Source: an uncultured Selenomonadales bacterium (GTDB lineage: Bacteria; Bacillota; Negativicutes; Selenomonadales; Selenomonadaceae). Taken from it: DNA of 64,000 bases. Positions within the stretch are counted from its first letter, which is position 1, and each line of letters starts with the position of its first letter. A program made the translations under genes and the position numbers. The stretch covers positions 1 through 64,000 of the forward strand of contig OMYB01000004.1 of assembly GCA_900315155.1 (NCBI GenBank), in the 5' to 3' direction. Under the pieces are notes generated by a model that was given only the letters and a program-made list of their open reading frames with translations, ran no database searches and was not told the origin of the DNA. Shown here piece by piece: positions 1 through 64,000 of the stretch.

Positions 1-143
1 GAGGCCTACCTCCCAGCTATGTTACTGGAAGCAGCGACAGCAGCCGCCTGATTCATTATAAAAATCTCGGGTTATGGTCTTGACAAGCGTGCCATTATAT
101 ATGAAGCCTGAAGAGCTGTACAGGGCTGGATGGGGGCGTTACC

Positions 144-191
144 TTGAATCCCTCCATCAAATGTACTATAATTACATTTGATGGAGGGATT
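144..191 (+). promoter_or_regulatory. Promoter of the AbiE pair embedded in a perfect inverted repeat
   Basis: A -35 box TTGAAT (144-149) and a -10 box TATAAT (167-172) are separated by exactly 17 bases. The -10 lies in the 7-base loop of a perfect inverted repeat with 19-bp arms, AATCCCTCCATCAAATGTA at 147-165 and its complement at 173-191. The right arm also contains the GGAGGG ribosome binding site (183-188) of the next gene. AbiEi-type antitoxins are known to repress their own operon by binding inverted repeats, so this is the obvious operator. The sequence is seen; the regulation is inferred. Confidence 0.85.
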
Positions 192-194
192 TAT

Positions 195-794
195 ATGATT
201 TTGACAGCGACAGCGATGAAGGAGCGAGAATGCGGATATCGGCAGCCGGAGCACAGGATCCGCAGGATGGTGGCTGATGGAAGGCTGGTTCAGCTTCGGC
301 GCGGGCTTTATACCGATGATGCATCGGTTTCACCCTGCGCAGCGGCGGGATTGATTTACGGACCTTCGTATATTTCCTTTGAATATGCACTGAGCTATCA
401 CGGGATGATACCAGAGCGGGTCTACACGGTTACCTGTGCGACGTTCCGGAAGAACCGCAAAAAGGAGTTTTATACGCCGATCGGGAATTTTACCTACAGG
501 GATGTACCGGCAGCTGTGTACCGGTTCGGCGTGAGGCGTGTGGAACTGAGGATAGATGAGGCATGCTTGATGGCGGAACCGGTAAAGGCGCTTTGCGATA
601 AGCTGTATACTGTCCCGGCAATGGCTGCGCAGTGGCAGATCGAGGCGTTCCTGTTCGAGGACATGCGCATGGATGCGGAGTCCCTGCGACAGATATCCGT
701 GGAGGATGTGACGTTTCTTGCTGAGCGATATCCTTCTGCGAATGTGAAGCAGTTCGCCGCATGGTTCAGAAGGTGGAGGCGGAAATATGCATGA
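195..794 (+). CDS. abiEi: AbiEi-type antitoxin / transcriptional regulator
   Basis: This is the antitoxin and autorepressor of a type IV toxin-antitoxin pair; the family neutralises the AbiEii nucleotidyltransferase without binding it directly. The 199-residue protein has an N-terminal winged-helix region (about residues 1-45, with IRRMVADGRLVQLRRGLYT) followed by the AbiEi C-terminal domain. The ATG at 195 is chosen because GGAGGG lies 6 bases upstream. An upstream in-frame TTG at 144 is the -35 box of the promoter and cannot be the start. It overlaps the toxin gene by 8 bases, as expected for translational coupling. The arrangement and downstream partner make the assignment secure, although sequence identity to characterised members cannot be measured here. 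Confidence 0.85.
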   Translation: MILTATAMKERECGYRQPEHRIRRMVADGRLVQLRRGLYTDDASVSPCAAAGLIYGPSYISFEYALSYHGMIPERVYTVTCATFRKNRKKEFYTPIGNFTYRDVPAAVYRFGVRRVELRIDEACLMAEPVKALCDKLYTVPAMAAQWQIEAFLFEDMRMDAESLRQISVEDVTFLAERYPSANVKQFAAWFRRWRRKYA

Positions 795-1662
795 TTTGGT
801 TTCGCAGATGCTGGAGCAGTATTCCTGCCAGACCAGTGATGACTATCGGAATGCCTTGAAGGAGATTTTGCAGGAACTGACGCTTTTTGCGCTGAGCCGC
901 AGCGATTTTTTTCAGCACGCGGCGTTTTATGGCGGGACAGCGCTTCGCATCTTCTATGGTCTGGACCGGTTCTCCGAGGATTTGGATTTTTCTCTGAAAG
1001 CACCAAAAGGAGATTTTGATCTGCGTAAGTACCTGCCGCTGATCGAGAGCGAAATCAACGCGCAGGGTTTTCAGGTGGAGGTTGTCAGCAAGGACAAGTC
1101 GTTGCAAACAGCCGTGCAGTCTGCGTTTGTGAAGGGAAATACGATCATCCAGCTCATGCATTTCATTCCCGATATGCCTTACCTCGGCCTGCATCGGGAT
1201 GAGAAGGTGAGAGTCAAATTTGAGGTGGATACGAATCCGCCAGAGGGCGCTGGATATGAGCAGAAGTTCTCGTTACAGCCGATTCCCTACGCCGTGACGC
1301 TGTATGACAAGCCATCCCTTTTCGCAGGCAAGGTTCATGCCGTCCTCTGCCGGAAGTGGAAGAATCGCAATAAGGGCAGAGATTTCTATGACTATGTCTG
1401 GTATTTGCAGAACCGTACACCGGTGAATCTCCTGCATTTGCAACGACGGCTGGAGCAGACAGGGAATTGGCCAGAAGGAGAGACTTTGACGCTGGATTGT
1501 CTCGAGAAACTCCTGCGGAAACGTTTCTCAGACATCGACTTTGAGGCGGCAAAACAGGACGTCGTGCCGTTTATCCGGCATCCGGAGAACCTGTCACTTT
1601 GGTCTGCTGATTTTTTCACGGGCATTACGGAACAGTATTTAAGTGCTGAGCTAAAGAAATAG
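787..1662 (+). CDS. abiEii: AbiEii/AbiGii-family nucleotidyltransferase toxin
   Basis: This is a DUF1814-type nucleotidyltransferase, the toxin of the AbiE phage-abortive-infection system. Family members transfer nucleotides to RNA (for example tRNA ends) and halt growth. The 291-residue protein has the core motif GGTALR (residues 49-54) followed by RFSEDLDF (61-68), whose acidic pair binds metal. Further on, a K..R..RDFYDYVWYL segment (about 190-210) matches the conserved C-terminal lysine/arginine motif. All expected catalytic positions are present, so it should be active. It is the last gene of the two-gene operon; the following 150 bases show no gene. Confidence 0.9.
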   Translation: MHDLVSQMLEQYSCQTSDDYRNALKEILQELTLFALSRSDFFQHAAFYGGTALRIFYGLDRFSEDLDFSLKAPKGDFDLRKYLPLIESEINAQGFQVEVVSKDKSLQTAVQSAFVKGNTIIQLMHFIPDMPYLGLHRDEKVRVKFEVDTNPPEGAGYEQKFSLQPIPYAVTLYDKPSLFAGKVHAVLCRKWKNRNKGRDFYDYVWYLQNRTPVNLLHLQRRLEQTGNWPEGETLTLDCLEKLLRKRFSDIDFEAAKQDVVPFIRHPENLSLWSADFFTGITEQYLSAELKK

Positions 1663-1821
1663 GGAACATCAACGAGAGGGCTATCGATAAACAAAACTAT
1701 ATTGTGCCGATCTGGATGATATAGAAAGGCGCGCGGTCTGTGATGGTTCTTTGAAGGATTAAGTGGGCAGGCAGGAGTTTCGATGTCTAGAATAGAAGAA
1801 TTGTTGATGGAGAAATGCGTT

Positions 1822-1929
1822 ATGGATAATCTTGCACATGAAATTCCACCAGTTCTCGTCAGTGACCGCTCGAAAGTGCATCGTGATGGTATCTATGGAG
1901 CCTCGGACCTCGTGCTAGATCTGGTATGA
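1822..1929 (+). pseudogene. Remnant of a Uma2-family nuclease gene (internal deletion)
   Basis: A 35-codon open frame starts MDNLAHEIPP and ends with GIYGASDLVLDLV. Both ends match the intact Uma2 gene at 37986-38552 of this window (MDNLARKEPP at its start and GIYGAPDLVVEV in its centre); the first 15 bases are identical. The roughly 110 residues that should lie between, and everything after the second motif, are gone. I read this as a decayed copy with an internal deletion. Bases 1663-1821 in front of it show no recognisable gene. Confidence 0.6.
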
Positions 1930-2153
1930 TGGCTATCGCTTTGGCGGCAAGGAAATCTACAATCATCGAATGCAAAACAACGGTGAACGAGGACGACCTT
2001 GCCACCGAGGCACAGACCGCCCTGCAGCAGATCAAGGACCGCGACTACGACGCCGAGCTGCGTGCACAAGGTGTGGAGCAAATCCTGCACTACGGTATTG
2101 CTTTTTGTGCGAAAAAGGTGCAGGTCAATTTGGAATGGGGGTTCCTGACATGA
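1922..2153 (+). pseudogene. Remnant of an AAA-ATPase-like / PD-(D/E)XK protein
   Basis: Two pieces of one family lie in different frames. Bases 1922-1963 read WYDGYRFGGKEIYN, a signature of the AAA-ATPase-like (DUF1703-associated) domain. After a junction, the frame from 1926 to 2153 reads STIIECKTT followed by ALQQIKDRDYDAELRAQG and a strand-rich tail, which is the C-terminal part of the PDDEXK_9 nuclease domain. The missing middle and the frame change show that the gene is dead. The stop codon overlaps the start of the next gene (ATGA at 2150-2153), so the ATPase gene has been joined directly to this debris. Confidence 0.65.
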
Positions 2154-4168
2154 AATTAAGTCTCAGGATTGCATATATTTGGATTAAGGAACCAGACAAA
2201 AAACCAAAAATATTTAATTTCGGTGCCAATGGAAATATATTATGTCGCGAGGTTCAGGATGGAGTTTATCATATAGAAACGGAATGCAAGGGAGAGTCAT
2301 CCTATAATATATTTGCGGAGGATCATGTAAACGATCAAGAAATTGATGTACGAGCATTGATTGGTAATAATGGCAGTGGCAAAACGAATTTATTGCATTT
2401 TTTAGCAGACGCTTGGGATAATAAGATATCTTCAAGGATGCAATATATCATTGCTTTAATAAACGATGATATGGGGAAATATTATCTTATCAAAAACGTT
2501 GAGATTGATAATATAAATGAATTTGATAGTATCCCAGATGAATCGTTTCCTTTGTTGATCTTATATGATAATGTCTATGCACCTTACCATTCCCTTGATA
2601 GTGAGGTCATTGGTGATCGTGTACGCGATTATACGTTAATGAATTCTATAAAGAGAGACCATAGCGAAATAAATAGAAATTTAGGAATTCGATATTCATT
2701 TCAATTACGGGAGAACGAAGCGCATTTTTTTATGGAGACATATCGGCAATTAAGATACTATCAATATGCAGGAGATGAATTGCCGTTTCAAGTCAATGAG
2801 TTACAAGTTTCAAGTATTCCTATCGAATACGAACCAGTCGATTTTTTAGATAAATCAAAGAATATTCATTCATGGGAAAAAGACGTAAGAAATAACCTAT
2901 CAAAGATTGCATTGCGTATAAAAGGTTTAAATATCACGGATGAGAAATACTTGTCAGCTAGATTTATGCTCGGAGTTATGTTTTATTCTATTGCTAGGTT
3001 CGTCTTTTTGAATCGTCAGGATTGCAAAAATAAGAAAGAATTAATAAATGATTTTTTACAAAAATCTAGTAAAGACCTGTTTGATGAGGAGGGCAAAGTC
3101 TATACAACGGATACCTGCTGGAATATGTTATATCGTTGGTTGTGCGAGATAAGATCGTTTGGTCCTGGCATGAACTGGGAAGACATTATACAAAGCTTTC
3201 AAAAAATATGGAATTATTTTGTAGAAAAATATGGTTTTCAATTTGATGGCCATAGATTTCGATTGACAAGAGAACAGATATCCGAATTCTTGGATTTATG
3301 GGAAGATTATACAATATCGACATTTCATCTCGGACATTATTTTCAGTTTGCCTGGGGGATGAGTAGTGGAGAGTACACGTTATTTACGCAGTTTTCTCGT
3401 ATGTATTCCTTATCCTCGGAAATAAATGAAAAAGAAAATTGTATCTTCCTTATCGATGAAGCCGATATAACTTTGCATCCGGAATGGCAAAGAAAATATT
3501 GTAATTGGTTGATCGATTTTATACGGAGAACTTTTTCTAAATGTAATTTGCAAGTCATTATAGCGTCTCACTCACCGATATTTCTGTCTGATATCCCTAG
3601 GGAAAATATCATTCGTTTGGATAATGATGGAAATCAGGTTGAAGTTAAAGAGAAAACATTTGCTGCCAATATATATAATTTATATAAGAATAATTATATT
3701 TTTAATGATGGATATTTTGGTTGTACGATTGGAGACTTTGCAGAGAGTAAGTTACTGCAAATCGATGAAGTACTGGATATTCTTACAGAATATGTGTCAT
3801 TACACCGAAAGACTTGTTATAAATTACGGCAGATGAACGGATCGATAGATGATCCGTCCGTTATAAAGGTTATCACAGTATATAAAGAGGGACTCTTTTT
3901 TACGACGAATCGACTTTCTGCATTAGAAGTCCAGTTCGCTGAATCGGTTATTGATTCTGTACGGCGTTGGAAAGAGAAAACTACTCCGGAAGAATTTTTG
4001 AATCTATTAAATGATGTCAAAAAAGGATTTCGGCATACAATGAAAAGTAGAATCTATGAATATGACTATATTATTGATGCCATTGGAGAAAATATCATAT
4101 CAGACATGATGCGAAGGAGATTAAAGAGTGTGTGGAACTGGATGAACGATTTTGATGAGGTAATTTGA
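2150..4168 (+). CDS. AAA (ABC/OLD-type) ATPase, PtuA-like component of a Septu-like defence system
   Basis: This 672-residue ATPase is of the SMC/OLD-like type found in phage-defence operons. Walker A GNNGSGKT is at residues 72-79, directly after a short N-terminal strand region. The ABC-like signature region (SSGEYTLFTQFSRM) is near residue 405, Walker B with the catalytic acid (CIFLIDEADITLHPEWQ) near 430, and the switch histidine in IIASHSP near 465. The paired gene encodes an HNH nuclease, the architecture of Septu (PtuA plus PtuB), where the ATPase holds the nuclease and regulates it. The start ATG overlaps the stop of upstream debris, with GGGGG 8 bases ahead. The DNA is strikingly AT-rich compared with the neighbours, a sign of transfer. 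Family membership is clear; the exact defence type is inferred. Confidence 0.75.
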   Translation: MKLSLRIAYIWIKEPDKKPKIFNFGANGNILCREVQDGVYHIETECKGESSYNIFAEDHVNDQEIDVRALIGNNGSGKTNLLHFLADAWDNKISSRMQYIIALINDDMGKYYLIKNVEIDNINEFDSIPDESFPLLILYDNVYAPYHSLDSEVIGDRVRDYTLMNSIKRDHSEINRNLGIRYSFQLRENEAHFFMETYRQLRYYQYAGDELPFQVNELQVSSIPIEYEPVDFLDKSKNIHSWEKDVRNNLSKIALRIKGLNITDEKYLSARFMLGVMFYSIARFVFLNRQDCKNKKELINDFLQKSSKDLFDEEGKVYTTDTCWNMLYRWLCEIRSFGPGMNWEDIIQSFQKIWNYFVEKYGFQFDGHRFRLTREQISEFLDLWEDYTISTFHLGHYFQFAWGMSSGEYTLFTQFSRMYSLSSEINEKENCIFLIDEADITLHPEWQRKYCNWLIDFIRRTFSKCNLQVIIASHSPIFLSDIPRENIIRLDNDGNQVEVKEKTFAANIYNLYKNNYIFNDGYFGCTIGDFAESKLLQIDEVLDILTEYVSLHRKTCYKLRQMNGSIDDPSVIKVITVYKEGLFFTTNRLSALEVQFAESVIDSVRRWKEKTTPEEFLNLLNDVKKGFRHTMKSRIYEYDYIIDAIGENIISDMMRRRLKSVWNWMNDFDEVI

Positions 4169-4169
4169 T

Positions 4170-5309
4170 GTGTATAAGCTGCGTATTTCAGATAACATGA
4201 AAATGCTGCATAATGGATATTTTCAGCATGTTGTCATCCGTAGAAACCTTGCTCGAAAGAGTCGATATTATACGGATAAGAATAAGAATGCCGTAGATAA
4301 AATCGTTAAATTTATTACAGAGTATGGAGACTCCTTGGCTAAGGGTGATTTAGATGAACTATATAATATCGCGATAAAGTATGATAGATTATTGAATGAT
4401 TTGTCAAAAGGCGCTTCAAAGAAGAGCTTAAAGGCATTAACCTATAAGCTTTTGGGATATGACGACTTTGTTCAGGCGACATTTGGCTTAAATCTTAAAC
4501 TGAAATTTTGCCAAGATTATGGTTTGGCTGCATATAGTTCAAAGTTTTGTCATTATGCACAGGAATGGATAGATCAAAACATAAAAATAAATTTCAGAAT
4601 GCCTGAAAACCTTCATGTTGGACAGTTCGAGAAAATCTTAAATGGAGAAGTTTATAACTATCTTTTCTCCTTGGGCTTTCAAAATATTGATTCTCGATTA
4701 TGGGAGTTTTGGACACCGTATACTTATACAAGCATGCTCGGCATTAAAGTATGTCCATATTGCAATCGGCAATTTATTTCAACGGTAATCAAGGAAGATG
4801 GAAAAGTTAGAGGCAATATCGATCATTTTTTTCCAAAGGGAAAATATCCAATCCTATCTATGTCTATCTATAACTGGGTTCCATGTTGTAGTGTATGTAA
4901 TTCATCCTTTAAGAAAGACAAATCTTTCGATTTTCATGATTTGAATCCTTATAGAGATGATATCGGAGATCACTTTCAATATGGAATTGAAAACCATGGA
5001 AATGAATTTAGGGTGGGTATTGTTGAATCAGATGATAAAGTCGAAAAGTACTTAGATGTATTTGGATTACGCGAATTAGCAAGTCTGCATGACGATATAG
5101 GAAAGGCGATGTATCAGAAGCGGATTTGTTATTCGGAAAAATACCTAAATGATTTATGTCATGGAGTTATGAATCTTTATAAAACTAAGGAAGAATTGAA
5201 ATGCGCCCTTTTAGATGTACCTTTAAATAAAAAGCAAGCTGATCAGGAATGCCTAGGCAAATTACGCTTCGATATAGCGAAACAGCTACATTGGAAAGAT
5301 GATGAATAG
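4170..5309 (+). CDS. HNH endonuclease, PtuB-like component of a Septu-like defence system
   Basis: This 379-residue protein has a central HNH zinc-finger nuclease. CPYCNRQF (about residues 195-202) gives the first CxxC, IDHFFPKGKYP (about 218) carries the catalytic histidine, and CCSVCNSSFKKDKSFD (about 240) gives the second cysteine pair and closing segment. The N-terminal 190 residues are helical and presumably bind the ATPase. It follows the ATPase gene by one base, so they form one operon. The GTG at 4170 is the best start, with TGAGG about 9 bases upstream; the ATG at 4168 is in another frame. Like its partner it is AT-rich. In Septu systems this subunit cuts DNA. Confidence 0.75.
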   Translation: MYKLRISDNMKMLHNGYFQHVVIRRNLARKSRYYTDKNKNAVDKIVKFITEYGDSLAKGDLDELYNIAIKYDRLLNDLSKGASKKSLKALTYKLLGYDDFVQATFGLNLKLKFCQDYGLAAYSSKFCHYAQEWIDQNIKINFRMPENLHVGQFEKILNGEVYNYLFSLGFQNIDSRLWEFWTPYTYTSMLGIKVCPYCNRQFISTVIKEDGKVRGNIDHFFPKGKYPILSMSIYNWVPCCSVCNSSFKKDKSFDFHDLNPYRDDIGDHFQYGIENHGNEFRVGIVESDDKVEKYLDVFGLRELASLHDDIGKAMYQKRICYSEKYLNDLCHGVMNLYKTKEELKCALLDVPLNKKQADQECLGKLRFDIAKQLHWKDDE

Positions 5310-5459
5310 TGTGGAGACGATCCAGCAGGGGTGTCGATGAGGGAGGACTTTTTCCATGATGCCAAGTTGAAGGCTTAAGGGAATTAAGAAAGAAATCTAT
5401 CAATGAGTATCAAAGGGTCTTTTACCCAAATTTCGAAGATGAATAAGCGGGAGTGCGGC

Positions 5460-7574
5460 ATGGAGCCTTTTTTACGGGAGATGCAGCGGGAGGAGTATGC
5501 TCCGATTGCGGTTTATGGCACTGGTGTGAATGCGGAGCGGGTGCTGCGGTCGGCGCTGGGGGAGCGTGTGTCGTTCGTGGTGGCGCGGGAGCATGTGGGG
5601 GAGCAGTTTCTTGGGCATGAGGTGCAGGCGCTTGCGGAGGTATTGCCACGCTGCCGGACGATTATCATTGCGGCAACGCCGCATTCGACGCGGCAGGTGT
5701 ATGAGCGTATTGCACCGCTGGTGCCATCGGATAAGTATGTGTTCAATATGTACGGCCTGCGACTGAATGCACCACAGGCCTATCGGGAGAATCCGTATTG
5801 GCAGCAGACTTATGATGGTTTGCAGCGTGCCATTGCGGCGCACGAGGTCATTTCGTTCGATTTTTTTGATACGCTTTTTATGCGGCGCGTGCTGGAGCCA
5901 CAGGATTTGTTTGCCGTTGTGGAGCGGAAGGTGGGCGGCACGTTTGCGGCGTGGCGTGTGGCGGCCGAGCGCGCGGCGGTGCAGGCGCATGGCTATCCGA
6001 CGCTCAGGGAGATTTATGCCCGCATGCAAGCGGCGCAGGGGCTCAGTGCGGCACAGGCCGATCGGCTCCTGGCACAGGAGATGGCGACGGAGCGGTTGAC
6101 TCTCTGCCCGCGTCAGCCGATGCTTGCGGCACTGCGGGAGGCTATCGGCGCAGGAAAGCGGGTTTTTATCACCACGGATACGTATTTTCCCGCAGACTTT
6201 ATCCGGGAACTGCTGCAGGGCGTGGGCATCGTGGATGGCTATACGGTGCTGGCCTCGTGCGAATGCCGCGCCAGCAAAGCGGACGGTTCACTTTATGCGC
6301 AGCTGCGCGCGCGGGCGGGGCAGGCGAGCATCCTGCATATCGGCGATAATCGTGTGACCGACGGGCTCGAGGCAGAGCATCAGGGACTGGATACCTTTTC
6401 CATTCTGTCGGCATACGATCTGCTGCAGGCCTCGTCGGGCCATTTTGTCTGTGAGGCGGCAAAGAGTCTCGACGAGCGCCTGGTGCTGGGGAATATCCTC
6501 GCCGAGGTGCTGCAGGATCCTTTTGCACTTGCGGCCTCGCGGGGGCAGTTGGCTTTTCATACGGCAGGGATGCTGACGCTCATGTGCCAGCTGCCGGTGG
6601 TGCAGGGCTATTTGGCGTTCCTGTTGCGCCATGTGCGCGGTGAGCGTCATGCTAGGGTGTTATTTGTCTCACGCGACGGCTATTTCCTGAAGCAGGTGTA
6701 TGACCGCTTGCGGGCCGAGGATGACAGCCTGCCGGAGAGCCTGTATTTCTATACCTCGCGTGAGGCCATGACCCGTGCGGTCTGCCAAAGCGAGCAGGAT
6801 ATCGATGTGTTGCTCAGCGATTTCTCGCAGCTACATGGCATGACGCTACGGCACGCGCTTGAGCGGCGTTTTTACATCGATTTTTCCGATCTGCCGGATG
6901 ATTTCGCCATCGAGACAGCATTTGCGACGTGGGGCGCAGAAAAAATCCGGCAGCTGGTCATGGCACGCAAAGGGGAAATCCTCGCACAATCGGCACAGGC
7001 GCGGCAAGGTTATATGGCGTATCTGGCGGCAAATGGGCTGACGGCGGAGAGCAAGGAAAAGATTTTTCTCGTCGATCTGTGCACGCGTGGCACGGTAGCC
7101 TATGGACTGGGACGGATGCTGGGACGTCCCGTGGAGTTGCTGGCGCTGGGCGGCTTGCTTATGCCGAATGCTTACGTGCAGATGGAGCACGTGTCTGCGT
7201 ATCTGGGTCTCCTGACACCATTCAGCAGCAGCCACAGCCTTTTTTCGGTGCTCGAGCTACTCCTGGCCTCGCGTGAGGGGCAGGCAGCAGGCTTTGACAC
7301 AGAGGGACGGCCATATTTTGCCGAGGGGACGGTCTATGATGCGGCTTTGCTGGACGAGGTACAGGGCGGCTGGCTGCGGATGTTGGATTCGCCGTGGCTG
7401 CGGTTCCTGCGCTGGCAGGAAATGGATTTGTCACCAGCGTTCGTTACGCAAATGATGGAACTGGTGCGCGCCGCGCATTCCCTTGTCGACGAGCCGGTGC
7501 TGTCACAGTTCGCCTTTACCGATCCTCTGTCGAGCAGGCCGCGGTCGAACGTGCTGGTTAATGTGCGTGGATAG
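5460..7574 (+). CDS. HAD-superfamily protein with N-terminal Rossmann-like domain (COG5610-like)
   Basis: The protein begins with a Rossmann-like nucleotide-binding domain (IAVYGTGVNAERVL near residue 15) that ends with NMYGL. A HAD hydrolase domain then begins at SFDFFDTLFMRRV (about 130), which supplies the aspartate motif. HAD motif II is FITTDTYF and motif IV is ILHIGDN. A long C-terminal region (about 340-700, with LFVSRDGYFLKQVY) is typical of COG5610 proteins from glycan loci and is of unknown role. It is the first gene of the long co-directional glycan cluster. Starts at 5403, 5439 or 5460 are possible; 5460 is favoured because GGGAG lies 6 bases ahead. A role in modifying or trimming a glycan precursor is inference. 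Confidence 0.65.
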   Translation: MEPFLREMQREEYAPIAVYGTGVNAERVLRSALGERVSFVVAREHVGEQFLGHEVQALAEVLPRCRTIIIAATPHSTRQVYERIAPLVPSDKYVFNMYGLRLNAPQAYRENPYWQQTYDGLQRAIAAHEVISFDFFDTLFMRRVLEPQDLFAVVERKVGGTFAAWRVAAERAAVQAHGYPTLREIYARMQAAQGLSAAQADRLLAQEMATERLTLCPRQPMLAALREAIGAGKRVFITTDTYFPADFIRELLQGVGIVDGYTVLASCECRASKADGSLYAQLRARAGQASILHIGDNRVTDGLEAEHQGLDTFSILSAYDLLQASSGHFVCEAAKSLDERLVLGNILAEVLQDPFALAASRGQLAFHTAGMLTLMCQLPVVQGYLAFLLRHVRGERHARVLFVSRDGYFLKQVYDRLRAEDDSLPESLYFYTSREAMTRAVCQSEQDIDVLLSDFSQLHGMTLRHALERRFYIDFSDLPDDFAIETAFATWGAEKIRQLVMARKGEILAQSAQARQGYMAYLAANGLTAESKEKIFLVDLCTRGTVAYGLGRMLGRPVELLALGGLLMPNAYVQMEHVSAYLGLLTPFSSSHSLFSVLELLLASREGQAAGFDTEGRPYFAEGTVYDAALLDEVQGGWLRMLDSPWLRFLRWQEMDLSPAFVTQMMELVRAAHSLVDEPVLSQFAFTDPLSSRPRSNVLVNVRG

Positions 7575-7620
7575 AGATCGAGTGTGAAATCGCTCTGCTG
7601 AAAAAAGGAGAGATTAACAG

Positions 7621-9087
7621 ATGAAGATATTGGTGTTTGGCGTCGGACAGTTTTACCAAAGGCGAAAGGATATCTTTCAGTTTTTCTTGCAGGGAGACGA
7701 GCTGATTGGGTTCGTTGATAACCGTGCTTATGACATTCCGTGTTTTGACGGTTTACCGGTCTATCATCCTGAACAACTGCACCTGATTCACTTTGATTCT
7801 ATTGTGCTGGCCAGTGCAAGTTTTATTGAAATGAGAGAGCAGCTGCTTCACCTGGGAATCGGCAGAGAAAAAATACTCTATTGGGGGCAGTATCAGGCAT
7901 GCAAGGCGCCGTTAGGAGTCAGAAAACTTCTTCCTGAGAAAGCTGAGAGGGTAGAGACAAAAGGGAAGAAAATTCTTGTGGTAGCGGTGGAAATGGACCT
8001 CGGTGGTGGTTCTTTAGCTGCTTTTTATACCGTACAAGCTTTAGTGAAAATGGGATATGCTGTTACCCTGGCTGTTCCGGATGGAGATGAACGATTATTA
8101 CAGAAATTGCGTCATCAGGGCGTGATTATCTGGATTCTCCCAGGGCTGCTTTTTTATCCGACAGAGGAAATTTCTACTTGGGAAAAGTTTGACCTTGTTC
8201 TGGTAAATGTTTTTCTGAACATCCGGCTTGCCCATATTTTTTCCAGTATCGCACCGACGTTATGGTGGATCCATGAATCGGGTGACCGCTATTCGAAGAT
8301 ATACCCTTCCTATCGGTATATGTTCCACGAGCATGATACAAGCTCCTGGATGCGCGATGTCCGTATCGCTGCTGTGTCGCAACGTGCAAAGGAGGTATTC
8401 GAAGCATATTACCCGGGACAAATCGATACGATTATGCCTATCGGGGAAAGAGGACCGGAACAGGTAAAAATCCAGGATATTCGTACAAAGCCCCAATTAC
8501 GCTTTGCTATTCTTGGAGGTCTTTCGCAAATAAAAGGCCAAGATATTTTTTTGGAGGCCATCTGTCAACTTCCGGAAACGATGAGGCAGGGAGCTGAGTT
8601 CCTGCTCATCGGTAACCACAGCACAGTCAATGCATTCAGCACAAAGATACACGAGAAAGCAAAGGCGCTGCCTGAAGTAAAAATGTTGGGAGTTCTTTCC
8701 CGTGAGCAACTAAAAGAAGAATTTGCGGATATCGATGTGGTTGTCTGTGCATCGCGGGAAGAGACCCTTTCCATGGCTATCGTTGAAGGCATGATGTATG
8801 GGAAAATCTGCATTACAACCGATGCGACGGGGATTGCCTCCTATATAGAAGACGGCATCAATGGCTTTGTGGTCCGGGCTGGCGATGCAGGAGATTTAGC
8901 GCGCCGTATGGAATATGTATTGCAGAGACGTACGGATTTTCGCCCTATGTGCTTGGCAGCACGTAAGACTTATGAACAGAATTTTTCCATGCCGGTTTTT
9001 GCAGAACGGCTGGAACGGGAAATTTCCCTCACGCGGGATATGTGGCAAAAGGGCGGATGGAATACGCAATATTCGTCGAAGGAGTAA
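7621..9087 (+). CDS. GT4-type glycosyltransferase with N-terminal Rossmann-like domain
   Basis: The 488-residue protein starts with a Rossmann-like module (ILVFGVGQFYQRR, then FVDNRAYDIPCFDGLPVYHPEQL), which recurs in several neighbours. The second part is a GT-B glycosyltransferase of family GT4: an N-terminal GGGSLAAFYTVQALVKMGYAVTL loop near residue 128, and the C-terminal donor domain with LGGLSQIKGQDIFLEA and EETLSMAIVEGMMYGKICITTDATG. The E-x7-E-like acidic pair for donor binding is present. It lies 46 bases after the HAD gene and 7 bases before a GT2 gene. It should transfer a sugar from a nucleotide donor onto a growing glycan; donor and acceptor cannot be told. Confidence 0.75.
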   Translation: MKILVFGVGQFYQRRKDIFQFFLQGDELIGFVDNRAYDIPCFDGLPVYHPEQLHLIHFDSIVLASASFIEMREQLLHLGIGREKILYWGQYQACKAPLGVRKLLPEKAERVETKGKKILVVAVEMDLGGGSLAAFYTVQALVKMGYAVTLAVPDGDERLLQKLRHQGVIIWILPGLLFYPTEEISTWEKFDLVLVNVFLNIRLAHIFSSIAPTLWWIHESGDRYSKIYPSYRYMFHEHDTSSWMRDVRIAAVSQRAKEVFEAYYPGQIDTIMPIGERGPEQVKIQDIRTKPQLRFAILGGLSQIKGQDIFLEAICQLPETMRQGAEFLLIGNHSTVNAFSTKIHEKAKALPEVKMLGVLSREQLKEEFADIDVVVCASREETLSMAIVEGMMYGKICITTDATGIASYIEDGINGFVVRAGDAGDLARRMEYVLQRRTDFRPMCLAARKTYEQNFSMPVFAERLEREISLTRDMWQKGGWNTQYSSKE

Positions 9088-9094
9088 TGCAGAG

Positions 9095-10276
9095 ATGAGT
9101 ACTAATCCGTTGGTTTCTATTGTTATTCCGGTTTACAATGGAAGCAATTTTATGCGAGAAGCTATTGACAGTGCTTTAGCGCAGACGTATCCGAATATCG
9201 AGATTCTCGTCGTGAATGATGGTTCGACGGATGACACGCGGGAGATAGCGCTTTCTTATGGAGACAAGATCTGTTATTTCGAAAAGGAAAACGGCGGTGT
9301 GGCGACGGCATTGAATCTGGCTGTCCATGAGATGAAAGGGGAGTATTTCTCCTGGCTTTCCCATGATGATTGGTATACGCCGGATAAGGTAGAGATGGAG
9401 ATCCGGGCTTTGCAGGCTGGCGGGGATATGAATCGGGCGGTCTATTCGGAGTGCGATTTTGTCAGCTGGCCGGATGGTGCGAGATGGCCAACCGGGTGCA
9501 GCAGATTTGGCAGAGATTTAGCGGAGGTTGGCTGGTTTGCGGTTATCATGGGGCTGATCAGCGGATGCACCCTCTTGATTCCGAAAGCGTATTTTGATAT
9601 CTATGGCGGTTTTGATGCGTCGATGCGGGCGGTCAATGATTATGAGCAGTGGTTCCGTATGTTCAAGGACAAGAAGCTGGTTTATGTGGATAAGAGCCTG
9701 GTCGGTTCCCGTGTCCATGAGGGACAGGTTACGTCGACGTATCAGGGAATGCGGGATGAAGAGGACCGTATGTATGCATGGATGCTGGAGGAACTGCAGC
9801 AGGTAGACACGGAGGCAAGTGGCATCGGCCATTATCAGCTGTATTCGATGAAACTGTCTCAATGGGTGGATACCCCCGGACTGGATCGTGTCCGTGCCAC
9901 CCTGATCCGTTTCCTGAGGGATATGGATGAGCCAGTGGTTCCGGCGTACATCGAGACAGATGAGAACTGGTATGTGTACTGTGCCGGACGAGCAGCAAGG
10001 CGTTTTATCCGGAATCTGCGTTGGCGGGGCATCTCGGTATCTGCAGTCTCGGACAGCAATCCCGCCCGTTGGGGCACGGATGTGGACGGTGTGCCATGCA
10101 TCCCGCCGGAGGAGATTCCGAGGGATGCACGGGTCATCGTGGCCAATGCACAGCCGGATGCGGTCATGGCCCAGCTGAGGGATCAGGGGTTTTCGCATGT
10201 GGAGTCCTATCAGGACTGGCAGAGGGCTCTTCTGATGACACCCATCAAGAAGTCGTGCTGTGAGGTGCTGGCGTGA
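9095..10276 (+). CDS. GT2-type glycosyltransferase with C-terminal Rossmann-like domain
   Basis: This 393-residue GT-A enzyme opens with VSIVIPVYNG, followed by VVNDGSTDDT (nucleotide-binding aspartate) and SWLSHDDW (DxD-like metal site), all diagnostic of family GT2. After about residue 285 a second domain follows, with WYVYCAGRAARRFIRNL and SDSNPARWGTDVDGVPCIPPEEI, the same Rossmann-like module seen in other genes of this cluster. The start ATG at 9095 coincides with the start of the GT-A fold; an upstream in-frame extension has no homologous fold. The next gene overlaps its stop (TGATG), so the two are translationally coupled. Confidence 0.8.
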   Translation: MSTNPLVSIVIPVYNGSNFMREAIDSALAQTYPNIEILVVNDGSTDDTREIALSYGDKICYFEKENGGVATALNLAVHEMKGEYFSWLSHDDWYTPDKVEMEIRALQAGGDMNRAVYSECDFVSWPDGARWPTGCSRFGRDLAEVGWFAVIMGLISGCTLLIPKAYFDIYGGFDASMRAVNDYEQWFRMFKDKKLVYVDKSLVGSRVHEGQVTSTYQGMRDEEDRMYAWMLEELQQVDTEASGIGHYQLYSMKLSQWVDTPGLDRVRATLIRFLRDMDEPVVPAYIETDENWYVYCAGRAARRFIRNLRWRGISVSAVSDSNPARWGTDVDGVPCIPPEEIPRDARVIVANAQPDAVMAQLRDQGFSHVESYQDWQRALLMTPIKKSCCEVLA

Positions 10277-11553
10277 TGCGTGTGTTATGGGTATGCAATG
10301 TCGTTTTGCCGGAGTTCTGTGAGGCGTTCCGGATCCGGCGGACGGTTTTTGGCGGCTGGATGGAGGGGCTGCTTTCGCGCATCCGTGCGCAGCAGGATTG
10401 CGAAATCGCGCTAGCATTCCCCATCCGCGATGCGGAAAGACGGCATGACGGGATAAAGGATGGCGTGCGATACTATGCGTTCGATGCCAGCCGGGACAGC
10501 CAGAGCCAGGAGGACGCGGACTGCGCGGCTATGCTGGCAGATTTTCACCGGATTCTGCGCGCGTTCATGCCGGACGTTGTGCATCTGTGGGGAACGGAGT
10601 ACCCGCATGCCTGGGCTGTGATGGAGGCATGTTGCACGTTGGGGATGGAGCGGCGCGTGGTCTGCCATCTGCAGGGACTGCTTTCTTTTTACCACATGCA
10701 TTTTGCGATGGGGTTGCCGGAGTCCGTTGTCATGGCGGAGGACGCCTATGGACATCGAATTGCGGATGATATTCAGGCGTTTCGACGGCAGTCCGAACGG
10801 GAGAAAGCAATCATCCGCAGGGCGGGCTTCGTGGCAGGACGCACCTTCTGGGATGAGACCTGTGCCAGGGTGCTGTCCCCGGATGTGGCGTACCGGTTCT
10901 GCGAAGAAATCCTGCGCGAGCCTTTTTATGATGACAGGCACCGGTGGCAGGTACGGACATGCCGCCGGCATACGATATTCCTCAGTCAGGCAGGATATCC
11001 CATCAAGGGGTTCCACCTGGTCCTGCCAGCCATTGCCCTGTTGCGGCATTCCTATCCGGATTTGCTGGTCTATATCGGAGGGGGCAATCCGATGCAGGAA
11101 AACAAGGAAGGAAATCGCTCTTCTTATGGGGAATATCTAAAGGAGCAAGCAGAGCAGCTGGACGTCGGGGATTGCCTGCATTTCCTGGGGCCGCTCTCGG
11201 CTGAGGAAATGCGGGAGCAGTATCTGCGGGCGCATGTGTTCGTATCCGGTTCGACCATCGAGAATTCCTCGAATTCCGTGGCGGAAGCGATGATGCTCGG
11301 TACGCCGGTCGTGTCGTCGCTCGTCGGCGGGATGGCGACGCTGATCACGCATGGAGAAACCGGACTGCTCTATCAGGCGGATGCACCGTATATGCTGGCG
11401 GCGTATGTTCGTCAGATTTTTGCGTCCGATGCCCTGGCACAGCGGCTGTCCGGGCAGGCGCAGCTGGTGATGCGGGAACGCCATGAGCCGGATGCGGTCG
11501 TTCAGCAGGTTCTGCGCATCTATGAAGAGGCTGGTCGAGAAGGGAGCAGATGA
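10276..11553 (+). CDS. GT4-type glycosyltransferase
   Basis: This is a GT-B fold glycosyltransferase of about 425 residues. The N-terminal acceptor domain includes FGGWMEGLLSRI and the phrase PDVVHLWGTEYPHAWAVMEAC typical of GT4 enzymes. The C-terminal donor domain has FLSQAGYPIKGFHLVLPA and the acidic motif ENSSNSVAEAMMLGTPVVSSLVGGM. The ATG at 10276 overlaps the stop of the GT2 gene; a GTG one codon earlier is also possible. It precedes the CapE-CapF-CapG genes, so it may add or extend an N-acetyl-L-fucosamine unit, but that is only contextual. Confidence 0.8.
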   Translation: MRVLWVCNVVLPEFCEAFRIRRTVFGGWMEGLLSRIRAQQDCEIALAFPIRDAERRHDGIKDGVRYYAFDASRDSQSQEDADCAAMLADFHRILRAFMPDVVHLWGTEYPHAWAVMEACCTLGMERRVVCHLQGLLSFYHMHFAMGLPESVVMAEDAYGHRIADDIQAFRRQSEREKAIIRRAGFVAGRTFWDETCARVLSPDVAYRFCEEILREPFYDDRHRWQVRTCRRHTIFLSQAGYPIKGFHLVLPAIALLRHSYPDLLVYIGGGNPMQENKEGNRSSYGEYLKEQAEQLDVGDCLHFLGPLSAEEMREQYLRAHVFVSGSTIENSSNSVAEAMMLGTPVVSSLVGGMATLITHGETGLLYQADAPYMLAAYVRQIFASDALAQRLSGQAQLVMRERHEPDAVVQQVLRIYEEAGREGSR

Positions 11554-11554
11554 G

Positions 11555-12583
11555 ATGGGAATCTTTTCCGATAAAGTGCTGTTGATTACGGGTGGGACCG
11601 GCTCATTCGGCCATGCGGTCCTGCAGCGGTTCCTCGATACGGATATCCGGGAAATCCGTATTTTCTCGCGGGATGAGAAGAAGCAGGATGATATGCGGCG
11701 CCGTTACCAGAATGATAAGATCCAGTATTATATCGGAGATGTGCGCAATCCGAGCAGCATCGAGGATGCGATGCATGGCGTCGATTATATCTTTCATGCG
11801 GCAGCGCTGAAACAGGTCCCTTCCTGCGAATTTTTCCCGGTCGAAGCCGTTCAGACGAATGTGCTGGGAACGGATCATGTCCTGCGCGCGGCCATCCGTG
11901 CGGGGGTAAAGAAGATCGTCTGCCTGTCGACGGATAAGGCAGCCTATCCGATCAATGCGATGGGAATCTCCAAGGCAATGATGGAGAAGGTGGTGCTTTC
12001 AAAATCCCGCACGGTGGATGAGTCGAAAACGGTCATCTGCTGCACGCGTTATGGCAATGTCATGTGCTCGCGCGGCAGCGTCATTCCCTTGTTCATCCAG
12101 CAGATCCGGGAAGGCAAGCCGCTCACGGTCACGAATCCGGAGATGACGAGATTCCTCATGAGCCTCGATGAGGCCGTGGATCTGGTGCTGTTTGCCTTTG
12201 AACACGCGCATACCGGGGATCTGTTCATCCAGAAAGCCCCCGCCAGTACGATCGGCGATCTGGCGGAGGGCGTACGGGAGCTTTTTCACGCGGATAATCC
12301 GATCCGCATCATCGGTACCCGGCATGGGGAGAAGCTCTATGAGACCCTCATGACGGCGGAGGAACGGGTCAAGGCCATCGATATGGGACGGTATTTCCGC
12401 ATTCCCCGTGATGAGCGGAGCCTCAACTATGAAAAATACTTCTCGGCGGGAGATGATGCCATCAACACGGCGGTTCCCTATACATCCAGCAATACGGAGC
12501 AGCTGGATGTTGAGGCGGTGAAACGGACACTCCTGAAGGTTCCTTACGTCCGGGACGCATTGGAAGGAAGGGTGGAGGAATGA
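11555..12583 (+). CDS. capE: UDP-N-acetylglucosamine 4,6-dehydratase (5-inverting), CapE/FnlA type
   Basis: This SDR enzyme converts UDP-GlcNAc to the UDP-2-acetamido-2,6-dideoxy-L-arabino-4-hexulose, the first step to UDP-N-acetyl-L-fucosamine. The NAD(P)-binding glycine motif TGGTGSFGHAV is near residue 12, DVRNPSSIEDAM follows, and STDKA lies before the catalytic segment. The usual YxxxK is MGISK (NAMGISKAMMEK), the Met-for-Tyr change characteristic of CapE/FlaA1-type inverting dehydratases. The ATG at 11555 has AGGGAG upstream and sits right after the previous stop. CapF and CapG follow, overlapping by 4 bases or nearly adjoining, giving a complete pathway. Confidence 0.9.
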   Translation: MGIFSDKVLLITGGTGSFGHAVLQRFLDTDIREIRIFSRDEKKQDDMRRRYQNDKIQYYIGDVRNPSSIEDAMHGVDYIFHAAALKQVPSCEFFPVEAVQTNVLGTDHVLRAAIRAGVKKIVCLSTDKAAYPINAMGISKAMMEKVVLSKSRTVDESKTVICCTRYGNVMCSRGSVIPLFIQQIREGKPLTVTNPEMTRFLMSLDEAVDLVLFAFEHAHTGDLFIQKAPASTIGDLAEGVRELFHADNPIRIIGTRHGEKLYETLMTAEERVKAIDMGRYFRIPRDERSLNYEKYFSAGDDAINTAVPYTSSNTEQLDVEAVKRTLLKVPYVRDALEGRVEE

Positions 12584-13689
12584 AGATCCTTTTGACAGGT
12601 GCCGGCGGTTTTCTGGGGCGCAATTTCCTTTGGACAGAAAAGCAGATGGAGGGCGTTACTGTTCTGGCGTATCATCACGATATGGGCGAGCAGGCGCTGG
12701 CATCGATGTGTCAGGCGTGCGATGCCGTCGTCCATCTCGCTGGCGTGAACCGTCCGCAGACGGAGCAGGAGTTCGAGACAGGGAATGCGGATTTTACGCA
12801 GAAACTCGTTGATTCCCTGATGCGGCGGGAGACGGGCTGCCCCGTTCTGTATAGTTCCTCGGTGCAGGTGGATCTCGATAATGCCTATGGCAGGAGCAAG
12901 AAACGGGCAGAGGAGATCCTGCGCGCCTATGGGGTAAAAACGGGGGCGCCTGTGCGGATTTTCCGTCTGCCGAATGTGTTCGGGAAATGGTGCCGGCCGC
13001 ACTATAACAGCGTGGTCGCGACGTTCTGCTATCAGGCAGCGCGGGGGCTCCCTCTGCGCGTCGATGATCCGGCGAGGGAACTGCAGCTTGTGTATATTGA
13101 TGATGTTGTTGCTGCCTTTTGGGATGCCTTGCATGGCAGGGGGATGGAGCAGGATGGCTTCTATCTGGTGCCGGTTTCATATCCCTGTACGGTCGGAAGG
13201 CTGGCGGAGCTGGTCCGGTCGTTTTATGCGCAGCGGCAGAGTATTGGTGTACCGGATTTGAAGGACCCATTTGTCAGCAAGCTCTACAGTACCTATATCA
13301 GCTTCCTGCCGGAGGATGGCTTCCGCTATCCCCTGCTGAGTCATGCCGACGACCGCGGCTCTTTCACGGAGTTCATGCGGACCGATGGGCAGGGGCAGTT
13401 CTCTGTCAACATCTCCAAACCGCATATCCGGAAAGGCGGACACTGGCATCAGTCGAAGCATGAGAAATTTCTCGTCGTATACGGGCAGGGCGTTATCCGT
13501 CTGCGGCAGGTGGGGTGTACGGAGGTCGTGCGCTATCCTGTTTCCGGGGAAAAGCTCGAGGTCGTTGAGATCCCGCCCGGTTATACGCATGAGATCGAGA
13601 ATACCGGCGATGGGGATATGGTTACGCTGATGTGGGTCAATGAAAATTATGATCCGAATCACCCCGACACATATCGTATGGAGGTGTAA
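12580..13689 (+). CDS. capF: CapF-type bifunctional reductase/epimerase for UDP-L-FucNAc
   Basis: This two-domain enzyme acts at the second step of UDP-N-acetyl-L-fucosamine synthesis. The N-terminal SDR domain has the glycine motif LLTGAGGFLGRNF (residues 3-15) and the catalytic YGRSK (residue about 104). The C-terminal cupin domain (about 240-365) has the metal site GGHWHQSKHEKFLVV and a final PPGYTHEIENTG strand. Length, 369 residues, matches Staphylococcus CapF. Its ATG overlaps the CapE stop by 4 bases. The SDR part reduces the 4-keto sugar with NADPH and the cupin part epimerises C3. Confidence 0.9.
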   Translation: MKILLTGAGGFLGRNFLWTEKQMEGVTVLAYHHDMGEQALASMCQACDAVVHLAGVNRPQTEQEFETGNADFTQKLVDSLMRRETGCPVLYSSSVQVDLDNAYGRSKKRAEEILRAYGVKTGAPVRIFRLPNVFGKWCRPHYNSVVATFCYQAARGLPLRVDDPARELQLVYIDDVVAAFWDALHGRGMEQDGFYLVPVSYPCTVGRLAELVRSFYAQRQSIGVPDLKDPFVSKLYSTYISFLPEDGFRYPLLSHADDRGSFTEFMRTDGQGQFSVNISKPHIRKGGHWHQSKHEKFLVVYGQGVIRLRQVGCTEVVRYPVSGEKLEVVEIPPGYTHEIENTGDGDMVTLMWVNENYDPNHPDTYRMEV

Positions 13690-13691
13690 CG

Positions 13692-14822
13692 GTGGACAGG
13701 AAACTGAAATTGATGACGATACTCGGAACGCGTCCGGAGATTATCCGGCTTTCTGAGACGATCAAGCGCGCGGATCGGTATTTTGCGCATATCCTCGTTC
13801 ATACGGGGCAGAACTACGATTATGAGCTCAATCAGGTTTTCTTTGAGGACCTGGGACTTCGTGCGCCCGATTACTATCTGGACTGTGCCGGGAAAAATCT
13901 CGGCGAGTCGATGGGGAATATGATCGCCCGCTCCTATGATGTGATGCAGAAGGAACGGCCGGATGCCCTGCTGGTTCTCGGTGACACGAATTCGGCGCTT
14001 TCCGCGATTGCGGCGAAGCGGCTGAAAATCCCTATTTTTCACATGGAGGCCGGCAATCGGTGCTGGGACTGGAATGTTTCGGAGATGGTCAATCGCACGA
14101 TTGTCGATCATATCTCGGATATCAATCTGCCGTATACGGAAAATTCGCGCCGGTATCTCCTGAGTGAGGGCGTTGACGGCAAGACGATGTTTGTGACAGG
14201 GTCCCCGATGCGTGAAGTCCTGGAGGCACATAAAGAGGCAATCGAGAAGAGCGATGCGTTGGAACGCCTGGGCCTCCAGCCGCATCGCTATTTCCTTTTA
14301 TCGGCGCATAGGGAAGAGAATATCGATAACGAAGAAAATTTCCTGAGCCTCATGCGTGCGGTGAATGGGATTGCCGAAACGTATCAGATGCCGGTCATCT
14401 ATTCGACGCATCCGCGCAGCCGGAAATTCATCGAGCAGCGTCATTTTGCCTTTCATCCGCTCGTCCGGAGCATGAAGCCTTTCGGCTATCTGGATTATAA
14501 CAAGCTGCAGGAAAATGCCGCCTGTGTTCTGTCGGACAGCGGAACGCTTTCCGAGGAAAGCGCCTTGATGCATTTTCCGGCAGTCCTGATCCGGACCTCG
14601 ACGGAGCGCCCGGAAGTCCTGGATGCCGGCAGCATCGTCATCGGCGGTATCCGTGAGGACACCATCGAGCAGGCTATCGATATGGCCGTTTCCATGAATC
14701 AGGATGCGGTAGAACGCCCTCTGCCGCAGGATTATCAACCGTTGAATGTCTCTGAGAAAGTTGTCCGGGTGATCCAGAGCTATACGGATATCGTGAACCG
14801 TACGACGTGGAGAAAGTGGTAA
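13692..14822 (+). CDS. capG: UDP-N-acetyl-sugar 2-epimerase, CapG/FnlC type
   Basis: This 376-residue non-hydrolysing 2-epimerase completes UDP-N-acetyl-L-fucosamine by inverting C2 of UDP-2-acetamido-2,6-dideoxy-L-talose. Diagnostic segments are TILGTRPEIIRL at the N terminus, VHTGQNYDYELN, VLGDTNSALS, HMEAGNRCWDWNVSEMVNR, LLSAHREENID and VLSDSGTLSEESALM, the WecB-family signature. The start is GTG at 13692, with GGAGGTG about 8 bases ahead. It sits 2 bases after CapF and 1 base before the next GT2 gene. WecB itself shares the fold, but the neighbours CapE and CapF fix the assignment. Confidence 0.9.
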   Translation: MDRKLKLMTILGTRPEIIRLSETIKRADRYFAHILVHTGQNYDYELNQVFFEDLGLRAPDYYLDCAGKNLGESMGNMIARSYDVMQKERPDALLVLGDTNSALSAIAAKRLKIPIFHMEAGNRCWDWNVSEMVNRTIVDHISDINLPYTENSRRYLLSEGVDGKTMFVTGSPMREVLEAHKEAIEKSDALERLGLQPHRYFLLSAHREENIDNEENFLSLMRAVNGIAETYQMPVIYSTHPRSRKFIEQRHFAFHPLVRSMKPFGYLDYNKLQENAACVLSDSGTLSEESALMHFPAVLIRTSTERPEVLDAGSIVIGGIREDTIEQAIDMAVSMNQDAVERPLPQDYQPLNVSEKVVRVIQSYTDIVNRTTWRKW

Positions 14823-14823
14823 T

Positions 14824-16104
14824 ATGATTCGTGTTTCTGTGCTGACGCCGGTCTATAATGTGCAAAGATATCTGCGGCAGTGCCTCGACAGCCTCGCCGC
14901 ACAGACGCTGGAGGACATCGAGTTTATCTGTATCGATGATGGCTCGACGGATGAGTCCGGTTGTATCCTGGATGAATATGCTGTCAGGGACGCGCGGTTT
15001 CAGGTCATCCATAAAGCAAACTCCGGCTATGGGGCATCAATGAATGCTGGCCTGCGTTGCGCGCGGGGCAGGTATATCGGCATCGTGGAGTCGGATGACT
15101 ATGCGGATGCCGATATGTTCCAAAAACTTTACGAGGCGGCGGAGACGCATCAGGCAGAAGTGGTTCGCTCGAATTACTGGGCAACGACGCAGCAGGGTTC
15201 TTCTTTCCGGGAGGAACTGAAGGGGCATCCTTATGGGCGCGTGTTCTGCCCCATGAAGGAGGACCCAGAACTGCTTCTGAAAGACCCGAATATCTGGACG
15301 GCACTTTACCGAAGGGATTTTCTCCTGCAGCACGATATCTGGTTCAACGAAACGCCTGGGGCATCGTATCAGGATCTGTCCTTTTCCTTCCTGACGCTTT
15401 CGACGGCAGAACGGGTTTTTCTGCTGCGGGATGCCTATCTGCATTATCGCATGGATAATGCCGGTTCCTCTGTGCATTCCAGTGGCAAGGTCTGCTGCGT
15501 CATGGATGAATATGATGCCATGGAAACATACCTTCTTCATCACCAGGGGACGAAGGAGCAGCATATATGGGCGGCGAAAATGTTCCATCGCCACTGTCAG
15601 GAAAATGAGAGGCGAATTGATGGGCGATATCTTCCCTTGTACTGGAAGGAAGCAATTCTACGATACCAAAAGGCAGCAGAACAGGGTTATCTGCTGTATG
15701 AAAGCGTCAAAAAGCCGGAAGAGTGGATCGTAGAGCGAGTTCAGATGAGGCAGAAAGACGTTTTACTGAGAGAGGGCTTCTTTTGGGAACTAGAGAAAGC
15801 CCAACGCGTTTTTCTCTATGGGGCAGGGAAGGTGACCGTGTGGCTGCTGGATATCCTGAAAAAGAATGGCATTTCGCCAGCAGGGATCCTGGTCACCACC
15901 ATGGAAGGGAATCCATCCGAAATCCATGGCGTTCCGGTCTATGCTCTTTCTGCGTCGCCGGCTGACCGCGCATGCGATAGAATCGTGCTGGCGATATCTC
16001 CCCGTCATCCGGCAGTACAGCAGGAAATACTCCTGACACTGGATCGGGCAGGATATCATCGGGTACTGGTCCTAACTGGTGAATTGCAGGCGGCACTGGC
16101 ATAA
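14824..16104 (+). CDS. GT2-type glycosyltransferase with C-terminal Rossmann-like domain
   Basis: The 426-residue protein starts with VSVLTPVYNVQRYLRQCLDSL, then CIDDGSTDESG and GIVESDDYADADM, the GT2 nucleotide and metal-binding motifs. A middle helical part follows. From about residue 320, VFLYGAGKVTVWLLDIL begins the Rossmann-like module also present in neighbouring genes; here the second motif is degenerate (VTTMEGNPSEIHGVPVYAL). It directly follows the L-FucNAc genes, so it may use that sugar nucleotide, but this is guesswork from position. Confidence 0.8.
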   Translation: MIRVSVLTPVYNVQRYLRQCLDSLAAQTLEDIEFICIDDGSTDESGCILDEYAVRDARFQVIHKANSGYGASMNAGLRCARGRYIGIVESDDYADADMFQKLYEAAETHQAEVVRSNYWATTQQGSSFREELKGHPYGRVFCPMKEDPELLLKDPNIWTALYRRDFLLQHDIWFNETPGASYQDLSFSFLTLSTAERVFLLRDAYLHYRMDNAGSSVHSSGKVCCVMDEYDAMETYLLHHQGTKEQHIWAAKMFHRHCQENERRIDGRYLPLYWKEAILRYQKAAEQGYLLYESVKKPEEWIVERVQMRQKDVLLREGFFWELEKAQRVFLYGAGKVTVWLLDILKKNGISPAGILVTTMEGNPSEIHGVPVYALSASPADRACDRIVLAISPRHPAVQQEILLTLDRAGYHRVLVLTGELQAALA

Positions 16105-16123
16105 GGGAATGGGAGGATGCAGG

Positions 16124-18433
16124 ATGAAGGAACGGACAGAGGCCGAGCAGGCATTTTTGGCGCAGATGGCACAGGGGCTGGCTGCGTGGGAGGATTTTCC
16201 CCAGGGAGGCAGGGGACTCGTCGTGGGGCGGGCGACCGGGATGGCCGAGCTGCTGCGGAGCCACGGTATGGGTGTCGTGGAGGCGTCGGGGGCTGCGGTC
16301 GTGGAGGCGGCAGAGTCGGACCCGGCTGTCGGTGGCAGTTATGCCGTCATCCTGATGGTGGCAGAGCCGGAGCGGGTGGAGCGCCCCGTGGCACTGCTGT
16401 CCGCATGCCATCGCCTGCTCGCTCCCCAGGGAAAGCTGCTGCTGGGGATGAATAACCGGCTCGGCCTGCGGTATTTCTGCGGGGATGCGGATCCGTACAG
16501 CGGGCGTTCTTTTGACAGCCTGGAGAATTATGCCCAGGTATATAAAACCCCGGCGGATACGTTTCGCGGGCGGATGTACAGCCGGGCGGAGATCGGGCGG
16601 ATGCTGGAACAGGCGGGGTTTGGACGGCACAAGCTCTTTGCGGTGCTGTCGGATCTCGAGCATCCGATGCTGCTGTATGCAGATGGCTATCTCCCCCATG
16701 AAGATTTGCGGTCGCGGGTGTTTCCCACGTATAACAAGCCCGATCATATTTTCCTGCAGGAGGAGCATTTCTATGCCCCCCTCATCGAGGAGGGCATGTT
16801 TCACCAGCTTTGCAATGCCTTCTTTTTCGAGTGCCCGATGGAGGAGGCAGCTGTCACCGATGTCGTGCAGGTGACGGCATCGGTGGACCGGCTGCCCGCG
16901 GATGCGATGCTGACGCTCATCCGTGAGCGGGAGGGCAGGCGCTGGGTCGAAAAGAGGGCTCTGCGTCCTGAGGGAGAGGCGCGTCTGGCAGAGATCGCAG
17001 CACACCATGCGGCACTGCGGGCACATGGCGTCGAGACCGTACCCGATGAACTGGTGAATGGCGTTTACCGCATGCCCTATCTTTCGGCACCAACGGGGCA
17101 GGTCTATTTCCAGTCTTTGGCCGAACAGGGGCGCGATGCTGTGCTGGAGGCGGCGGACCGGTTCCGCGATGCCATCCTGCAGTCCTCGGAGCCTGTGCAG
17201 CTGCCGGAGGCGGATGCGGATACGGGCGTTGTGCTCGCACAGGGCTATCCCGATATGGTGCCCATCAACTGTTTTGTCATGGATGGGCGGTTCGTGTTTT
17301 TTGACCAGGAGTTCGTGATGGAGAACTGCCCTGCCAAGGTTATCCTTTGGCGAATGGCGGACTTCGTGAGCGGGATTCCGGGGATGGCAAAGGTGGTACC
17401 CCGGGCAGAGCTCATGCAGCGGTATGGCCTCGCAGAGCATGAGACCCGCTGGTATAAGGGATGGATGTCGTTCTATACGAAACTGCGCCAGCTCGATACG
17501 ATGGTATCCGTGCGCGCCGAGCACGAGCGCAGCTGGGAGGCGATTGCGGCGAACCGGCTGCGCATGTCCTATCCGGATTTGGCGTATCGGAGGCATTTCG
17601 TCGATATCTTTGCCGGATTGGACCAGAAAAAGCTGGTGGTTTTCGGCTCCGGCCTTTTTGCGACGCGTTTCATGGATGGGTACGCCTGGCAGTTCCCCGT
17701 GTCTCTCATCGTCGACAACAATCCCTCGGCGCAGGGGAAGGAACTGCGCGGCGTCCGCATCGCGGCACCTGCGGAATTGCAGGACTGGGAGCCGGGCACG
17801 TTCCGCGTCATCATCTGCGTCAAGGGATATCTGAGCATCGCGCAGCAGCTGCAGGCGATGGGCATCGGGGATTGGGCCTGCTTTGACCCGTCGCGGGACT
17901 ATCCGATGCCGCAGGCCGAGCACAATGCATCCGTGGCGGCTGCATCCCAACAGGAGGAAGGCTCGGGCGCAGCGGTGAAAAAGCCCTACCATATCGGCTA
18001 TGTGGCAGGCGTGTTCGATTTGTTCCATATGGGGCATCTGAATCTCCTGCGGCGCGCGAAGGAGCAGTGCGACTATCTGATCGTCGGTGTCGTGTCGGAT
18101 GAGGGGGTGACGCGGTTCAAGCAGGTCGAGCCTTTCGTGCCGCAGGAGGAGCGTCTGGAGATCGTGCGCGCCTGCCGCTATGTGGACCGCGCAGAGCTTA
18201 TCCCGCTGACGTTTGCAGGGACGCGGGATGCCTGGCATCTCTACCATTTCGACGTGCAGTTCTCGGGGAGCGATTATGCGGATGACCCGGGCTGGCTGAA
18301 AGAACGCGAATTCCTCCGCCAAAACGGGGCGGATCTGATTTTCTTCCCTTACACGAAATCGACGAGCTCGACGAAACTGAAGGCGGTCATCAACCGGAAA
18401 CTGCGGGCAGAAAAGGATGAGAAAGAAGGGTGA
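16124..18433 (+). CDS. Four-domain protein: methyltransferase-like, kinase-like, Rossmann-like and cytidylyltransferase
   Basis: This 769-residue fusion has an N-terminal methyltransferase-like fold (about 1-200) that contains LLAPQGKLLLGMNNRLGLRYF. A phosphotransferase-like middle follows (YRMPYLSAPTGQVYF, then GYPDMVPINCFVMDGRFVFFDQEF, about 320-430). The Rossmann-like module comes next (LVVFGSGLFATRF, IVDNNPSAQGKELRG, about 500-590). The C-terminal domain is a TagD-type cytidylyltransferase (about 625-765) with GVFDLFHMGHLNLLRRAKE carrying the HxGH motif, and KSTSSTKL at the end. The ATG at 16124 has GGGAGG 7 bases ahead. It likely activates a phosphorylated small alcohol or sugar as a CDP derivative; the role of the other domains is unknown. 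Confidence 0.7.
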   Translation: MKERTEAEQAFLAQMAQGLAAWEDFPQGGRGLVVGRATGMAELLRSHGMGVVEASGAAVVEAAESDPAVGGSYAVILMVAEPERVERPVALLSACHRLLAPQGKLLLGMNNRLGLRYFCGDADPYSGRSFDSLENYAQVYKTPADTFRGRMYSRAEIGRMLEQAGFGRHKLFAVLSDLEHPMLLYADGYLPHEDLRSRVFPTYNKPDHIFLQEEHFYAPLIEEGMFHQLCNAFFFECPMEEAAVTDVVQVTASVDRLPADAMLTLIREREGRRWVEKRALRPEGEARLAEIAAHHAALRAHGVETVPDELVNGVYRMPYLSAPTGQVYFQSLAEQGRDAVLEAADRFRDAILQSSEPVQLPEADADTGVVLAQGYPDMVPINCFVMDGRFVFFDQEFVMENCPAKVILWRMADFVSGIPGMAKVVPRAELMQRYGLAEHETRWYKGWMSFYTKLRQLDTMVSVRAEHERSWEAIAANRLRMSYPDLAYRRHFVDIFAGLDQKKLVVFGSGLFATRFMDGYAWQFPVSLIVDNNPSAQGKELRGVRIAAPAELQDWEPGTFRVIICVKGYLSIAQQLQAMGIGDWACFDPSRDYPMPQAEHNASVAAASQQEEGSGAAVKKPYHIGYVAGVFDLFHMGHLNLLRRAKEQCDYLIVGVVSDEGVTRFKQVEPFVPQEERLEIVRACRYVDRAELIPLTFAGTRDAWHLYHFDVQFSGSDYADDPGWLKEREFLRQNGADLIFFPYTKSTSSTKLKAVINRKLRAEKDEKEG

Positions 18434-18437
18434 GGGC

Positions 18438-19505
18438 ATGAAGGTGGTATGTGCACCAGAAGGAATTGTCACGGCAGAATGGCCGAAGCAGGGCCTGCGG
18501 GATATCCGATCGGCGGGGTTCGATGTGGTCATGGCGGATTGTGAAAAGGGAAAGACGTTTTACCCCTTGGATGCGTTCCAGCAGACTCCTTGCCCGATAG
18601 AGGGAAAAACGTTCCTGGTTGTGCCTCCCCGGACGGAAGGGGTTCCGCGCGAGCAGCTTTGGCCGGTGAATCGGGCGTTTTACCTGTCGCTGGCGGCTGA
18701 GGCCGGGGATACGATGGTCCTGCTGGAGAATCAGGTGCGCTCGGTGAACGGGCATCTTGTGCGCGGCTTCGGCGCGGATGGCGTGGAGATGGCGCGCTGG
18801 GTGGATGAGCTGAATGCGGTGTCGGGCGGGCAGCATTTCGGGTGTTTCCTGAATATGTGGGCGGCCGGTGCCACGGGGCAGGATATGCATGCGTGGATCA
18901 CGGCGGTCAGCGGGCGGCTGAAAGGCGTGCTGCTCTGTGATACGGACGGGCGGGGAGAGAAAATCTGCCTGCCCTATACGGGGGCGAGCCAGGGCGTCAG
19001 CCAGACGAACTGGCTGAGTGCCATCCGGGGACTGCGGGAGATTGCCTTTGACGGCCTGCTCGTGCTCGGCCTGCGCGATACGGCAGCTGCGTGCCCGCCG
19101 CTCTTGCGGCCGGCGCTGCTGCAGCTGGCGAAGAAAACGGGGGAGTATATCCAGTGGCAGATCCAGATGGAGCAGACGATCCGGAACTATTCGCAGCGCG
19201 TGCTGTTCGGCGCGGGCCGTATGTGCCGGAATTATCTCGAGAGCTACGGAGAGGCATATCCGCCGCTGTTCACCTGCGACAACAATCCTGTTTTGTGGGG
19301 ACAGGACGTGGATGGGCTGCCCATCCGCTCGCCGGAAGATCTGCGGAATCTTGCACCGGACTGTGCGATTTTCATCTGCAATATCTATTATCGGGAGATC
19401 GAGCAGCAGCTGCGCGGGATGGGACTGCCGAATCCGATCGAGTTCTTCAACGATGAATGCCCGCCACGCATTCATGTGAGCCTGTTCGATGAGGAGAGGG
19501 GATGA
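18438..19505 (+). CDS. Divergent TIM-barrel-like protein with C-terminal Rossmann-like domain
   Basis: The first 250 residues (MKVVCAPEG, RDIRSAGFDVVMADCEKGK, GDTMVLLENQV, KGVLLCDTDG) resemble a xylose-isomerase-like TIM barrel but lack a clear set of metal ligands. The last 100 residues (VLFGAGRMCRNYLESYG, CDNNPVLWGQDVDGLPIRSPEDL) are the Rossmann-like module found repeatedly in this cluster. The start at 18438 is 4 bases after the previous stop. The next gene is a more canonical barrel of the same kind, suggesting the two proteins work on the same compound. No specific reaction can be assigned. Confidence 0.55.
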   Translation: MKVVCAPEGIVTAEWPKQGLRDIRSAGFDVVMADCEKGKTFYPLDAFQQTPCPIEGKTFLVVPPRTEGVPREQLWPVNRAFYLSLAAEAGDTMVLLENQVRSVNGHLVRGFGADGVEMARWVDELNAVSGGQHFGCFLNMWAAGATGQDMHAWITAVSGRLKGVLLCDTDGRGEKICLPYTGASQGVSQTNWLSAIRGLREIAFDGLLVLGLRDTAAACPPLLRPALLQLAKKTGEYIQWQIQMEQTIRNYSQRVLFGAGRMCRNYLESYGEAYPPLFTCDNNPVLWGQDVDGLPIRSPEDLRNLAPDCAIFICNIYYREIEQQLRGMGLPNPIEFFNDECPPRIHVSLFDEERG

Positions 19506-19509
19506 GCCG

Positions 19510-20487
19510 ATGGAACTGAGTGTGCAGACCAAGAATATCGTACGGGATGAGAATCCGGAGGAAGGGTTCCGCCTCATGAAAGCGGCGGGCTTTTCGGCTG
19601 CCGATTTCAGCCTGAATCAGTATCTGCTGAATCTCGATATCTATGAACAGCGCATCAACGGGTTTTTCAGCCAGAGCCTCGACGAGCTCGAACATTTCTT
19701 TACGCCGCACCGGGATGGTGCGCGGGCGGCTGGCGTGCGCATCGGGCAGATGCACATGCCGTATCCCGCCTATGTGCCGCAGGGCCGGGATGACCTGAAC
19801 GCCTTCCTTTGGCAGGAGATGGCGCCGAAAAGCATGGCACTTGCGGGATTCCTGCATTGCCCGTACATCGTGATCCACGGGTTCAAGCTGTCGCATTTCC
19901 TCGGCTCGGAGGAGGCAGAGTGGGCCCAGACGGAGCGGTTCATCGACAGCCTCGCCCCGCTGGCCATCGAGAACCATACGACCATCTGCATCGAGAATCT
20001 CTACGATGGGCTTGGCGGGCATATGATCGAGGGACCGTGCTGCGATGCCCGCAAAGCGGCCGAACGCATCGATCGCATCAACGGGAAATACGGTGAGGAG
20101 GTGCTGGGCTTTTGCCTGGATACGGGACATGCGAACCTCGTCGGCATCGATTTCCTGGACTTCATCCGCACGCTGGGCAGCCGCCTGAAGGTCCTCCACA
20201 TCCACGACAATGACGGCCTTTCCGACCTGCATCAGATTCCGTTCACGTTCGCACGCACGCGGGAAAACAAGTCATCCACCGATTGGGCAGGATTTTTGCA
20301 GGGCCTGCGCGAAATTCAATATCAAGGTACGTTGAATTTCGAGACGGCACCGGTCCTGACGGCATTCCCATCAGAGATGCAGGTGGATGTCTTGTCGTTC
20401 TTGGCACAAATTGGGAACTATTTTGCCGATAAGCTGGGGAGAAAAGGGGCGTATGAAAGTGATGGACCATTCGAAAGAAGCATGTGA
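19510..20487 (+). CDS. Sugar phosphate isomerase/epimerase-like TIM-barrel protein
   Basis: This 325-residue protein belongs to the xylose-isomerase-like TIM-barrel (AP-endonuclease 2) superfamily. The expected metal-site elements are visible: GQMHMPYPA, YIVIHGFK, TICIENLYDG (glutamate ligand), GFCLDTGHANL (aspartate and histidine) and LKVLHIHDNDG. It therefore probably isomerises or epimerises a sugar or polyol in the glycan pathway. The ATG at 19510 follows the previous stop by 4 bases and has GAGGGG upstream. The next gene overlaps its end by 35 bases. Confidence 0.7.
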   Translation: MELSVQTKNIVRDENPEEGFRLMKAAGFSAADFSLNQYLLNLDIYEQRINGFFSQSLDELEHFFTPHRDGARAAGVRIGQMHMPYPAYVPQGRDDLNAFLWQEMAPKSMALAGFLHCPYIVIHGFKLSHFLGSEEAEWAQTERFIDSLAPLAIENHTTICIENLYDGLGGHMIEGPCCDARKAAERIDRINGKYGEEVLGFCLDTGHANLVGIDFLDFIRTLGSRLKVLHIHDNDGLSDLHQIPFTFARTRENKSSTDWAGFLQGLREIQYQGTLNFETAPVLTAFPSEMQVDVLSFLAQIGNYFADKLGRKGAYESDGPFERSM

Positions 20488-21205
20488 AAAAGGTCGTGTG
20501 CGCATTTACATCGCATCGCATAAACTAGTCCCTTTTCCACAGAATCCGGCATACCAGCCTATTATCATTGGCCCGCTCAGTCATGTTGTTCCGCCTACGG
20601 TCGTTACGGATGCAACGGGCGAGAATATTTCGATCAAGAACCCTTCGTATTGTGAGCTGACTGCCTTGTATTGGGCATGGAAGAATGATACGTTGAAAGA
20701 TTATATCGGTCTGGTTCATTACCGGCGTTATTTTCGGACGATGCATCCTCAAGAGCCATTGACGCTGGATTCCGTCCTGCAAGAAGAGGAGATTCTCGAT
20801 ATCCTGAAAGATCATGACATTATCGTTCCTGAGCCGTTCAAGTCTCTGCATCATACCATGGGCGAATTTTATCGGCTCAATCACTGCCCAGAGGATTTGG
20901 AGGCTGCGCGCAGGATTATTGGACAGTGTCACCCGGATTACCTGGAGGCTTTTGATGCCATCATGGAGAGACAGGGAATCTATGGCTGCAATATGTTCAT
21001 CACGCGACGGGAGGTCTTCTGCGATTATATGCAGTGGTTGTTTGATATTCTCTTCCGCGTCGAGAAAGAGGTCGGAGGCTTCATGCATCGGGAGCCTTAT
21101 CAGCGGAGGGCACCGGGATTCCTTGCCGAGCGGCTGATGAACGTCTATATCCTACGGCATCACTTCCGCACGAAGGTTATTCCATTTTTGTTAACGGATC
21201 TTTGA
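20453..21205 (+). CDS. DUF4422 glycosyltransferase-like protein
   Basis: This is a 250-residue DUF4422 protein, a family found in capsule and exopolysaccharide clusters and thought to be glycosyltransferases. Typical blocks are IYIASHKL near the start, SIKNPSYCELTALYWAWKN, YIGLVHYRRYF, IIVPEPFK, YGCNMFITRREVFCDYMQWLF and GFLAERLMNVYI. The ATG at 20453 has a GGGGAGAAAAGGGG stretch upstream and matches the start of the domain; it overlaps the preceding gene. Donor and acceptor are unknown. Confidence 0.75.
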   Translation: MKVMDHSKEACEKGRVRIYIASHKLVPFPQNPAYQPIIIGPLSHVVPPTVVTDATGENISIKNPSYCELTALYWAWKNDTLKDYIGLVHYRRYFRTMHPQEPLTLDSVLQEEEILDILKDHDIIVPEPFKSLHHTMGEFYRLNHCPEDLEAARRIIGQCHPDYLEAFDAIMERQGIYGCNMFITRREVFCDYMQWLFDILFRVEKEVGGFMHREPYQRRAPGFLAERLMNVYILRHHFRTKVIPFLLTDL

Positions 21206-21238
21206 TGCTGGTCTTCGATGACGATAGGGGGATGGATC

Positions 21239-22462
21239 ATGGAGTTTTTGCATGAATTAGCAATCGCTGCGATCATGAAGGATGAAGGGCATTATCTCAA
21301 GGAATGGCTGGATTTTCATCTGTTGGCCGGCGTGACGCATTTCTATTTGTATGACAATGGCAGTACGGATAATACAAAGGAGATTTTACAGCCATATGTC
21401 GCGCGTGGCGTAGTGACGTATGCGTATCGGCCGGATACGTGTGAACAGATTCCTGCATATCGGGATGCTGTGCGGAGATATCGCTTCCTTTGCAAGTATA
21501 TCGCTTTCCTCGATCTGGATGAATTCCTCTACGCACCGGATGGCAGGAGCTTACCGGAGGTCATTCAGGAACTGGAGGACAAGTACGGCGATCATGGCAG
21601 TTTCACAGCCAATTGGTGCTGTTATGCATCATCGGATGAGAAGAAGCCCGATTACAGCCGTGGCGTCCTGGACCGTTTCGTGTGGCGTATATCCGATGAC
21701 CACGATCATAACAAGCATGTGAAGAGCATCATCGACCCACGTAAGTCAGGGAAATTCTTTACTCCTCATGCACCGCGTTATTTTATTGGGAATTATGGCG
21801 TGGACGAAGATGGTCATCCTGTTTACGGCTTTTTCAATGAACGACGCCCTATCCAAAAACTGCGCATCAACCATTACCATGTGAAATCCTATGCAGAATG
21901 GATGGAGCGTCGGAGCCGTAACCGTGCGGATTTGGGGACGCCGGTTCCACGTGATTTAGACGCCTGGTTTAAAGAGCTGGATTGCAGGGATATTCATGAT
22001 ACGGGTATTTTAGAATATCGTGAAGCAAGGAAGTTTATCCCCCAGAAAAAGGATGACCAGGGACAGTTCATTTTGCAGTTAGCCAATCGGGTGCAGACAT
22101 ATCTTCAGGAACAGGATCCGATGGATCTTGTCGAACTGCTGGGCAGCATCCAGAATGTCTGCCAGCTGCTGCCAGAATACCTGGATGATCAGCAGGTTGC
22201 CCTTTTGGCAGAGCAGCTGATGGATCATCTGTATACGTATCTCTCGGAAGACGATCTTCAAGCTGGGGATGTGGAACTTTTCCTGGATATGCTGCCGTTT
22301 CTGATACCGTTGATTTCACAAGAGAAAAGATCCAAATGGCGGCGCCGGATTATCATCTTAATGAATGAGGTTGCTACGCTGGAGAATAAGGTAGCTCATA
22401 ATCACTCCCAATATCATGAGTATGATCAACTGGCACAGATATTCGCAAGCATGGATCGGTAA
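21239..22462 (+). CDS. GT92 (DUF23)-type glycosyltransferase
   Basis: The 407-residue protein has the GT92 signature blocks: IAAIMKDEGHYLKEWLDFHLLAGVTHFYLYDNGSTDNT, then KYIAFLDLDEFLYAP (the DxD metal motif), RINHYHVKSYAEW and repeated basic residues. The first 270 residues form the catalytic GT-A domain; the remaining 130 are helical and unassigned. AGGGGG lies 7 bases before the ATG. GT92 enzymes commonly transfer galactose. It sits in a run of glycosyltransferase genes without promoters between them. Confidence 0.8.
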   Translation: MEFLHELAIAAIMKDEGHYLKEWLDFHLLAGVTHFYLYDNGSTDNTKEILQPYVARGVVTYAYRPDTCEQIPAYRDAVRRYRFLCKYIAFLDLDEFLYAPDGRSLPEVIQELEDKYGDHGSFTANWCCYASSDEKKPDYSRGVLDRFVWRISDDHDHNKHVKSIIDPRKSGKFFTPHAPRYFIGNYGVDEDGHPVYGFFNERRPIQKLRINHYHVKSYAEWMERRSRNRADLGTPVPRDLDAWFKELDCRDIHDTGILEYREARKFIPQKKDDQGQFILQLANRVQTYLQEQDPMDLVELLGSIQNVCQLLPEYLDDQQVALLAEQLMDHLYTYLSEDDLQAGDVELFLDMLPFLIPLISQEKRSKWRRRIIILMNEVATLENKVAHNHSQYHEYDQLAQIFASMDR

Positions 22463-22483
22463 CAGGGAAGGAGCCTGAATGGG

Positions 22484-24748
22484 ATGGATATTACGGCATG
22501 TTACATCGTAAGAGATGAGTCTGAGCAGTTGCAGAAATCCTTGCAAACCGTTCGTGAGGCAGGCATTACAAAAGCCGTTGTCGTCGACACAGGCTCCGTA
22601 GATAATAGCAAACAAGCAGCAGCGGACTGGGGCGCTGAATGTCATGACTTCCATTGGTGCGAGGATTTTGCAGCAGCACGTAATTTTGCTTTGCAATGGA
22701 TCCATAGCCGCTGGGTCCTGTTTTTGGATGCCGATGAATATCTAAAGAATCCAGCGGAATGGATTCCCTATATCCAAAAGCTGGAAAAAGAACATCCGGA
22801 AACGGAAGCGGTCTTTTCCAAACGATTGGAGTACGACACGGCTCAGCATAGCGTGCAGCAGGTAACCATGGTGGTTCGGCTGTTTCGTGGCGATGCGGGC
22901 TTGCTTTATCAGGGACGGATTCATGAGATCCTGCAGCATCCGCAAAGAGCGTTGAACATGCATACAGAAAGCCGTGCTTTGCAGATCGTGCATACGGGGT
23001 ATGCGGAAGGGCGTGGAACGAAAAAGGTACATCGAAATCTGAAGATACTGAAGGAATTGGCGGAAAAGAACGGTATGGATGCATGGCTGCGTTTTTATCT
23101 TTGCCAATCTTACTTTGGACTTCATGATTTCCAGAAAGCCTATCATTATGCCGATGAAGCACTGAAGGAACCGTCGCCATTATTCCAGGGGCATATGGAT
23201 TTGTTTCATTGGAAAATCGAAGCGATGCGACAGCTGGACAAACCTCTGACAGAGATGCTGCATACGGCGGATGAGGCCATCCGCGCTTATCCAGATTGGC
23301 CGGATTTCTATGGGGAACGTGGCATGATCCTCTGTGGGATGGGGGAATTGAATGAGGCAGAGGAAAGCCTGCGTACTGCGCTGGACCGATACGCTAGTCC
23401 TTCTTTTCAAGATCTTCCAGGCAGTTACTTTACGGAACGGACTGCCGTACAAATACGGAAAAGGCTGTCAGAGATTGCAGAGATGAAATCGAAGTTTAGT
23501 CCGAAGAATTTGGCTCAGGCTTATCAGCAGGCGGAACAGAACTTTGATCTGGATGGACGCGCTGCTTGTGTTATTGCAGCCATGGACATGGTACAACAGG
23601 AACCGCGATATGAGGGGACACCAGACATTACCTTTTTGGAGGAACGTATATCCGTTGTATTCTGCGCCTTATTCCAGGCTTTGCAACAGGGAAATCTTGC
23701 TTTGGCACAATATTACGCTACTGTTTTTCCTGAAAAATTCCTGGCCCATCCTGCCGCCTTGCGGGAGTACCGGTACTATAAAGGAATCATAGCATGTGGC
23801 TTGGGGAAATATTTGCAGGCGGCTTCGTATCTGATTGCCCATCTTCAATCCTATCAAAAAGATGAGCTGGCCTGGTTTGCTCTGGGAAATGCGAGATACT
23901 TGTCTGGTCAATACGCAGATGCCAAGGTCTGCTATGATCAGGCCTTGCAATGGAAACCCTGGTTTGCTGAGGCCATAGCGAATCGGCAAAAGGTGCAGGA
24001 TGTCCTGAATCGACAGATGGACAATCCGCTACCTATCCAGCAGACCGTGGATACGGAACTCGGGCTCGATCCAAAGGATTGGGAGCAGGTACGGAAGATT
24101 CCCATTCTGATCAATTGCCGGGACCGGGTGGAATGCCTCTCGAAACTGGTACAGTGGCTCCTGCATGCGGGATACCAACGCATTATTTTGTTGGATAACG
24201 CGTCGACGTACCGTCCGCTCCTGTCGTATTACGAGAGGATGGCAGGTGAGTATGTACAGATTATCCGCATGAACAGGAATTACGGACATCGGGCCTTGTG
24301 GGAGAGCGGCGTGCTGAGGCAGCTGGATATCCGGACGCCCTACGTTTATACGGATCCGGATGTCGTCCCAGGCGATGCGTGTCCTCTGAATTTTTTGCAA
24401 TATTTTGCTCAGGTCCTGCAGGCGTATCCGTATATCCGAAAAGTTGGTGCTGGCCTGATTTATGAAGAGGATACTTGTTATGATAAAGAGAATCTTCGAA
24501 AGAGAGAGTCTGCGTTATACCGGATCCCCTTGGAGCCGGAGGTGTTCTTTGCTGGTGTAGATACGACGTTTGCCCTGTACCGGAATATGGGGGAGTACCA
24601 GCGGAGCGCGTCACTGAGGATTACGGGGCCCTATCGCTTCCAGCACTTGCCATGGTATTATGATCCTAAGCATCTGCCGGAGGATGAGAAATACTATTTG
24701 GCTCATGCCAATACATCGTCATCGATGGGTGCGTTTATGCAAAAATGA
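22484..24748 (+). CDS. Double glycosyltransferase with central TPR repeats
   Basis: The 754-residue protein has two GT-A domains flanking tetratricopeptide repeats. The N-terminal domain (about 1-230) has ITACYIVRDESEQLQKSL, VVVDTGSVDNSK and VLFLDADEYLK, a SunS-like GT2. The central part (about 230-500) shows TPR units such as AYHYADEALKEPSPLFQGH and LAWFALGNARYLSGQYADAKVCYDQAL. The C-terminal part has ILINCRDRVECLSKLVQWLL, IILLDNASTYRPLL and YVYTDPDVVPG, a second GT-like domain with its own DxD motif. Such two-headed enzymes can polymerise alternating sugars. No upstream promoter is seen, so it is part of the glycan operon. Confidence 0.75.
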   Translation: MDITACYIVRDESEQLQKSLQTVREAGITKAVVVDTGSVDNSKQAAADWGAECHDFHWCEDFAAARNFALQWIHSRWVLFLDADEYLKNPAEWIPYIQKLEKEHPETEAVFSKRLEYDTAQHSVQQVTMVVRLFRGDAGLLYQGRIHEILQHPQRALNMHTESRALQIVHTGYAEGRGTKKVHRNLKILKELAEKNGMDAWLRFYLCQSYFGLHDFQKAYHYADEALKEPSPLFQGHMDLFHWKIEAMRQLDKPLTEMLHTADEAIRAYPDWPDFYGERGMILCGMGELNEAEESLRTALDRYASPSFQDLPGSYFTERTAVQIRKRLSEIAEMKSKFSPKNLAQAYQQAEQNFDLDGRAACVIAAMDMVQQEPRYEGTPDITFLEERISVVFCALFQALQQGNLALAQYYATVFPEKFLAHPAALREYRYYKGIIACGLGKYLQAASYLIAHLQSYQKDELAWFALGNARYLSGQYADAKVCYDQALQWKPWFAEAIANRQKVQDVLNRQMDNPLPIQQTVDTELGLDPKDWEQVRKIPILINCRDRVECLSKLVQWLLHAGYQRIILLDNASTYRPLLSYYERMAGEYVQIIRMNRNYGHRALWESGVLRQLDIRTPYVYTDPDVVPGDACPLNFLQYFAQVLQAYPYIRKVGAGLIYEEDTCYDKENLRKRESALYRIPLEPEVFFAGVDTTFALYRNMGEYQRSASLRITGPYRFQHLPWYYDPKHLPEDEKYYLAHANTSSSMGAFMQK

Positions 24749-24759
24749 GGGTGTTTTTT

Positions 24760-26025
24760 ATGGAAAAAGCCGTTCAATATCGTGATTTCCTGCAACAGGT
24801 CATATCGGAACATTTTCTGGATTCATCCGTATACGAAGGAAAAAATATCCTATTTGTGGGGGATGGGGATTCCTTAGTCGAACGGATCGATCTCTTGCAA
24901 TCCCTGCAGCAGACATTTACAGGGCGTGTCAAGCACATGGATATGGTCCGTCTGTTCAATCCCGTGCACAAGGATTCCCAAGGGAGGCTGGATGAAGCTG
25001 AGTTTCCTTCAGACATGCTTTTTGACGCGATTATTGTTTTGGATGGATGGGAAAAGGCATGGAATCCCTGCCGTGCAGCAGAGAAGATTGATGCTGCCCT
25101 TTGTCCTGGCGGTGTCGTCGTCTTAATCGCAAGGATTCCCGATGATGGCCTCATGCCCAATGTGTGTCTCTACCAGGATCGTTGGAGATACGAGCCGGAA
25201 GATCTGTGTCATTTATTTCCGGGATATGAAGTTAAGTATACGATGACGAGCAACCCGTCATTCCTTGGTGGATGTATTCTGCAAAAAAATAGCCATAAGT
25301 CGGTAGCTGATTGTTTTGTGGAACAGGGTGAGCCAGCACTCCTCTATTATGTTACGGGGAAAAGGGAACGTCCAAAGGCCGTGATGGAACAAGGTTATTT
25401 TCTATCTGGAAGAGGATTGGATGACATTGGTATCCGGTGCCATACGGATAAATGCTCCCTTTCGAATGGCTATTTGGATAAGTATGAGATGTTCCTCCGT
25501 CCTTTTCAGCAGAAAGCTTTTCGACTTCTGGAATTGGGCGTTTTCACAGGGTGCAGTATGCAGTTGTGGAAAGAATACTTTTCTCGTGCAGAAATTTATG
25601 GCGTCGATATTAATCCGGAGTGCCGGCAGTTTGAGCAGGAAAGGGTTCATATCCTGACTGCTGATTTAGGAAATGCATCGGCATTACGGATCCTGAGAGA
25701 TATCCATCCTTCGATTATTATTGATGATGCATCGCATTTGTGGAGCCATCAGATCATGGCGATGTGTGAATTATACTCCTCTTTGCCATCGGGCGGCATT
25801 TATATCATGGAAGATCTGGCGACATCGCTGAATACGTATATGCTGCCAGGCTATTCGGATTATCCGATGGATGCGTATACATTCTGTGAACGCGTCGCTC
25901 GTGTTACGGCAAGCCGCTGCCCCTGCCCATCCGATACATCCCTGGCGTCGATTATCACAGAAATCGGCATGTCAACGGAACTGGTGTCTATTTTGATGGG
26001 AAGTTGCATTTTTATCAAAAGATAA
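24760..26025 (+). CDS. Two-part SAM-dependent methyltransferase-like protein
   Basis: The C-terminal half is a class I methyltransferase of the macrocin-O-methyltransferase/cephalosporin-hydroxylase-like type: RLLELGVFTGCSMQLWKEYF (SAM-binding motif I), IYGVDINPECRQF (motif II acid), IIIDDASHLWSHQIMAM and GGIYIMEDL. The N-terminal half (ILFVGDGDSLVERIDLL, GGVVVLIARIPDDG) resembles a second, degenerate methyltransferase fold. The ATG at 24760 is preferred over one at 24745 because GAGGGT lies about 7 bases ahead. It probably O-methylates a sugar or a sugar-linked group. Confidence 0.65.
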   Translation: MEKAVQYRDFLQQVISEHFLDSSVYEGKNILFVGDGDSLVERIDLLQSLQQTFTGRVKHMDMVRLFNPVHKDSQGRLDEAEFPSDMLFDAIIVLDGWEKAWNPCRAAEKIDAALCPGGVVVLIARIPDDGLMPNVCLYQDRWRYEPEDLCHLFPGYEVKYTMTSNPSFLGGCILQKNSHKSVADCFVEQGEPALLYYVTGKRERPKAVMEQGYFLSGRGLDDIGIRCHTDKCSLSNGYLDKYEMFLRPFQQKAFRLLELGVFTGCSMQLWKEYFSRAEIYGVDINPECRQFEQERVHILTADLGNASALRILRDIHPSIIIDDASHLWSHQIMAMCELYSSLPSGGIYIMEDLATSLNTYMLPGYSDYPMDAYTFCERVARVTASRCPCPSDTSLASIITEIGMSTELVSILMGSCIFIKR

Positions 26026-26067
26026 ATGATATGCGAAGGTAAAAGACATCGAATGGGAGTAATAGAT

Positions 26068-26868
26068 ATGGAACCGATGAATGTTTGTATGGATTTTCGA
26101 TATGGCAAGATTATTTTCAATAAGCTCGATCAATATATCGGAAAATCTCTGAGGGTGTATGGAGAATTTTCGCAAGGGGAAGCGCGGCTTTTTGATTTGC
26201 TGGTTCATCCTGGGGATACGGTCGTAGAGGTTGGAGCGAATATTGGCTCGCATTCCGTTCATCTGGCGCAGTTATGTGGGGATACAGGACGTCTGTATGC
26301 CTTCGAGCCGCAGAGGCTGGTTTTCCAGATTCTTTGCGGCAATATGGCACTGAATAACATCACGAATGCCTATTGTATGCAGAAATGCGTCGGTGATGCT
26401 CCGGGCGTTGTCAAGGTACCGGTGCTGGATCCCACGGTCATGCATAATTGGGGAGGTTTGTCGCTGCTGCATACGACAGAAGGGGATGACGTGGAGAAAA
26501 TAACATTGGATTCTCTCCATCTTACGCGGTGCGATTTGCTGAAAATCGATGTCGAAGGCATGGAAGAACAAGTTCTCCGTGGTGCGGCAACCTTGCTGGA
26601 GACCTGCCACCCGGTTATTTATACCGAGGTAGAACCGGCAGAAGAAAAGAATCAGTCCCTGTATCGTCTGCTTCGGCGCTATGGGTATCGCATTTATCGA
26701 CATGAGCCTGCCATGTATAATCCAGACAACTATCAGCACGAAGAGAAGAATATTTTCTATGTCAGGAGAGAAGTTAATGGCGTTGTACGAGAGGGAAACA
26801 TCGTGTCATTTAATCGCCTGTGCATTCATCCTGCGATGGGAGAGATTCAAGGCATGCCGGAAATTTGA
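26068..26868 (+). CDS. FkbM-family SAM-dependent methyltransferase
   Basis: This 266-residue protein contains FkbM-family motifs: VVEVGANIGSHSVHLAQL (SAM-binding glycine motif), RLYAFEPQRLVFQIL, ITNAYCMQKCVGD and CDLLKIDVEGMEEQVLRGA, the highly conserved family signature. These enzymes O-methylate sugars or polyketide sugars. The ATG at 26068 has GGGAG about 9 bases ahead. It is the last glycan gene before the inserted helicase operon; there are only about 50 bases between them. Confidence 0.85.
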   Translation: MEPMNVCMDFRYGKIIFNKLDQYIGKSLRVYGEFSQGEARLFDLLVHPGDTVVEVGANIGSHSVHLAQLCGDTGRLYAFEPQRLVFQILCGNMALNNITNAYCMQKCVGDAPGVVKVPVLDPTVMHNWGGLSLLHTTEGDDVEKITLDSLHLTRCDLLKIDVEGMEEQVLRGAATLLETCHPVIYTEVEPAEEKNQSLYRLLRRYGYRIYRHEPAMYNPDNYQHEEKNIFYVRREVNGVVREGNIVSFNRLCIHPAMGEIQGMPEI

Positions 26869-26922
26869 CAGAGCAGACGCTGGCGTATGCAGTATTGATA
26901 GAAAGAATGAGGAGTGAAATTG

Positions 26923-28101
26923 ATGTTGATACCTAGAGGCAATCAGATGCGCGTATTAGGGCTGCCGATGGAGGGGGCATTTTTTGTCTGTGGTTCTGCG
27001 GGAAGCGGTAAATCAATTATGGCGTTAACAAGGGCATTGAATCTTGCTATCGTGAATCCTGCAGAGGACGTTTTGTTATTGGTGTATGTTCGTTCTTTGA
27101 GTGCTTTCTTGAATGGTATGATGCAAAATGCATTACCACATGGTATGTATAAGCCACGCAATTTGCATATTTTAGGATTTCATCAGTATGTACATTCCTG
27201 CTACGAAGCGTATACAGGGACTGGGTATGGGGAAATTGGACACTCTGCGGAAGCATGGGATCAGTTTACATCGGAGACGGCTGCGTTGATGCCTGAGAAC
27301 ATTTGCCACCATATCGTAGTTGATGAGGGGCAGGATTATACGGCGAGTATGATTCAGTTCGTTCGGAAATGTTATAGCAAGAGTTTGACCGTGTTTTTGG
27401 ATAGTGCACAAACTATTTTTGAGGCATGTGGTAATTTGGCATTATATCAGCAGTACATTCTGATGAGTGAAGATCCTGTCTATTTTCAGCATGATTACCG
27501 GAATTGCGCTGAGATCACGCATTTCGCTAATGCCGTGCGCCGATGCTGCTATTGGCAAAGAGAGGTATATGAGCAGGAACTGGAAGAAGATCATCATGTT
27601 GAGGGGCGTAAACCCTGCTTTTATTTATTTGATCAAAAAGATCACGAGGATGATTGGCTATGCCGAAACGAAGTAATTGCAAATAGAGGATTTCAATCCA
27701 CTGCTTTTTTGTTTGCTACAAAGAGGGAAGTTAATGATTTTTATCAGACATTAATAAGATATGGTATCCCAAAAATGGATCTGAAGATCATCAACAACCA
27801 AATAGATTCTTTTGATACGAATCGGGGGATTTTTGTTTCTACCTATTATAATTCCAAGGGGCTCGAGTTTGATAATGTATTCTTACCCGATGTATCCTTC
27901 GATGCTATATATCGGGGCTCTCAGACGAAATTGCGGTTGTTCTATGTAACAATCACACGAGCTAAGAGAATGCTTAATCTGTGCTGTTTTAGTGAACCGC
28001 ATTTACTGAGTCAGTTGCCAAGGGATACCTATGATATTATAGACTATCGAAATCGCCAGAGATTCGATTTCAATGAATATTTCAAGGACTTATCATTTTG
28101 A
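26923..28101 (+). CDS. Small SF1 (UvrD/Rep-like) helicase-type ATPase
   Basis: This 392-residue superfamily 1 helicase-type ATPase has Walker A GSAGSGKS (residues 24-31), Walker B VVDEGQD (132-138), a Q-x-YRN motif (FQHDYRNCAEI), and a UvrD C-terminal domain with STYYNSKGLEFDNVFLP (about 310) and LRLFYVTITRAKRML (about 343) that supplies the arginine finger. It is much shorter than UvrD (about 720) and lacks an appended nuclease, so the 1B/2B insertions are reduced. It heads a tight operon with the ADP-ribosyltransferase and hydrolase genes. The DNA has lower GC than the glycan genes on both sides, indicating insertion. Its role may be to expose single-stranded DNA, the substrate of DarT enzymes, or to act as the sensor; this is inference. 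Confidence 0.75.
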   Translation: MLIPRGNQMRVLGLPMEGAFFVCGSAGSGKSIMALTRALNLAIVNPAEDVLLLVYVRSLSAFLNGMMQNALPHGMYKPRNLHILGFHQYVHSCYEAYTGTGYGEIGHSAEAWDQFTSETAALMPENICHHIVVDEGQDYTASMIQFVRKCYSKSLTVFLDSAQTIFEACGNLALYQQYILMSEDPVYFQHDYRNCAEITHFANAVRRCCYWQREVYEQELEEDHHVEGRKPCFYLFDQKDHEDDWLCRNEVIANRGFQSTAFLFATKREVNDFYQTLIRYGIPKMDLKIINNQIDSFDTNRGIFVSTYYNSKGLEFDNVFLPDVSFDAIYRGSQTKLRLFYVTITRAKRMLNLCCFSEPHLLSQLPRDTYDIIDYRNRQRFDFNEYFKDLSF

Positions 28102-28112
28102 GGTGTTGCGAT

Positions 28113-28775
28113 ATGAATGAGAGGGCGTGGCAATATTTATGTCAGAATCGCGGTGTAACAAGATTGTGTCATTTGACCAATATCAGCAGTATGTTCAGTA
28201 TGGCACTGGATGCTAGTTATAATGGCATATTAGCGACTGCATATATTCCGTTGGATAATCGCTATCAAAATGATCATGTACGTATGGATCAGCACACGGA
28301 ATATGTGAATTGCTCTTGCCAGTATCCAAACTACAAGTATTTCTATCGAAAACAAGATTGCCACAAACCGTTTAATACGTGGTGTTGTTTATTCCTTTCA
28401 CCGCAAATTCTTCTAAAGCGTACGGCTATGTATTCGCCATTTAATGCAGCACGTGGATCTGGAAAATTTATTTGTTCTGATATGGATACGATAAGTAGAC
28501 TTTTTTCTCATCCGGATCGACGAGACCGGCTTCGTTCCTGCCCGGATGACATTCAGGCAGAAATATTGATTGAAAGGGATATTCCCTGGAGTTATGTGAC
28601 GGGGATAGCAGTAGAAAAGGCTGAAACAGCGCAGAGAATTTATCGTACGCTGGTTTATCAGTATGGCAGGGGATGCCCTAGATTGTATGTAGCACCAGAT
28701 ATTTTTTCGAATCAGTGTGAGCGGTTTCTTTGTAAAGGGTTGAGGCCACAGGAGGAGGAGTGGAAAGATGTGTGA
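28113..28775 (+). CDS. DarT-like DNA ADP-ribosyltransferase toxin
   Basis: This 220-residue protein matches the DarT (DUF4433) fold: LCHLTNISSMFSMALD near the start (His20, NAD pocket), CSCQYPNYKYFYRK (68-80), WCCLFLSPQILLKRTAMYSPFNAA (90-112), and the catalytic-glutamate block DIQAEILIERDIPW (146-159; Glu150). DarT enzymes attach ADP-ribose to bases in single-stranded DNA and are toxic or antiviral. The ATG at 28113 has GAGGTG 8 bases ahead. Its 3' end overlaps the next gene by 8 bases. The usual partners are macrodomain or NADAR proteins; here the partner is a DraG-type hydrolase. Family assignment is by motif only. Confidence 0.7.
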   Translation: MNERAWQYLCQNRGVTRLCHLTNISSMFSMALDASYNGILATAYIPLDNRYQNDHVRMDQHTEYVNCSCQYPNYKYFYRKQDCHKPFNTWCCLFLSPQILLKRTAMYSPFNAARGSGKFICSDMDTISRLFSHPDRRDRLRSCPDDIQAEILIERDIPWSYVTGIAVEKAETAQRIYRTLVYQYGRGCPRLYVAPDIFSNQCERFLCKGLRPQEEEWKDV

Positions 28776-30342
28776 TATCCATGTTTTGAAAGAGCAACGT
28801 GCCTGTGGTGCCATGTTGGGAGTAGCCATAGGTGATGCTATTGGTTGGCCATTTGAGCGCGCTTCGCATACAGGTGAGTTTCGCCACGATGGAAGTTTTT
28901 TCGATTGGCAAATAAGCTGTGGCTCATATAAGAATCGTTATACGAAAACAGTTGCAGCGGGAACTTATAGTGATGATACACAACTCACGATAGCCATCGG
29001 ACGCTGCCTGCTTTTTGCAGATAAATGGGGAAAACAGTTCAGCGAATGTGAATTGCCTGCTTGGCTTGAGTATCAGCAAGGAGGGGGAAAAATACTAAAA
29101 AGCGTTGCCAAAGACTGGAAGAATAAGAAATCTCCGTGGAGTTCTGGAAAGCCGGATAGGTATCTGGACGCTGGCGCGAATGGTGCGGCAATGCGCATTT
29201 TGCCTCATGTTTTATATGGGGCTTCTCAAGGCGAAACTAGCTTAGATGGCGTGTTGAATGATGTACGCAGGGACGCTTGCCTGACACATGGACATCCGCG
29301 GGCAATCGTTGGAGCAACTTGTCTGGCAAGTCTGTTATATGATTTATGGAATCTGCCGGTATCCGAACAGATTCCTTTTGGTGGGTTATTTGATCGTGCA
29401 TTGAATTTACAAGATCACTGGGGAGCATTGCCGCAAGTGTGGCCTTTGAATGCATGGGACTGTTCTGAGCCCTTGGCCATCTATCATGGAAAAACTTACG
29501 CGGATTGTTGGCAGAAAACTGTCGACGAAATGGCTTTATATTTGAAGCAATGTAAAAAATATTTGGTTGACCGGCCAATGGTGTCGATACAGGATTTTCT
29601 GAAATACATTGGCGCAATTGGCCGTCAGAATGGATCCGGTACCAGTTCAGTGGCAGCAGCTATATTATTTGCATCGCTGGAAAGCCGTCCATCCATAGAT
29701 GCAGTACTTCAGTCGGCATATCTCAGAGGCGTAGATACGGATACGGTAGCATCCATGACCGGTGCGCTTATGGGGATGTTATTTGGCGAGGAATGGTTTG
29801 CAGAATGGCCAAATTTGCATCAATTACAAGATAAAGCGTTTCTTCGTGAGTTGGCATTGGCCTTGGTACGTCATGAGCCCGAACGTCTTTGCGCGCAGGA
29901 AACCGCACTGCTTTATCCGGGAGACATCGCAAAAATGCCGATGGAGCGAGAATCCCGCGAGGAGCCGAAAGGACACCAGGATTATTTTAAAGCCCCGTGG
30001 GGACAAACTTTTGCTATATATACTTCGAGAGCTGCACAAAAAAAAGGAAATGCTGCGGAGCAAAGTGCATCGACATCCATACGTCATCCAGATATGGATA
30101 ACCTGTTTTCCAAGCAGAAAGAACAGGCAGTTTCTGAGAGTGTCTCTGCCACATTCCCCCAATTGGATCAGAGAAGCTTGCAGCAGGCCATGCAATATTT
30201 CTTATCCAAATTACAGGAGGACCCATCGTGGAAGCATAAACAAATTGGTACGCTGGCTAAAACGATGCAGAACCCGGATGCTCAATTAACGGAAACCATG
30301 GCAGAGACGTATACTAAATTTTTTTCGAGAACTCTCCCATAA
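28768..30342 (+). CDS. ADP-ribosylglycohydrolase (DraG/ARH family) with C-terminal extension
   Basis: This 524-residue protein has a full DraG/ARH catalytic domain (1-380). The motifs are GVAIGDAIGWPFE (residues 18-30), TYSDDTQ (66-72, metal), ANGAAMR (137-143), THGHPRA (173-179) and GVDTDTVAS...GALMG (321-336, the second metal site). Such enzymes remove ADP-ribose. Its coupled position after the DarT-like toxin suggests that it is the antidote, erasing ADP-ribose from DNA. Residues 380-524 form an extra, low-complexity then helical tail without a recognised domain. AGGAGGAG lies ahead of the ATG. A run of eight A at 30038-30045 lies in the tail. The overlap of 8 bases with the toxin gene fixes the operon. 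Confidence 0.8.
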   Translation: MCDIHVLKEQRACGAMLGVAIGDAIGWPFERASHTGEFRHDGSFFDWQISCGSYKNRYTKTVAAGTYSDDTQLTIAIGRCLLFADKWGKQFSECELPAWLEYQQGGGKILKSVAKDWKNKKSPWSSGKPDRYLDAGANGAAMRILPHVLYGASQGETSLDGVLNDVRRDACLTHGHPRAIVGATCLASLLYDLWNLPVSEQIPFGGLFDRALNLQDHWGALPQVWPLNAWDCSEPLAIYHGKTYADCWQKTVDEMALYLKQCKKYLVDRPMVSIQDFLKYIGAIGRQNGSGTSSVAAAILFASLESRPSIDAVLQSAYLRGVDTDTVASMTGALMGMLFGEEWFAEWPNLHQLQDKAFLRELALALVRHEPERLCAQETALLYPGDIAKMPMERESREEPKGHQDYFKAPWGQTFAIYTSRAAQKKGNAAEQSASTSIRHPDMDNLFSKQKEQAVSESVSATFPQLDQRSLQQAMQYFLSKLQEDPSWKHKQIGTLAKTMQNPDAQLTETMAETYTKFFSRTLP

Positions 30343-30508
30343 CTGTGGGTAACCGGATTTATCAAAAAGAAAAATAGCAGCCATCGTTCTGGAGATGATG
30401 GTGAAGCAGGTAGGCCTTTACATGGCAATGGATGTGGGAATATCAACAGCATAGATATAAAAAGGCGGGACTTCAGGGTACAAGCCATGGAATCGGAGGT
30501 GCATCGGC

Positions 30509-31627
30509 ATGTGGGATAAGACGCCGGGGATGTATTGTTTTGCGCGGGCCGGGTGGAATAACCAGCAGGTGACGAAGAACTGCGGCGTGCTGCCGTTCCT
30601 GTTCCATCAAATGTATGGGTGGCGTGCGGTGATGGCAGGGCCGCGCATCGAGGCAGATTATCCGGGGCTGGCTTATGTGCCTGGGCTGGAGATGGATTTC
30701 CTGGCGGATGCGCGGACGGAGTCGGCGTTGGCCTATCTTGAGGCGCATCAGATGGATATCGATGTCCTGGTCTTTCATGGTGTTTTCCCGAATTACATCC
30801 CCCTGGCGGCCCGTTACAAGGAACTTCGTCCGGATGGCAAGATTTATCTGGAACTGGATGCTAATGCGTTCTATGAGGATCAACTGGAGTGGACAAAGCC
30901 GGAGGCAATGGCGTTTCTGCAGTCCTGCGATGTCATCGGTGCCAGCTGTCATGCTATGCAGCGGCATATCGGGCAGAAATGGCCAGTCGTTGTGGAATAT
31001 CTTCCCAACGGGTTCTATGATTTTACCGGGAGTTCCCAGCCCATGCAGGCGCAGAATTTTGCTGCAAAGGAAAAGGTGCTTTTGTCGGTCGGTCGTATCG
31101 GATCCCCGGAGAAGCAGAACGAAATCCTGCTTGAGGCATTTGCCGCCGTGGCAGACCGGCTGCCGGACTGGCGGGTGGAACTGGTCGGGCCGGTCGAGGA
31201 GGGGTTCCGTGCGTATCTGCAGGGCTATCGGGAGCAGCATCCTCAGGCGTATGAGAGGGTGTCTTTGCCAGGAAATGTCCCGGATAAAAAGCGATTGTAT
31301 GCATATTATCGGCGCGCGGCAGTCTTTGTCCTGACCTCACCGCGCGAGGGCGGGACCCCGAATGTTGTTGCCGAGGCGCTGGCTCATGGCTGCTATATGC
31401 TGACGACGGAAATCGATGCAGCCGGGGATGTCACAGATCAGGGACGCTGCGGGCAGAGTTTTCCTATTGGGGATGCCGCTTCGCTCAGGGGTATCCTGCT
31501 CACGGTCTGTCCCGATGGGGAACGATTGCAGCAGGGAGGCAGACATGCTGCTGCTTATGCCCAAAGAAACTTTGATTTTCGCCGCATCGTCGCGCGCTTG
31601 CATGGAATGCTGATGGGGGAGGTGTGA
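30509..31627 (+). CDS. GT4-type glycosyltransferase
   Basis: A 372-residue GT-B protein. The donor-binding half is clear: VLLSVGRIGSPEKQNEILLEAFA, WRVELVGPVEEGFR, RLYAYYRRAAVFVLTSPREGGTPNVVAEALAHGCYML. The N-terminal half includes IDVLVFHGVFPNYIPLA and LELDANAFYEDQLEW. CGGAGGTG is 8 bases ahead of the ATG. The 166 bases before it, after the inserted defence operon, hold no gene; a TATAAA-like stretch occurs but no convincing -35. High GC composition resumes here, marking the right edge of the insertion. Confidence 0.8.
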   Translation: MWDKTPGMYCFARAGWNNQQVTKNCGVLPFLFHQMYGWRAVMAGPRIEADYPGLAYVPGLEMDFLADARTESALAYLEAHQMDIDVLVFHGVFPNYIPLAARYKELRPDGKIYLELDANAFYEDQLEWTKPEAMAFLQSCDVIGASCHAMQRHIGQKWPVVVEYLPNGFYDFTGSSQPMQAQNFAAKEKVLLSVGRIGSPEKQNEILLEAFAAVADRLPDWRVELVGPVEEGFRAYLQGYREQHPQAYERVSLPGNVPDKKRLYAYYRRAAVFVLTSPREGGTPNVVAEALAHGCYMLTTEIDAAGDVTDQGRCGQSFPIGDAASLRGILLTVCPDGERLQQGGRHAAAYAQRNFDFRRIVARLHGMLMGEV

Positions 31628-31629
31628 AG

Positions 31630-32625
31630 ATGGAAAACCAGGAAGAAACGCCATTCCAGTATTTCGGAACGACGGTCAAAGGGGAAAGGGTTCTGTTGCT
31701 GCATACGATGGCGCCCCTCCAGAACCACAGTGCGGTTCCGATGCATCTGCTCTACCAAAACGGAAGCGTCGATTTTGTCCAGGAGCGCCTGCTCCATAAT
31801 CTGCTGGACCATCTGCTTATGCCGCGGGAAGCTGACTGTCGGCTGTTCCTGCTCCTGCTGTTTCGCAGACTGAATCGGAAATATCAGCCGCTTCGGATTC
31901 TCTGGACTGGCGGGCAGCCTCATGCGTGGAGCGGCATATTGCAAAAAACGGTGCAGCTTTTTCATCCGGACAGCCAGATTTATCATCTGCTGGGGACATC
32001 CGCTGCCGTGCAGGGAGAGGGCTTCATCCCCCTCGCCATGCCCTGGGAGCACCTTCTTCTTCCAGAGAAGGCTTTTGATATCCTGATCGTCGAGGATACA
32101 GAATCCGATGGCGGTGTTCCTGTCAGCTGTGCAGGGACGCTGCTGGCTTCCCTGCGGCCATGGGGCGAGGCGTATGTATCGTCATCGAATCCGGCGTGGT
32201 GGCAGGCTGTGGATGCAGCGCTGGGAGCTGGTACGGATCTGCGCGTGGGAAATGGGCTGCGGCGCGTCCTGTATCGTCTGCTGACGCCGCAGGCACAGCA
32301 GACGTTGACGGCCCCTCTTCATTCGGTGGAAGATGCATGGGATGAAATCCTCATACGGGTGCAGGCATGCCAGGAGATCCTGTCATCCGATACACAGGAA
32401 CTGGACGTAGCGTCGGTTCGTGTCGTGCTTCAGACGGCAGAACAGATTGAGCAGGGCGTGAACGTCCTCTATCCATGGCTGCACAGCGAACCGATCAAGT
32501 ATCTGGTCAATGAATGGAAGCGATACCTGCAGGAATACCTGCTGGGGCAGGGGACGTGGGACGAAGTCCGGCAGAGCTTTGCCCTGTTATGGCAGGATGT
32601 GCGGCAGGAAATCCATTCGGAATGA
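31630..32625 (+). CDS. Unrecognised protein of the glycan cluster
   Basis: I do not recognise this 331-residue protein. Segments such as LRILWTGGQPHAWSGILQ, FDILIVEDTESDG and LASLRPWGEAYVSSSNPAWW follow the strand-helix rhythm of a degenerate methyltransferase/Rossmann fold. The C-terminal 100 residues are helical. There is no signal peptide or membrane segment. It starts at the ATG at 31630, with GGGGGAGG upstream, right after the GT4 gene, and it is followed by the phosphatase-like gene, so it belongs to the same operon. An accessory or structural role in glycan assembly is possible. Confidence 0.5.
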   Translation: MENQEETPFQYFGTTVKGERVLLLHTMAPLQNHSAVPMHLLYQNGSVDFVQERLLHNLLDHLLMPREADCRLFLLLLFRRLNRKYQPLRILWTGGQPHAWSGILQKTVQLFHPDSQIYHLLGTSAAVQGEGFIPLAMPWEHLLLPEKAFDILIVEDTESDGGVPVSCAGTLLASLRPWGEAYVSSSNPAWWQAVDAALGAGTDLRVGNGLRRVLYRLLTPQAQQTLTAPLHSVEDAWDEILIRVQACQEILSSDTQELDVASVRVVLQTAEQIEQGVNVLYPWLHSEPIKYLVNEWKRYLQEYLLGQGTWDEVRQSFALLWQDVRQEIHSE

Positions 32626-32664
32626 TGGTGGTCTGTATATGATAGGGAGTAAAGGAGATAAGGC

Positions 32665-34779
32665 ATGATTTTTAAGGAAGAAGATACAGGTCGATGGGAT
32701 GCCTGCCGAAGGTATTTTTTCTCGTTGACGGATAAGGTGCAGGCCGGTCAGTTTGATGATCGTTACCTCCTTGACCTGATCGAGTTCAGGAAGCTCAGCG
32801 AGACGGATGTGGAAACGGCGATTTTCTATGCATTGTATGCTGCCGCGAATGGGAGTGATGATGTCGCGCTGGAGTATGCAGAGAAAGCCTATCATAAACG
32901 GAAAATCAACCTGACACTTTGGCGATTGTTACGGGATTGCTTCGAGCGGAAGGGCGATGCCATCCGTGCCTTGATCTTTGCCGGGTTTACAGCATGCTTC
33001 TACGCAGATCCCATTCAGATACCTATCCCGCGGGAACGGGTTGATGAGGCTATGCTGAAATTGTCGCTCAGCATGAATAACAAGAAATATGCGCCTGTTA
33101 CGAACTCCCGCATGCGGATCACTGACCAGGGAGTGGGCAGCCAGGAAGCAACTTATGTCGGAGAATTCCTTCCGCAGTTCCAGACAACAGATCCTTTCCG
33201 CTATTGGAGCGGTGTTTATGCGGAGCGGGAACAGCATGATATCAAGACATATATCGCAGAATACCTAAAAGATCATGAAATGCTGGCAGACTATGGAGAT
33301 GCAGAATTTGTATTTGATATTATGCGGGCAAAAGAGATTCCATCGGAGGTCACGGTCGATTTGCCGCCCGATACAGAAGCCATCATTGTTCCATTGGCAG
33401 GTAAAGGAGAATTTCAGCAGGTTTGGTTCCAACAGGATGATGGAGAAAACCTGATGGGACGGCTGGCAAAATGGCAATTCCAATTTTTCCGTCTGAATCA
33501 GAAAACGAAAATCACTTCGAAGGCACCTTTTATTTTAGGGAAGCCGATTCCCTTGGGACATAGTCCGAAACGGAGAAAAGTCGTTATCAATATTTTTCTG
33601 GATGCACTTTCCTGGCAAGCTGTGAAAGAACGCAACTACGATCTCGTTCCCAATATCATGAATTTTTTCCGCAAAGGTGTCATCTTCGATGATACAAGGA
33701 CGACTTCGGAGTTTACGCTGCCAGCGTATCCGGCTATTGAAACAGGCATGTATCCGCATCATACGCAGATTTTCAATGAAAAGGGATCGCACTCGCTGAA
33801 TGCGGATATTCTCACATTGGGTGAACAGATGAGGAATTTGGGATACTATTGTACCGTTCCCATCGGATCCGGAGATGTCATATATGATGAAGTTACCCGG
33901 GGATACGATCGTTTGATTGTTAATCAGACCAGTACGTATATCCATACAGGCGTGGGGCGGGCAATTCAGCAGCTGCAGGCTTTTCATGAATGCGATCAAT
34001 TCATGGTCCTGCATACGCTGGATGCGCATCCGTGGTCGCAGTCTGGAGTAGGAATTCCTCTCGAAACGCAAACGCAGCTGTCCTTGCATGATCTCTTGAT
34101 CGGGGCAGATGAGGCAGAGATGAGTGTGAATCTGACCGACCGGCTTGTTTATCGGCACTGGGTTGAAGTCGGTATCCGAGAAGCGGATCGCTCCTTGAAA
34201 GAACTATTCGATTTTATCGAGGCGAATTATCAGGACGACGAGTATCTTATCACGCTGTATTCGGATCACGGAACGACCATTTATGATAAAGTTCACTATC
34301 GCCTTAGCAAACATGTCGCAGGCTCAGCGTTTATGGTTCGTGGTGGTGGAGTACCAGCTGTTGGCTTGGATGAGGAACTCGTGAGTACCGTTGATATCTA
34401 TCCGGTACTTGCCCACCTGCTGGGCTTTCCTGTGCCGGATAACGTGGACGGTCAGCTGCCTGCCGTGTTTGGTGGAAAACCGCGGAAATATGCCTATAGC
34501 ATGTCCATGTTCCCTGCGCAGACGTTTAAACTCAATGTCTGCGATAAGGAGCACGAATGTCGTGTGGAGTCGCGGGAAGTCACCGATGAAGATGGACGCG
34601 TCGATTTGAGGGATGCCTCGGTTGAGGTATATGACCGTAGGACAGAGGAGCATTTACCCAATGCAGCTGCGGAACCCTTCATTCCACATATTCGCGATTT
34701 TACGAGGGAGATCGACACGCATGGGATGCAGTGGCCAGATATGCGGGCGAAGCGCCCGAAATGGTATGGCTTGCCCTGA
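32665..34779 (+). CDS. Sulfatase/alkaline-phosphatase-superfamily protein with N-terminal helical domain
   Basis: This 704-residue protein starts with a helical, TPR-like region (1-200; AIFYALYAAANGSDDVALEYAEKAYHKRK). From about residue 305, VVINIFLDALSWQAV and the nucleophile region TRTTSEFTLPAYPAIETGMYPHHTQIF mark an alkaline-phosphatase-fold domain. LYSDHGTTIYDKVHYR provides the DHG metal ligands, and STVDIYPVLAHLLGFPVPDNVDG the final core motif. There is no signal peptide or transmembrane helix, which is odd for a phosphoglycerol or phosphoethanolamine transferase. It may act on a phosphodiester of a cytosolic glycan intermediate. The lic-like genes follow directly. Confidence 0.7.
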   Translation: MIFKEEDTGRWDACRRYFFSLTDKVQAGQFDDRYLLDLIEFRKLSETDVETAIFYALYAAANGSDDVALEYAEKAYHKRKINLTLWRLLRDCFERKGDAIRALIFAGFTACFYADPIQIPIPRERVDEAMLKLSLSMNNKKYAPVTNSRMRITDQGVGSQEATYVGEFLPQFQTTDPFRYWSGVYAEREQHDIKTYIAEYLKDHEMLADYGDAEFVFDIMRAKEIPSEVTVDLPPDTEAIIVPLAGKGEFQQVWFQQDDGENLMGRLAKWQFQFFRLNQKTKITSKAPFILGKPIPLGHSPKRRKVVINIFLDALSWQAVKERNYDLVPNIMNFFRKGVIFDDTRTTSEFTLPAYPAIETGMYPHHTQIFNEKGSHSLNADILTLGEQMRNLGYYCTVPIGSGDVIYDEVTRGYDRLIVNQTSTYIHTGVGRAIQQLQAFHECDQFMVLHTLDAHPWSQSGVGIPLETQTQLSLHDLLIGADEAEMSVNLTDRLVYRHWVEVGIREADRSLKELFDFIEANYQDDEYLITLYSDHGTTIYDKVHYRLSKHVAGSAFMVRGGGVPAVGLDEELVSTVDIYPVLAHLLGFPVPDNVDGQLPAVFGGKPRKYAYSMSMFPAQTFKLNVCDKEHECRVESREVTDEDGRVDLRDASVEVYDRRTEEHLPNAAAEPFIPHIRDFTREIDTHGMQWPDMRAKRPKWYGLP

Positions 34780-34818
34780 TTTCGTGATGATGCAGCAGAG
34801 GTAAGAGGTGAAACGAGA

Positions 34819-35943
34819 TTGACCAAAGAAGGGTTCCAAAGGCTATGTGCCAAGCAAAATCGGACGCCGGAAGAAGAACAGGCATTAAAGCCCTATGCTG
34901 TGAAGAATGCCATTATCCTGGCTGCTGGTATGAGCACGCGCTTTGCTCCGCTTTCGTATGATAAGCCGAAGGCATTGCTGCGGGTCAAAGGGGAAATCCT
35001 CATTGAGCGGCAGATCCTTCAGTTGAAGAAGGCAGGAATTCAGGATATCACCATCGTTACCGGTTATAAAAAAGAGCAGTTTGCATATCTGGCCGACACC
35101 TTTGACGTACAGCTCGTTGAGAATCCGGATTATGGGCGATACAACAATACGTCCTCTCTTATGCGGGTGTTGGATAAGTTGGACAATACTTACATCTGTT
35201 CTTCGGATAATTATTTTGTCCAGAATGTGTTTGAGCCACATGTTTATCGGGCGTATTATTCGGCGGTTCATTCGGACCGGCCGATGCATGAGTACTTCCT
35301 TACGACGGATGCCGATGACCGGATTACGCAGGTTACTATCGGTGGGCAGAATGGATGGTATATGCTCGGTCCTGTTTATTTTGATCGGACGTTCAGTGCG
35401 CAGTTCCGTGCGATTCTGCAGAAGGAGTATGCGCAGCCCATGACACGGAATCAGCTTTGGGAAAATCTCTATATGCGGCATATAGACCAGCTCCATCTGT
35501 ATATGAGAGCGTATCCGGCAGATATTATTTATGAATTTGATTCGCTGGCGGAACTGCGTGATTTCGATTCAACGTATTGCGACCATGTGGACTGCGAAGC
35601 TTTTCGTCATATTCAGCGAACTTTACAATGCATGACTGCGGATATCGATGTCCTCGGTGTCCTGAAACAGGGGATGACAAATGACTCATTCCTGTTTTCA
35701 GCCAAAGGGGAAAAGTATATTTTTCGTCGAAATGGTATGGGGACGGATCATCTTATCGATAGGGAAAACGAGAAAAAAGTTTATGCTTTCCTGCAGGGAA
35801 AAGGCATTACGGAGAAGGTAGTGGCGCTGGATCCGGAAGATGGATATAAGATTTCTGTCTACTATGGGGGGGGCGCGAGTTTGCAATTCCAAAGAGATGG
35901 AGGATGTGCGATACTGCATGGACAGGCTTCGCTCGTTTCATGA
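34819..35943 (+). CDS. LicC-type cytidylyltransferase fused to the first part of a LicA-type choline kinase (out of frame)
   Basis: The first 250 residues are a nucleotidyltransferase: AIILAAGMSTRFAPLSYDKPKALL (30-53) with the RF..K signature, IVTGYKKEQF, and YICSSDNYFV (metal aspartate). This is the phosphocholine cytidylyltransferase (LicC) type. From about residue 275 a kinase begins (MTNDSFLFSAKGEKYIFRRNGMGTDHLIDRENE), as in LicA. The frame runs into nonsense after a run of eight G at 35866-35873 and stops at 35943. Deleting one G restores YYGGARVCNSKEMEDVRYCM, the LicA consensus, continuous with the frame ending at 36496. The start is TTG at 34819, with AGAGGTG 8 bases ahead. The gene is phase-off, mutated or mis-sequenced at this tract. 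Confidence 0.75.
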   Translation: MTKEGFQRLCAKQNRTPEEEQALKPYAVKNAIILAAGMSTRFAPLSYDKPKALLRVKGEILIERQILQLKKAGIQDITIVTGYKKEQFAYLADTFDVQLVENPDYGRYNNTSSLMRVLDKLDNTYICSSDNYFVQNVFEPHVYRAYYSAVHSDRPMHEYFLTTDADDRITQVTIGGQNGWYMLGPVYFDRTFSAQFRAILQKEYAQPMTRNQLWENLYMRHIDQLHLYMRAYPADIIYEFDSLAELRDFDSTYCDHVDCEAFRHIQRTLQCMTADIDVLGVLKQGMTNDSFLFSAKGEKYIFRRNGMGTDHLIDRENEKKVYAFLQGKGITEKVVALDPEDGYKISVYYGGGASLQFQRDGGCAILHGQASLVS

Positions 35944-36496
35944 AAAGAAATTTTATGATGCTTCTATCCGTGCAATCGATCCTTTTCGTATGATTGTATT
36001 TTACGAGACGCTGCGTCAGCCTGTGTCGATTTATGCCGACTACAACCGTGTTCGGGAGGAAGTCATGGCACTTCAGCCATATTTGCGGGCATGGCTGGAT
36101 CATCCGGATACGCTGTGCCATTTCGATGCAGTATCGGACAATTTCCTCTTTGTGCCCGGTCGTGAGAAGCCGATTCTCATTGATTGGGAGTATGCCGGGC
36201 TTTGCGATCCTTTGGTGGATGTCGCGATGTTTGCTATTTATGCTGGCTATGATGCGGAGAAGATCGATCGTCTTATCTCGATGTATTTTGGCCGGGAGCC
36301 GGAGCTGTTGGAACGGGCACGCATTTATGCTTACGTGGCGATTGGCGGATTGTTATGGAGCAATTGGTGTGAGTACAAGATGACATTTGGTATCACTTTT
36401 GGAGCTTATGCGGAGCAGCAGTATCGTTATGCAGCGGAGTATGCCTCGCGGGCTGCAGAGCTCTTTGCTGAGGATAAGGGCGGCGATGGACGTTGA
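35840..36496 (+). CDS. Choline/ethanolamine kinase (LicA-type), C-terminal part separated by a frameshift
   Basis: This frame holds the kinase C-lobe that belongs to the upstream ORF. The true reading begins after the G tract (35874), with ARVCNSKEMEDVRYCMDRLRSFHEKKF. The catalytic Brenner-type motif is CHFDAVSDNFLF (HxDxxxxN) and the metal-binding motif is LIDWEYAGLCDP. The open frame nominally begins at 35840, but its first 12 codons are a frame artefact, so independent translation is doubtful. Together with the first part it would make about 560 residues, a LicC-LicA fusion that phosphorylates choline and activates it to CDP-choline. The LicB-like gene overlaps its stop. Confidence 0.7.
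   Translation: MDIRFLSTMGGARVCNSKEMEDVRYCMDRLRSFHEKKFYDASIRAIDPFRMIVFYETLRQPVSIYADYNRVREEVMALQPYLRAWLDHPDTLCHFDAVSDNFLFVPGREKPILIDWEYAGLCDPLVDVAMFAIYAGYDAEKIDRLISMYFGREPELLERARIYAYVAIGGLLWSNWCEYKMTFGITFGAYAEQQYRYAAEYASRAAELFAEDKGGDGR
35866..35873 (+). repeat. Run of eight G inside the choline-kinase reading frame
   Basis: A homopolymer of eight G separates the two in-register halves of the LicC-LicA gene. With eight G the frame is off; with seven it reads YYGGARV, matching the family. Such tracts gain and lose bases by slippage, a known switch for surface-glycan genes in other bacteria. A sequencing indel is the alternative. Confidence 0.85.
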
Positions 36497-37428
36497 AGCG
36501 GTATTCCTTTTGGATTTTCCTTGGATTGTTGAGTGGTTTTCTCTGGGGTGTCAACAATGTCCTATATGCTGCGGGATATACGGCCGGGATGGCGACAGGG
36601 AGTAGGACTTTTGTCGATGCCGCCCTGTTGTTCCCATTGGCTTGCACAGCTGTCAATGATTCCAGTGCGGCAGCTGCGCTGCTGATTGCCCATGGACGGA
36701 GCGGGAAATGGCACCACATGACTCAGCAGCTGCGGAAGAAGGGCAGTCGATATCTTTGTTTGGCGGCTCTGCTCGGTGGACCTGTCGGGCAGTTTACCTA
36801 TTGTCTCGGCATCATTTGGGCTGGTGCGGCCTATGCATTGGCTTTTTCGGCGCTTTATCCTGTCGTTGGATGCTTGCTGGCTGCGTGGTTCCTTCATCAG
36901 AGGATTACGATGCGGATGTGGATCGGTATTGTGTTGGCAGTCGGTGGAGCTGTATTGACAGGCTTCGAACCGCCAGAAGGCGTGCCGGCCACGTTGCCGC
37001 TGGGGATTGCGACAGCATGCACAGCGGCCGTTTGCTGGGGGAGTGAGATCGTATTAGCAGTGAAAGGGATGGAGTGTGAGATTTCCCCTGAGTCGGCTAT
37101 CACGCTCAGAGAATGCATTTCTGGCAGTGTCCTTATGCTGCTGGTATTACTTGTTCTGCCGGGGCAGCCGGTCATGGCAGAACTCATAAGCAAGCCGGAG
37201 GTCCTGAAGTTCTTTGTGCTGGCCAGCGTTTCAGCGGGTGTTTCTTACTTCCTTTGGTATGCGGTTAATCATACCATTGGTTGCGCAAGGGGGATGGCCG
37301 CAAATACCACATATGTGATTTGGGGTGTTCTATTGCAGGTCTTTTTTACGGAGATCGGGATAACGCCAGCTATTCTGGTCGGCTGTGTTCTCGTATTTTT
37401 GGGGGTGGTACTTGTTTCGTGGGAGTGA
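36493..37428 (+). CDS. LicB-like choline transporter (DMT/EamA family)
   Basis: This is a 311-residue membrane protein with about ten hydrophobic segments in two EamA repeats, for example FWIFLGLLSGFLWGVNNVLYAAGY at the start, AAYALAFSALYPVVGCLLAAWFL, MWIGIVLAVGGAVLTGF and ILVGCVLVFLGVVLVSW at the end. The family is drug/metabolite transporters, and its place directly after the LicC-LicA gene (TTG start overlapping the stop) identifies it as LicB-like. It would import choline for phosphocholine decoration of a surface glycan. Specificity is inferred from context only. A strong hairpin terminator follows at 37465. Confidence 0.75.
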   Translation: MKRYSFWIFLGLLSGFLWGVNNVLYAAGYTAGMATGSRTFVDAALLFPLACTAVNDSSAAAALLIAHGRSGKWHHMTQQLRKKGSRYLCLAALLGGPVGQFTYCLGIIWAGAAYALAFSALYPVVGCLLAAWFLHQRITMRMWIGIVLAVGGAVLTGFEPPEGVPATLPLGIATACTAAVCWGSEIVLAVKGMECEISPESAITLRECISGSVLMLLVLLVLPGQPVMAELISKPEVLKFFVLASVSAGVSYFLWYAVNHTIGCARGMAANTTYVIWGVLLQVFFTEIGITPAILVGCVLVFLGVVLVSWE

Positions 37429-37464
37429 TATGGTTTCGTTGGCGGATGCAAGCAGGTAAAAAAA

Positions 37465-37488
37465 CGTTCCCGGCGTATGCCGGGAACG
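37465..37488 (+). terminator. Rho-independent terminator of the glycan/lic operon
   Basis: The 10-bp stem CGTTCCCGGC (37465-37474) pairs with GCCGGGAACG (37479-37488) around a 4-base loop, followed by GTGCATTTTTAT. An A run in front means it may work on both strands. Confidence 0.85.
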
Positions 37489-37514
37489 GTGCATTTTTAT
37501 ACGATGGATTTATA

Positions 37515-37543
37515 TTGACGCGGACAAAGTTGCATGTTAAGAT
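37515..37543 (+). promoter_or_regulatory. Promoter of the small-peptide toxin mRNA
   Basis: TTGACG (37515-37520) and TAAGAT (37538-37543) are separated by exactly 17 bases. This would start a transcript near 37550 that carries the 21-codon hydrophobic peptide and ends at the shared hairpin at 37689-37722. Confidence 0.7.
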
Positions 37544-37626
37544 GTTCGCATGGGAGCTGCCATAACGGTAGGCGGTTGGTCAAGCCTCGCAGAAAGGTCG
37601 AAATACCTTGACGGGAGGTGAAGCCC

Positions 37627-37692
37627 GTGAATGATATCATCATGGTTTTATTCCTGATGCTCTGCATTCTGGTTGTCATAAAACAACAATAA
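37627..37692 (+). CDS. 21-residue hydrophobic peptide, probable type I toxin
   Basis: A GTG-initiated frame encodes VNDIIMVLFLMLCILVVIKQQ. It has one membrane-spanning hydrophobic stretch with a charged, polar end, as in holin-like and Fst-type toxins. The ribosome binding site is excellent: GGAGGTG at 37614-37620, 6 bases before the GTG. It has its own promoter (37515) and terminator. A strong promoter pointing towards it from the other side (37792-37820, minus strand) would make an RNA ending on the same hairpin, the arrangement of type I toxin-antitoxin loci. The peptide resembles no named toxin I can cite. Confidence 0.65.
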   Translation: MNDIIMVLFLMLCILVVIKQQ

Positions 37693-37787
37693 CCGCCCCG
37701 GTCTACCAAACTAGGCGGTTATCGTTTGAAACATAACGTTTAATCAACTAGCGAGGTTGCCAACCGTCTATCGGTGGCTTCCTTTGT
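37680..37787 (-). ncRNA. Predicted antisense RNA of the type I toxin cassette
   Basis: On the minus strand, TTGCAA (37815-37820) and TATAAT (reading 37797-37792) are exactly 17 bases apart, giving a transcript that starts near 37786 and runs left into the shared hairpin. No open frame of note lies in it. It would be complementary to the 3' end of the toxin mRNA. Ends are estimated. Confidence 0.55.
37689..37722. terminator. Bidirectional terminator shared by toxin mRNA and antisense RNA
   Basis: ATAACCGCC (37689-37697) pairs with GGCGGTTAT (37714-37722) around a 16-base loop. On the plus strand CGTTT follows; on the minus strand TGTTGTTTT follows. Transcripts from either side would therefore end here and be complementary over the hairpin. 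Confidence 0.75.
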
Positions 37788-37791
37788 CTAT

Positions 37792-37820
37792 ATTATAATA
37801 TGTGGTATTGCGGATTGCAA
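37792..37820 (-). promoter_or_regulatory. Promoter of the predicted antisense RNA
   Basis: Read on the minus strand, TTGCAA, a 17-base spacer and a consensus TATAAT form one of the best-looking promoters in the window, yet no gene lies downstream except the hairpin shared with the toxin. Confidence 0.7.
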
Positions 37821-37985
37821 GAAGGAATATGCAGTGGTATCTTGACAGAATTCGGGAAATGGCTAAATTGGAAATCAAACGGATGTCGAATTCACCGGAT
37901 TACGGATGCTTTTATCAGCGCTTCCTGGTGAGTATGTTATAATGTAGTGTAGCAGGCAGAAGTGCTAGAAAAGGGGAGATACTAT

Positions 37986-38552
37986 ATGGATAATCTTGCA
38001 AGAAAGGAACCACCACGCACGGAAATCATTGCAGGTAAAACTGTACTGATGTCACCGCGTCCCTTGATAAGGCACACTTTAGTTGCCAGTAATATATACT
38101 ATATTTTTGCCAAATATCTCCATGGCAAGACTTGCGTACCATTTGCCGATGGCGTTGATGTACATCTGAATGAGCAGAATTGGTTTGTACCGGATGCCAT
38201 GATTGTCTGCAATCCGGATATCATCAAAGAAAATGGTATCTATGGTGCGCCGGATCTCGTGGTGGAGGTGATTTCACCGTCCACGATGCGCTACGACCGC
38301 GGTCCCAAGATGCAGGCCTACGCCAAAGCGGGCGTCAAGGAGTACTGGCTCGTCACGCCACTGGCGCGTTCCGTGGAGGTTTATCTGAATCATGGTGGCG
38401 TTTTTGAGATTGATGAGACCTATGCTGTATATTCGGAGGCCGACCTGAGCGTGATGAATGATGAGGAAAAGGCCGCCATCAAGCCACAAATCAAAGTGTC
38501 CCTGTACGACGATTTGCTGGTGAACGTCGAGGATGTTTTCTACCGACTCTGA
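37986..38552 (+). CDS. Uma2-family PD-(D/E)XK endonuclease-like protein
   Basis: This is a 188-residue protein of the Uma2 family, PD-(D/E)XK nuclease-fold proteins of unknown role that are often found in many copies. Core elements are visible: FADGVDVHLNEQNWFVPDAMIVCNPD, GIYGAPDLVVEVISPST (the D and E of the active site) and KMQAYAKAGVKEYWLV (the K). The ATG at 37986 has AAGGGGAG 8 bases ahead. An extended -10 box (TGTTATAAT, 37935-37943) lies 43 bases upstream. A decayed copy of the same gene is at 1822-1929. It may be an independently mobile element; no terminal repeats were seen. Confidence 0.8.
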   Translation: MDNLARKEPPRTEIIAGKTVLMSPRPLIRHTLVASNIYYIFAKYLHGKTCVPFADGVDVHLNEQNWFVPDAMIVCNPDIIKENGIYGAPDLVVEVISPSTMRYDRGPKMQAYAKAGVKEYWLVTPLARSVEVYLNHGGVFEIDETYAVYSEADLSVMNDEEKAAIKPQIKVSLYDDLLVNVEDVFYRL

Positions 38553-38617
38553 GTACCATGTCGATTTTCCCTGTGGCACGTAGAATAAATAGGGGAAGAT
38601 AAAGCGAGAGGTGGAGT

Positions 38618-39613
38618 ATGATGCAGACGGTGGGACTTTCCGTGATTGTGCCGATGTATAACCGGCGGAAGTATATCGAGGAGTGTCTTGACAGTATTTT
38701 GACGCAGACGTATCGGGATCTGGAGGTCATCGTGGTCGATGACGGCTCGACGGATGGCAGTGATGCGCTGGTCGAGGAAAAATACGGGCGGGATCCGCGC
38801 GTGGTCCTGACGCGGCAGGCGAATCAGGGGGCGGGCATGGCGCGCAACCGCGGCCTGGAACTGGCACATGGGAAATATGTCACTTTTGTGGACAGTGACG
38901 ATTTTCTCGGTCGGGAAGGCTTTGCCTATATGGTGGCTCTGGCAGAAAAAGAACAGGCCGATGTGGTATATTCGATGAATAACTATATCGTGCGTGATGG
39001 AGAGTACACCTTGCAGGAATCCAGTTCCCTGGCTCCAGGCATTCGTGAACATTTTGCCTTGCCGGATGCGTTGGAGGGAAGGCTGGAATTTTACCAGCAG
39101 TATCCGATCCTGGCGGTGTGGAACAAGCTCTTCCGGCGGGATTTCCTGGAGCGTTACGCGATCCGCTGTTCCTCCCTGCCTTATCGTGAAGAGGCGAGCT
39201 TTGCGATTCCCTGCCTGTTTCGCGCCGGGCGGTATGTCGTGACGCCGTTCCGGTATTACGTCTACCGAGTGTCCCCAGGGTCTGTCGTGCGCGGGCATAA
39301 AACGCTGGATGATGTCGAGAAGCTGATTCGGATGATTCCCCCGCTGTTGCAGGGGATTACCGATGTGTTGAAGGGTATCCCTGCGTTTGATCAGCACCCT
39401 GCGTATGTGCGCGCGGTGAAGGAGCGGCAGCTGGGCGATCTCTTTGCCATGATGCGGGCCTGGAACTGGTACCCCATCCCCGAGGAGTCGAAAGCGCTGG
39501 TCAAAGACGTCATGGAGGAGGCTTTTGCCGCCTTCGATGCGCCACAGGCTTTCCTGCTGCAGTATTTGTTCTTCCACTACAATGAAAGCCAGTGGCAGAT
39601 AGAGTCGAGGTAG
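38618..39613 (+). CDS. GT2-type glycosyltransferase
   Basis: This 331-residue GT-A enzyme has LSVIVPMYNRRKYIEECLDSIL at the N terminus, then VIVVDDGSTDGSD, GAGMARNRGLELAHGKY and VTFVDSDDFL (DxD metal site), giving a typical GT2 domain in the first 220 residues. The C-terminal 100 residues are helical. AGAGGTGGAG precedes the ATG; two adjacent ATG codons allow a start at 38618 or 38621. It is followed by a GT41 gene about 35 bases on, so the two may be one operon. Confidence 0.85.
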   Translation: MMQTVGLSVIVPMYNRRKYIEECLDSILTQTYRDLEVIVVDDGSTDGSDALVEEKYGRDPRVVLTRQANQGAGMARNRGLELAHGKYVTFVDSDDFLGREGFAYMVALAEKEQADVVYSMNNYIVRDGEYTLQESSSLAPGIREHFALPDALEGRLEFYQQYPILAVWNKLFRRDFLERYAIRCSSLPYREEASFAIPCLFRAGRYVVTPFRYYVYRVSPGSVVRGHKTLDDVEKLIRMIPPLLQGITDVLKGIPAFDQHPAYVRAVKERQLGDLFAMMRAWNWYPIPEESKALVKDVMEEAFAAFDAPQAFLLQYLFFHYNESQWQIESR

Positions 39614-39647
39614 TTTTTCGTTCCATGCAGGGAAACAGGGAGAGTCC

Positions 39648-41237
39648 ATGATGAATCGTTTGGATGCGTATCAAACAGCGTATTGCCTTTGGAAAACGGG
39701 AAAGCTCGCGGAGGCGGAGCGGGGGCTGCGGGAAATGTGGCAGAGGTCGGGGGCGCGGTCGCTGCGGGAGGCGCTGCTGCTCGCCTATGTCCTGCGGGAT
39801 GGCAAGCGGTACGTGAGCCAGGCGGACTGGCTGCGGCAGCTGCTGGCGGAGTTTGCGGCGTCGCCGGAGAAAAATTTCCTTGCGGAGGCGTGGAGACTGC
39901 TCGGCGGGGCGCTGCGGCGGCTCGGGGCGGCGCAGGAGGCCGTGGAGGCGTTTTTGCAGTCGATCGCGCTGGAGCCGGATCCGGAGCAAAAGCTCGTCGA
40001 GTGCAGCAATGCGATCTTTGCTGCGAATGCGGTTTCGGGGGATAGCTGCGAGCTGTTTCATAAGCTTTATGCGAAGTATCAGGAACTGCTGGATGCCTTG
40101 CATGTCGTGTCCTATCCAAAGCCTTCGTGGCATCATGAGAAAATCCGCGTGGGCTATCTGTCGGCCGATCTGCGGGATCATGCGGTCGCGCAGTTTGTAC
40201 AGCCACTGTTTCAGCAGTATGATGCGAATCGGTTCGAGGTGTATGTGTACTCGCTCGTCCCGCAGCCGGATTCGGTCACGGAGGCGCTGCGGCAAAGTCC
40301 CGTTATTTGGCGCGACGTTGCTCATATTGCGTCGTTTGGGGCGCTGGCGGAGCGGATTCGCGCGGATGAAATCGATATCCTCTTTGATCTCGGAGGACAT
40401 TCTAGCCGCAATGTACTGCCGGTCTTTGCGTGGCGGGCGGCACGGGTGCAGATTTCGGGCATCGGGTATTTCAACAGCACGGGCATCCGGCAGACGGATG
40501 GGTTTTTGACCGATGCATACTGCTCGCCGGAGGCGTTGTCGCCGTATTTTGTAGAGCCGCTGCTGCGCCTGCCGCACAGCCACTTTTGCTATGCGCCGTT
40601 TTCGCGGTTCCCGGATATCGGGGCATTGGCGGCGGATCGGCAGGGGCATATCACGTTTGGCTGTTTCAATAATTTTGCCAAAGTGACGGACGAGATGCTG
40701 CGGCTTTGGGCACGGATTTTGCAGGCGGTGCCGGGATCGCATCTGCTCCTGAAGCATGAGCTGTTTGACTCAGTAGAAGGGCGCGCGTATACGGTAAAAC
40801 GCATGCAGTCATGCGGTGTGCCTGTGGAGCGCGTGGAGATGCGCGGCCTGTCACGCGACTACCTCGCGCAGTACCGTGATATGGATATCGCCCTCGACAC
40901 GAGCCCGTACCCGGGCGGACTCACGACCTGCGAGGCACTCTGCATGGGCGTGCCGGTCGTCACGCTCACGGGCGGGCGGCACGGTGCGCGGTTCGGGTAC
41001 AGCTTCCTGAGCAATCTCGGCATGCCGGAACTGGCAGCAGCGACGCCCGAGGCCTATATCGCACTCGCCGTGCAGCTGGCTGGTGACCGCGAGCTCCTGC
41101 ATGTCCTGCATCAGCAGCTGCGGCCAGTGATGCTGCGGTCGCCTATCATGAATGGGGCAGCGTACATGCGGGATTTGGAAGGAATCTATATGGAACAACT
41201 TCACCAGGCGGAGAAAACAGGAGGAAGCTGGGCATGA
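39648..41237 (+). CDS. O-GlcNAc-transferase-like (GT41) glycosyltransferase with TPR-like N terminus
   Basis: The 529-residue protein has a short TPR-like N terminus (AYCLWKTGKLAEAERGLREMW; LGGALRRLGAAQEAVEAFLQSIALEP) and a GT41 catalytic region: RVGYLSADLRDHAVAQFVQPLF, DILFDLGGHSSRNVLPVFAWRAARVQISGIGYFNSTGI, TFGCFNNFAKVTDEMLRLWARIL, LDTSPYPGGLTTCEALCMGVPVVTLTGGRHGARFG. These match SPINDLY/OGT C-terminal blocks, including the histidine near the donor site. Such bacterial proteins often glycosylate flagellin or adhesins. It shares its architecture with the gene at 53226. No signal peptide. Confidence 0.85.
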   Translation: MMNRLDAYQTAYCLWKTGKLAEAERGLREMWQRSGARSLREALLLAYVLRDGKRYVSQADWLRQLLAEFAASPEKNFLAEAWRLLGGALRRLGAAQEAVEAFLQSIALEPDPEQKLVECSNAIFAANAVSGDSCELFHKLYAKYQELLDALHVVSYPKPSWHHEKIRVGYLSADLRDHAVAQFVQPLFQQYDANRFEVYVYSLVPQPDSVTEALRQSPVIWRDVAHIASFGALAERIRADEIDILFDLGGHSSRNVLPVFAWRAARVQISGIGYFNSTGIRQTDGFLTDAYCSPEALSPYFVEPLLRLPHSHFCYAPFSRFPDIGALAADRQGHITFGCFNNFAKVTDEMLRLWARILQAVPGSHLLLKHELFDSVEGRAYTVKRMQSCGVPVERVEMRGLSRDYLAQYRDMDIALDTSPYPGGLTTCEALCMGVPVVTLTGGRHGARFGYSFLSNLGMPELAAATPEAYIALAVQLAGDRELLHVLHQQLRPVMLRSPIMNGAAYMRDLEGIYMEQLHQAEKTGGSWA

Positions 41238-41241
41238 AACG

Positions 41242-41856
41242 ATGACGCAGTTTATTTTTGACCTGGATGGGACGTTGACCCGGCAAGAGACGCTGCCGCT
41301 CATTGCTGAGCAGTTTCATGTGCAGGAGGATATCGCGGCCTTGACGGAGCGGACGCTGCGGGGGGAGATTCCTTTTACGGCGTCGTTCCGACGGCGGGTG
41401 GAACTGCTGAAGGGGTTCCCCGTGGATGAGATCGACAGGCTGCTGGCGCAGGTCGGGCTGCATGAGCAGGTATTGCGGTTCATACAGGGGCATGCGGATT
41501 GCTGCTGCATCGCGACGGGGAATCTGGGCGCGTGGGTGCATGGGCTGGTGGAGCGGATCGGGTGCCCGTGTTTCTGCTCGGAGGCAGAGGTCGTGGATAA
41601 CCGCGTCTCGCGTCTGGTGCGCATCCTGAGAAAAGAGGAGGTTGTCCGGCGGTATCAGGCGGCGGGGCGGCGCGTCGTTTTTATCGGCGATGGGCACAAC
41701 GATGCCGGGGCGATGCGGCAGGCGGATATCGCCATCGCCTCAGCGCTGACGCACCCGCCGGTCCCGAGCGTCATCCGGGAGACCGATTATCTCGCCTCGA
41801 CGGAGGCGGGATTGTGTCGCAGGCTGGAGCAGCTTCTGCATGAGGAAAATGAATAG
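41242..41856 (+). CDS. HAD-IB-type phosphatase (SerB-like)
   Basis: This 204-residue HAD phosphatase has FDLDGTLTRQET at the N terminus (motif I DxDGT), CIATGNLGAWV as motif II (threonine) and VFIGDGHNDAGAMRQADIAIAS as motif IV. A lysine near KEEVVRRY fits motif III. The layout is that of the HAD-IB group (phosphoserine phosphatase-like), with the four-helix cap at about 20-80. The substrate is unknown; it may act in the preceding glycosyl pathway. The ATG at 41242 lies 4 bases after the GT41 stop. A strong terminator follows. Confidence 0.75.
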   Translation: MTQFIFDLDGTLTRQETLPLIAEQFHVQEDIAALTERTLRGEIPFTASFRRRVELLKGFPVDEIDRLLAQVGLHEQVLRFIQGHADCCCIATGNLGAWVHGLVERIGCPCFCSEAEVVDNRVSRLVRILRKEEVVRRYQAAGRRVVFIGDGHNDAGAMRQADIAIASALTHPPVPSVIRETDYLASTEAGLCRRLEQLLHEENE

Positions 41857-41880
41857 CCCGGGTGGCTCAGAATAGAAAAG

Positions 41881-41927
41881 AAAAGGCTCTGCGAACGCCG
41901 ATGGATTCGGCGCTCACAGAGCCTTTT
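41881..41927. terminator. Bidirectional terminator between the HAD gene and trpS
   Basis: AAAAGGCTCTG (41881-41891) pairs with CAGAGCCTTTT (41917-41927) with an inner GC-rich stem. T runs follow on both strands, so it serves both converging genes. Confidence 0.85.
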
Positions 41928-41966
41928 GTGTGTTTCTGTTTGCGTAGCGTTATGCCGTTTTGCGTA

Positions 41967-42995
41967 TCAGCGCTTTTCGAGCAGGAGGCCGACGCGCTTT
42001 TTCACTTTCGTCAGCGTCTTGTTCGCGATGTAGGTCGCGCGCTCGGCGCCTTTGCGCATCTCCTCCTCGAGGTAGGCGCGGTCGTTCATGATGCGCTGGA
42101 AGTTCTCGCGTACGGGGCGCAGCTCCTCGGCCACGGCCTCGCCGACGGCCAGTTTGAAGTCGCCGTAGCCTTTGCCTGCGAACTCCGCCGTGATTGCGTC
42201 CATACTCTTGCCCGTGACGGCGCTGTAGATCGTCATGAGGTTGTTGATGCCATCCTTGCCTTCGCGGTAGCAGACCTCGGCCTCGCTGTCCGTGACGGCG
42301 CTCTTGAATTTCTTGATGATGACATTTTCGTCGTCGAGGATGGAGATCGTGGCTTTCGGGTTCGTGTCGGACTTGCTCATCTTGCTCGTCGGATCCTGCA
42401 GGCTCATGATGCGCGCGCCCGCTTTCGGATAGTAGCCCTCCGGCAGCTTGAACGTCTCGCCGTACGTGTGGTTGAACCGCGTCGCGACGTCGCGCGTGAA
42501 CTCGAGGTGCTGCGTCTGGTCGGCGCCGACGGGGACGTAGTCGGCCTGGTAGAGCAGGATGTCGCCCGCCATGAGCGACGGATAGGTAAAGAGACCCGCG
42601 TTGATGTTCTCCGGGTGCTTCGCGGATTTGTCCTTGAACTGCGTCATGCGGGAGAGCTCACCGAACTGCGAGCAGCAATCCATGATCCAGCCCATCTCCG
42701 CGTGGCATTTGTTGTGGCTCTGCACGAACACGAGGCTTTTCTCCGTGTCGATGCCGCAGGCCAGCAGCAGCGCAAAGGCCTGCCGCGTCTGCTCGCGGCG
42801 TTTCTGCGGGTCGATGTGGATCGTCAGGGAGTGCAGATCGGCGATGAAATAGTAGCAGTTGTACTGCTCCTGGATCACGCGCCAGTTGCGCACGGCACCG
42901 AGGTAGTTGCCGAGCGTGAATACGCCCGTCGGCTGGATGCCGGAGAGGATGATCTTCTTTTCGTTCTTTTCCTGTGCGGATGTATTTTCAGACAT
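41967..42995 (-). CDS. trpS: Tryptophanyl-tRNA synthetase
   Basis: TrpS charges tRNA-Trp with tryptophan in the cytosol. The 342-residue protein has the class I signature PTGVFTLGNYLGAV (HIGH-like, after the ILSGIQ strand) and KMSKSD (KMSKS loop). Other TrpS blocks are YFIADLHSLT, TYPSLMAGDILLYQADYVPVGADQTQHLEFTRDVA and KTLTKVKKRVGL. The start MSENTS (42995) is preferred because AAGGAG lies 8 bases ahead of it; an ATG two codons earlier is too close. The gene is convergent to the HAD gene and divergent from the LacI regulator. Confidence 0.95.
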   Translation of the reverse strand: MSENTSAQEKNEKKIILSGIQPTGVFTLGNYLGAVRNWRVIQEQYNCYYFIADLHSLTIHIDPQKRREQTRQAFALLLACGIDTEKSLVFVQSHNKCHAEMGWIMDCCSQFGELSRMTQFKDKSAKHPENINAGLFTYPSLMAGDILLYQADYVPVGADQTQHLEFTRDVATRFNHTYGETFKLPEGYYPKAGARIMSLQDPTSKMSKSDTNPKATISILDDENVIIKKFKSAVTDSEAEVCYREGKDGINNLMTIYSAVTGKSMDAITAEFAGKGYGDFKLAVGEAVAEELRPVRENFQRIMNDRAYLEEEMRKGAERATYIANKTLTKVKKRVGLLLEKR

Positions 42996-43107
42996 AGTCA
43001 TTTCTCCTTTGATAAAATGAATACTTCCTTGATTATAGCACGTTTTGCCCCTGGATGCAGGGAAAACTGGGAGACGCAAAAATTTTGTAAAAAAATTTCA
43101 AAATCAC

Positions 43108-43156
43108 TGGACAAATTTGATGGAATGCGTTATAGTAATAATTGTGAAACGGTTTC
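43108..43156 (+). promoter_or_regulatory. Promoter and LacI-type operator of the kdg regulator
   Basis: TGGACA (43108-43113), a 17-base spacer and TATAGT (43131-43136) form the promoter. Just downstream, at the expected start of transcription, GAAACGGTTTC (43146-43156) is a palindrome about a central base of the LacI type. A related half, TGAAACCGT, lies at 43167-43175. This suggests autorepression. Confidence 0.7.
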
Positions 43157-43196
43157 GTAAAGGTTCTGAAACCGTACAACCAAAGGAGTGAAGCAG

Positions 43197-44207
43197 ATGC
43201 CGGGAGCAAAGCGGAAAAAGGTAACGATTGTCGACGTTGCGGCAAAGGCCGGCGTGTCCAAGACAACGATATCCCGCTATCTGAATGGAAAATTCGAATA
43301 CATGTCGGATGAGTCGCGCCAGAAGATCGCCGACGTCATCGAGGAGCTGGGCTACCGCCCGAACTCGATTGCGCGCAGCCTGAAGGCAAAGCAGTCGTTT
43401 CTCCTGGGCGTCATCGTTTCGGATATCACGAGCCCGTTTTCGCCGATTCTGTTAAAGGGAATCAGCGATTGCTGCGAGCGGTTCGGCTATCGTATCCTCA
43501 TTGCGAATTCAGACGATGAGCCGCGCAAGGAGCGCGATTATGTCATGAGCATGATCGACCAGCGCGTCGATGGCATCATCCTGAACACGACGGGCGGCAA
43601 CGATGAGTTCCTGCGCGAGGTCGCGGACTCGGGCACGCGTGTCGTGCTGGCTGACCGCACGATCGAGCGGGAGATTTTCGATACGGTACATAGTGCGGAC
43701 CGTGAGGCCATGCACCAGATGTTCCGTTACCTGAAGGGCGAGGGTTATGAGAGTGTGGGCTGGTTTACGCAGCCGCTCACGAACAGCGCGCGTATTAACC
43801 GGTGCCAGATTTTCCGCGAAATTTATTCCGATTATTTCGAGGGGCCGGCGGAGGTCTATTTCCTCGAGAAGAAGCTGCGCGATGCAAGCGTCATGCAGGA
43901 GTTCATGCGTGACCAGGCCGGGAAGAAACACTGCATCTTTACTGGAAATGGCGTCGCAACGCTGCGTCTCGTGCAGACGATGCGCGACCTGCATATCGAG
44001 TTCCCGCGCGATACAGGACTGTGCGGATTCGATGACTGGAGCTGGATGAACCTCATCGGCGGCGGTATCACGACGATCAGCCTGCCGACCTACGAGGAGG
44101 GCCGTGAGTGCGTGAAGCGCATGATGCACAACATCCACTATTCGCAGTCCACGCCGCCCCAGAACATCGAGCTGCCCTGCACCCTCCGCGTGCGGCACTC
44201 GACCTAA
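43197..44207 (+). CDS. LacI-family transcriptional regulator (KdgR-like)
   Basis: The 336-residue regulator has an N-terminal LacI helix-turn-helix (VTIVDVAAKAGVSKTTISRYLNG, about residues 10-32) and hinge (RPNSIARSLK), followed by a periplasmic-binding-protein-like ligand domain (LLGVIVSDITSPFSPILLKGI, VDGIILNTTGGND, GLCGFDDWSWMNLIGGGITTISLPTYEEG). AAAGGAG lies 8 bases before the ATG at 43197. It sits directly upstream of kdgK-kduI-kduD-kdgA, so it likely controls these and senses a KDG-like metabolite, which is inference. Confidence 0.85.
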   Translation: MPGAKRKKVTIVDVAAKAGVSKTTISRYLNGKFEYMSDESRQKIADVIEELGYRPNSIARSLKAKQSFLLGVIVSDITSPFSPILLKGISDCCERFGYRILIANSDDEPRKERDYVMSMIDQRVDGIILNTTGGNDEFLREVADSGTRVVLADRTIEREIFDTVHSADREAMHQMFRYLKGEGYESVGWFTQPLTNSARINRCQIFREIYSDYFEGPAEVYFLEKKLRDASVMQEFMRDQAGKKHCIFTGNGVATLRLVQTMRDLHIEFPRDTGLCGFDDWSWMNLIGGGITTISLPTYEEGRECVKRMMHNIHYSQSTPPQNIELPCTLRVRHST

Positions 44208-44221
44208 AACTGGATTTTGGA

Positions 44222-44300
44222 GGCTTTCCTCGTAAAGCCTTTCATCATACTCAATTTGTAAACCGGTAAACCACCCGCTGCCTGAGGGGATTCGGCAGGG
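44222..44300 (+). promoter_or_regulatory. Leader of kdgK: weak hairpin and tandem GTAAACC motif
   Basis: The 111-base gap after the regulator contains a short hairpin (GGCTTT at 44222-44227 with AAAGCC at 44234-44239, then TTTC). A tandem direct repeat GTAAACCG-GTAAACCA follows at 44258-44273 and a CTGCC/GGCAG stem at about 44278-44298. The tandem repeat could be a regulator site. No clear sigma-70 promoter was found here, so kdgK may be read from the regulator's promoter. Confidence 0.35.
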
Positions 44301-44318
44301 GTACAGGAGGTAACGAAA

Positions 44319-45266
44319 GTGGCAGAAGTATTGACATTTGGTGAACCCATGGGCCTGATGGTCGCCGATACCATCGCCCCGCTGAAGGATGTCGAGCATT
44401 TCACGCGCTACGTGTGCGGTGCCGAGGTGAATTTCTCGGTCGGACTCTCGCGTCTGGGGCATTCTGTAGCGTACGTCTCGCGCGTCGGTCAGGACCCGTT
44501 CGGCGAGCATATCCTCGATTTCCTCGCGGAGAACCACATCGACAACCAGTATGTAAAGACGGACGATACGTGGCTCACGGGCATGCAGCTCAAGGCCAAG
44601 GCATATCCGGGCGAGGATCCGCTCGTCGTGAATTTCCGCAAGGGCACGGCGTTCTCACATTTCGATCCGAAGGATCTCGACGCCATCGACTGGACGGGCG
44701 TAAAGCACGTACATGTCACGGGCATCTCCGCCGCGCTGTCCCAGAGCTGCCGCGAGGCGGCCGGGCGTCTCATGGATCTCGCGCATGAGCATGGTGCACG
44801 CGTTTCGTTTGACCCGAACCTGCGCCCGGCGCTGTGGCCGGATAAAGCGGAAATGGTCCGCGTGCTCAACGCCCTCGCGGCGAAAGCGGACATCGTCCTG
44901 CCGGGTGTCGGCGAGGGTGAGACGCTCATGGGCTCGCGTGACCCGGAGAAAATCGCCGATTTCTATATCGGCCAGGGCGCAAAGGCCGTCGTCGTCAAGG
45001 TCGGCGCGAAGGGCTCTTTCGTCAAGACGGCGGATGGCGATGCGTACGAGTCGCCGGGCTTCCACGTCGAGCACGTCGTCGATACGGTCGGCGCCGGTGA
45101 CGGTTTCGCCGTCGGCACGATCAGCGCGCTGCTCGAGGGCCTGCCGCTCAAAGATGCTGCCCGCCGCGGCGCCGCCATCGGAGCGCTCGCCATCATGGTG
45201 GCCGGCGACAACGAGGGATTGCCTGACCGGGAAAAGCTCGAGGCATTTATGGAGTCACAAAAATAA
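44319..45266 (+). CDS. kdgK: 2-dehydro-3-deoxygluconokinase
   Basis: KdgK phosphorylates 2-keto-3-deoxygluconate (KDG) with ATP to KDPG. The 315-residue PfkB-family protein has the N-terminal glycine-rich signature AEVNFSVGLSRLGHSVAYVSRVGQDPFGEHI and the C-terminal signature DTVGAGDGFAVGTISALLEG with the catalytic Asp. FDPNLRPALW is the KdgK-typical loop. The start is GTG at 44319, with AGGAGG 9 bases ahead. It is the first structural gene of the kdg operon; kduI follows after 17 bases. Together with KdgA it completes the lower part of uronate catabolism. Confidence 0.93.
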   Translation: MAEVLTFGEPMGLMVADTIAPLKDVEHFTRYVCGAEVNFSVGLSRLGHSVAYVSRVGQDPFGEHILDFLAENHIDNQYVKTDDTWLTGMQLKAKAYPGEDPLVVNFRKGTAFSHFDPKDLDAIDWTGVKHVHVTGISAALSQSCREAAGRLMDLAHEHGARVSFDPNLRPALWPDKAEMVRVLNALAAKADIVLPGVGEGETLMGSRDPEKIADFYIGQGAKAVVVKVGAKGSFVKTADGDAYESPGFHVEHVVDTVGAGDGFAVGTISALLEGLPLKDAARRGAAIGALAIMVAGDNEGLPDREKLEAFMESQK

Positions 45267-45283
45267 TTTTGGAGGTTAGAACA

Positions 45284-46126
45284 ATGGATGTAAGGTATTC
45301 TGTTAATCCGAAGGATTTCAAGCGCTACAACACGGAGGAGGTCCGCAAGGAGTTCCTCATCACGGGGCTGTTCCAGCCGGATGCGGTGACGGCGACGTAT
45401 TCGCATGTGGACCGCATGGTGACGTTCGGCTGCATGCCTGTGAACGAGACGGTTTCGCTCGACAAGGGCATCGATGTCTGGCACAACTTCGGCACGAAGT
45501 TCATCCTCGAGCGCCGCGAGATTGGTATCTTCAACGTGGGCGGCAGCGGCGTCATCACGGCGGACGGCACGGAGTACAAGCTCGGCTACAAAGACTGCCT
45601 CTATGTCACGATGGGCACGAAGGAAGTCACGTTCCGGAGCGATGACAGCGCGAAGCCGGCGAAGTTCTACATGGTTTCCGCTCCGGCGCATAAGCCGTGC
45701 CAGACGAAACTCCTGACGCTCAAAGATGCGCGCAAGGTGCCATGCGGCAAGATGGAGGAAGCCAACGACCGCGTGATCAACCAGTTCATCCATCCGGATG
45801 TACTCGAGACGTGCCAGCTTTCCATGGGCATGACGGCGCTGAAACCGGGCTCCGTCTGGAACACGATGCCGGCACATACGCACGAGCGCCGCATGGAGAT
45901 CTATTTCTACTTCGAGGTCGGCGATGACGACGTCGTGTTCCACATGATGGGCCAGGGCGACGAGACGCGCCACATCATCATGCACAACGAGGACGCGGTC
46001 ATCAGCCCGTCCTGGAGCATCCACGCCGGCTGCGGCACGAAGAACTACACGTTCATCTGGGCCATGGGCGGCGAGAATAAGACGTTCGATGATATGGATG
46101 ACATCAAGAAAGTGGATTTGAAGTAA
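45284..46126 (+). CDS. kduI: 5-dehydro-4-deoxy-D-glucuronate isomerase
   Basis: KduI isomerises 4-deoxy-L-threo-5-hexosulose uronate (from unsaturated pectin or glycosaminoglycan products) to the 2,5-diketo sugar DKII. The 280-residue cupin protein has the metal-binding block MPAHTHERRMEIYFYFEV (two histidines and a glutamate) and a late histidine in SWSIHAGCGTKNYTFIWAM. Other family features are RYSVNPKDFKRYNTEEVR at the start and VGGSGVITADGTEY. Length fits the family (about 278). The ATG at 45284 has GGAGG ahead. Its product is used by the next gene, kduD. Confidence 0.95.
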   Translation: MDVRYSVNPKDFKRYNTEEVRKEFLITGLFQPDAVTATYSHVDRMVTFGCMPVNETVSLDKGIDVWHNFGTKFILERREIGIFNVGGSGVITADGTEYKLGYKDCLYVTMGTKEVTFRSDDSAKPAKFYMVSAPAHKPCQTKLLTLKDARKVPCGKMEEANDRVINQFIHPDVLETCQLSMGMTALKPGSVWNTMPAHTHERRMEIYFYFEVGDDDVVFHMMGQGDETRHIIMHNEDAVISPSWSIHAGCGTKNYTFIWAMGGENKTFDDMDDIKKVDLK

Positions 46127-46141
46127 GGAGGATTTTGCATT

Positions 46142-46930
46142 ATGGCGGATTTGTTGGAACAGTTTTCGCTGAAGGGTAAGGTCGCGCTCGTGACGGGTGC
46201 GGCTTATGGTATCGGGTATGCGATCGCGAAGGCTTATGCGCAGGCGGGCGCGAAGATCGCGTTTAACTGCCGCAGCCAGAAGCACATGGACGCCGCGCTG
46301 GCCGACTATAAAAAGGACGGTATCGAGGCGCACGGCTATATCTGCGACGTGACGAAAGAGGACGAGGTCCAGAAAATGGTCGCGGATATCGAAAAAGAGC
46401 TCGGCACGGTGGATATCCTCGTGAATAACGCGGGTATCATCAAGCGCATCCCGATGCTGGAGATGAAGGCCGAGGAGTTCCGTCAGGTCGTCGACATCGA
46501 CCTCAACGCGCCGTTCATCGTCTCGAAGGCCGTCATCCCGGGCATGAAAAAGAAGGGCCACGGCAAGATCATCAACATCTGCTCGATGATGAGCGAGCTC
46601 GGCCGTGAGACGGTCTCGGCCTATGCAGCGGCAAAGGGCGGCCTGAAGATGCTCACGCGCAACATCGCCTCGGAGTATGGCGCGGACAACATCCAGTGCA
46701 ACGGCATCGGACCGGGCTACATCGCAACGCCGCAGACGGCTCCGCTGCGCACGCCGGGCCATCCGTTCAACTCGTTTATCCTGTCGAAGACGCCGGCGAA
46801 CCGCTGGGGCACGCCGGAGGATCTCATGGGCCCGGCCGTCTTCCTCGCGTCCGACGCGTCGAATTTCGTCAACGGCCACATCCTCTACGTCGACGGCGGC
46901 ATCCTCGCCTACATCGGCAAGCAGCCGTGA
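46142..46930 (+). CDS. kduD: 2-dehydro-3-deoxy-D-gluconate 5-dehydrogenase
   Basis: KduD reduces DKII to KDG with NADH. The 262-residue SDR protein carries the coenzyme motif TGAAYGIGYAIAKAYAQAGA (residues 18-37), the NNAG motif (VNNAGI) and the catalytic SAYAAAKGG (Y-x-x-x-K). The tail LYVDGGILAYIG is typical of the family. AAGGAGG precedes the ATG. It sits between kduI and kdgA in one operon, which fixes the role among many similar SDR proteins; gluconate 5-dehydrogenase is the main alternative by sequence alone. Confidence 0.9.
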   Translation: MADLLEQFSLKGKVALVTGAAYGIGYAIAKAYAQAGAKIAFNCRSQKHMDAALADYKKDGIEAHGYICDVTKEDEVQKMVADIEKELGTVDILVNNAGIIKRIPMLEMKAEEFRQVVDIDLNAPFIVSKAVIPGMKKKGHGKIINICSMMSELGRETVSAYAAAKGGLKMLTRNIASEYGADNIQCNGIGPGYIATPQTAPLRTPGHPFNSFILSKTPANRWGTPEDLMGPAVFLASDASNFVNGHILYVDGGILAYIGKQP

Positions 46931-46952
46931 TTTCTGAAGGAGTATAGAAAAC

Positions 46953-47597
46953 ATGAACAAGAACGAAACCGTACTGAAACTTTCCCACCAGGGCATCATC
47001 GCCGTCGTGCGCGGCAAGACGATGGAGGACGGCGTGAAAATCGCGGACGCCTGCATCGCCGGCGGCGTCAAGGCCATCGAGCTCGCGTTCACGACGCCGC
47101 ATGCGCCGGAGGCCATCACGACGCTCGTCGAGAAATACAAAGACGATGCGGACGTCATCATCGGCGCGGGCACGGTGCTCGACACGACGTCGGCACGCCT
47201 CGCCATCCTCGCGGGTGCGCAGTTTATCGTCTCCCCGGCGTTTGACAAAGACGTCGTCGAGATGTGCAACCTCTACCGCGTCGTCTCCTGCCCGGGCGTC
47301 ATGGATCCGACGGGCGTCGTCGCCGCACTGAAGGCCGGCGCCGACATTGTGAAGATCTTCCCGGGCGACATCGTCGGCACGAAGATGATCAAGGACGTCC
47401 ACGGTCCGCTGCCGCAGGCTCCGCTCATGCCGTCCGGCGGCGTCAGCGTCGAGAACACGGCCGAGTGGCTGCACGCCGGTGCCGTAGCCGTCTCCGCGGG
47501 CAGCAGCCTCTCCGGTCCGGCGAAGAAAGGCGACTACGCCGGCGTGACGGAGAACGCGAAAGCCTTCGTCAAAGCCGTAGCTGCCGCGCGCGCCTAA
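46953..47597 (+). CDS. kdgA: KDPG / 4-hydroxy-2-oxoglutarate aldolase
   Basis: This aldolase splits 2-keto-3-deoxy-6-phosphogluconate into pyruvate and glyceraldehyde 3-phosphate. The 214-residue TIM barrel has GIIAVVRGKTMEDGVKIADACIAGGVKAIELAFTTP (catalytic Glu in IELAFT), IIGAGTVLD, FIVSPAFD, and ADIVKIFPGDIVG, whose lysine forms the Schiff base. LMPSGGVSVEN is the phosphate-binding loop. GAAGGAG precedes the ATG. It ends the kdg operon; a terminator follows at 47627. Confidence 0.93.
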   Translation: MNKNETVLKLSHQGIIAVVRGKTMEDGVKIADACIAGGVKAIELAFTTPHAPEAITTLVEKYKDDADVIIGAGTVLDTTSARLAILAGAQFIVSPAFDKDVVEMCNLYRVVSCPGVMDPTGVVAALKAGADIVKIFPGDIVGTKMIKDVHGPLPQAPLMPSGGVSVENTAEWLHAGAVAVSAGSSLSGPAKKGDYAGVTENAKAFVKAVAAARA

Positions 47598-47626
47598 GCG
47601 AGCAAAAGCATAACATAAATCAAAGC

Positions 47627-47664
47627 AAACGTGGAGCCCATCCTGTCGATGTGGCTCCACGTTT
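47627..47664 (+). terminator. Rho-independent terminator of the kdg operon
   Basis: AAACGTGGAGCC (47627-47638) pairs with GGCTCCACGTTT (47653-47664), a 12-bp stem with a 14-base loop, then TTATGC. It lies 30 bases after kdgA. Confidence 0.85.
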
Positions 47665-47681
47665 TATGCATAAATGAAAAG

Positions 47682-47700
47682 GCCCCCTCTCTGAGGGGGC
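47682..47700 (-). terminator. Rho-independent terminator of the hydrogenase operon
   Basis: On the minus strand GCCCCCTC and GAGGGGGC (47700-47693 and 47689-47682) form an 8-bp GC stem with a 3-base loop, followed by CTTTTCATTT. It lies 37 bases past the hydA stop. Confidence 0.8.
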
Positions 47701-47736
47701 TGTCTGCGTCAGCAGACTGAGGGTGTCTTAGGCATT

Positions 47737-49496
47737 TTATTTCTCATATGGCCGGTACACTTTATGGTAGCTCGTGTGCAGCAGCTCGTGCGCTTTCTCG
47801 GAGAGGGGCTCGCCGAGGAAGTCTTTGTAGAGCGTGATGATGTCCGGGTTCTCGTGGGATTTGCGGATTGGGAGGTTCTTATCAATCTGGTAGAGAGCCT
47901 TCATGCGCTCTTTGCGGACGGCGTTCGTCGTGCCTTTTGGCTGGCCGCCGCCGCCGATGCAGCCGCCGGGGCAGGCCATGATCTCGATGAAGTCGTATTG
48001 GCACGTGCCCTTCTTGATCTGCTCCATGAGGATGCGGGCGTTTTTCAGCGTGTGAGCAACGGCGATGTGGATGTCCTTGCCGTTGAGGCTCACTGTCGTT
48101 TCTTTGATGCCTTCAAAGCCGCGGATATCCGTGAAGTCGAGTTTCTCGAGCGTCTTGCCCGTGACTTTCTCGTAGGCCGTGCGGAGCGCTGCCTCCATGA
48201 CGCCGCCGGATGCACCGAAGATGGCGCCGGCACCCGTGCCGAAGCCGAGTGGGGAGTCGAACTCGCTTTCAGGCAGGTTCGTGAACTGCAGGCCGACGTA
48301 TTTGATGAGCTTGATGAGCTCGCGCGTCGTGAGGACGACGTCGACGTCGCGCATGCCGTCGCGTCCCATCTCCGGGCGCGCGGCTTCGAATTTCTTCGCC
48401 GTGCAGGGCATGATGGATACCGTGACGATGTCGTGCACGTCGATGCCGGCTTTCTGCGGATAGTAGGTCTTTGCGATGGCGCCGAACATCTGCATCGGGG
48501 ATTTCGCCGTGGAGAGGTGCTCGCGGAGCTCGCCGTAGTGCTTCTCCATGTAGTTGACCCAGCCCGGGCTGCACGACGTCATCATCGGGAGCACGCCGCC
48601 CTTCGTGAGGCGTTCGACGAACTCGGCGCTCTCCTCCATGATCGTGAGGTCGGCACCGAAGTTCGTATCAAAGACTTTGTCGAAGCCGAGCATCTTCAGC
48701 GCCGTGACCATCTGGCCCGTCTTGATGGCGCCGGGTTTCAGGCCAAAGCCATCGCCGAGGGAGACGCGCACGGCCGGGGCGACCTGCACGATGACGTGCT
48801 TGTGCGGGTTCTGCAGCGCGTCGAGGACTTTCTGCGTGTCGTCCTTTTCGACGATGGCGCCCGTCGGGCAGACGAGGCTGCACTGGCCGCAGAGGATGCA
48901 GTCCGTGGCCTCCATCGGCTTATCGTAGGCTGTCGTGACGCGGATGTCGCTGGAACGGCCGGCGTACGTGAGGCAGTTGAGCCCCTGGATTTCCTTACAG
49001 GCGCGGATGCAGCGGCCGCAGCGGATGCATTTTGCCGGGTCGCGGATGATGGACGGATTCGTCTCGATGCGCGGCTCGAGCTTGACGACGGACGGCAGCG
49101 GGGAGTCCTGGATGTTGAACCGCGTGCACAGGCGCTGCAGGTCGCAGTTCTGGTTGCGCGCGCAGGACAGGCAGTCCTTTTTGTGGTTCGCGAGCATGAG
49201 CTCCAGGATGGAGACCTGCGTGTCGCGGACGATCTGCGTATCCGTGTGGACGTCCATGCCCTCCCAGCACTCCGTGGAGCAGGCGGCGAGCAGGCGGCGC
49301 TTGCCCGTGACCTCGACAGAGCAGAGACGGCAGTGCGCCTTGATCTTCTGGTCCTCATGGTAGCACAGATGCGGGATGTCGATACCGAGCTGCTGCGCGG
49401 CCTGCATGATTTTCGTGCCTTTCGGGACCTCGACGGGGATATTGTTGATGGTCAGATGGACCATCGGGATTTCTTCTTTAACTGCTGCTTCTGCAC

Positions 49497-49500
<4 letters not shown>
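47737..49500 (-). CDS. hydA: [FeFe] hydrogenase catalytic subunit (HydA/HndD type)
   Basis: This is the H2-evolving or H2-oxidising subunit of an NAD(P)-linked trimeric hydrogenase. The 587-residue protein has, in order, a plant-type [2Fe-2S] domain (HLCYHEDQ...CRLC...ACSTE), a His-Cys cluster (HKKDCLSCARNQNCDLQRLC, about 105-125), two [4Fe-4S] sites (CIRCGRCIRACKE, CILCGQCSLVCPTGA), and the H-cluster. The H-cluster motifs are TSCSPGW (L1, about 310), MPCTAKKFEAARPE (L2, about 365) and MACPGGCIGGGGQP (L3, about 505). A small C-terminal subunit-like tail follows (KDFLGEPLSEKAHELLHTSYH). It overlaps the NuoF-like gene by 4 bases. All cluster ligands are present. It fits the group A3 type that may bifurcate electrons with ferredoxin; this is family knowledge. 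Confidence 0.93.
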
Positions 49501-50753
<1,253 letters not shown>

Positions 50754-50777
50754 AACTAGATTCTCCCTTCCGTCCAC

Positions 50778-51278
50778 TCAGTGCAGCGACGCGAGGAGGT
50801 GCTCGATCTTCTCGCGCGAATCGAGGTGGTCATAGACGTGACCATTGATGCGGACGGCCGGGGCGCGGTCGCAGGCGCCGAAGCAGGTGATGTGCTCGAG
50901 CGTGAAGCGGCCATCGTACGTCGTCTCACCGAAATCGATATGCAGGATATCCTTCAGGATTTCTCCCAGCTCGTCGCCGCGGTTGACGTGGCAGGCGATG
51001 GAGTTGCAGACCTGGATCGGGTATTTCGCCCGTGGTTTGTCGGAGAGTTCGCTGTAGAACTCGAGGATATCGAAAACATTGGTGACGCGCATATCGAGGC
51101 GATAGGCCACATAATACGCAACCGGTTCCGGAACATAGTGGAATTCGTTGAGCTCCTGGACCTCGAGCAGGATGCCGACGATCTGGGTCCCGTCGAAGTC
51201 ATGGGCTTCGAGGACATCATCGATCTTGCTCTTGAGCTCATCCGAAAGCGGATACTCCTGGGATTGTTCAGTAAGCAT
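50778..51278 (-). CDS. NuoE-like [2Fe-2S] subunit of the hydrogenase (HydC/HndA type)
   Basis: This 166-residue thioredoxin-like ferredoxin subunit carries CNSIACHVN and CFGACDRAP as the four-cysteine [2Fe-2S] site (two pairs about 40 residues apart), preceded by the NuoE helical region (YYVAYRLDMRVTNVFDILEFYSELS). It passes electrons between the NuoF-like flavin subunit and HydA. The ATG at 51278 has AGGAGG 8 bases upstream. It is the first gene of the minus-strand operon and has a good promoter. Confidence 0.9.
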   Translation of the reverse strand: MLTEQSQEYPLSDELKSKIDDVLEAHDFDGTQIVGILLEVQELNEFHYVPEPVAYYVAYRLDMRVTNVFDILEFYSELSDKPRAKYPIQVCNSIACHVNRGDELGEILKDILHIDFGETTYDGRFTLEHITCFGACDRAPAVRINGHVYDHLDSREKIEHLLASLH

Positions 51279-51315
51279 AGATAAGCCTCCTATTGAAATA
51301 CAACATACTGTCATT

Positions 51316-51344
51316 ATTATAGTATAAATTTGGCTGATTGCCTA
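51316..51344 (-). promoter_or_regulatory. Promoter of the hydrogenase operon
   Basis: Read on the minus strand, TAGGCA (51344-51339), a 17-base spacer and a consensus TATAAT (51321-51316) lie about 40 bases before the NuoE-like start codon. Confidence 0.65.
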
Positions 51345-51621
51345 TAGCTTTTTGCGAAAAACAGAGAAAAAACTGTAAAAAAACGGGAATTTATTTACCG
51401 GTACACTCTTGAGAATTCGTGAAAATGGTAACTTGTCATCCGCTGGTATAATAGAGAAAGCTGTTACATGTAGAGGAAAACGGATGCCCGGAACGGCGAG
51501 GCGGGGCATGTATACTTCCATTGGGGAGGTATACAATGTTACATTTTTGTGGTATAATATAGACGCCGTGAAGAGATAACTGTAAATAAATAGTACCACA
51601 TGTCTGATGGGGGGATTATTT
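51345..51621 (+). promoter_or_regulatory. Intergenic region with extended -10 boxes and an inverted repeat
   Basis: This gap has no gene. Two extended -10 boxes TGGTATAAT occur at 51444-51452 and 51550-51558. Between them lies an inverted repeat, TGTATACTTCC (51509-51519) with GGAGGTATACA (51525-51535), 10 of 11 base pairs matched around a 5-base centre. The second -10 lies just downstream and is the likely promoter of the small gene at 51622. The repeat could be an operator or a hairpin. Confidence 0.5.
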
Positions 51622-51861
51622 ATGGCAATCAAGCATATCGAAATGGATCGGCGTGACAGCGCCAGCTATCGCAAGATGCTTCGCGATGTCGGCTTTCTTT
51701 CGGCCAGCTATCTTTCCAGCAGTGGCTTTGATGTCGCTTCGCTGAAGAAGCTCGCGCAGGAGGGCAAGCTCGATGCGATCCGCTGTGCCATCGGGAAATC
51801 CGTGCGCTGGTATTATCGGGAGCGGCAGGCAGAGCTCGCTCATCTGCGGGGACTCGCCTGA
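51622..51861 (+). CDS. Small hypothetical protein
   Basis: I do not recognise this 79-residue protein. It is basic, likely helical and soluble (MAIKHIEMDRRD, SYRKMLRDVGFLSASY, SLKKLAQEGKLDAIRCAIGKSVRWYYRERQ). The segment ASLKKLAQEGKLDAIRCAIGKSVRWYY resembles the small DNA-binding 'excisionase-like' helix-wing pattern, in which a helix is followed by KLDA(I/F)R and an aromatic stretch, but this is tentative. GGGGGGA lies about 9 bases ahead of the ATG. Its own promoter region is at 51345-51621. Confidence 0.5.
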   Translation: MAIKHIEMDRRDSASYRKMLRDVGFLSASYLSSSGFDVASLKKLAQEGKLDAIRCAIGKSVRWYYRERQAELAHLRGLA

Positions 51862-52027
51862 GGGTTATCATCACGTTCATAGCATCATGTTCAGAAGGAT
51901 GAGCAGAGACATCCAGGGACAAATTCATGGATCAGCATGGCTGGTCCGTTTTTTTTCGCCTTTTTTCCATGCGCATATGATAAAATGGATGTATATGGAA
52001 AGCGTTCGGAAAAGGGGAATTGGATTC

Positions 52028-53209
52028 ATGACATTCTTTCAACTGCTGTGCATCGTGCTGGGCGTGCTGCTGCTCGCCTCGGGGTGGGCACTGTCCTATG
52101 TGACGCGCGGACGCGTGCGCACGGTGTCGACGCTGGTGCTCATCGCCGTCGACCTCGTAGCGCTCCTCGCGTTTTTTCTCGGGGGAAAGCACCCGGAGTG
52201 GCATCTCGCGGATCATGCCGGGGTGCCGGATGCGCTGCAGGTCCTCACGGTCGTATTCATGGCGCAGGTCGTGCTCGTGACGCTCGTGGTGGCGGGCGTC
52301 CTCGTGCGCTGGGGGTATCGCCATCGGCCGGGGCGGAGGAAAGGATTCCTGTTTCCGAGCACGCCGTTTGACCCGTCGCGCCGCCGGCTGCTGAAAGGGG
52401 CGGCGGCCTTTCCCGTTGTGGCGTTCGGGGCAGGCTTTTACGGCGAGGCCATCGAGCGGAACCGGACGGTCGTGCGGGAGTACAGCGTGCCCGTGCGCAG
52501 CCTGCCGGACAGCGTGCAGGGGCTGCGCATCGCTCAGCTCAGCGACGTGCATATCGGTATGTTCTACCCGCTCGAGCGGCTCGAAAAGCTCCTCGAAAAG
52601 ACCGTCGCGCAGAAGCCGGACCTCATCGCCATCACGGGCGATCTCTTTGACGATGACCACATCAACGCAGAGGCGGCCGCGCTTCTCGGGCGGTTCACGG
52701 ACCGCGTGCCGCACGGCATCTGGTTCGTGCTCGGCAATCACGAGCATTTCCGCAACCTGCCGCGCACGCTCGATGCCTTGAAAGAAACGCAGGTCCATCT
52801 GCTCGTCAATCGGGCCGAGGCCGTCGAGGGGGTGGAGAATCTCTGGATCGTGGGCACAGACTTCCCGATGAACCGGAACAAGGAGATTTTCCAGAAAGAT
52901 AAGGCCATGATGGCGGAGAAGGCATTCGAGCATGTGCCGGAGGACGCCGTGCGCATCTACCTCGGGCATCACCCCGAAAGCATCGACGACGGTGCCGCAC
53001 ATGGCGCGGCGCTCACGCTCACCGGGCATACGCACGGCAGCCAGTTCGGCGTGCTCGGCATGCCCGTGTTCCCCGTGTTCAAATACACGAGGGGCTTCGT
53101 GCATATCGGCGGCAGCACCGGCTACGTCCACAGCGGCAACGGCAGCTGGTTCCCCTGCCGCATCGGCTGCCCGCCGGAGATCGCCGTATTTACGTTGAGG
53201 CAGGCGTAA
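52028..53209 (+). CDS. Membrane-anchored metallophosphoesterase
   Basis: This 393-residue protein has three N-terminal membrane segments (FFQLLCIVLGVLLLASGWAL, VLIAVDLVALLAFFLGG, VVFMAQVVLVTLVVAGVLV). A twin-arginine-like stretch SRRRLLKGAAAFPVVAFGAGF follows near residue 120, then a calcineurin-type phosphoesterase domain. Metal motifs are LSDVHIGMF (DxH), ITGDLFDDD, GNHEH, LGHHPES and TGHTHGSQFG. It resembles YaeI/YkoE-like lipid or nucleotide phosphoesterases, which hydrolyse phosphodiesters at the membrane. AGGGGAA lies ahead of the ATG at 52028. The substrate is unknown. Confidence 0.8.
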   Translation: MTFFQLLCIVLGVLLLASGWALSYVTRGRVRTVSTLVLIAVDLVALLAFFLGGKHPEWHLADHAGVPDALQVLTVVFMAQVVLVTLVVAGVLVRWGYRHRPGRRKGFLFPSTPFDPSRRRLLKGAAAFPVVAFGAGFYGEAIERNRTVVREYSVPVRSLPDSVQGLRIAQLSDVHIGMFYPLERLEKLLEKTVAQKPDLIAITGDLFDDDHINAEAAALLGRFTDRVPHGIWFVLGNHEHFRNLPRTLDALKETQVHLLVNRAEAVEGVENLWIVGTDFPMNRNKEIFQKDKAMMAEKAFEHVPEDAVRIYLGHHPESIDDGAAHGAALTLTGHTHGSQFGVLGMPVFPVFKYTRGFVHIGGSTGYVHSGNGSWFPCRIGCPPEIAVFTLRQA

Positions 53210-53225
53210 CAAATGGAGGCAGGAC

Positions 53226-54695
53226 ATGCGTGATGTGGAGCAGATTGTGGGGGCACTGCGCGAGGGCAGGGCGCGGGAGGCTTTGACTTGGGTACGGGCG
53301 CTGCGCGATGAGGGCGGCGCACCGGCGTGGCGCGTCAATGAGCTGTTCGCAGCGTGCTTCCGCCAGCTCGGGGATGCCGAGGGCGCGGCGGCGGCACTTT
53401 GGCGCGCGGCACAGGCCGATACGGTGCTGCGCAGCCAGCGCGAGCATTATTCCGGGTATCTTTTCGCCCTGCACTACCTGCCAGACATCAGCGCCGAGGA
53501 CCTCGCCCAGGCCGCCCGCGGCTACGCCAGGTTCTATCGGGAACCGCTGCAGCAGGTATCATGGCAAAAGAAGGACAGTTTGCAGCTGCATGTGGGCTTT
53601 TTGGCCCCACATTTCTGCGACAGCTCGTCGGCCAGGTTTTATGAGGCGATGGTCGTGGGGCTGGCGGAGATGGGGCTCGAGGTTTCTCTGTATGCCCTGT
53701 CCAGCCGCGAGGATGCGTTTACGGGGCGTCTCCGGGACGAGGTTTCCCGCTATCGGGATCTGTCCGCCCTGTCGCTCACGGCTGCGGCGGAGGTGATCCG
53801 TGCGGATGGCGTGGATGTGCTCATCGACCTCGGCGGGCATGCGGAGGGCGGTGTGACGCTCATGGTGCTCGCGCATCGGCCGGCGCCGGTACAGATTACG
53901 GCGATCGGCTGGATCGATTCGACGGGCCTGGATTTCGTCGACGGCGTGCTGTCGGATGGGGTACTGGCTCCCGAGGGATCTGGTGAGGAAGCTTTTTTTT
54001 CGGAGCGGCTCGTCTGCGTGCCACAGGGCTGCCTCTGCTTTACGCCGACACAGGCGATGCGGGAGGCCAGGGCACGCATGGAGACCATCACCAGGGAACG
54101 CCTGACGTTCGGGTGTTTCCAGAATTTCCTCAAGGTCAACGATGCTGTGCTGCAGGCTTTTGCGGAGATCCTGCGCCAAGCTCCGTTGGCGCGGCTGATC
54201 CTGCAGGATGTCCTGCCCCTCGCGGAGCGGGCGGATGCCGTGCGGGAGCGGTGCGCGCAGGCCGGTCTCCCAATGGACCGCGTGACGGTGCGTCCGGGGC
54301 GGAAAGATTATCTGGAGGATTTCGAGGCGGTCGATGTTGTGCTCGATACGTTCCCTTATCCGGGCGGTTTCATGACGGCCCTGCCATGCTATCTCGGCCT
54401 GCCGGTCATCACAATCCGCGGCAGCCATGCGTGGGCGCGGTTCGGTGCAGCGGTTCTCACGGCCATGGGGCAGGCGGGGCAGGTCGTGGAGGATGTGGCG
54501 GCCTATATCCGTCAAGCCGTCCACTATGCCACAGAGCCGCAGGCACTATCCGCCCTGCGCACGGCCATCCGGCGTGACCCGGAAGATGGGGCGTATCCGA
54601 TGCGCACGGACCGGGAGGCGTATGCCAAGCGCCTGTATGCGGCCTTGCATGGCTTTTACCACGATAAGATGAAGCAGCTTCGTCAGGGAGAGTGA
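53226..54695 (+). CDS. O-GlcNAc-transferase-like (GT41) glycosyltransferase
   Basis: The 489-residue protein parallels the gene at 39648: a short helical N terminus (ALREGRAREALTWVRALRDE, QLGDAEGAAAALWRAA) and GT41 blocks LHVGFLAPHFCDSSSARFYEAM, DVLIDLGGHAEGGVTLMVLAHRPAPVQITAIGWIDSTGLDFVDG, LTFGCFQNFLKVNDAVLQAFAEIL, LDTFPYPGGFMTALPCYLGLPVITIRGSHAWARFG. A run of eight T at 53993-54000 lies in the coding frame. GGAGG precedes the ATG. The next gene overlaps by 4 bases. It may O-glycosylate a surface or flagellar protein; acceptor unknown. Confidence 0.85.
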   Translation: MRDVEQIVGALREGRAREALTWVRALRDEGGAPAWRVNELFAACFRQLGDAEGAAAALWRAAQADTVLRSQREHYSGYLFALHYLPDISAEDLAQAARGYARFYREPLQQVSWQKKDSLQLHVGFLAPHFCDSSSARFYEAMVVGLAEMGLEVSLYALSSREDAFTGRLRDEVSRYRDLSALSLTAAAEVIRADGVDVLIDLGGHAEGGVTLMVLAHRPAPVQITAIGWIDSTGLDFVDGVLSDGVLAPEGSGEEAFFSERLVCVPQGCLCFTPTQAMREARARMETITRERLTFGCFQNFLKVNDAVLQAFAEILRQAPLARLILQDVLPLAERADAVRERCAQAGLPMDRVTVRPGRKDYLEDFEAVDVVLDTFPYPGGFMTALPCYLGLPVITIRGSHAWARFGAAVLTAMGQAGQVVEDVAAYIRQAVHYATEPQALSALRTAIRRDPEDGAYPMRTDREAYAKRLYAALHGFYHDKMKQLRQGE

Positions 54696-55477
54696 CCGAT
54701 TTGATACGCGAAAATCCAAAACAACAGATCCGCCAGAGGAGGTTGGACCTGAGTGAGTTCCTGTTCCCGAGTCCGCTGCCCCTGCGCATCCTCACGGTCG
54801 ACAGTTCCCAGTACCTCCCACGCCTGCGGGCACTCTGCCCGCATGCCGCGGTGACGGCGTACGGGGATGGGAACAGCCTGGAGCAGGGCTCGTTTGACCT
54901 CGTGCTCGCGGAATCCATCTTTGCCGATGCGAAAGACCCCTATGATGCCCTCATGGAGCTGAGCCGCCTGCTCACGGATACGGGCACGCTGCTCGCGGCC
55001 TTTCCGAATGTGCGCTATCACGCTGTGCTCGAGGAGCTGCAGCGCGGCGAGTTCCCCGTGCGGGGACGGCATCTCTGGGCGAAAGCGGAGGTCGTGCGCA
55101 TCCTCGACGATACGCTGTTCAAGGAAATCGTCTTTGCCCCCGGTGTGCAGGATGAGGCGGACGCAGAGGAAAAGGCGTGGGCGGCGCTCGGCTTCGATGA
55201 CTATAGCCGCGACCTCGCGACGGAGGTCTGGCTCGTGAAGGCCTCGCGCTCGACGGCCGAGGTCGCGAACCTGAAGTCCCTGTACGACAAAAAGACCCGG
55301 GCCGAACTGGCCCGGATCCTTCACCGTATCGAGTATGATGTGAACCGTGCAGAAAATCGCCGCACCCTGCAGGCATTCTGCGAGGCGCATCAGATTTTCC
55401 CGGATTATTTACGAGACTTCATCCACAGCACCTGCGCACATCCGGAGCGCTTAATGGGCAGCGCCGAGGAAGATTAA
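54692..55477 (+). CDS. Methyltransferase-like protein of the GT41 operon
   Basis: A 261-residue protein with class I methyltransferase rhythm: LRILTVDSSQYLPRLRAL, FDLVLAESIFADAKDPYDALMELSRLLTDTGTLLAAFPNVRYHAVLEEL, and ILDDTLFKEIVF. The SAM-binding glycines are poorly conserved, so activity is uncertain. The C-terminal helical part (TRAELARILHRIEYDVNRAENRRTL) is unassigned. It starts with GTG overlapping the GT41 stop (translational coupling). Its end overlaps the convergent TauE/SafE gene by 27 bases. Probably part of the same glycosylation unit. Confidence 0.6.
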   Translation: MTDLIRENPKQQIRQRRLDLSEFLFPSPLPLRILTVDSSQYLPRLRALCPHAAVTAYGDGNSLEQGSFDLVLAESIFADAKDPYDALMELSRLLTDTGTLLAAFPNVRYHAVLEELQRGEFPVRGRHLWAKAEVVRILDDTLFKEIVFAPGVQDEADAEEKAWAALGFDDYSRDLATEVWLVKASRSTAEVANLKSLYDKKTRAELARILHRIEYDVNRAENRRTLQAFCEAHQIFPDYLRDFIHSTCAHPERLMGSAEED

Positions 55478-56254
55478 GCGGATGCCCAGCGCGAACATCG
55501 CGAGGGAGAGCAGGACGAGGATCATTTTACTCTTGGTCTTCTTCGAGATCTTTGCGCCGATCTGCGCGCCGATGGCGGCACCGACGGAGATGCTGATGGC
55601 CGGGATCCAGACGATGTGGTGCTGCAGGAAATGCGAAATCACACCGAACGCCGAGGAGCAGGCGAGGACGAAATGCGAGGTCGCCGTCGCGACGTGGACC
55701 GGGAAGCCGAGCAGGTAGATCATGAGCGGCACGTGGATGACGCCGCCGCCGATACCGAAGATGCTCGACAGGAAGCCGACGAAGAAGCTCACGAGGATAC
55801 CGAGGAAGCGCGGATACTGGAAGTCATCGGGAATATCCATGACGTCGGAATGCGGCTTGTGCGTCGAATTCCAGTACATGATGCACGCCATGAACAGCAG
55901 GAAGATACCGAAATAGAAGCTGAGTTTCGGCCCGCTGAAGCCGTCGACGATGGAGGCACCAAACCAGGCGCCCGGCAGCGTTGCGATGGCAAAGGGGATG
56001 GCCGCGTTGAAGTAAACGCGTTTCTGGCGGATGTAGGCCATCGTGCCGGAGAGGGCGTTCGCCATGACGACGACGAGCGACGTGCCCGCGATTTCAGCCG
56101 CTGTGTGGAAATACGGATAGATGCCGCCATCGCTGAGGAGCAGGATGAAGATCGGCACGCAGATGAGGCCGCCGCCGATACCGACGAGCGTGCCGAACGT
56201 GCCGACACCGACGCCGAGGATCAGGAACAGGATGGCCGCGATGAGTTGCGTCAA
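55451..56254 (-). CDS. TauE/SafE-family sulfite/sulfonate exporter-like protein
   Basis: This is a membrane protein of about 267 residues with eight or so hydrophobic segments. The family glycine-rich repeats occur twice: GVGTFGTLVGIGGGLICVPIFILLL and FFVGFLSSIFGIGGGVIHVPLMIYLL. It exports or takes up small sulfur or carboxylate anions; the substrate is not known. A TTG at 56254 is preferred because AAAGGA lies about 9 bases ahead. An ATG at 56299 is only about 5 bases past the TATAAT promoter (extended -10 TGCTATAAT at 56313-56305) and would be leaderless. Confidence 0.8.
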   Translation of the reverse strand: MTQLIAAILFLILGVGVGTFGTLVGIGGGLICVPIFILLLSDGGIYPYFHTAAEIAGTSLVVVMANALSGTMAYIRQKRVYFNAAIPFAIATLPGAWFGASIVDGFSGPKLSFYFGIFLLFMACIMYWNSTHKPHSDVMDIPDDFQYPRFLGILVSFFVGFLSSIFGIGGGVIHVPLMIYLLGFPVHVATATSHFVLACSSAFGVISHFLQHHIVWIPAISISVGAAIGAQIGAKISKKTKSKMILVLLSLAMFALGIRLIFLGAAH

Positions 56255-56318
56255 AGGTAACAAGTCCTTTCTGTATGTTTCCGTTATTACATGAATCAAA
56301 ATGCATTATAGCACGAAA

Positions 56319-56341
56319 AGCCGTATTTTAGAAATACGGCT
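56319..56341. terminator. Terminator between the LacI regulator and the exporter
   Basis: AGCCGTATTT (56319-56328) pairs with AAATACGGCT (56332-56341), a 10-bp stem and 3-base loop. T runs follow on both strands. It lies 31 bases past the stop of the minus-strand regulator and overlaps the exporter's promoter region. Confidence 0.75.
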
Positions 56342-56371
56342 TTTTCGCGTGGCATATATTTTTTTCGTCTA

Positions 56372-57364
56372 TCAAGGTTCTGGGAAACTTTCTCTATGCA
56401 CGATGACGGCGGGGTAGATGGTCTTCGAGGGGGCGGCGTGGTCGCCCTGCTCCAGGACCTTCGTGAGGACGTCGACGGCAGCGGGGCAGAGGATTTCGAG
56501 GCGGTTGTCGATGCTCGTGAGGGACGGCGTCGCGCATTCGGCGAGCACGGAGTTGTTGCAGCCGATGACGGGGAGCCGCAGGCCGTGCGAGGAGAGCGCC
56601 TTCTGCGCACCGATGGCGATGACATCCTCGGAGCCGACGATGGCGTCGAATGTCGCGCCCATTGTCATGAGGCGCTCGACCATCTTCCGCACGGCGAGGA
56701 GGTCGCGGTCGACCTGGCAGACGAGCTTATCGTCGTCCACGAGCCCGGCGGCCTCGAGTCCCTTGCGGTAGCCGCGCAGCTTGCGCTGGCCGCTGTAGGA
56801 GAGCCGGTCAAAGAGGTAGAGAATGCGCTTGCAGCCGCTTTTCGCGAGCTCCTGCACGCCCTGCGTGATGCCCTCAGCCTCGTCGCAGAGCACGCAGTAG
56901 ATATTCGGCAGCTCGATGAGGCTGTTGATCGTGATGATGGGGACCTCTTTCGCGACGGAGGCGAGATGGGCGTTGCTGCCCTCCTCGCGGTACGGCGAAC
57001 CGATGAGGATGATGGCGTCGACATGCTTCTTCAGCATGAGCTCGAGGTATTTCTTCTTGCCGCTGAGCTCGACGCCCGTGCAGCCGAGGATGACGTCCAG
57101 GCCGCGCTCGCGCAGGTCGTGCTCGACGAGGGAGACGGCCTTGGCATAGAAGGCGTCGGAAATATCGGTGCAGAGGATGCCGATCATTTTCATAGAGTTC
57201 AGCCCGAGCCCGCGCGCAAAGGGGTTCGGGGAGTAGTTCAGGTCCTGCATGGCCTGCAGGACTTTCTGCCGCGTCTTTTCGCTCACCTTGTCGCTGCCGT
57301 TGAGCACGCGCGAGACGGTGGCGATGGAGACGCCGCAGCTTTTTGCGATGTCGTAGATCGTCAT
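56372..57364 (-). CDS. LacI-family transcriptional regulator of uronate genes
   Basis: The 330-residue protein has a LacI N-terminal helix-turn-helix (TIYDIAKSCGVSIATVSRVLNGSDKVSEKTRQKV) and hinge (YSPNPFARGLG), followed by the sugar-binding domain (MIGILCTDISDAFYAKAVSLVEHDL, VDAIILIGSP, TFDAIVGSEDVIAIGAQKAL). GGGAGG lies ahead of the ATG. It is divergent from uxaC; operators in the shared gap (a TGTAAG-N2-CTTACA palindrome at 57531-57544) suggest it represses uxaCBA, with a galacturonate or glucuronate metabolite as inducer. Role by analogy with ExuR/UxuR-like control. Confidence 0.87.
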   Translation of the reverse strand: MTIYDIAKSCGVSIATVSRVLNGSDKVSEKTRQKVLQAMQDLNYSPNPFARGLGLNSMKMIGILCTDISDAFYAKAVSLVEHDLRERGLDVILGCTGVELSGKKKYLELMLKKHVDAIILIGSPYREEGSNAHLASVAKEVPIITINSLIELPNIYCVLCDEAEGITQGVQELAKSGCKRILYLFDRLSYSGQRKLRGYRKGLEAAGLVDDDKLVCQVDRDLLAVRKMVERLMTMGATFDAIVGSEDVIAIGAQKALSSHGLRLPVIGCNNSVLAECATPSLTSIDNRLEILCPAAVDVLTKVLEQGDHAAPSKTIYPAVIVHRESFPEP

Positions 57365-57417
57365 ATGGGTTTTCCTCCCTGGTTTATGTTAAGGGCTTAC
57401 AATCCTGTGTTCTCTTT

Positions 57418-57446
57418 AGTATAAGCCTTTTCGATGTTTTTGACAA
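57418..57446 (-). promoter_or_regulatory. Promoter of the LacI regulator
   Basis: Read on the minus strand, TTGTCA (57446-57441), 17 bases and TATACT (57423-57418). A half-operator CTTACAA (57397-57403) lies downstream, so the gene may be self-repressed. Confidence 0.7.
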
Positions 57447-57495
57447 TTCCCTCTTTCATTGAATTTATTTTTTATCCGATTATTGCCGAAATGGA

Positions 57496-57544
57496 TTGAC
57501 AATTCCTAGCAATAGCGATACAATAAGAATTGTAAGAGCTTACA
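57496..57544 (+). promoter_or_regulatory. Promoter and operator of the uxaCBA operon
   Basis: TTGACA (57496-57501), an exact 17-base spacer and TACAAT (57519-57524) are followed at the expected start site by the palindrome TGTAAGAGCTTACA (57531-57544). This is close to the classic LacI-family consensus TGTAAGCGCTTACA. A bound repressor would block transcription. Confidence 0.85.
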
Positions 57545-57622
57545 GAAACAATTTGATAAAAATGTAAACCCGGGTGTAATATATGAAGACATCCGATTGT
57601 TCCAAGTGAAGGAGAGAGCATC

Positions 57623-59035
57623 ATGAGAAAGTTTATGGATGAAGATTTCCTGCTCGAGACCGAGACGGCGAAGAAGCTGTTCCACGAGCACGCAGCGAAG
57701 ATGCCGATCATCGACTACCACTGCCACATTTCCCCGCAGGAGATCGCGGAGGACCGCCGGTTCGAGAACATCACGCAGGTCTGGCTCGGCGGCGACCATT
57801 ATAAATGGCGCCTGATCCGCTCGAACGGCGTCGAGGAGAAGTACATCACGGGCACGGCTTCCACGGCACGCGAGAAGTTCCAAAAGTTCGCCGAGGCCCT
57901 GCCGCGCGCGATCGGCAACCCGCTTTATCACTGGACGCACCTCGAACTCCAGCGCTATTTCCACTGCGACAAGCAGCTGAACGGTGACACGGCAGAGGAA
58001 ATCTGGGATCTCTGCAACAAGCGCCTGCAGGATCCGGATATGACGGTCCAGGGCATCATCAAGCAGTCGAACGTCAAGGTCATCTGCACGACGGATGATC
58101 CGGCGGATGACCTCAAATGGCACAAGAAGATCGCCGAGGAAGGCAAGTGCAGTGCGAAGGTCCTCCCGGCCATGCGTCCGGACGCTGCGATGCGCATCGA
58201 GAAACCGGAGTGGGCCAACTACATGCTCTACAAACTGGCTCCGGCTGCCGGCATGGAGGAGATCACGACGATGCAGGACATCCGCGATGCCCTCGCAAAA
58301 CGCATCGAGTATTTCGAATCTATGGGCTGCCGCGCATCCGACCATGCGCTCGAGTATTGCTTCTACACGCCGGCAACGGAGGAGCAGCTCGATGATATCG
58401 TCGGCAAGGTTATCAACGGTAAAGGCGAGCCGACGAAGAAAGAGCAGGAGCAGTACAAGACGGCGCTGCTGCTGTTCCTCGGCCAGCAGTATGCACGCCT
58501 CGGATGGCCGATGCAGATCCACTACAGCGCACTGCGCGACAACAACTCCAATATGTACGCGAAACTCGGCCCGGATACCGGCTTCGACTGCATCGCGACG
58601 TACAACTGCGGCGAGGGCCTCGTCCACCTCATGGATGCCCTCAACAAGCGCGAAGCTCTGCCGAAGATGATCATCTACTCGCTGAACCCGGCCGACAACG
58701 CCATGATCGGCACGATCCTCGGCTCGTTCCAGGGCCCTGAGGTCCCAGGCAAGATCCAGCAGGGCGCTGCCTGGTGGTTCAACGACACGAAGTCCGGCAT
58801 GGAGGCACAGCTCCAGAACGTCGGCAACCTCTCCGTGCTTGGCAACATCGTCGGCATGCTGACGGATTCGCGTTCGTTCCTCTCCTACACGCGTCATGAG
58901 TACTACCGCCGCATCCTCTGCAACTTCATCGGCAACCTCGTCGAGAGCGGTCAGTACCCGGCCGACATGGAGTTCCTCGGAAAGATTGTCGAGGACATCA
59001 GCTACAACAACGCAAAACGCTATTTCGGTTTCTGA
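57623..59035 (+). CDS. uxaC: Uronate isomerase
   Basis: UxaC isomerises D-glucuronate to D-fructuronate and D-galacturonate to D-tagaturonate. The 470-residue TIM-barrel amidohydrolase-like protein contains PIIDYHCHISPQEIAEDRRFENITQVWLGGDHYKWRLIRSNGV at the N terminus (HxH metal motif), VKVICTTDDPADDLKWH, GWPMQIHYSALRDNN and the late GAAWWFNDTKSGMEAQL. All are family hallmarks, and the length fits (about 470). GAAGGAG precedes the ATG. It heads a three-gene operon with its own promoter and repressor site. Confidence 0.97.
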   Translation: MRKFMDEDFLLETETAKKLFHEHAAKMPIIDYHCHISPQEIAEDRRFENITQVWLGGDHYKWRLIRSNGVEEKYITGTASTAREKFQKFAEALPRAIGNPLYHWTHLELQRYFHCDKQLNGDTAEEIWDLCNKRLQDPDMTVQGIIKQSNVKVICTTDDPADDLKWHKKIAEEGKCSAKVLPAMRPDAAMRIEKPEWANYMLYKLAPAAGMEEITTMQDIRDALAKRIEYFESMGCRASDHALEYCFYTPATEEQLDDIVGKVINGKGEPTKKEQEQYKTALLLFLGQQYARLGWPMQIHYSALRDNNSNMYAKLGPDTGFDCIATYNCGEGLVHLMDALNKREALPKMIIYSLNPADNAMIGTILGSFQGPEVPGKIQQGAAWWFNDTKSGMEAQLQNVGNLSVLGNIVGMLTDSRSFLSYTRHEYYRRILCNFIGNLVESGQYPADMEFLGKIVEDISYNNAKRYFGF

Positions 59036-59050
59036 GGAGAGGCATAAAAG

Positions 59051-60517
59051 ATGCAGAACATCGTAGATTTGTATAAACAGGAAAAGCATCCGACGCGGGT
59101 GCTGCAGTTCGGCGAGGGCAACTTCCTCCGCGCGTTCGTGGACTACGCCATCGACGTGGCGAACGAGGAGAAAGGCTTTGATGCGGACGTGTCGATCGTG
59201 ATGCCGCGCGCGAAGAAGCACAACGAGCGCTTCGACAAGCAGAAGAACCTCTACACGGTCCTGCTGCGCGGCCAGAAAGACGGCAAGGCGTACAAGGAGA
59301 ACCGCGTTATCACGTGCATCAACGAGGTCATCGGCGCCTACTGCGACTACGACCGCTTCATGGAGCTCGCCGCGTGCGAGACGCTCGAGTACGTCGTCTC
59401 CAATACGACCGAGGCCGGCATCGTCTTCAGCGATGCGGACAAGTTCGATGACTGCCCGCCGGCCACGTTCCCGGCGAAGCTCACGAAGTTCCTGTTTGCG
59501 CGCTATCAGGCATTTGACGGCGCGAAGGACAAGGGCCTCATCATGCTGCCGGTCGAGCTCATCGACCACAACGGCGAGGCGCTCAAGAAATGCGTGCTCC
59601 AGTACGCCGACCTCTGGAAGCTCGAAGATGGTTTCAAGGCATGGCTCGAGGATGCCTGTCCGTTCGTGAGCACGCTCGTCGATCGCATCGTCGCGGGCTA
59701 TCCGCGCGAACAGGCGGCGGACTATGAAAAGGAAATCGGCTATACGGACTGCCTCCTCGACCAGGCGGAGCCGTTCGGCCTCTGGGTCATCGGCGCGCCG
59801 GAGCTCCGGGACAAGCTGCCGCTGAACTCCGACAAGCTCCACGTCGAGTTCTCGAGTGACATCGACAAATTCAAAGAGCAGAAAGTCCGCATCCTCAATG
59901 GTGCGCACACGTCCATGGTCATCGGCGCCTACCTCGCCGGCCTCGACTACGTCGGGCAGTGCATGGCGGATCCCGTCGTGCGCAAGCAGCTCGACCAGTC
60001 TGTCTACGGCGAGATCGTGCCGACCGTGCACCTGCCGGAGGAAAAGGCGAAAGCCTTTGCGGACGCGGTCTTCGAGCGTTTCGAGAACCCGTTCGTCAAC
60101 CATGCTCTGCTCTCCATCTCGCTGAACTCCCTCTCGAAATGGCGCGCTCGTGTGCTGCCGACGCTGAAAGACAGTCTCGCGAACACGGGCAGTCTCCCGA
60201 AATGGCTCACGTATTCGTTTGCCGCACTCCTCGCGTTCTACCATACGGCGGAGAAAGGCGACGGCTGCCTCGTCGCAAAGCGCGCTGCGGGCGATACCTA
60301 CGAAATCCACGACGATGCGGATAAGCTCGAGAAGGTCGCGGCATGGGCAGCGGGCGACGACAAGGACTATGTCCACAGCATCATGAGCCAGGCAGATTGG
60401 TGGGGCGAAGACCTCACGAAGATCGCGGGCTTTGAGGCGAAGGTCGCCGAGCATTTCGCCCGCATCCAGGAGATCGGTGCGAAGGCGCACATCGAGGAAC
60501 TCGGAAAGCAGGCATAA
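59051..60517 (+). CDS. uxaB: Tagaturonate reductase (altronate oxidoreductase)
   Basis: UxaB reduces D-tagaturonate to D-altronate with NADH. The 488-residue protein is of the long-chain mannitol dehydrogenase family. The N terminus VLQFGEGNFLRAFVDYAIDVANEEKGF binds NAD, followed by MLPVELIDHNGEALKKCVLQYA. The catalytic region VRILNGAHTSMVIGAYLAGL carries the K.ILN.AH motif. FVNHALLSISLNSLSKWRARVLPTL is also family-typical. It lies 15 bases after uxaC and 2 bases before uxaA, which favours UxaB over UxuB (mannonate oxidoreductase). Confidence 0.93.
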   Translation: MQNIVDLYKQEKHPTRVLQFGEGNFLRAFVDYAIDVANEEKGFDADVSIVMPRAKKHNERFDKQKNLYTVLLRGQKDGKAYKENRVITCINEVIGAYCDYDRFMELAACETLEYVVSNTTEAGIVFSDADKFDDCPPATFPAKLTKFLFARYQAFDGAKDKGLIMLPVELIDHNGEALKKCVLQYADLWKLEDGFKAWLEDACPFVSTLVDRIVAGYPREQAADYEKEIGYTDCLLDQAEPFGLWVIGAPELRDKLPLNSDKLHVEFSSDIDKFKEQKVRILNGAHTSMVIGAYLAGLDYVGQCMADPVVRKQLDQSVYGEIVPTVHLPEEKAKAFADAVFERFENPFVNHALLSISLNSLSKWRARVLPTLKDSLANTGSLPKWLTYSFAALLAFYHTAEKGDGCLVAKRAAGDTYEIHDDADKLEKVAAWAAGDDKDYVHSIMSQADWWGEDLTKIAGFEAKVAEHFARIQEIGAKAHIEELGKQA

Positions 60518-60519
60518 GT

Positions 60520-62019
60520 ATGGCAGAACTGAAACTTTTCCGCATCCATCCCGAAGATAACGTCGCCGTGGCCGTGAGCCCCATCAAGAAGGGCGAGACC
60601 GTCACTCTGGGCGGGCAGGCCTATACGCCGCTCGGCGATATCCCGGCCGGGCATAAAATGGCCATCCAGCCCATCAAAAAAGGCGAGGATGTCGTGAAAT
60701 ACGGCTTCCCCATCGGCACGGCCAAGGAAGATGTCGAGCCGGGCACGTGGATGCACACGCACAACGTCAAGAGCAAGCTCGGTGACCTGCTGGACTACAA
60801 GTATGAGCCGGCAAAGGCACATCACACGGAGGTGAAGCTCGATAAAAACTATACGTTTGACGGCTACCTGCGCGAGGACGGCCGCGTCGGCATCCGCAAC
60901 GAGGTCTGGATCATCCCGACCGTCGGCTGCGTGAACGCCATCGCGCGCACGATCGAGAGCCAGAGCCAGTCCTTTCAGACCGACCACATCGACGGCATTT
61001 TCGCGTACAGCCATCCGCATGGCTGCTCGCAGCTTGACGGGGACCAGGAGCGCACGCAGAAAATCCTCTCCGGCCTCGTACACAGTCCGAATGCCGGCGC
61101 CGTGCTTGTGCTCTCGCTCGGCTGCGAGAACAACCAGGTCGCGCTCATGAAGCAGGCCATCGGCGACTACAACCCCGAGCGCGTGAAATTCCTCGTCTGC
61201 CAGGACGTCGAGGACGAGATCGCCGAGGGCGTGAAGCTCGTCAAAGAGCTTTGCGCCTACGCCGACCGGTTCACGCGCACGCCGCAGCCGCTCGGCAAGC
61301 TCACGATCGGTCTGAAATGCGGCGGCAGCGATGGTTTCTCCGGCATCACGGCGAACCCGCTCGTCGGCTCCATCGCGAACAAAGTCACGGCCGCGGGCGG
61401 CACGGCTATCCTCACGGAGGTCCCGGAGATGTTCGGCGCCGAGACGCTGCTCATGAACCGCTGCAAGGATGAGGCGACGTTCCAGAAGACCGTCAACCTC
61501 ATCAACGGGTTCAAGGAATACTTCATGCGCTACGGCGAGAAGATCAACGAAAACCCGTCGCCGGGCAACAAAGAAGGCGGCATCACGACGCTCGAGGACA
61601 AGAGCCTCGGCTGCGTGCAGAAGGGCGGCACGGCTCCGGTCATGGACGTCCTGAGCTACGGCGACCGCGCCCACGAACAGGGCCTCCTGCTCCTGCAGGG
61701 CCCGGGCAACGACCTCGTTGCGGCCAACGCCCTCGCGGCAGCCGGCTGCGACATGGTCCTCTTTACGACCGGCCGCGGCACGCCGTTCGCCTGCCCCGTG
61801 CCGACTGTGAAAATCGCGAGTAACTCCCGCCTCGCCGCGCATAAGAAGAACTGGATCGACTTCAACGCCGGCCAGCTCATCGAAGGCCGTTCCATGGATG
61901 CGGTCAGCGAAGATTTCCTCCAGTACATCCTCGACGTCGCCTCCGGCCGCAAGCAGGCCAAGAGCGAGAAACTCGACAAGCACGAGCTCGCCATCTTCAA
62001 AGACGGTGTAACCCTGTAA
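60520..62019 (+). CDS. uxaA: Altronate dehydratase
   Basis: UxaA dehydrates D-altronate to KDG. The 499-residue protein has an N-terminal SAF domain (DNVAVAVSPIKKGETV; IPAGHKMAIQPIKKGEDVVKYGFPIG, residues 1-95) and the large C-terminal catalytic domain, with VGIRNEVWIIPTVGCVN, HPHGCSQLDGDQERT, LSLGCENNQVALMKQA, GLKCGGSDGFSGITANPLVG and LFTTGRGTPFACPVPTVKIASN. These contain the conserved cysteines for the metal or iron centre. Length matches the family. It ends the operon; a terminator follows. Its KDG product is taken on by KdgK and KdgA encoded about 14 kb upstream. Confidence 0.95.
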   Translation: MAELKLFRIHPEDNVAVAVSPIKKGETVTLGGQAYTPLGDIPAGHKMAIQPIKKGEDVVKYGFPIGTAKEDVEPGTWMHTHNVKSKLGDLLDYKYEPAKAHHTEVKLDKNYTFDGYLREDGRVGIRNEVWIIPTVGCVNAIARTIESQSQSFQTDHIDGIFAYSHPHGCSQLDGDQERTQKILSGLVHSPNAGAVLVLSLGCENNQVALMKQAIGDYNPERVKFLVCQDVEDEIAEGVKLVKELCAYADRFTRTPQPLGKLTIGLKCGGSDGFSGITANPLVGSIANKVTAAGGTAILTEVPEMFGAETLLMNRCKDEATFQKTVNLINGFKEYFMRYGEKINENPSPGNKEGGITTLEDKSLGCVQKGGTAPVMDVLSYGDRAHEQGLLLLQGPGNDLVAANALAAAGCDMVLFTTGRGTPFACPVPTVKIASNSRLAAHKKNWIDFNAGQLIEGRSMDAVSEDFLQYILDVASGRKQAKSEKLDKHELAIFKDGVTL

Positions 62020-62024
62020 AATAA

Positions 62025-62067
62025 AAGGGCTGTTGCATAAGTGATAACTCACTCGTGCACAGCCCTT
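62025..62067. terminator. Terminator of the uxaCBA operon
   Basis: AAGGGCTGT (62025-62033) pairs with ACAGCCCTT (62059-62067), with a longer imperfect inner stem; ATTTTAT follows. It also lies just past the stop of the minus-strand ATPase gene and may serve both. Confidence 0.75.
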
Positions 62068-62101
62068 ATTTTATGGCGAACTATGGCTAATGCATGTGAT
62101 C

Positions 62102-63436
62102 TCATTTGCGTTGCTGCAAATAGCGGCGCAAAAGGAACGTGCAGTAATAAGGAAATGTGTAAATGTTGTCCACCTGACCAATATTTGCGGCACAGAGTTT
62201 GATGCCGTAGTGTATATCCGGGTAATGCGTACTGCGCACAAGGGTGGCGAGGGATTTGGCTTTGTTGTTCGTGGCCTTGACCTCGACGGGAACGAGCGAA
62301 TGTTGGTCGCGCACGAAGAAATCCTCCTCCAGGGTGGAGTTCTCTCGCTTGTAGTAGAAGAGGTCATAGCCGCACTTTTTGAGCGCCTCACCGACGAGAT
62401 TTTCGTAGAGCGCACCTTTATAGACGCCGAGATTGCCATTGGCGCGCAGCTCCGTCTGTGTCTCATCATCGAGCGAGGCCACGAGGAGCCCCGTGTCGGC
62501 ATAGTAAAGTTTGTACTTTGCCGCATCGTAATTCCCGCGCAGCGGCAGCTCTGGCGTCAGCAGGGCATGGCAGACATTGACGATGCCCGCGTCGGCCAGC
62601 CACTCGATGCAGCCGAAATAATCCTTGAAGCGCGCCCCACGTGCGACCTTGGAAATCTGGAACTTCTTGTTTTCGCGCGCCAGCTGCACCGGTATCTGAC
62701 GAAAGACCCGCAGGATACGTCCCTGATCGAGACCCACGGCGTATTTGCGGATATCTTCCTCGTAGTCGAGCAGCAGCTGACGCTGCATGGCCAGCGTTCC
62801 TTCGAACGTCCCACGATCGATATACGTGCGTACGACGGCCGGCATGCCGCCGAGGATGCAGTAGTCGAGGAACAGGCGATGCAGCAGCCGGTGCTCCAGT
62901 TCACGGAACGGCCTCTCCTCTACCATGTGAGAGAGCATGTCGGTCACGAAATCGTCGTCATAGCCCTTTGCCCAGAGAAACTCCTCGAAATCCAGGGAAT
63001 GCAACGTCACATCCGTCTTGTAGCCGACGCTGTTGCTCTCGATGGCGTGGTAGTTCAGCCCCAGCAGAGAGCCGCTGCAGATGACGTCGAAGCGTCCATC
63101 CAGTTTGAAGAATTTCAGCGTCGTCGCCATATCCGGGAACGCCTGCATTTCATCGAAAACGAGCAGGGTACCAGGTGCAAAGACAAACTCCGGATTGATG
63201 CGCGAGATATTCCGGATGACCTCCGCCGTCCCATAGCCATCGGCCAAAATCTGCCGATAGGCCGGCTGCTCGACAAAATTGATATAGACAACATGTTCAT
63301 AGTTCTGCCGTGCGAACTCCAGAATCGAGGCTGTCTTGCCCACCTGCCGTGCTCCGCGCACGATGAGTGGATAGCGCTCCTCCGCTGCCCGCCAGTTCCG
63401 CAGGTAGTCATCCAGTTTCCGTCGTAGATATGCCAT
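62102..63436 (-). CDS. AAA ATPase of the AAA_14/DUF4143 family
   Basis: The 444-residue protein has an N-terminal P-loop ATPase (LIVRGARQVGKTASILEFA, Walker A near residue 30; TLLVFDEMQAFPDMATTLKFF, Walker B near 93; ICSGSLLG, sensor-1-like). A C-terminal DUF4143 domain follows, with a PD-(D/E)XK-like region FYYKRENSTLEEDFFVRDQHSLVPVEVKATNN. These proteins are common in Bacteroidetes and Firmicutes, often in many copies, and their function is unknown; a toxin-like or mobile role has been suggested. AGGAGG lies ahead of the ATG. Direct repeats with a 33-bp period lie directly upstream (63460 onwards). Confidence 0.85.
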   Translation of the reverse strand: MAYLRRKLDDYLRNWRAAEERYPLIVRGARQVGKTASILEFARQNYEHVVYINFVEQPAYRQILADGYGTAEVIRNISRINPEFVFAPGTLLVFDEMQAFPDMATTLKFFKLDGRFDVICSGSLLGLNYHAIESNSVGYKTDVTLHSLDFEEFLWAKGYDDDFVTDMLSHMVEERPFRELEHRLLHRLFLDYCILGGMPAVVRTYIDRGTFEGTLAMQRQLLLDYEEDIRKYAVGLDQGRILRVFRQIPVQLARENKKFQISKVARGARFKDYFGCIEWLADAGIVNVCHALLTPELPLRGNYDAAKYKLYYADTGLLVASLDDETQTELRANGNLGVYKGALYENLVGEALKKCGYDLFYYKRENSTLEEDFFVRDQHSLVPVEVKATNNKAKSLATLVRSTHYPDIHYGIKLCAANIGQVDNIYTFPYYCTFLLRRYLQQRK

Positions 63437-63459
63437 ACCTTCACTGCCTCCTTTTCACT

Positions 63460-63574
63460 TTTTATGAGCGAATATAACATTATTTCTCACTATTTTATGA
63501 GCGATTTACAGCTATAATTTTACACTTTTATGAGCGAATATACCAGCAGTCAACACGATTTTATGAAAAATCCT
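63460..63574. repeat. Direct-repeat array with a 33-bp period upstream of the DUF4143 ATPase gene
   Basis: Three copies of TTTTATGAGCGA begin at 63460, 63493 and 63526; the first and third extend identically to TTTTATGAGCGAATATA. A degenerate fourth copy, TTTTATGA, begins at 63559. The interval is exactly 33 bases each time, about three helical turns, so a protein could bind all copies on one face of the DNA. The array lies in the promoter region of the minus-strand gene. It is too short and regular to be a CRISPR array. Confidence 0.8.
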
Positions 63575-63583
63575 CAATAAAAA

Positions 63584-63609
63584 ATCCGCCAGTCCGAAGA
63601 CTGGCGGAT
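63584..63609 (-). terminator. Rho-independent terminator of the gene at the right edge
   Basis: ATCCGCCAGTC (63584-63594) pairs with GACTGGCGGAT (63599-63609), an 11-bp stem and 4-base loop. On the minus strand TTTTTTATTG follows. It lies 30 bases past the stop of the minus-strand gene. Confidence 0.85.
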
Positions 63610-63639
63610 GAAATTGCGTAACATTACTGCAGCAGGCCG

Positions 63640-64000
63640 TTACGCTTTCTCGCCCCAGACTTCTGCCATGATTTTCGGGTAGGCTGCCTCGAGGTGCTGG
63701 ACGAGCACAGAGAGGATGAGCTGGATCATCTTGCAGTCGAAGGTCTCGTCGACGAAAGGCAGGCAGACGTCGAGGTAGATCGTGCCGTTTTCGTGGAGAT
63801 AGTATTTGAAGATCTTATACTCGCCGTTGAGCTTGTTGAGGAATTCCTTGACTTCGAGCCATTTTGCCTTCGCAACGCCCGTGACGATCTGCGTGCGGAT
63901 GAGCGTGAAGATGCTCGTGTCGATGAGGATGGCCATCGGGAGGATCTGCCCGTGGGTCTCGACGCGCGAGCGGAAGATGACCGTGTTGTAGTCGTCGTCG
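63640..64000 (-). CDS. YbjN-like protein, N terminus outside the window
   Basis: The frame is open to the end of the window, so this gene is truncated; an internal ATG at 63936 is not necessarily the start. The visible 119 residues read DDDYNTVIFRSRVETHGQILPM, then AILIDTSIFTLIRTQIVTG, LNGEYKIFKYYLHENGTIYLDVCLPF and IQLILSVLVQHLEAAYPKIM. This strand-strand-helix pattern matches the YbjN domain (putative bacterial sensory transduction regulator, related to type III secretion chaperones). Function unknown. Its terminator is at 63584-63609. Confidence 0.6.
   Translation of the reverse strand, partial: DDDYNTVIFRSRVETHGQILPMAILIDTSIFTLIRTQIVTGVAKAKWLEVKEFLNKLNGEYKIFKYYLHENGTIYLDVCLPFVDETFDCKMIQLILSVLVQHLEAAYPKIMAEVWGEKA

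Follow-up and report, generated by a model that had tools for sequence, protein, structure and literature searches.

Private rows of direct repeats spaced 32–33 bp along the promoter are the rule for long-form AAA_14-DUF4143 ATPase genes across bacteria and some archaea, and one case lies in the window (i.e. the whole 64-kb stretch of DNA analysed here). Judged from the sequences of the window and its relatives, the array is probably a private operator that the downstream DUF4143 ATPase would bind, most likely repressing its own promoter.

Repeat array and ATPase gene of the window

An earlier sequence-only reading had described copies of a repeat with a 33-bp period upstream of a DUF4143 ATPase gene. 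These copies were confirmed: exact matches to TTTTATGAGCGA start at 63460, 63493 and 63526 and a degenerate fourth, TTTTATGAAAAA, at 63559, giving spacings of 33/33/33 bp. On the gene strand, the array consists of three exact copies of TCGCTCATAAAA and the degenerate fourth, located between the AAA_14-DUF4143 ATPase gene and the next gene. It attained the top Tandem Repeats Finder score in the window (104). Three matches to the 12-mer with at most one mismatch were found in the window as compared to 0.33 expected, and the exact 12-mer occurs three times in the whole 2.49-Mb genome, always in this array. When the 200 nt preceding the gene were scanned for ungapped self-matches, lag 33 was identified with P = 0.01, the floor for 100 shuffles. 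The minus strand, which is the coding one, gives the unit as ATATTCGCTCATAAAAGTGTA, and the conserved part is therefore longer than first described; the copies and their period were real but the extent given for the repeat (12–17 nt) was too short, the family-wide value being ~22 nt.

With limits taken from the family profile, the four footprints span ~63453 to 63574, all on the minus strand. The degenerate, 5′-most unit (63552–63574) reads TTTTTCATAAAATCGTG on the gene strand, precedes its neighbour in the array by 33 bp and has a counterpart in two relatives (L032 and L180). Unit 1 (63519–63541; ATATTCGCTCATAAAAGTGTAAA), unit 2 (63486–63508; TAAATCGCTCATAAAATAGTGAG; 33 bp from unit 1) and unit 3 (63453–63475; ATATTCGCTCATAAAAAGTGAAA; 33 bp from unit 2) each contain an exact TCGCTCATAAAA, and the last abuts a ribosome-binding site recognised from sequence (GGAGG; 63447–63451, minus strand). 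A candidate −10 box, TAAAAT (63517–63522, minus strand), sits immediately 3′ of the GTG of a unit, in the same register as a TATAAT in the relative L223 and as column 19 of the family profile. No good −35 was present at 17 bp from this TAAAAT, with a TTGACT sitting 25 bp upstream. As the −10 is imperfect and no −35 is clear, the choice of repression over activation rests on the family pattern. In the gap that separates the array from the neighbouring gene, CCGCCAGTC and GACTGGCGG form a hairpin (63580–63613; no strand assigned) that is, from its sequence, a probable terminator. On the other side, genes resembling those for hexuronate catabolism occupy 57623–62019 on the plus strand, convergent towards the ATPase gene; they comprise a uronate isomerase and a tagaturonate reductase (assigned from sequence) followed by an altronate dehydratase (assigned by Pfam).

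The proposed reader of the array is encoded at 62102–63436 on the minus strand and was analysed with Pfam, PADLOC and an AlphaFold2 model. The 444-aa product carries both defining domains of the AAA_14-DUF4143 ATPases (PF13173, E 4.5e-21, 75.6 bits against a curated cut-off of 27; PF13635, E 5.6e-31, 107.9 bits against a curated cut-off of 28.1), and matched the PADLOC PDC-S01 model (i.e. PDLC04786) at full length, over residues 4–439 (E 3.1e-147). No solved structure matched the protein by sequence and no NCBIfam model scored above its cut-off. The protein (AlphaFold2 model, pLDDT 94.5) combines an AAA+ core with a winged helix and, at its C terminus, a PD-(D/E)XK-like domain. Motif residues E, D and E-x-K are present in the correct order: E345, D372 and the E-V-K of codons 385–387 (62276–62284, minus strand). 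E345, E385 and K387 are invariant in 118 homologues; D372 is usual, with glutamate in L010. Foldseek searches with the winged-helix and C-terminal fragment gave Can2, DdmDE and McrC nucleases as best matches, with weak E-values of 0.005–0.04 and none below 0.001, and Pfam Mrr_cat matched one of 15 members weakly (E 0.0044). A nuclease fold of the modelled C-terminal domain is only weakly supported by these matches.

The sequence-only reading had also named, beforehand, absence of the copies from close relatives that keep the gene as the outcome that would count against it. Such relatives were found to retain the copies, with changes. L032, in genome G014, is 93% identical in the available part of 56 N-terminal residues and has three copies, TTCACTCATAAAAGTGTAG, TTCACTCATAAAATAGTAG and TTCGCTCATGAAATTGTG, and a degenerate one, CATGAAATAGTG; the degenerate copy is also recognisable in L180 as CATAAAATCGTG. 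Two clear copies spaced 32–33 bp are present in L007 (83%) and L180 (85%). The CTCAT core persists at 64–65% identity in L223 and in L066, the latter from a Ruminococcus MAG, and L067 (63%) retains CTCGCTCAT; once protein identity falls to 58–59%, another unit takes its place. In L223 the unit is flanked by a −35 TTGAAA and a −10 TATAAT 17 bp apart (i.e. TTGAAA-17-TATAAT). A 64% identical homologue was also observed on plasmid pRUMAL01 of the culturable strain Ruminococcus albus 7 (L348, NC_014824.1), preceded by two degenerate units, TTCGCTC and TTCACTC, 32 bp apart; its core lacks CAT and its loop has D in place of the N366 of the window's protein.

Arrays across the long-form family

A scan of the upstream regions of other DUF4143 genes, as the sequence-only reading had suggested, demonstrated that arrays are the norm in the long-form family. 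With the lag left free over 12–70 and significance set at P ≤ 0.01, upstream repeats were detected for 157 of 265 unique long-form genes. The lag was 31–34 in 134 of these and 63–67 in 19, such that 153 of the 157 had a lag of 31–34 or twice that. Among the first 206 long-form genes, 131 were significant upstream as compared to 2/208 inside the gene and 13/203 downstream. Every lag-32/33 match among 307 control upstream regions led to a DUF4143 gene, the sources being duplicates that had been removed from the long-form set, one truncated copy, divergent neighbours with a common array and a distant paralogue found blind (L130), whilst control matches with lags of 34 and 65–66 (in L078, L097 and L099) were unrelated. 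Chance repeats were ruled out by the shuffles together with controls taken inside the genes, downstream of them and at neighbouring genes. The shuffle test gave no significant array for ~40% of the long-form genes, of which some appear to have a degenerate one (e.g. L018) and others none (e.g. L030). The earlier proposal, that one protein occupies phased sites ahead of a DUF4143 gene, is supported both by retention in relatives and by the family-wide pattern.

Named hosts of arrays belong to 11 phyla, including the archaeal Methanobacteriota and Thermoplasmatota; outside the Bacillota this breadth derives from a scan of genome contigs whose 80 best matches are biased towards the subfamily of the window's gene. 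An array is also carried by a Vibrio plasmid. Other units were found at the same spacing in the same and in other genomes, for example CTCCCTTGAAAAAAACCAG in 4–5 copies, ACGATTTTATGTAAAA in 3–4 and ATTCGTTCTTAAAAATGTA in three. The genes are sporadic and mostly chromosomal, and occur additionally on plasmids and viral contigs. A pattern scan of viruses for the window's unit without the gene gave no match; the same scan for CCCTTGAAAAA gave two contigs, one having the gene (L275/L342) and the other ending at the array (L343). Several further observations were made during the survey. A long-form gene with AAGTGCGGAAAAATGTAT repeated 66 bp apart is present on L349 and on many near-identical ~98 kb Bacteroides/Parabacteroides plasmids across gut Bacteroidales species. 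Several split or truncated DUF4143 genes occur at the L059 locus set (G059:C59 34729–35867) and as fragments in G014, which suggests frequent loss. In a Kiritimatiellae MAG (L104), a strong but unrelated tandem repeat with a 38-bp period lies directly 3′, in the 200 nt downstream of the gene.

The anatomy of the units was derived from the family. Of 361 spacings, 214 were 33 bp and 133 were 32 bp (96% together). Arrays contain 2–6 copies with a mode of three, and the last copy starts a median of 45 nt before the start codon. The footprint is ~22 nt: columns 0–22 are 53–90% identical between adjacent copies whereas the ~10-nt spacer is at the background level of ~38%. Orientation of the unit is fixed relative to the gene, and units conform to a general pattern, AAAA-(g/t)TC-[variable]-AAAAA-TGT. 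TATAAT was found 92 times in the 150 nt upstream of genes as compared to 27 expected, and its position relative to the unit peaks at columns 9, 19 and 22, a register that was both found and tested on the same data with anchors and thresholds of our choosing. The Bacteroidota −7 element, TAnnTTTGC, likewise peaks at column 19 (8/18). Within arrays of usually three units, TATAAT fell in the last unit in 35 cases and in the second-last in 21; units upstream of it would therefore be untranscribed. Taken with the L223 promoter and the register in the window, these data place the array over the promoter, usually with at least one unit upstream of the transcribed part.

Co-variation of units and ATPases

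The sequence-only reading had left the binding protein unnamed; privacy of the units and their co-variation with the ATPases point to the gene's own product as the putative reader. Paralogues that occur together in a genome have different units. For two paralogues in the window's genome (the two genes tested), each unit was found genome-wide in its own array only, and this confinement ruled out a regulon. Unit similarity rose with protein identity, from a background of ~0.20 to 0.34 at 60–70% and 0.42 at 70–90% identity. Proteins >60% identical in distant hosts have common units, indicating that units follow the protein and not the host.

Co-variation was assessed after regressing out overall identity. 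Along the entire chain, the window of residues 267–273 ranked first, whether all pairs, each of two separate gene sets, close pairs or distant pairs were considered. For the 3′ part of the unit, window 267–272 scored 0.263 against 0.106 for the runner-up, and R269 alone had a partial correlation of 0.45 (z 5.3). In the ATPase of the window these codons (267–272, GARFKD; 62621–62638, minus strand), which co-vary most strongly of all with the unit 3′ part (TGT), are those with which the predicted recognition helix of the winged helix begins. Helix 270–282 begins at the co-varying residues and occupies the winged-helix position in the AlphaFold2 model; its designation as the recognition helix is our reading of the predicted fold. 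TGT accompanies a GxR helix in 74 of 96 genes as compared to 11 of 62 genes with other helices. In 12 independent pairs differing in GxR, drawn from a tree built without the tested columns, the TGT changed in the same direction in 7.2 and in the opposite direction in 0.1 (median P = 0.016). When 233 columns were subjected to the tree test, R269 came top apart from P23, which scored higher but on about one pair.

A second, weaker association concerns the loop before the nuclease-motif residue D372 (codons 364–371, RENSTLEE; 62324–62347, minus strand), which appears to track the variable 5′ core. Loop 361–372 ranked first in an anchored subset of 81, but among 181 arrays the winged-helix start ranked first and the loop was secondary; the claim for the loop has therefore been lowered to that of a hypothesis. 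Proteins with KDSGL in the loop hold (C/T)TTG in the core whilst their helices and unit 3′ parts vary. N366 pairs with CTCAT, and D366 with CTC(T/G) in L068 and in R. albus pRUMAL01. Our hypothesis is that loop 364–371 follows the variable 5′ core, with part of the signal due to common ancestry.

Mechanism, rival explanations and related systems

In the proposed mechanism, the DUF4143 ATPase would bind its own promoter with one protomer or oligomer subunit per 32–33 bp, i.e. about three helical turns. The winged-helix recognition helix would read the unit 3′ part (TGT in most genes) and the loop by the nuclease-like active site may help to read the variable 5′ core (GCTCAT here). Constant spacing suggests that neighbouring units would be bound cooperatively. 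Since the row covers core promoter elements, an ATPase bound along it would most likely switch off transcription of its own gene. We infer protein binding, repression by that binding, cooperativity between units and any link to defence. As each paralogue has its own unit, many such genes could coexist in one genome without cross-talk. The arrays would give every long-form gene a predicted DNA ligand readable from its own sequence, and suggest both which residues do the reading and how dozens of paralogues escape cross-talk. Arrays and proteins together form a natural set of protein–DNA pairs for deriving a recognition code, and make one of the most common uncharacterised candidates for a defence gene amenable to testing. 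PDC-S01 is reported to rank fourth in abundance among candidate defence genes of prokaryotes, still awaiting validation, from a count of ~39,000 copies (9,986 archaeal and 29,494 bacterial; PMC12988326). Across the 5.39 million papers searched, subscription articles and preprints aside, no description of arrays of this type was found; a table entry (PMC4406477) was the sole mention of DUF4143 and no experiment on DUF4143 ATPases was encountered.

Repression is not the only role that an array read by its own ATPase might have. The row could be the switch of a defence system, on which the ATPase-nuclease is parked until an invader disturbs the array and releases or activates it, linking self-recognition to attack. 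Candidate status of PDC-S01 in defence (PMC12988326), conservation of the nuclease-motif residues, the position of the co-varying loop beside that motif and the faint likeness of the fragment to Can2, DdmDE and McrC are consistent with such a switch, but with all fragment Foldseek matches above E 0.001 we regard it as doubtful; it is compatible with a private operator and can hold on top of it. Reading of the row by a different host factor, such as a global regulator or nucleoid protein, would suit phased AT-rich sites. It is very improbable given that paralogues in one genome have different units, each confined to its own gene, and that a unit goes with its protein from host to host and changes in step with the predicted recognition helix.

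The remaining alternatives dispense with a protein reader at the promoter. Fixed orientation relative to the gene and the frequent location of the last unit downstream of the −10 would fit repeats that function in the 5′ untranslated RNA; however, location of TATAAT in the last or second-last unit leaves upstream units outside the transcript, and a constant spacing of about three helical turns fits duplex DNA, such that we give an RNA function very little credence. Just as slim is the chance that an iteron-like origin, or one end of a mobile element, accounts for the array: ORC/Cdc6 origin-binding AAA+ proteins are among the best structural matches and the genes are sporadic, occurring on plasmids and viral contigs, yet they are mostly chromosomal and their repeats lie upstream only, over the promoter, and not at both ends. 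Coincidental repetition in an AT-rich intergenic region, for which the A-tracts of the unit might speak, has a negligible probability, being excluded by dinucleotide shuffles, by the controls and by a single spacing common across phyla, and is refuted at the family level. A CRISPR array was likewise ruled out, as the units are imperfect, ~22 nt long and present in 2–6 copies with ~10-nt spacers, in contrast to identical repeats of 23 bp or more with unique spacers of similar length and cas genes; examination of the ORFs in 6 kb revealed no cas gene.

The proposed private operator, which the ATPase would read, has partial counterparts among known systems. Rows of direct repeats near the gene at roughly helical spacing, with autoregulation, are characteristic of iteron-binding plasmid initiators. 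Iterons are spaced ~20–22 bp, as compared to 32–33 bp for the DUF4143 arrays, in which no origin function was seen. Whole-model Foldseek searches gave the archaeal AAA+ ATPases SSO1545 (2fna; E 1.2e-8) and PABY2304 (2qen; E 1.8e-8) as best matches, with a TM of ~0.43–0.44 on the query and ~15% identity; neither an operator nor a demonstrated array was described for them in the accessible literature. ORC/Cdc6 proteins share the combination of AAA+ and a DNA-binding winged helix but have a TM of ~0.25, lack the nuclease-like domain and act at replication origins. Nearest among described regulators is RptR, a small repressor of restriction-modification defence islands that acts on its own defence promoter through three direct repeats, two of them overlapping the −10 (PMC12255303). 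In both arrangements direct repeats overlap the −10 of the gene's own promoter, an overlap that for DUF4143 holds at the family level, the −10 of the window being imperfect. RptR is a dedicated small regulator recognising a conserved 6-bp palindrome in 9-bp repeats (PMC12255303), whereas here the proposed reader is a 444-aa ATPase and the unit is ~22 nt, non-palindromic, gene-specific and spaced 32–33 bp. If our inference is right, the DUF4143 system is similar to RptR in its working, and it is outside the RptR family. Antitoxin autoregulation and the controller (C) proteins of type II restriction systems also limit their own expression via their own operator (PMC12255303); in contrast, DUF4143 has no separate antitoxin or controller gene but one AAA+ protein that also contains a nuclease-like domain.

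Repeats of other geometries were found upstream of related ATPases. Long upstream inverted repeats precede 17 of 23 short-form DUF4143 genes as compared to 5 of 59 long-form genes. Among 28 ATPase_2-DUF234 genes, 15 had significant direct repeats, nearly all with a lag of 15, and 19 had significant inverted repeats, the 15-bp repeats lying within palindromes. An operator of its own may therefore be a general feature of each gene in this group of related ATPases. A wider proposal, which we advance as a speculation with a low chance of being correct, is that DUF4143 ATPases form a large set of AAA+ nuclease-like proteins, each with an evolvable two-part DNA address in which the winged-helix helix would serve the 3′ part and the nuclease-domain loop the 5′ core. 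Each protein would line up as an ordered row on its own promoter, and its state there would decide between silence and attack on invading DNA, the related ATPases using other geometries (i.e. short-form palindromes and DUF234 15-bp repeats).

Individual examples of these geometries were noted. An ATPase_2-DUF234 AAA gene just past the end of the window (G000:C11 64298 onward; L265:3299–4501) has the upstream repeat-palindrome TAATTAACTTGAAAGTAATTTACTTGAAAGTTAATTA. In the 17 of 23 short-form genes concerned (L036–L053 and others, ~400–420 aa), the long inverted repeat is private and at most 130 nt upstream, such as CGACTAATTTATAATTGAATTATAAATTAGTCG in L050, and some of these inverted repeats may be terminators. 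The sole DUF4143 gene with expression data is TT_P0211 of Thermus thermophilus, which is reported to have changed 6.6-fold in a plasmid-presence experiment (PMC4406477). This gene (L351:14854–16074, pTT27) proved to be a short form without an array, and its upstream region contains the palindrome TGAATGActaTCATTCA.
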